From positions 1-12,866 of the forward strand of contig JAGFXV010000034.1 in assembly GCA_017861475.1 (NCBI GenBank): 12,866 nt of DNA, read 5' to 3'. The translations under genes and the position numbers were made by a program. Position 1 is the first letter of the stretch. Every line of letters starts with the position of its first letter. Source of the stretch: Bacillota bacterium. GTDB lineage: Bacteria > Bacillota > Syntrophomonadia > Syntrophomonadales > Syntrophomonadaceae. Below are positions 1-12,866 of the stretch, piece by piece. The notes below the pieces were generated by a model, which had not been told where the DNA came from, searched no databases, and saw only the letters and a list, made by a program, of their open reading frames with translations.

Positions 1-116
1 CTGATCTTTCGAAAAAGATCATTTTTTCCTCGGATTCTCATCCAAGGTTTTTTCGCACTTCTTGTTCTCTTTGTTCTGTTTTATCAAGATCTCGCGCTTC
101 ACTCTCGTTCCGCGCA
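1..116 (-). other. Structured 5' leader of a leftward transcript, probably an rRNA operon leader
   Basis: This stretch follows the leftward promoter at 123-151 and has no reading frame. Read on the minus strand it folds into small hairpins: arms 28-35 and 40-47 (8 bp, including one G-U pair that would be a C-A mismatch in a plus-strand RNA, which supports minus-strand transcription), and arms 2-9 and 14-21 (8 bp). The minus-strand run CTTGATAAAACAGAACAA resembles the sequence found just upstream of 16S rRNA in many Firmicutes (of the type CTTTGAAAACTGAACAA). The rRNA itself would lie outside the window, so the rRNA identity is inference. The 2-21 hairpin followed by six T on the plus strand could instead be a terminator of a rightward gene. 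Confidence 0.4.
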
Positions 117-122
117 AGAATT

Positions 123-151
123 ATGATAACACCTGGACATTATTATGTCAA
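123..151 (-). promoter_or_regulatory. Sigma-A-type promoter reading left
   Basis: On the minus strand, TTGACA (146-151) is separated by exactly 17 bases from TATCAT (123-128). This is a near-consensus vegetative promoter. The start point should fall near 116. No gene lies between it and the left edge, so it serves something beyond position 1, plausibly an rRNA operon given the leader sequence. Confidence 0.65.
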
Positions 152-218
152 GATTTCTGACACGGTTTTTTTATATTCTTTGCTAAAGTATTTTCTTAAA
201 TTCAATTATTTTTCAAAT

Positions 219-249
219 AATTAAGACCCCCGCTACAGGGGTCTTAATT
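219..249 (-). terminator. Terminator after the oxidoreductase operon
   Basis: A perfect 12-bp inverted repeat (arms 219-230 and 238-249, loop of 7) lies 10 bases after the stop codon of the delta subunit. The stem has a run of four G-C pairs. The U tract on the minus strand is poor (ATTATTTG), so termination efficiency is uncertain. It separates the operon from the promoter at 123-151. Confidence 0.7.
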
Positions 250-259
250 GTTCAATATT

Positions 260-523
260 CTATCCGACTTTTTGTTTCTTTTTCTTTATTATTGAAATCG
301 CACAATCGGGACAAACCATTTCGCAAATACTGCAGGCAATGCAACTATCCTCGTCTTTTGGTTTGACTGTAGGTGTGCCGTATACACCCAGTTTATCTGA
401 CCAAACGATAACCTGATTAGGGCATTTTTCCTTGCACAACCCGCAGCCTTTGCAGAATTCCGGGAATATATTGAAGGTTGCTTTATCCAGTTCAAAACTT
501 ATTGCTTCAGCTTCTTTAGGCAT
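260..523 (-). CDS. 2-oxoacid:ferredoxin oxidoreductase, delta (ferredoxin-like) subunit
   Basis: This 87-residue protein carries two classic 4Fe-4S motifs, CKGCGLCKEKCP and CIACSICEMVCP, as in a bacterial-type 2[4Fe-4S] ferredoxin. In four-subunit 2-oxoacid oxidoreductases (Kor, Vor, Por delta) such a subunit passes electrons from the catalytic alpha/beta dimer to free ferredoxin in the cytoplasm. It is the last gene of the operon; its ATG overlaps the end of the gamma subunit by 8 bases, indicating translational coupling, with the RBS-like GGAAGGGG inside the gamma coding region. A lysine-rich tail (KKKKQK) ends the protein. Length and motif spacing are normal for the family. Confidence 0.9.
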   Translation of the reverse strand: MPKEAEAISFELDKATFNIFPEFCKGCGLCKEKCPNQVIVWSDKLGVYGTPTVKPKDEDSCIACSICEMVCPDCAISIIKKKKQKVG

Positions 524-1103
524 TGATCGCCACCCCTTCCTTAAGGGATTTTTCAGCCATTTCCCGCCCTATTTCCAGAGCTTTAAAGTTCAGTTCTCTT
601 AGTTTAGGGTCTTTTTCGAACTTATAGCCCAGTTTGTGTTCCAGGGCAGCCTTGGCAGCTTCGAAGCTTACCACATTGCTGAGTCCAATTACAGCCCCCA
701 TAATAATGATATTAAACACTCTGGGGTGCAGTTCGTTGTTGGCAGTATCAATAGCCGGCAGGGCTATGATCTGCTTTGCTTGCTGCGGCAGTTCTTCCGC
801 TTCAACTTTAAAGCTGCTGTCATATACATAAAGGGTTTCCGCTCCGGAATAGCTGATTGTCCTGGCTACAGCTCTCTCACTCAAAGCGATAACGATGTCG
901 GCTTTTTGAAATTTGGGAGCACCGATTCTTTTATCACTGAATTGCAGAAAAGCTATTGATACTCCGCCTCTTTGCTCCAATCCGAAGTTAGGGATATATA
1001 ATGCCTGTTGATTTTCATTATAGGCAGCTTCAGCTAATATTTCTGCTATTGATTGTACACCTTGTCCGCCTTCTCCTGCCAAGGCAATTCTTACTAAAGC
1101 CAT
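516..1103 (-). CDS. 2-oxoacid:ferredoxin oxidoreductase, gamma subunit
   Basis: This 195-residue protein starts with the family signature GEGGQGVQSIAEILAEAA (residues about 10-27), typical of the gamma domain (POR/KOR gamma, catalytic-domain superfamily), and continues with a conserved NFGLEQRGG-type segment. The gamma subunit helps assemble the enzyme and, in related enzymes, contributes to the CoA and subunit interface. Its ATG overlaps the stop codon of the beta gene in the arrangement TAATG, and its 3' end overlaps the delta gene by 8 bases, so beta, gamma and delta are tightly coupled. Length matches stand-alone gamma subunits. Substrate cannot be read from this subunit. Confidence 0.9.
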   Translation of the reverse strand: MALVRIALAGEGGQGVQSIAEILAEAAYNENQQALYIPNFGLEQRGGVSIAFLQFSDKRIGAPKFQKADIVIALSERAVARTISYSGAETLYVYDSSFKVEAEELPQQAKQIIALPAIDTANNELHPRVFNIIIMGAVIGLSNVVSFEAAKAALEHKLGYKFEKDPKLRELNFKALEIGREMAEKSLKEGVAINA

Positions 1104-1852
1104 TATTTATCCCCCTTTCCAAAAGGAGTCTTAAGTTCTCCAACCGGGAAATATTTCTCCATTTCGTCTTCAAGGAAGTTCCATGTCTGTTGGGCATTCG
1201 TTCGCCAGTTGGTGGGGCAGGTGGAAAGAACCTCGACAAATGAGAAGCCATTGCCTTCCATCTGGTTTCTTAATGCACTTTTAATGTATTTTTTCAATTG
1301 TTTATATTTTGAAACCGTGGCCCGGGCCACATATGCACTGTCCGGGGTTAATTGGGCTATAAATTCCGGTCCCATGGTGGGATATCCGGTCAGTTCGGGG
1401 TCCCTGCCGTAGGGTGAGGTTTCCGTCTTCTGTCCCGGCAGGGTGGTAGGAGCCATCTGTCCTCCGGTCATACCATAGTTGGTGTTATTGACCAGGATCA
1501 AAGTGACCTTTTCATTTCTTACTGCTGAGTTAAGCAAATGCTGGGACCCGATTGAATAGCCTCCACCATCGCCCATGTAACCAACACAAACCAATTCGGG
1601 CCGGGATCTTTTTATACCTACCATTACCGGAGTAGTTCTGCCATGATGGGTCTGGGTGCTATCGCAGGCGAAGAAGTTCCAAGACAGCAGCGAACATCCA
1701 ATGTCGCAGCCAAATATAACCTGATCCTGAATTTCCAGTTCATCTATTACTTCTCCCAGCGCCTTGAGCACAATTCCATGTCCGCAGCCGGGACAAAATT
1801 TATGCGGTTTGCTGGGCAGATACCATGATTTTGGGATTGCTTGAACAGCCAT
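1103..1852 (-). CDS. 2-oxoacid:ferredoxin oxidoreductase, beta subunit (thiamine diphosphate-binding)
   Basis: This 249-residue protein holds the thiamine diphosphate site: GDGG at about residues 95-98 followed by VNNTNYGMTGGQ near 121-132, the usual GDG...NN pattern with the KorB-type GMTGGQ ending. Cysteines in CPGCGHG (20 and 23), GCSLL (53) and STCP (about 211) fit the ligands of the 4Fe-4S cluster of the beta subunit. With alpha it catalyses oxidative decarboxylation of a 2-oxoacid to an acyl-CoA, reducing ferredoxin; the reverse reaction is possible in anaerobes. The start is well set by AAGGAGG about 8 bases upstream. It lies 15 bases after alpha. The substrate (2-oxoglutarate, branched-chain 2-oxoacid or other) is not decided by sequence inspection. 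Confidence 0.92.
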   Translation of the reverse strand: MAVQAIPKSWYLPSKPHKFCPGCGHGIVLKALGEVIDELEIQDQVIFGCDIGCSLLSWNFFACDSTQTHHGRTTPVMVGIKRSRPELVCVGYMGDGGGYSIGSQHLLNSAVRNEKVTLILVNNTNYGMTGGQMAPTTLPGQKTETSPYGRDPELTGYPTMGPEFIAQLTPDSAYVARATVSKYKQLKKYIKSALRNQMEGNGFSFVEVLSTCPTNWRTNAQQTWNFLEDEMEKYFPVGELKTPFGKGDK

Positions 1853-1867
1853 TATTCTACCTCCTTT

Positions 1868-2956
1868 CTACAAAACAGACTTAACTTTATCGATAAGATC
1901 GCTTTCAATAATTCCAACCCCAGGCATAAACAGCGTTTCAATTTTAACTGTTTCACCGTAGATTTCCTGTTTAACCAAGCGCTCCAGCTGACCAATGGCT
2001 GATTCTGCTATCAGTAGCTTTTTCGCACCGCTTTTGGCAATGGCTGCACGCAGTTCCTGTTGAGGGAAAGGTCTTAAGGTTATCGGCCTGAAATATCCGG
2101 CTTTGATTCCCTGTGCACGTAAGGCCTTTACTGCGTCATCGGCAGCCCTGGATACAACTCCGTGGGTCACTAAAATGATATCTGCATCCTCACAGAATTT
2201 TTCATCATACTCTGTAATCTGAGGGGCCAAAGCATCATACTCAGCTTGAACTTTCGTTATTACTTCATATAATTCTTCTTCCAGGCTGTATATATTACAA
2301 AGGTGGCTGGGACCACGATCTTGACCAATTTTGCCGCCCAAGCCAATCAAAGGATAAGCTTCTTCCATTTTAATGCCACGGCTTTCAGGGTCATACATTT
2401 CCAGGGGTTCGCGCATCTTGGCCTGATATCCGTCTCCGAGGATAAATACCGGAAATCTGAACTTCCAGGCAGTATTAAAACCCTTAATGATATAATCAAA
2501 AATTTCCTGATGGGTGGAGGTTGAATAAACAATACGGTGCCCTTCACCATTGCCTCCATAAGTTGTGAGCGACACTTCCTGTTGGGAATAGACAACTGTT
2601 CCCGATGAAGGTCCGCCGCGCTGCTGAATGATTGCCAACAATGGTAAACGCATAGCCTCCGCCATACCAAAAGGCTCCTGCATCAAGACATTACCTGGAC
2701 CGGCAGTAGCTGTAAATGCTTTTTTGCCACTTTGTACTCCGCCGCAAACGGTGAACCCAGCGGAAAGTTCGTCTTCCGTCTGTAAAAATCCCTTGCCATA
2801 TTTGGGTGCCATTCGCGTCCAATAATGCATGATTTCATTCTGGGGGGTGATAGGATAGCCAAACATTATGTCTGCGCCTGCTGCCAAACAAGCCCAAGCG
2901 GCAGCTTCGTTGCCAGTCATAAATGACTTTTTGCTCTCGCCAATTACTCTCTCCAT
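1868..2956 (-). CDS. 2-oxoacid:ferredoxin oxidoreductase, alpha subunit (KorA/VorB family)
   Basis: This 362-residue protein begins with the pyrimidine-binding domain of the family: GNEAAAWACLAAGADIMFGY followed by PITPQNE (about residues 15-41), an activating glutamate region TEDELSAGF (60-68), ATAGPGN (83-89) and QRGGPSSGT (112-120). The C-terminal half (from about 250) matches the transketolase C-terminal-like domain that contacts the CoA site. Length fits KorA/VorB subunits without a fused gamma domain. An RBS GGAGG lies 12 bases before the ATG, slightly long. The segment after QRGGPSSGT (SQQEVSLTTYGGNGEGHR) departs from what I recall of both KorA and VorB, so the substrate is left open. 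Confidence 0.9.
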   Translation of the reverse strand: MERVIGESKKSFMTGNEAAAWACLAAGADIMFGYPITPQNEIMHYWTRMAPKYGKGFLQTEDELSAGFTVCGGVQSGKKAFTATAGPGNVLMQEPFGMAEAMRLPLLAIIQQRGGPSSGTVVYSQQEVSLTTYGGNGEGHRIVYSTSTHQEIFDYIIKGFNTAWKFRFPVFILGDGYQAKMREPLEMYDPESRGIKMEEAYPLIGLGGKIGQDRGPSHLCNIYSLEEELYEVITKVQAEYDALAPQITEYDEKFCEDADIILVTHGVVSRAADDAVKALRAQGIKAGYFRPITLRPFPQQELRAAIAKSGAKKLLIAESAIGQLERLVKQEIYGETVKIETLFMPGVGIIESDLIDKVKSVL

Positions 2957-3004
2957 TTATATAACGCACCTCCTATTAAACAAATTTTAAACTGATCAAA
3001 TAAA

Positions 3005-3685
3005 CTACCACATTGCTGCAGGCATATGGCGCTTAATATATTTGACCGGTAAACCAAAGTTATTCACATTACTGTCTTTGAGTTCTTCAACAATTGCTAC
3101 ATATATAATAGGTAACTGCAGGATCCGGGCTGCTTCTACAATGATTTCGTTGCCGGCGGATATGATTTCTGGAGTTGTTTCATCTCCCATATGAGTATTG
3201 GCTACAATTGCATCTACTCTTCCCAAACCCTCAACATATTCTAAAATCCTGTCGAGTGAATTGGTCATTGGACGTGATGCATTCAGAACTGCTATGACTT
3301 TTAATTCGGGAGTCTGATCAATATCCTCAACCAAATTGAGTGTTTGTGCTCCGAATACCCCATAACCAATATCCAGGATAATATCGCCCTCATTTCGCAA
3401 AGCCCATCGTGCCCGGGGGATTAGCATGGCTCCGGTTTCCCCCAGTCCGAATGAATCTTCCCGAGAGCTACTGATTACATTTAAGTTCAGCTTTTCCAAC
3501 TGATTTTTAATTGGCCTTAAAGTATAAAAAGGCTCCACTGTATCCAGATCGACCAGAGTGACCCGCCGACCTTGATTGCTCAGTTCCAGAGCCCTATTGA
3601 TAGCCATTTCACTTTTGCCGCTGGCGTATTCTCCAATATATGCTTCAACTATTCTGGAATTTTCCTCAAACGTGAATATCAACAC
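3005..3685 (-). CDS. P-loop NTPase of the oxidoreductase operon, function unknown
   Basis: About 226 residues. A Walker A motif GEYASGKS sits at residues 18-25, followed by RRVTLVDLDTVEPFYTLRP (about 40-58), reminiscent of the beta-strand after the P-loop in ParA/MinD/CobQ-like ATPases, and ILDIGYGVFGAQTL near 102-115, which could be the Walker B/switch segment. No membrane segment or signal peptide. It is the first gene of the operon, 48 bases ahead of the alpha subunit, so a role in cofactor or cluster insertion or in assembly of the enzyme is plausible but only inference. The start is uncertain: the GTG at 3685 overlaps the only good RBS (AGGAGG), and the next in-frame candidate, TTG at 3682, lies only two bases after it. 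Confidence 0.75.
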   Translation of the reverse strand: MLIFTFEENSRIVEAYIGEYASGKSEMAINRALELSNQGRRVTLVDLDTVEPFYTLRPIKNQLEKLNLNVISSSREDSFGLGETGAMLIPRARWALRNEGDIILDIGYGVFGAQTLNLVEDIDQTPELKVIAVLNASRPMTNSLDRILEYVEGLGRVDAIVANTHMGDETTPEIISAGNEIIVEAARILQLPIIYVAIVEELKDSNVNNFGLPVKYIKRHMPAAMW

Positions 3686-3765
3686 CTCCTGCGTGTTTGC
3701 GGCGGGGCAAGATGAATGATAATGCCTTGTCCGTTTTTTATTATTTTTTTAATGTAGCTTTTCTA

Positions 3766-3794
3766 AGTATAAATTAGTCATTAATGTGCGTCAA
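3766..3794 (-). promoter_or_regulatory. Promoter of the oxidoreductase operon
   Basis: On the minus strand, TTGACG (3789-3794) and TATACT (3766-3771) are separated by 17 bases. The start point would be near 3759, giving a leader of about 75 bases before the P-loop gene. It lies in the 309-base gene-free stretch 3686-3994. The right arm of this promoter is covered by the inverted repeat at 3783-3829, suggesting repression or other control. Confidence 0.6.
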
Positions 3795-3829
3795 TATTAA
3801 AGTTTAATCGTTTAAATAATACGCACATT
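3783..3829. repeat. Inverted repeat overlapping the -35 box, operator-like
   Basis: AATGTGCGT (3783-3791) is repeated in inverted orientation as ACGCACATT (3821-3829), with a 29-base AT-rich spacer that is itself partly symmetrical. The left arm overlaps the -35 hexamer of the oxidoreductase promoter; the right arm lies about 30 bases upstream of it. This spacing, around three to four helical turns between arm centres, suits a dimeric or looping regulator. No regulator gene is adjacent, and the binding protein is unknown. Confidence 0.5.
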
Positions 3830-3941
3830 TATGTATTGTTCATCCTAAAGCCATTATGTTTTGTCATTTATAACCCGGAAATTGTTTATTAAGTTGTAAT
3901 CTATCCTATAATAATATTCCACAGTTTTATTATTTAACTCG

Positions 3942-3966
3942 AAAAGGCGGATCATCTCCGCCTTTT
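3942..3966 (-). terminator. Terminator of the dnaX-bofA operon
   Basis: A 9-bp stem (AAAAGGCGG at 3942-3950 and CCGCCTTTT at 3958-3966) with a 7-base loop lies about 30 bases beyond the bofA stop. The arms provide T tracts in both directions, so it could act bidirectionally, but only the minus-strand operon ends here. Confidence 0.8.
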
Positions 3967-3994
3967 TCTTTTAAATATATAGTTATGATTTCTA

Positions 3995-4258
3995 TTAAAT
4001 TAACAGTTGAAAACAAATCAGCAGCAGGATTCCTGGGACCCCTAAAAAACCAGCAATTAAAACTGTCAACACATTAAGGGGCAGGCTGAAATCAAAATAT
4101 GCTCCGATATAATTGGCAAGCATTAGCAGAACCAAGCCTATAATAGAATTTATAACCAGTTTCCATACTAATTTAAGCGGTTGCATTATCAGTTTGGCAA
4201 TAATAAATATAATTACCAGGAGAAATAATATTGCCATCACTAAATTTGCTGTTGCCAA
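3995..4258 (-). CDS. bofA: BofA family protein, pro-sigma-K processing inhibitor
   Basis: An 87-residue integral membrane protein with three hydrophobic stretches (about residues 5-27, 33-51 and 60-87) and the family's C-terminal signature AGFLGVPGILLL. In Bacillus subtilis, BofA sits in the outer forespore membrane with SpoIVFA and holds the SpoIVFB protease inactive until sigma-K activation. In Clostridia the gene is kept even where that checkpoint differs, so the role here is inferred from family. It is the last gene of the dnaX-ybaB-recR-yaaL-bofA run; its ATG directly abuts the stop of the gene before it. Presence supports a spore-forming host. Confidence 0.85.
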   Translation of the reverse strand: MATANLVMAILFLLVIIFIIAKLIMQPLKLVWKLVINSIIGLVLLMLANYIGAYFDFSLPLNVLTVLIAGFLGVPGILLLICFQLLI

Positions 4259-4531
4259 CTAAAATTCCCCTCCTTCGGTCCCTAATAGTTCTCGTTTCTC
4301 CTGTTCTTTAAGTTTCTTTAACAGGTATCCGTATCTTTTTTCGGCCGCATTGACGGTAAATACAGCGTAATCAACCATATCCTCTTCGTCGGCCTGGGAA
4401 AGAACCTGATAGGCATGCCGGAGTTCATCTCCAGCTGCTTTAACTATTTCCGGGTTGATTTTTGTTCCTTTGGACAAAGCAAAAGGTTTTGAACCAATCC
4501 TTAAACACTTACACTTGAAGAAGCCGCACAC
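4259..4531 (-). CDS. YaaL-type small protein (DUF2508-like)
   Basis: A 90-residue, soluble, largely helical and charged protein, with a helical segment about residues 28-80 (KAAGDELRHAYQVLSQADEE and onwards to AEKRYGYLLKKLKEQEKREL). Position between recR and bofA is where Firmicutes carry yaaL, of unknown function, and the composition fits. The start is GTG at 4531, set by AGGAGG 8 bases upstream; the nearby ATG right after that RBS is in another frame and stops after 12 codons. The N-terminus is cysteine-rich (CGFFKCKC), which is unusual and could bind a metal or be surface chemistry without meaning. The call rests mainly on position. Confidence 0.7.
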   Translation of the reverse strand: MCGFFKCKCLRIGSKPFALSKGTKINPEIVKAAGDELRHAYQVLSQADEEDMVDYAVFTVNAAEKRYGYLLKKLKEQEKRELLGTEGGEF

Positions 4532-4554
4532 TCTGCCATCCTCCTGGTAATTAA

Positions 4555-4578
4555 TGCAGTGATTTCCATTTCACTGCA
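4555..4578. repeat. Intercistronic hairpin between recR and yaaL
   Basis: TGCAGTGA (4555-4562) and TCACTGCA (4571-4578) form a perfect 8-bp stem with an 8-base loop, extendable by one pair. There is no T tract on either side, so it is not an obvious terminator; it could protect or process the operon mRNA. Confidence 0.5.
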
Positions 4579-4598
4579 TAATATGCCAGGGTTTTGTT

Positions 4599-5195
4599 TT
4601 ATATGCATTCTTTTCTGCCTTCAATGGCCATTCGCAAAGTAATTTCATCGGCAAATTCAATGTCGCCGCCCACGGGCAGGCCATGCGCCAGACGTGTTAC
4701 TTTAATTCCCTGTCGGGTTAAAGTGACTGCCAAGTATCTGGATAATACTTCTCCATCCATATCCGGATTAAAAGCCAAAATTACTTCTTTTATGTCTCCC
4801 TGGTCAAGCAGTTGATTGAGCGGCTGGAGATTAATATCCCCCAAGTCAATGTCGTCCATTAAGTTAAAATTACGGTTGAGGGCAAAATATCGCCCTCGAT
4901 AACCGCTTTTCTCCAAGGCAATAATGTCACTGCTGTCAGCGACCAGACATAGTAAATTCCTGTCCCGAGAGGTATCCCGGCATATGATACAGGGATCTTC
5001 ATCGGTCAGGAAACCGCAGTGCGGGCAGGGGAAAACCTTTTCCCGGGCAGCAACAATTGACTGTGCCAGTTGTCGTGCTTCGTCAGGCGGCATCTTTAGA
5101 ATAAAAAGCGCCAGTCGCTGCGCTGTCTTGGGCCCAATGCCCGGCAGCTTCTGCAGTCGATCAATAAGATTCTCTAACGGCCGGGCCAATCTCAT
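4599..5195 (-). CDS. recR: Recombination mediator RecR
   Basis: 198 residues, the normal RecR length. Order of parts: helix-hairpin-helix region (about 10-26, RLQKLPGIGPKTAQRLA), a four-cysteine zinc finger (C57, C60, C69, C72 in CPHCGFLTDEDPCIIC), a Toprim domain from about 80 (LLCLVADSSDIIALEKSG) and the C-terminal Walker B-like region (AFNPDMDGEVLSRYLA, then HGLPVGGDIEFADEITL). With RecO and RecF it loads RecA at gaps. Start ATG at 5195 has GAGGAG about 10 bases upstream. The gene follows ybaB by 21 bases, the standard dnaX-ybaB-recR arrangement. In NPDMDGE the family more often shows NPTxEGE, a minor variation. Confidence 0.97.
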   Translation of the reverse strand: MRLARPLENLIDRLQKLPGIGPKTAQRLALFILKMPPDEARQLAQSIVAAREKVFPCPHCGFLTDEDPCIICRDTSRDRNLLCLVADSSDIIALEKSGYRGRYFALNRNFNLMDDIDLGDINLQPLNQLLDQGDIKEVILAFNPDMDGEVLSRYLAVTLTRQGIKVTRLAHGLPVGGDIEFADEITLRMAIEGRKECI

Positions 5196-5216
5196 GATTC
5201 CAACTCCTCGGCAATC

Positions 5217-5546
5217 CTAAAAACCAGGAATATTGAGTCCACCGGTAATTTTGGACATTTCACCGGAAACCATTTCCTGAGATTGTTTGATGGCATCATT
5301 AATAACCGCCAGAATCAGATCTTCCAGCATTTCAACATCCTCAGGATCAACCACTTCCGGTTTTATTTTAATTTCAAGCACTTCCTGCCGGCCGTTGACC
5401 TTGGCGGTGATTGCTCCGCCGCCGGCTGAGGCTTCTACGATCCTCTCCTGTAATTCTTCCTGCATTTTCGCCATCTGTTCCTGCATTTTCTTGGCCTGCT
5501 TGATCATTTGATTCATATTGGCTCCGCCGCCAGGATTAAACTTCAT
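5217..5546 (-). CDS. ybaB: YbaB/EbfC family nucleoid-associated protein
   Basis: 109 residues, standard length. A glycine-rich start (MKFNPGGGANMNQM) leads into a long helix with repeated K/Q/M residues (IKQAKKMQEQMAKMQEELQ), then the signature EASAGGGAITAKVNGRQEV and a second helix (EDVEMLEDLILAVINDAIKQ), ending in GGLNIPGF. Homologues form tweezer-like dimers that bind DNA. It lies between dnaX (14 bases) and recR (21 bases). GGAGG 8-9 bases before the ATG fixes the start. Confidence 0.96.
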   Translation of the reverse strand: MKFNPGGGANMNQMIKQAKKMQEQMAKMQEELQERIVEASAGGGAITAKVNGRQEVLEIKIKPEVVDPEDVEMLEDLILAVINDAIKQSQEMVSGEMSKITGGLNIPGF

Positions 5547-5560
5547 ATCTATTATCCTCC

Positions 5561-7054
5561 TTAATCTTTTATATCAATATTTTCTTTGCCGAAATACTCA
5601 ATTGCCTTCTGCAAAACAATATCATTGGTCTGCTTTTCATCTAAAAACAGGAACTGTATTTCCATTTCACGATTGAAAATATCTTTAATTACCTGATCCA
5701 GTATTTCCCGGTTGGTTTTTTCTTCCATTCTCTCCTTGTGGAACCGATAGCCTTTCGTATAACCTATATACATGGTATCGCCTTTGGTCCCCAGTAACTT
5801 GCCCTGTACCAGCAATGCGTGGGTTGGAACCTTCTTTTCCTTTACCCCGGCCAAAATGCGGTTCCAGAGTATATCCCGGGCGTCATTTTTGTCCTGCTTG
5901 TCTCTGACCGGTGCAGATTCTTTTCTTCTTGGCTCAGCAGATATTTCAGATTTATTTTTCTGCTCAGTAAACACCGCCATCATTTCCAAAAATGTGATTT
6001 CCAACAGGAATCTCTGACCTTCACTGAATCTTAGTTTTTCTCCCAGATCCATTGTCATCCGCAGCAATTGAAGGATCTGATCTTTATCAGCCTGCCGCGC
6101 CTGTTGCATAAGCCGCTCACGATTGGGTTCGCTTACGATCAGAAATTCCGCTTTGTTGCCAATCAGCTTACCCAGCAGGAGATCACGCAAATACAAAGAA
6201 CATTCCCTTACCAGTTGGGCACTTTCTTTGCCCTGGCTAACAGAAATGTTGATTTTCTCTACCAATGCTTCCGGCTCCTTGCCTAATACGGCATCGAAAA
6301 TATCGGCCACAAAATTATCATCAACCAAGCCTAAAACTTCAAGTACATCCTCTTTTCCGATATCACTTTCCTTGAACGAATACACCTGGTCCAACATGCC
6401 CAGAGCGTCACGCATACCGCCATTAGCACGACGGGCAATCAATTCCAACGCATCATCCTCCATGGCCATGCCAAAACTATTGGCTGCATCCCTCAATCGG
6501 GCAATAATCTGACTGGAACTCAAACGTCTAAAATTAAAACGCTGACAGCGAGAAATGATCGTGCTGGGAATTTTCTGCGGTTCGGTAGTGGCTAAAATAA
6601 AAAGCACTGAATCTGGAGGTTCTTCCAGTGTTTTCAGCAGTGCATTAAATGCTTCCGTTGTCAGCATGTGGACTTCATCAATTATGTATACTTTTTTCTT
6701 GCCTTGCGCCGGCATGACACGTACCCGTTCACGCAGGTCGCGGATCTCGTCGATCCCTCGGTTGGAAGCCGCATCTATTTCAATAACATCCATAAAATTG
6801 CCATTGTTAATATCCTGGCAGGCAGAGCATTGATTGCACGGTTCTCCATAGGCAGGATGTTCACAATTAACCGCTTTGGCAACTATTTTGGCAATACTGG
6901 TTTTACCTGTACCTCTGGGACCTGAAAAAATATAGGCATGGGTGAGACGATCTTCCCGGATTGCATTCTGCAAAGCGGTAACAGTTTGTTCCTGACCAAC
7001 CACTTCGTTAAAGGTTTGCGGACGCCAAACCCTGTACAATGCCAGATACGCCAT
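5561..7054 (-). CDS. dnaX: DNA polymerase III subunit gamma/tau
   Basis: 497 residues. The AAA+ clamp-loader module shows Walker A GPRGTGKT (45-52), a four-cysteine zinc module (C64, C73, C76, C79), Walker B IIDEVHML (124-131), sensor and arginine finger ATTEPQKIPSTIISRCQRF (155-173), then the lid and oligomerisation domains to about 360. A charged linker (365-395) leads to a short C-terminal domain that would contact the polymerase. It is shorter than the about 560-residue B. subtilis protein. I saw no slippery run at the place where a shorter gamma form would be produced. Start ATG has AAGGGGGG about 7 bases upstream. First gene of the dnaX-bofA operon, directly downstream of the SRP RNA, a common Firmicutes order. 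Confidence 0.97.
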   Translation of the reverse strand: MAYLALYRVWRPQTFNEVVGQEQTVTALQNAIREDRLTHAYIFSGPRGTGKTSIAKIVAKAVNCEHPAYGEPCNQCSACQDINNGNFMDVIEIDAASNRGIDEIRDLRERVRVMPAQGKKKVYIIDEVHMLTTEAFNALLKTLEEPPDSVLFILATTEPQKIPSTIISRCQRFNFRRLSSSQIIARLRDAANSFGMAMEDDALELIARRANGGMRDALGMLDQVYSFKESDIGKEDVLEVLGLVDDNFVADIFDAVLGKEPEALVEKINISVSQGKESAQLVRECSLYLRDLLLGKLIGNKAEFLIVSEPNRERLMQQARQADKDQILQLLRMTMDLGEKLRFSEGQRFLLEITFLEMMAVFTEQKNKSEISAEPRRKESAPVRDKQDKNDARDILWNRILAGVKEKKVPTHALLVQGKLLGTKGDTMYIGYTKGYRFHKERMEEKTNREILDQVIKDIFNREMEIQFLFLDEKQTNDIVLQKAIEYFGKENIDIKD

Positions 7055-7086
7055 TTACATGCCCCCCTTCATATATAAACTATTTT

Positions 7087-7115
7087 ATCTTATTCAAGGC
7101 ACTTGTAATAGACAA
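7087..7115 (-). promoter_or_regulatory. Possible dnaX operon promoter
   Basis: Minus strand TTGTCT (7110-7115), 17 bases, TAAGAT (7087-7092). It sits just after the SRP RNA terminator and about 30 bases ahead of the dnaX start. The -10 match is moderate, so this is a candidate only. Confidence 0.35.
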
Positions 7116-7123
7116 AAGCTTAT

Positions 7124-7147
7124 AAAAAATGCAGGGACTCACCCTGC
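7124..7147 (-). terminator. Terminator of the SRP RNA gene
   Basis: GCAGGG and CCCTGC (7142-7147 and 7131-7136) form a 6-bp GC-rich stem with a 5-base loop, followed on the minus strand by ATTTTTTAT (to 7124). This is a classic intrinsic terminator about 15 bases past the closing stem of the RNA. Confidence 0.85.
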
Positions 7148-7159
7148 TGTAGCTGCTTA

Positions 7160-7440
7160 AAATAATTGCCGTGCACCTGGCCTCGAAACTACCTTCCGGG
7201 CGTTACTTGAACAGTTAGCTCCATTCAGGCCACCCTCCGTCACACGGAATGAACCCCTTAGTGCTGCTTCCTTCCGGACCTGACACGGTTCAAGGTGTCC
7301 CGTTGCGCAGGACCCAAACTTCTCAGCCACTTATTCAAGCCAGACCCCACAAGATCAGCCCCTCAGCTCAGGAATTCAATCCTGCTGCAGCGGGTTGCAG
7401 GTTACAGGGCACCGCTAATTCCCCATCTAGCACGGCAAAT
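7160..7440 (-). ncRNA. ffs: Signal recognition particle RNA, large Firmicutes form with Alu domain
   Basis: About 275-280 bases. The universally conserved Ffh-binding hairpin reads GTCAGGTCCGGAAGGAAGCA then GCAC on the minus strand (7283-7261), with the GGAA tetraloop and the asymmetric loop. The 5' end GCCGTGCTAG (about 7436-7427) pairs with the 3' end GCACGGC (7174-7168), closing the Alu-side structure as in the B. subtilis scRNA, whose GCCGTGCTAGGTGG, GCGGTNCCCTGTA and GTGCACGG elements are all recognisable here. The RNA scaffolds Ffh for co-translational membrane targeting. Exact ends are estimates; a 5' leader of about 45 bases is probably processed off. Confidence 0.95.
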
Positions 7441-7491
7441 CTATATTCAATTAACTGCGGACAACTGCTGTTGCCTGCCTTTTGCTTGTCT

Positions 7492-7520
7492 ATTGTACAT
7501 TCTTTTGCGTTGATTTGCAA
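7492..7520 (-). promoter_or_regulatory. Promoter of the SRP RNA gene
   Basis: Minus strand TTGCAA (7515-7520), 17 bases, TACAAT (7492-7497). The start would be near 7485, about 45 bases ahead of the mature SRP RNA, compatible with a processed precursor. No tRNA or other gene lies between. Confidence 0.6.
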
Positions 7521-7552
7521 GATGCATCCAATTATTAACATATACGAATTAA

Positions 7553-7579
7553 AAAGCAGAGGTCATAAGCCTCTGCTTT
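7553..7579 (-). terminator. Terminator after the lipoprotein gene
   Basis: A perfect 10-bp stem (AAAGCAGAGG at 7553-7562, CCTCTGCTTT at 7570-7579) with a 7-base loop, followed on the minus strand by further T. It lies about 22 bases past the stop of the YhcN-type gene and isolates it from the SRP RNA promoter. Confidence 0.88.
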
Positions 7580-7601
7580 CAATTTTGAATTATGCAACAG
7601 G

Positions 7602-8114
7602 TTATTTGGCTCTGGGGGTCATTCGTGTGCCAATATCCTGTATTTCTCTGCTGAAACTGGATAATGGCTTGCCGGCAGCAATTCCCTGTGATACTTTTTT
7701 GATCCTGGTAACTGTATCGATGTCTGAACTTACCATTACAGTATAATTTGGATATAGCTTCTTCACCTTGGTGAGCACTTCTTTTTCTACCATAGCTGAT
7801 TTGGTTTTTTCTAGATTTGCATTCAAATCAAGACCAACATACAACATTTTTCCGCTTATGACTGCCGTAGCACTGCGAACACCACTTACTTTTTTAGCCT
7901 CAGCAGCCGCTTGCATGGTTGCTTGTTTGTTTGCTGTCATGTTTGTTGTGTTTGTCCTATTGGTAGTATTCGGGGTAGGTGTAGTCACATAAGGCTTTTT
8001 GTTTGTGGGTGAAGGCGTATATGGCTTTTTGGAAGTTTGGCATCCCGCCAGCAACAGACTGAATGCAATTGTACATACCATCATTATCAGCAGTATTTTT
8101 TTAGAATGTTTCAA
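7602..8114 (-). CDS. YhcN/YlaJ-type sporulation lipoprotein
   Basis: 170 residues from a TTG start at 8114, chosen because AGGAGG lies 7 bases upstream and a signal peptide follows at once; a longer frame from 8201 has no RBS. Residues 1-24 are a lipoprotein signal (KK, hydrophobic core, lipobox LLAGC with Cys25). A Pro/Thr/Asn-rich linker (about 26-65, with two copies of KKPY) leads to a globular domain that resembles the YhcN/YlaJ family: AAAEAKKVSGVRSATAVISG, a YVGLDLNA strand, and a DIDTVTRIKKVSQGIAAGKP segment. Family members are found in spores or spore membranes and affect germination or outgrowth. A c-di-GMP-type riboswitch lies upstream on the same strand. Family assignment is good; function here is inferred. 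Confidence 0.85.
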   Translation of the reverse strand: MKHSKKILLIMMVCTIAFSLLLAGCQTSKKPYTPSPTNKKPYVTTPTPNTTNRTNTTNMTANKQATMQAAAEAKKVSGVRSATAVISGKMLYVGLDLNANLEKTKSAMVEKEVLTKVKKLYPNYTVMVSSDIDTVTRIKKVSQGIAAGKPLSSFSREIQDIGTRMTPRAK

Positions 8115-8248
8115 GAAGACACCTCCTGTTTGCTTTATTATTATCATTACGCTACTATTATTTGTTGCTGCAAATAAAACTATGCGCACTAATAAAATCA
8201 AGCAGTGCCTATAATTTTCACAAATTAAAAATAATTTTGCACAGCAAA

Positions 8249-8288
8249 AGAGCTGACCTTTATATTAAAACCTCGAATGGTCAGCTCT
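8249..8288 (-). terminator. Possible riboswitch-linked terminator upstream of the lipoprotein gene
   Basis: AGAGCTGACC and GGTCAGCTCT form a perfect 10-bp stem (arms 8279-8288 and 8249-8258) with a 20-base loop; on the minus strand the 3' arm runs into TCTTTTGC. It lies 53 bases after the aptamer and 135 bases before the lipoprotein start, the place expected for the expression platform. The U tract is short and the loop large, so strength is uncertain. Confidence 0.6.
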
Positions 8289-8341
8289 CCTGCTCCGGGT
8301 TGGTACTGAACAACAGTCCACCCTCCTTTGTATATTATTAT

Positions 8342-8425
8342 CCTGGCAACCGGGCCGCCATAGCTTGCGCCTTAGGCCCCTGGCTTTGTGCCCCCTCCTT
8401 TCGAAGGGTTTACCCACCAATCCAG
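8342..8425 (-). promoter_or_regulatory. Cyclic-di-GMP class I (GEMM-I) riboswitch aptamer
   Basis: On the minus strand: P1 arms CTGG (8425-8422) and CCAG (8346-8343); GGTAAACC at the P1/P2 junction; P2 stem CCCTTC/GGAGGG capped by a GAAA tetraloop; the linker GCACAAAGCC (consensus GCAAAGCC); and P3 carrying the 11-base tetraloop receptor CCTAAG...TATGG around a GCAA-capped helix; then CGGCCCGGTTGCCAGG. These are the hallmark parts of the class I c-di-GMP riboswitch, including the tetraloop-receptor contact. The G that I align with position 20 of the Vibrio aptamer is retained, favouring c-di-GMP over 3',3'-cGAMP. A TATAAT (8439-8444, minus strand) lies just upstream but lacks a matching -35 box. 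The next minus-strand gene is the lipoprotein at 7602-8114. Confidence 0.9.
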
Positions 8426-8693
8426 TTTTCCCAAACTAATTATACCTGGCGATATAATTTCATTTGGGCGCCTGCTCGAAAACCCTTGTCCATTACCGCT
8501 TATCTGTTCCTCCTCCGCCTATCTTAATATAAGCATAAACTTATACCATGATAGTTGGATCAAATCTGCCTGCCCGCAGGCTTTGGCCAGATTATTAACA
8601 ATGATTTCGGCCAGACAATATTTTCTGACAAGCACTGGCTCAGGATAATTTTTGAACAGGATTTTAGCTAAAGAGCCATTTCCTGTTATATTA
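8426..8693 (-). other. Gene-free leader region upstream of the riboswitch
   Basis: No convincing gene in either strand. If the promoter at 8694-8722 is used, this is transcribed leftward into the riboswitch. It contains several potential hairpins: TGGCTC/GAGCCA (8636-8641 and 8673-8678), GCCTGC/GCAGGC (8568-8581), TATAAG/CTTATA (8528-8545), and GGCCAGA given twice (8585-8591 and 8609-8615). One minus-strand frame stays open from about 8695 to 8519 without a standard start codon. Confidence 0.4.
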
Positions 8694-8722
8694 ATTTTAT
8701 TAAATTACATATAGCCTGTCAA
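8694..8722 (-). promoter_or_regulatory. Near-consensus promoter reading towards the riboswitch and lipoprotein
   Basis: Minus strand TTGACA (8717-8722), exactly 17 bases, TAAAAT (8694-8699). The start would be near 8686. It is the best -35/-10 pair upstream of the riboswitch, and would give a leader of about 570 bases before the lipoprotein start codon, with the aptamer in the middle. Confidence 0.6.
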
Positions 8723-8767
8723 TGTTTTTTCAGAATATTTCGATTATTTTGTTGCATTTTCTTGCCA

Positions 8768-8796
8768 TTGTGATTATTTTGCGGAAAGCAGATAAT
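8768..8796 (+). promoter_or_regulatory. Possible promoter of the DNA glycosylase gene
   Basis: TTGTGA (8768-8773), 17 bases, GATAAT (8791-8796). The start near 8803 would leave the RBS AGGAG (8806-8810) almost at the mRNA end. An alternative pair is TTGCAT (8752-8757) with TATTTT (8775-8780). Neither is strong. Confidence 0.3.
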
Positions 8797-8822
8797 TTTA
8801 TAAAAAGGAGACTGTAATCATA

Positions 8823-9389
8823 ATGGAATGTAAATCATTTGCCCCTATCTTACGGGAAGACGCGCGGGTTTTAATATTAGGTACGATGCCGAGCGTGATG
8901 TCTCTAAAGACGCACCAGTATTACGGTCATCCTCAAAATCACTTCTGGCCGATCATATTTTCCCTAATAGAACTGCCTTTGCCCTCTTCCTATGAGCAAA
9001 GAGTACAGGAAGTGATCAACAACCGAATTGCTATTTGGGATGTTGCTGCCAGTTGTGACCGTGAAGGCAGTAACGATTCCGCCATTCGCAATGCAATTGC
9101 CAATGATTTTCACAATCTGCTGCCCCGATTGCCGGAACTGCAGTTAATTTGCTTTAACGGTACCAAAGCCAGAGATTTATGGAAAAAACATGTTGGTGAC
9201 ATTTCACCATCTTCTGTAGGTTTTGTAACGCTGCCTTCAAGCAGCCCAATCCCAGGAAGAAAAATCAAAACGCTGCCACAAAAACTGGCAGCGTGGATGG
9301 TTATTAAAGAATATCTTGCCGGTAATAGAAATTTACGAAAGCTTTCCCTAAATCATTGGTCAATAAATACTGATCCCGGAAATGCCTGA
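8823..9389 (+). CDS. DNA-deoxyinosine (hypoxanthine) glycosylase, UDG superfamily
   Basis: 188 residues and the only plus-strand gene. The N-terminal core RVLILGTMPSVMSLKTHQYY then GHPQNHFW (about 15-42) is the active-site motif of the hypoxanthine-DNA glycosylase branch (family 6) of the uracil-DNA glycosylase superfamily; LPSSSPIPGR (137-146) is the second, DNA-intercalation motif (often LPSTSPA). N39 is in the catalytic-side position. The enzyme would excise deaminated bases, opening base excision repair. The conserved fold seems to end at EYL (about 165); the last 23 residues lie antisense to the neighbouring gene and look non-native. RBS AGGAG is 12 bases before ATG, slightly far. The gene overlaps the convergent gene by 86 bases. 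Confidence 0.85.
   Translation: MECKSFAPILREDARVLILGTMPSVMSLKTHQYYGHPQNHFWPIIFSLIELPLPSSYEQRVQEVINNRIAIWDVAASCDREGSNDSAIRNAIANDFHNLLPRLPELQLICFNGTKARDLWKKHVGDISPSSVGFVTLPSSSPIPGRKIKTLPQKLAAWMVIKEYLAGNRNLRKLSLNHWSINTDPGNA
9260..9294 (-). terminator. Terminator of the transglutaminase-like gene, inside the glycosylase gene
   Basis: ACGCTGCCA (9270-9278) and TGGCAGCGT (9286-9294) make a perfect 9-bp GC-rich stem with a 7-base loop. On the minus strand it is followed by TTTGATTTTT, and it lies 10 bases past the stop codon of the minus-strand gene. The same bases encode residues about 146-157 of the glycosylase on the plus strand, where there is no T tract, so the terminator is directional. Confidence 0.8.
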
Positions 9390-11397
9390 GCAAGGCTACC
9401 GGCCATATGAATTTGGAACCAAAGGCGGCGGTGGCAATAAAGCATTCATCTGTCCCGGCTTCTGCAATGTAGGAAATAGCAGTACAGGTGCTCTCATTTT
9501 TATCTATATTCTGAACGCTTATATAAAGGGTGCCGGACCCTGTTCCCAATTGTTCAGTCGACAACTGCAAAGTAGTCTGATCTGTAGGAACCTTCCCGGT
9601 TACAAAAGGAGTTTCCGTAGTCAGGGAACTGTATACTCTGATTTCATCTCCGCTATGCAATCCGGTAATATTAATCACATCAGAGGTGCCGGTTGCATTA
9701 TTGGTCACCATAACTTGTCCGGCAGTAAGTGCAGTACTGGCCAGTTTGACCTGAGCACATGCAATACTCAGATCACTCCACACACCGCTCAGGGTTCCAG
9801 TAACGGCAGCAGGACATACTCTGAAAAACAGATATTTGCCCACATCTGTATTTTGCACCGTATAAACCGATCCGATGGCCCCGGGGATCAAGGTTTTATC
9901 GCTGCCGTCAGCAGAAGCACCCCGATACCACTCAAACTGACTTAATCCCTTCTTATCATTCTCTGTATCATTGTAATTATAAATCCCGCTTACCGACTCA
10001 CCCGGCTGCAGTTTGCCGGTGATTTCCAGCGAACTGGCGGTTGGAGCCTGGTTGGTTGTCGAATATGTAAAATTCATATTCACTATTATATAACCTGTCA
10101 ACCCGCCTCGAGTGTAACGCGAAGCACTTAATCCGTAACCAACATAAGGTGAAATTTCTTGAATTATCTCTCCAACTCGATTAAGAGCTGTTGAAATATC
10201 CGTACTTCCAATGTAATATCTTATACTGCAAGCAGAATTATGATTTGTTATATTAGTTTGGATCATATTTCTAAGCTCAGTCTCATTTTCGGCAGTTTTT
10301 TCAAACAACAGGTAATCAAGCTGTAACTGCTGCCGTAACCGTACATAAGTATCACTTTGATCTGTGCCAAGAGCGATTTGGGTATTCAAAGTATCTGCAT
10401 AGGATATATTGGCCGCAGGCAATAAACCATCATACTCTGCATACGCTTTATGATCGAGATTGATTTCGGTATCGGTTAAATTGTAGTAGTTATATAAGAC
10501 CTGACCGACTTTATCCGTCACTGGATCATCCCAAGTGCAGTCCAGATAGTACCATTTGCCCTCAATCTCTACCAGATTCCAGGCATGAGCTCCGCCGCCG
10601 GCAGTCCCGCCAATGATCCTGGCCTGCAATCCTGCTTCTTCCAACATTTTGTAAGCCAGCAAAGAGTATCCCTGGCAAACCGTCTTCTTTTCTCCATATA
10701 AAGCAGCATAAGCAGAATGCTCAACAAGGGTGGTATCGTAAGCTACATTAAGTACAATATAGTCATGGATCGCTTTGACGATCTGGTGGGGATTCATACC
10801 CGCATCTATAATAATCGATAAAATATTGGTCACTGACACGTCTACATCGTTTTCCTGCGCCAAGGTGGTCAGATAGGATATATAGGCTGGATTTTCTGGA
10901 TCAGTATTGTTTATAAAGGATATTTCACTACTAGTCTCTCCTGGCAGTACACTATAAGGTAATTTAACTATATTGAACTTAAGATAATCGTCCTCATTTG
11001 TAATCGAATTTATTAGATTTGATAGACCATTTAGATTAAGTAAATTGCCATACTCATCCACTTCTCCAAGAGTGTTGAGAGGCCCTGTATATGTAACTTG
11101 CGGATATGTCTCGCGATTTGTGAAAGCCTGATATAAAACTGATTCCAGTTCTGTCATGTTAGCGGCTGTATAAGCAGTAACTCCCATTGGCTGCAGTGAT
11201 TTTACAGGCAGCAGCTTTTCTTGAATATCCACATAATAAGGATTAGTCCAGGTCTTTGTAATCGTTTCAACCACTTTGTCCGGATTTTCATCTGCAGCAT
11301 ATATCAATTGCGGAGTAAACAGAAATGTCATGATTAATAATGATATACCCGTCAGTATAATCTTAGCTTTCAATTTCAATTGCTCCATTTCTTTCAT
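9304..11397 (-). CDS. Secreted transglutaminase-like protein with Ig-like region and CFI-box C-terminus
   Basis: About 697 residues from ATG at 11397; other possible starts are ATG 11388 and TTG 11373, while the longer frame from 11451 has no RBS and lies at the likely promoter. Residues 1-34 form a signal peptide (KLKAK, hydrophobic core, LIYA cleavage region). A transglutaminase-like core holds a Cys-His-Asp triad: C241 in KTVCQGYS, H271 in GGGAHAWN, D286 in YYLDCTWDDP. A region about 450-550 resembles bacterial Ig-like modules (LEITGKLQPGESVSGIYNYN, FEWYR, GKYLFFRV). The C-terminus DECFIATAAFGS...LRHFRDQYLLTN...AFVNFYY is a CFI-box tail seen on exported proteins. Role is likely in the envelope as a peptidase or crosslinker; the substrate is unknown. 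The tail seems cut short after YY. Confidence 0.82.
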   Translation of the reverse strand: MKEMEQLKLKAKIILTGISLLIMTFLFTPQLIYAADENPDKVVETITKTWTNPYYVDIQEKLLPVKSLQPMGVTAYTAANMTELESVLYQAFTNRETYPQVTYTGPLNTLGEVDEYGNLLNLNGLSNLINSITNEDDYLKFNIVKLPYSVLPGETSSEISFINNTDPENPAYISYLTTLAQENDVDVSVTNILSIIIDAGMNPHQIVKAIHDYIVLNVAYDTTLVEHSAYAALYGEKKTVCQGYSLLAYKMLEEAGLQARIIGGTAGGGAHAWNLVEIEGKWYYLDCTWDDPVTDKVGQVLYNYYNLTDTEINLDHKAYAEYDGLLPAANISYADTLNTQIALGTDQSDTYVRLRQQLQLDYLLFEKTAENETELRNMIQTNITNHNSACSIRYYIGSTDISTALNRVGEIIQEISPYVGYGLSASRYTRGGLTGYIIVNMNFTYSTTNQAPTASSLEITGKLQPGESVSGIYNYNDTENDKKGLSQFEWYRGASADGSDKTLIPGAIGSVYTVQNTDVGKYLFFRVCPAAVTGTLSGVWSDLSIACAQVKLASTALTAGQVMVTNNATGTSDVINITGLHSGDEIRVYSSLTTETPFVTGKVPTDQTTLQLSTEQLGTGSGTLYISVQNIDKNESTCTAISYIAEAGTDECFIATAAFGSKFIWPVALLRHFRDQYLLTNDLGKAFVNFYYRQDIL

Positions 11398-11452
11398 ATA
11401 TATAGTACTTATAATTTTGAACAAGTTGCTGTAATATTCTAATTCTACCATT

Positions 11453-11482
11453 AATATAGCTTTACTTTGCTTCTTCTAGCAA
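11453..11482 (-). promoter_or_regulatory. Possible promoter of the transglutaminase-like gene
   Basis: Minus strand TTGCTA (11477-11482), 18 bases, TATATT (11453-11458). The start near 11446 would exclude the longest reading frame start at 11451 and favour the ATG at 11397 or later. The match is moderate. Confidence 0.3.
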
Positions 11483-11525
11483 TGAAATATCTTTTTGTGT
11501 CACTTAATAAAATATTTTCAGGCAA

Positions 11526-11580
11526 TGAAAAAATACAGAAAACCAGGAAACCTTCCTGCTATGTAAGGAAGGTTTCCTGG
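11526..11580 (-). terminator. Strong terminator downstream of the NuoF-type gene
   Basis: A perfect 14-bp inverted repeat (arms 11543-11556 and 11567-11580, loop of 10) is followed on the minus strand by TTTTCTGTATTTTTT. It ends the transcript entering from the right and separates it from the transglutaminase-like gene. Confidence 0.85.
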
Positions 11581-11601
11581 CTTGAACATAAAACCTGAAG
11601 T

Positions 11602-11631
11602 ATTATATATGACTCGGGGATCATATATAAT
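11602..11631. repeat. AT-rich inverted repeat between the NuoF-type gene and its terminator
   Basis: ATTATATATGA (11602-11612) and TCATATATAAT (11621-11631) form a perfect 11-bp stem around CTCGGGGA. On the plus strand four more T follow. It is weaker in GC than the neighbouring terminator; it might be a second, minor terminator or an mRNA-stabilising hairpin. Confidence 0.5.
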
Positions 11632-11685
11632 TTTTAAACCAGCTTAATGTTGATTAAAATATCACCTGCTACAGAAAGCTGTCGC

Positions 11686-12866
11686 TTAATTCAGCTTGGC
11701 AGCAAATTCAGATTTAAAGTGTTTCAGAGTAGTTAATACCGGGCCCGGTGCTGCCTGACCAAGACCGCACAGGCAGGCTACTGACATAACTCCACCCAGG
11801 TTTTCTGCCAGATCCATATCTGCGACCGATCCTTTACCTGAGTTGATCTTATGCATGATTTCATGCATGCGCTTGGTTCCCTCACGACAGGGATTACATT
11901 TGCCGCAGGATTCATGCTCGAAGAATTTGCTGATACGATCAATGATATCAACGATATCCCGAGTTTCATCCATGACAAAAACTGCTCCCGTTCCCAGCGT
12001 TGCCCCGATCTTGCCCATGGAATCAAAATCGATCTGGGTGTCAAGGAACTGCTCGGGGATAAATCCTCCGGAAGTTCCGCCAATTTGCACAGCCTTGAAT
12101 TTCTTGCCGCCAACAATTCCACCGCCCAAACCAAAAACAACGTCGCGGATGGTAACATTGGTCGGTACTTCAAAATAGGTGCGGTTGACAACATCACCGG
12201 TCAAGGTGAGAACTTTGGTTCCCGGATAGGAAGCAGCACCGATATTCTTGAACCAGTCTGCACCTTTTTCCAGAATAACCGGGATATTGGCATAGGTCTC
12301 AACGTTATTTACGATGGTGGGCTTTCCCCATAATCCTTCCACTCCAGGGAACGGAGGCTTGAATCTCGGTTCTCCCCGGTGTCCTTCGATTGATTCGATC
12401 AGGGCACTTTCTTCACCGCATACATAGGCTCCTCCGCCCATCCTGACTTCAATGTCAAAATCACCCAGAACGCCTTTGTCTTTGGCTTGTTTGATAGCCT
12501 TGTTGAGATTTTCCACCACGTAGGGATATTCGCCCCGGCAGTAGATATAGCCTTTGTTGGAACCAATAGCATATCCGCAGATGGCCATACCTTCAAATAA
12601 ACTCTGGGGATCTTCCATCATAATAATACGATCTTTATAAGTTCCAGGTTCACCTTCGTCAGCATTGCAGACCACATATTTCTGATCGGTTTCCAGCATG
12701 TATGAAAAGCTCCATTTCATGCCGCAATTGAAACCGGCCCCGCCTCTGCCGCGCAGACCTGAGTTCTTAACTTCATCGATCAAGGCTTTCCGGTCCATGC
12801 CTTTGGCTTTGGCCAGTGATTTGTATCCGCCGGCGTTGACATAATCATCAATGTTTAAAGGATCTA
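11686..12866 (-). CDS. NuoF/HydB-family NADH-binding flavoprotein subunit (5' part outside window)
   Basis: The frame runs off the right edge: codons continue upstream of the ATG at 12798 as DPLNIDDYVNAGGYKSLAKA, a normal NuoF lead-in, so the ATG is internal and 392 residues are visible. Motifs: NADH/FMN-binding GLRGRGGAGF, VVCNADEGEPGTYKDR, GGGAYVCGEESALIESIEGH and GEPRFKPPFPGVEGLWGKPT, an SLBB-like region, then 4Fe-4S ligands in CGKCNPCREGT with a further Cys in SVACLCGLG. It would oxidise NADH or reduce NAD in a complex such as an electron-bifurcating hydrogenase, a formate dehydrogenase or a Nuo module. It ends without the C-terminal ferredoxin domain of many HydB proteins. No catalytic partner follows it; partners must lie upstream. 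Odd: GAGFNCGMKW replaces the usual GAGFPTGxKW. Confidence 0.92.
   Translation of the reverse strand, partial: DPLNIDDYVNAGGYKSLAKAKGMDRKALIDEVKNSGLRGRGGAGFNCGMKWSFSYMLETDQKYVVCNADEGEPGTYKDRIIMMEDPQSLFEGMAICGYAIGSNKGYIYCRGEYPYVVENLNKAIKQAKDKGVLGDFDIEVRMGGGAYVCGEESALIESIEGHRGEPRFKPPFPGVEGLWGKPTIVNNVETYANIPVILEKGADWFKNIGAASYPGTKVLTLTGDVVNRTYFEVPTNVTIRDVVFGLGGGIVGGKKFKAVQIGGTSGGFIPEQFLDTQIDFDSMGKIGATLGTGAVFVMDETRDIVDIIDRISKFFEHESCGKCNPCREGTKRMHEIMHKINSGKGSVADMDLAENLGGVMSVACLCGLGQAAPGPVLTTLKHFKSEFAAKLN

Follow-up and report, generated by a model that had tools for sequence, protein, structure and literature searches.

The c-di-GMP-I aptamer considered here seems, judging from the sequence around it, to form the 3' portion of a larger structured RNA, roughly 440 nt long. 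I propose that this is a separate RNA whose 3' domain senses c-di-GMP and that the spore lipoprotein gene alongside it is controlled in the forespore, a proposal to which I give an even chance of being right. The window (the whole stretch of 12,866 nucleotides that was analysed) belongs to a fragmented assembly, presumably a metagenome bin, of 2.34 Mb in 431 contigs and 77% complete. This genome is called G000 below; its closest relative, a Syntrophomonadaceae MAG, is G001, and Syntrophomonas zehnderi is G002. The RNA is laid out, 5' to 3', as a sigma-A-like promoter, a folded 5' domain of about 260 nt, the aptamer, a linker and a hairpin, and the features discussed are these:

8722-8694, minus strand: putative sigma-A-like promoter, TTGACA-17-TAAAAT (11 of 12 in a promoter scan)
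8687-8655, minus strand: H1, the 5'-most hairpin of the predicted fold (AACAGGA/TCCTGTT)
8648-8641, minus strand: 5' strand of the predicted closing helix, TTATCCTG, pairing with CAGGATAA
8638-8422, minus strand: insertion subdomain closed by CCAGT/ACTGG, from the fold and from substitutions
8424-8342, minus strand: c-di-GMP-I (GEMM-I) aptamer, Rfam RF01051
8345-8338, minus strand: 3' strand of the predicted closing helix, CAGGATAA, at the aptamer 3' end
8329-8297, minus strand: linker with AAAGGAGG and a small hairpin, GGGTGGACTG/CAGTACCAACCC; 34 nt identical in G001
8294-8243, minus strand: terminator-like hairpin with a 20-nt loop and UUUU, -25.9 kcal/mol
8185-8156, minus strand: putative sigma-G-like promoter, GCATA-18-AATAATA, the same element as before homologues
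8114-7602, minus strand: YhcN/YlaJ sporulation lipoprotein gene with a TTG start, PF09580 and TIGR02898

The aptamer itself is secure. A first-pass annotation of this DNA had described a minus-strand GEMM-I aptamer with a GAAA loop, CCTAAG/TATGG and ACAAAGCC, all of which are present, and the covariance-model search that it called for returns RF01051 at 68.7 bits against a gathering threshold of 35 (cmscan, E 4.7e-12, full model, 1-87). The RF01051 alignment marks no non-standard pair; beside the A-rich junction there is a U-A where the consensus has C-G. Identity to the aptamer of G001 is 93%. It is one of five c-di-GMP-I aptamers in G000. Both G positions of the GGCAAA motif are G, and one of them is presumably the counterpart of G20 in Vc2. 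Specificity for c-di-GMP over cGAMP goes with a G at position 20 of Vc2, and according to PMC6274999 a G20A mutant binds cGAMP. A TATAAT directly before the aptamer was considered as a second promoter and discarded: no -35 scored, and G001 has TGTAAT.

The gene named in that annotation, a YhcN-type lipoprotein at 7602-8114, is equally well founded. Both families exceed their curated cut-offs (PF09580, 68.1 bits over 26.3; TIGR02898, 107.5 over 99.75), the match to PDB 7peg (YhcN) has an E value of 0.00096, and a Shine-Dalgarno sequence, AGGAGG, lies at 8127-8122. Nothing else was said to be coding between aptamer or hairpin and the lipoprotein, and no other gene is seen there. With the RF01051 match and the YhcN/YlaJ assignment, the original observation stands. 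It had mentioned neither the 5' domain and promoter on the upstream side of 8425 nor the sigma-G-like element (8185-8156).

A distance of 269 nt separates the sigma-A-like promoter from the aptamer downstream of it. The equivalent place in G001 reads TTGACG-18-TATAAT (by eye), in a region, 8722-8690, of which only 22 of 33 positions are identical. Between promoter and aptamer the predicted fold begins with H1, whose region (8687-8650) is 92% identical to G001. There follows the first strand of a long-range closing helix, 8648-8641/8345-8338, with predicted pair probabilities of 0.96-1.0 in the free ensemble. An exact 9-mer complement for this helix turned up in 14 of 5000 shuffles, and any 9-nt complement to the 50 nt following the aptamer in 97 of 2000. 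The helix is invariant in G001, so it yields no covariation. The insertion subdomain consists of a long imperfect hairpin (8633-8470) and a second hairpin, H3 (8468-8430). A protein encoded in the 5' domain was considered and rejected, since no frame is kept between G000 and G001 and the indels break frames. In a permissive Rfam search of 8100-8830 only the aptamer rose above gathering.

How well is this RNA conserved? Two sequences carry it (n=2, G000 and G001), both in fragmented assemblies. Between them the 5' domain (257 nt, 8689-8433) is 85% identical with three gaps, the linker 90% and the hairpin 92%, compared, for third codon positions, with 61% in the lipoprotein gene and 56% in the aligned part of the glycosylase gene. 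Beyond the hairpin, the spacer has 68% identity and ten gaps; the SRP RNA has 98%. That RNA, a large bacterial SRP RNA (7169-7435, minus strand, 205 bits by Rfam), lies between dnaX and the lipoprotein gene, and it adjoins the lipoprotein gene in G001 and S. zehnderi as well.

The glycosylase frame, longer in the window, overlaps tail to tail by 86 nt with the gene for a 715-aa protein (9304-11451, minus strand) that has a transglutaminase core and a CFI-box C-terminal domain. The latter gene looks like an insertion; the equivalent position of G001 does not have it, and an NADH dehydrogenase frame comes about 210 nt after the glycosylase frame there. Elsewhere in the window, in the dnaX-recR neighbourhood, a gene for BofA, the sigma-K processing regulator (3995-4258, minus strand), adjoins a DUF2508-like gene (4259-4531) that scores slightly under its cut-off.

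The fold can be judged against shuffled sequence and against substitutions. Folding z is -5.0 for 8690-8432 and -7.0 for the whole of 8690-8240. A separate run on 8690-8433 gave -4.1 (100 shuffles; -3.6 for the G001 counterpart), just beyond the lowest value, -3.8, among 49 minus-strand tiles (40 shuffles each; mean -0.9, sd 1.2), two of which overlap the RNA. For the pair test, G001 substitutions were mapped onto the pairs of the minimum-free-energy structure (MFE) of the window sequence alone. They break 10 pairs of the whole RNA where 24.7 are expected and six of the 5' domain (8690-8432) where 15.1 are expected; in neither case did any of 4000 simulations go as low. Double changes that keep a pair number three in the whole RNA (0.8 expected, P 0.04); two lie in the 5' domain, which alone is not significant (0.8 expected, P 0.18). 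The consensus fold has 133 pairs, and at four of them both partners have changed in a compensatory way: two of these belong to the long hairpin, one to H3 and one to the final hairpin. The MFE structures of G000 and G001 (148 and 143 pairs) share only 92 pairs, so the exact pairing within the long hairpin is uncertain.

These results bear on the idea that the aptamer is a relic, left behind with AAAGGAGG and the hairpin when a surface-protein gene was lost, the upstream fold being incidental. The idea has something to draw on: AAAGGAGG recalls contig C33 of G002, in which an aptamer is directly followed by a Shine-Dalgarno-like site with a start codon, and CAACCCGG resembles the terminator arm of a copy in G000 (C288). 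Conservation of the 5' domain, aptamer and linker beyond the level of third codon positions and spacer, together with changes that preserve pairs, speaks for a present function, and I consider the relic improbable. To the extent that two sequences allow a judgement, the RNA is kept by selection.

Its distribution is narrow. With 8700-8425 as blastn query, lengthwise matches occur in two of 61 genomes, besides a 24-nt match in G022; with 8424-8120, eight of 61 match, those outside G000 and G001 over short, mostly aptamer-internal stretches. The whole RNA, sought in 54 genomes of the family, is found in G000 and G001, plus an aptamer-region match in G017, and when the two 5' domain sequences are combined into a covariance model, it matches in two of 63 genomes of the order. 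Plasmid and phage collections gave no match to the RNA, and viral contigs no instance of the exact 33-nt linker pattern. The RNA was not found in S. zehnderi or G032.

Lipoprotein matches number 53 in 41 of 61 genomes (with loci given for 30 of these), and the window's lipoprotein gene appears to bring a promoter of its own. GCATA-17/18-AATAATA precedes the homologue in G000, G001, G002 and G032, that is, in four of six homologues, the spacing in S. zehnderi and in G032 being 17. Over these four genomes, in that order, the pattern occurs 5, 3, 5 and 8 times (21 in total) against 2, 1, 1 and 1 (5 in total) for a reversed-pattern control, and in every one of them one copy lies before the lipoprotein gene. 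Another copy in G002 stands before a SpoIVB-like frame (by eye). Two further loci, L126 (G001:C38) and L131 (G000:C143), have GCATA-17-AATAATA 20-22 nt before an HU-like gene (by eye).

A two-block model was trained on 16 promoters, all from genes for small acid-soluble spore proteins; of 30 loci 18 were supplied, and two of these were dropped for short flanks. The model came out as GCATA-17/18 with an A-rich second block. Its best match upstream of the homologue is the lipoprotein element, equalled by 7, 8, 5 and 1 of 300 shuffles in G000, G001, G002 and G032. In G005 and G019, where 88 of 300 shuffles do as well in each case, the element was not found before the homologue. At 11.5 the lipoprotein element scores below the 16 training promoters (12.4-17.3), and the model was seeded with that element, so its verdict is support and no proof. 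A strict promoter pattern matched two of 14 upstream stretches, for which gene finding was faulty. The B. subtilis sigma-G consensus served for comparison, and the element resembles, in its sequence, the spore-protein promoters of this lineage. B. subtilis yhcN is forespore-specific according to the title of Bagyan et al. 1998, as cited in PMC8863042.

Does c-di-GMP then control the lipoprotein, as the first-pass annotation supposed? Several observations count against it. A hairpin and a sigma-G-like promoter intervene between aptamer and gene; G002 and G032, which lack the RNA, have the promoter element before their homologue as well; and the spacer from hairpin to promoter drifts, with the low identity and many gaps given above. 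The comparison of the intergenic region in relatives, which the annotation had suggested, divides: aptamer and gene are paired again in G001, whereas S. zehnderi has the gene beside its SRP RNA, with the same sigma-G-like element and without the RNA. A contig scan by lipoprotein pattern led to G001 and S. zehnderi only, and the aptamer is kept beside a YhcN-type gene in one sister species, G001. That is also the one locus with an aptamer within about 1.5 kb among 29 lipoprotein-family loci outside the window's own genome, many of which hold only distant members. Among the literature matches listed, titles and abstract openings include no c-di-GMP riboswitch before a YhcN gene; those joining YhcN with c-di-GMP concern, by title, Klebsiella, Erwinia or E. 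coli. Taken together, the evidence does not support an action of c-di-GMP on the spore gene; such control may exist but is not the best reading.

The hairpin after the aptamer deserves closer attention. It is present as annotated, with arms AGCAGGAGAGCTGACC and GGTCAGCTCTTTTGCT, although its stem is longer than 10 bp: counted as far as the U run it measures 11 bp, and 16 bp if the U run is included, and one U-A pair is C-G in G001 through a double change. Its 20-nt loop and four U are atypical for a terminator, and a terminator scan confined to loops of 3-8 nt does not list it. Loop and U run together make read-through plausible. The 440-nt RNA might then be a leader of the lipoprotein gene, c-di-GMP setting read-through at the hairpin in vegetative cells and sigma-G serving the forespore, which is the earlier idea with a second promoter added. 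I think this rather unlikely, although RNA, hairpin and gene come in the same order in both species that carry the RNA and the hairpin is of a weak terminator type.

The annotation had proposed a possible switch, pairing of GGTTG (8351-8347) with CAACC (8302-8298). The two are indeed complementary; as a switch they fall short, as the pairing leaves the hairpin unaltered. Forcing it costs some 13 kcal/mol relative to the MFE and disrupts the closing helix, but the hairpin is not reached and keeps a predicted probability of 1.0 in all three ensembles (free, aptamer forced, GGTTG/CAACC forced). H1 as antiterminator is attractive by eye, and shuffles were as good in 324 of 500 cases (181 of 500 for G001). 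No stretch upstream provided a partner for the hairpin 5' arm that beat shuffles, which argues against a leader, as do the drifting spacer and the RNA-less S. zehnderi locus. The missing overlap alone does not argue against control: according to PMC9262584, the aptamer of the c-di-GMP OFF switch Cd1 can be present together with the terminator.

The linker invites a different thought. AAAGGAGG, at 8329-8322 and 12 nt past the aptamer, is Shine-Dalgarno-like, and with a TTG or GTG start it might open a frame of 10-18 codons running into the hairpin, so that c-di-GMP would set its translation and the passage of ribosomes would unfold the hairpin. The 34 nt from this site are identical in both species, and in the GTG frame (8265-8321, minus strand) three of four interspecies changes are silent (by eye). 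That GTG abuts the Shine-Dalgarno site, with zero spacing, so the silent changes are probably chance; four changes are in any case too few, and pairing accounts for some of them too. The stop of the TTG frame is not kept (by eye), and the linker holds no clearly conserved reading frame of at least 20 codons. I regard a leader peptide as very improbable.

I return to the separate RNA, whose transcription, termination, ligand binding and action I infer as follows. An RNA of about 440 nt would be transcribed in growing cells from the sigma-A-like promoter at 8722-8694 and would end at the 8294-8243 hairpin. Its 5' part would fold into H1, the long-range closing helix and the two-hairpin insertion subdomain, held by CCAGU/ACUGG, with the closing helix abutting the 3' edge of the aptamer and stacked on it. 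Bound c-di-GMP would lock the aptamer and, by way of the stacked helix, the whole RNA, and the locked RNA would change in stability or partner. The lipoprotein gene would be its own unit, which the sigma-G-like promoter (8185-8156) serves in the forespore. The most specific form of the model is tentative, and I would sooner expect it to need amendment than to hold: a free-standing c-di-GMP-binding RNA of about 440 nt, in which the outer helix of the aptamer is rebuilt by a strand some 210 nt upstream and the two-hairpin insertion subdomain separates that strand from the ligand pocket, the messenger controlling the RNA itself, through its stability or the binding of a partner, and not the downstream gene.

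Other c-di-GMP-I loci provide a standard. A promoter-like site lies within 60 nt of the aptamer in 19 of 33, and many of them have the start of a signal-peptide-like frame within about 120 nt downstream (by eye). In nine of the 33, the first frame either lies more than 200 nt away or was not found; a long distance by itself is therefore nothing unusual. The genes that follow the copies in G000, G001 and G002 look mostly exported, pilin-like or flagellar (by eye). Of 11 copies counted in these three genomes, nine others were checked for terminators. Four have a credible terminator overlapping the aptamer 3' strand (G000:C288, both of C118, G001:C142) and three a terminator clear of the aptamer (C293, C196, C369); the candidates picked at C376 and at G002:C33 are spurious. 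At C288 (L076) the arrangement resembles that of a simple ON switch: CCGGGTTGCC, the 3' strand of the aptamer, pairs with GGCAACCCGG, and TTTTTT comes next. At C118 of G000 (L077) two near-identical aptamers stand in tandem before an exported-looking frame, each with its own terminator overlapping its 3' strand.

If the window's RNA is free-standing, a c-di-GMP riboswitch domain would be used in a large noncoding RNA and not in a leader, and there would be a concrete object with which to ask what c-di-GMP does in syntrophic spore-formers. If it is read into the lipoprotein gene, it would tie c-di-GMP directly to a spore lipoprotein. PMC8653836 has c-di-GMP inhibiting early sporulation in C. 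difficile, likely through a pathway yet unidentified. Either reading cautions against assigning riboswitch targets from adjacency alone.

Against known systems the RNA compares as follows. Like other c-di-GMP-I riboswitches (RF01051), its aptamer passes the model with all pairs standard; unlike them, it has 260 nt of folded RNA before the aptamer and no clear switch after it. EutX and Rli55, as portrayed in PMC7602753, are trans-acting RNAs controlled by B12 riboswitches, and the window's RNA would likewise be free-standing and carry a riboswitch aptamer. There, however, ligand stops synthesis of the remaining, protein-sequestering RNA, whereas the aptamer here is near the RNA 3' end. The C. 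difficile c-di-GMP-II/group I ribozyme, according to PMC9481103, also joins a c-di-GMP aptamer to a large second domain, although that is a class II aptamer beside a self-splicing intron; a search for Rfam ribozymes or introns in 8100-8830 found none. Among YhcN/YlaJ spore lipoproteins, finally, the window's member is ordinary by PF09580 and TIGR02898, and only its neighbourhood is unusual.
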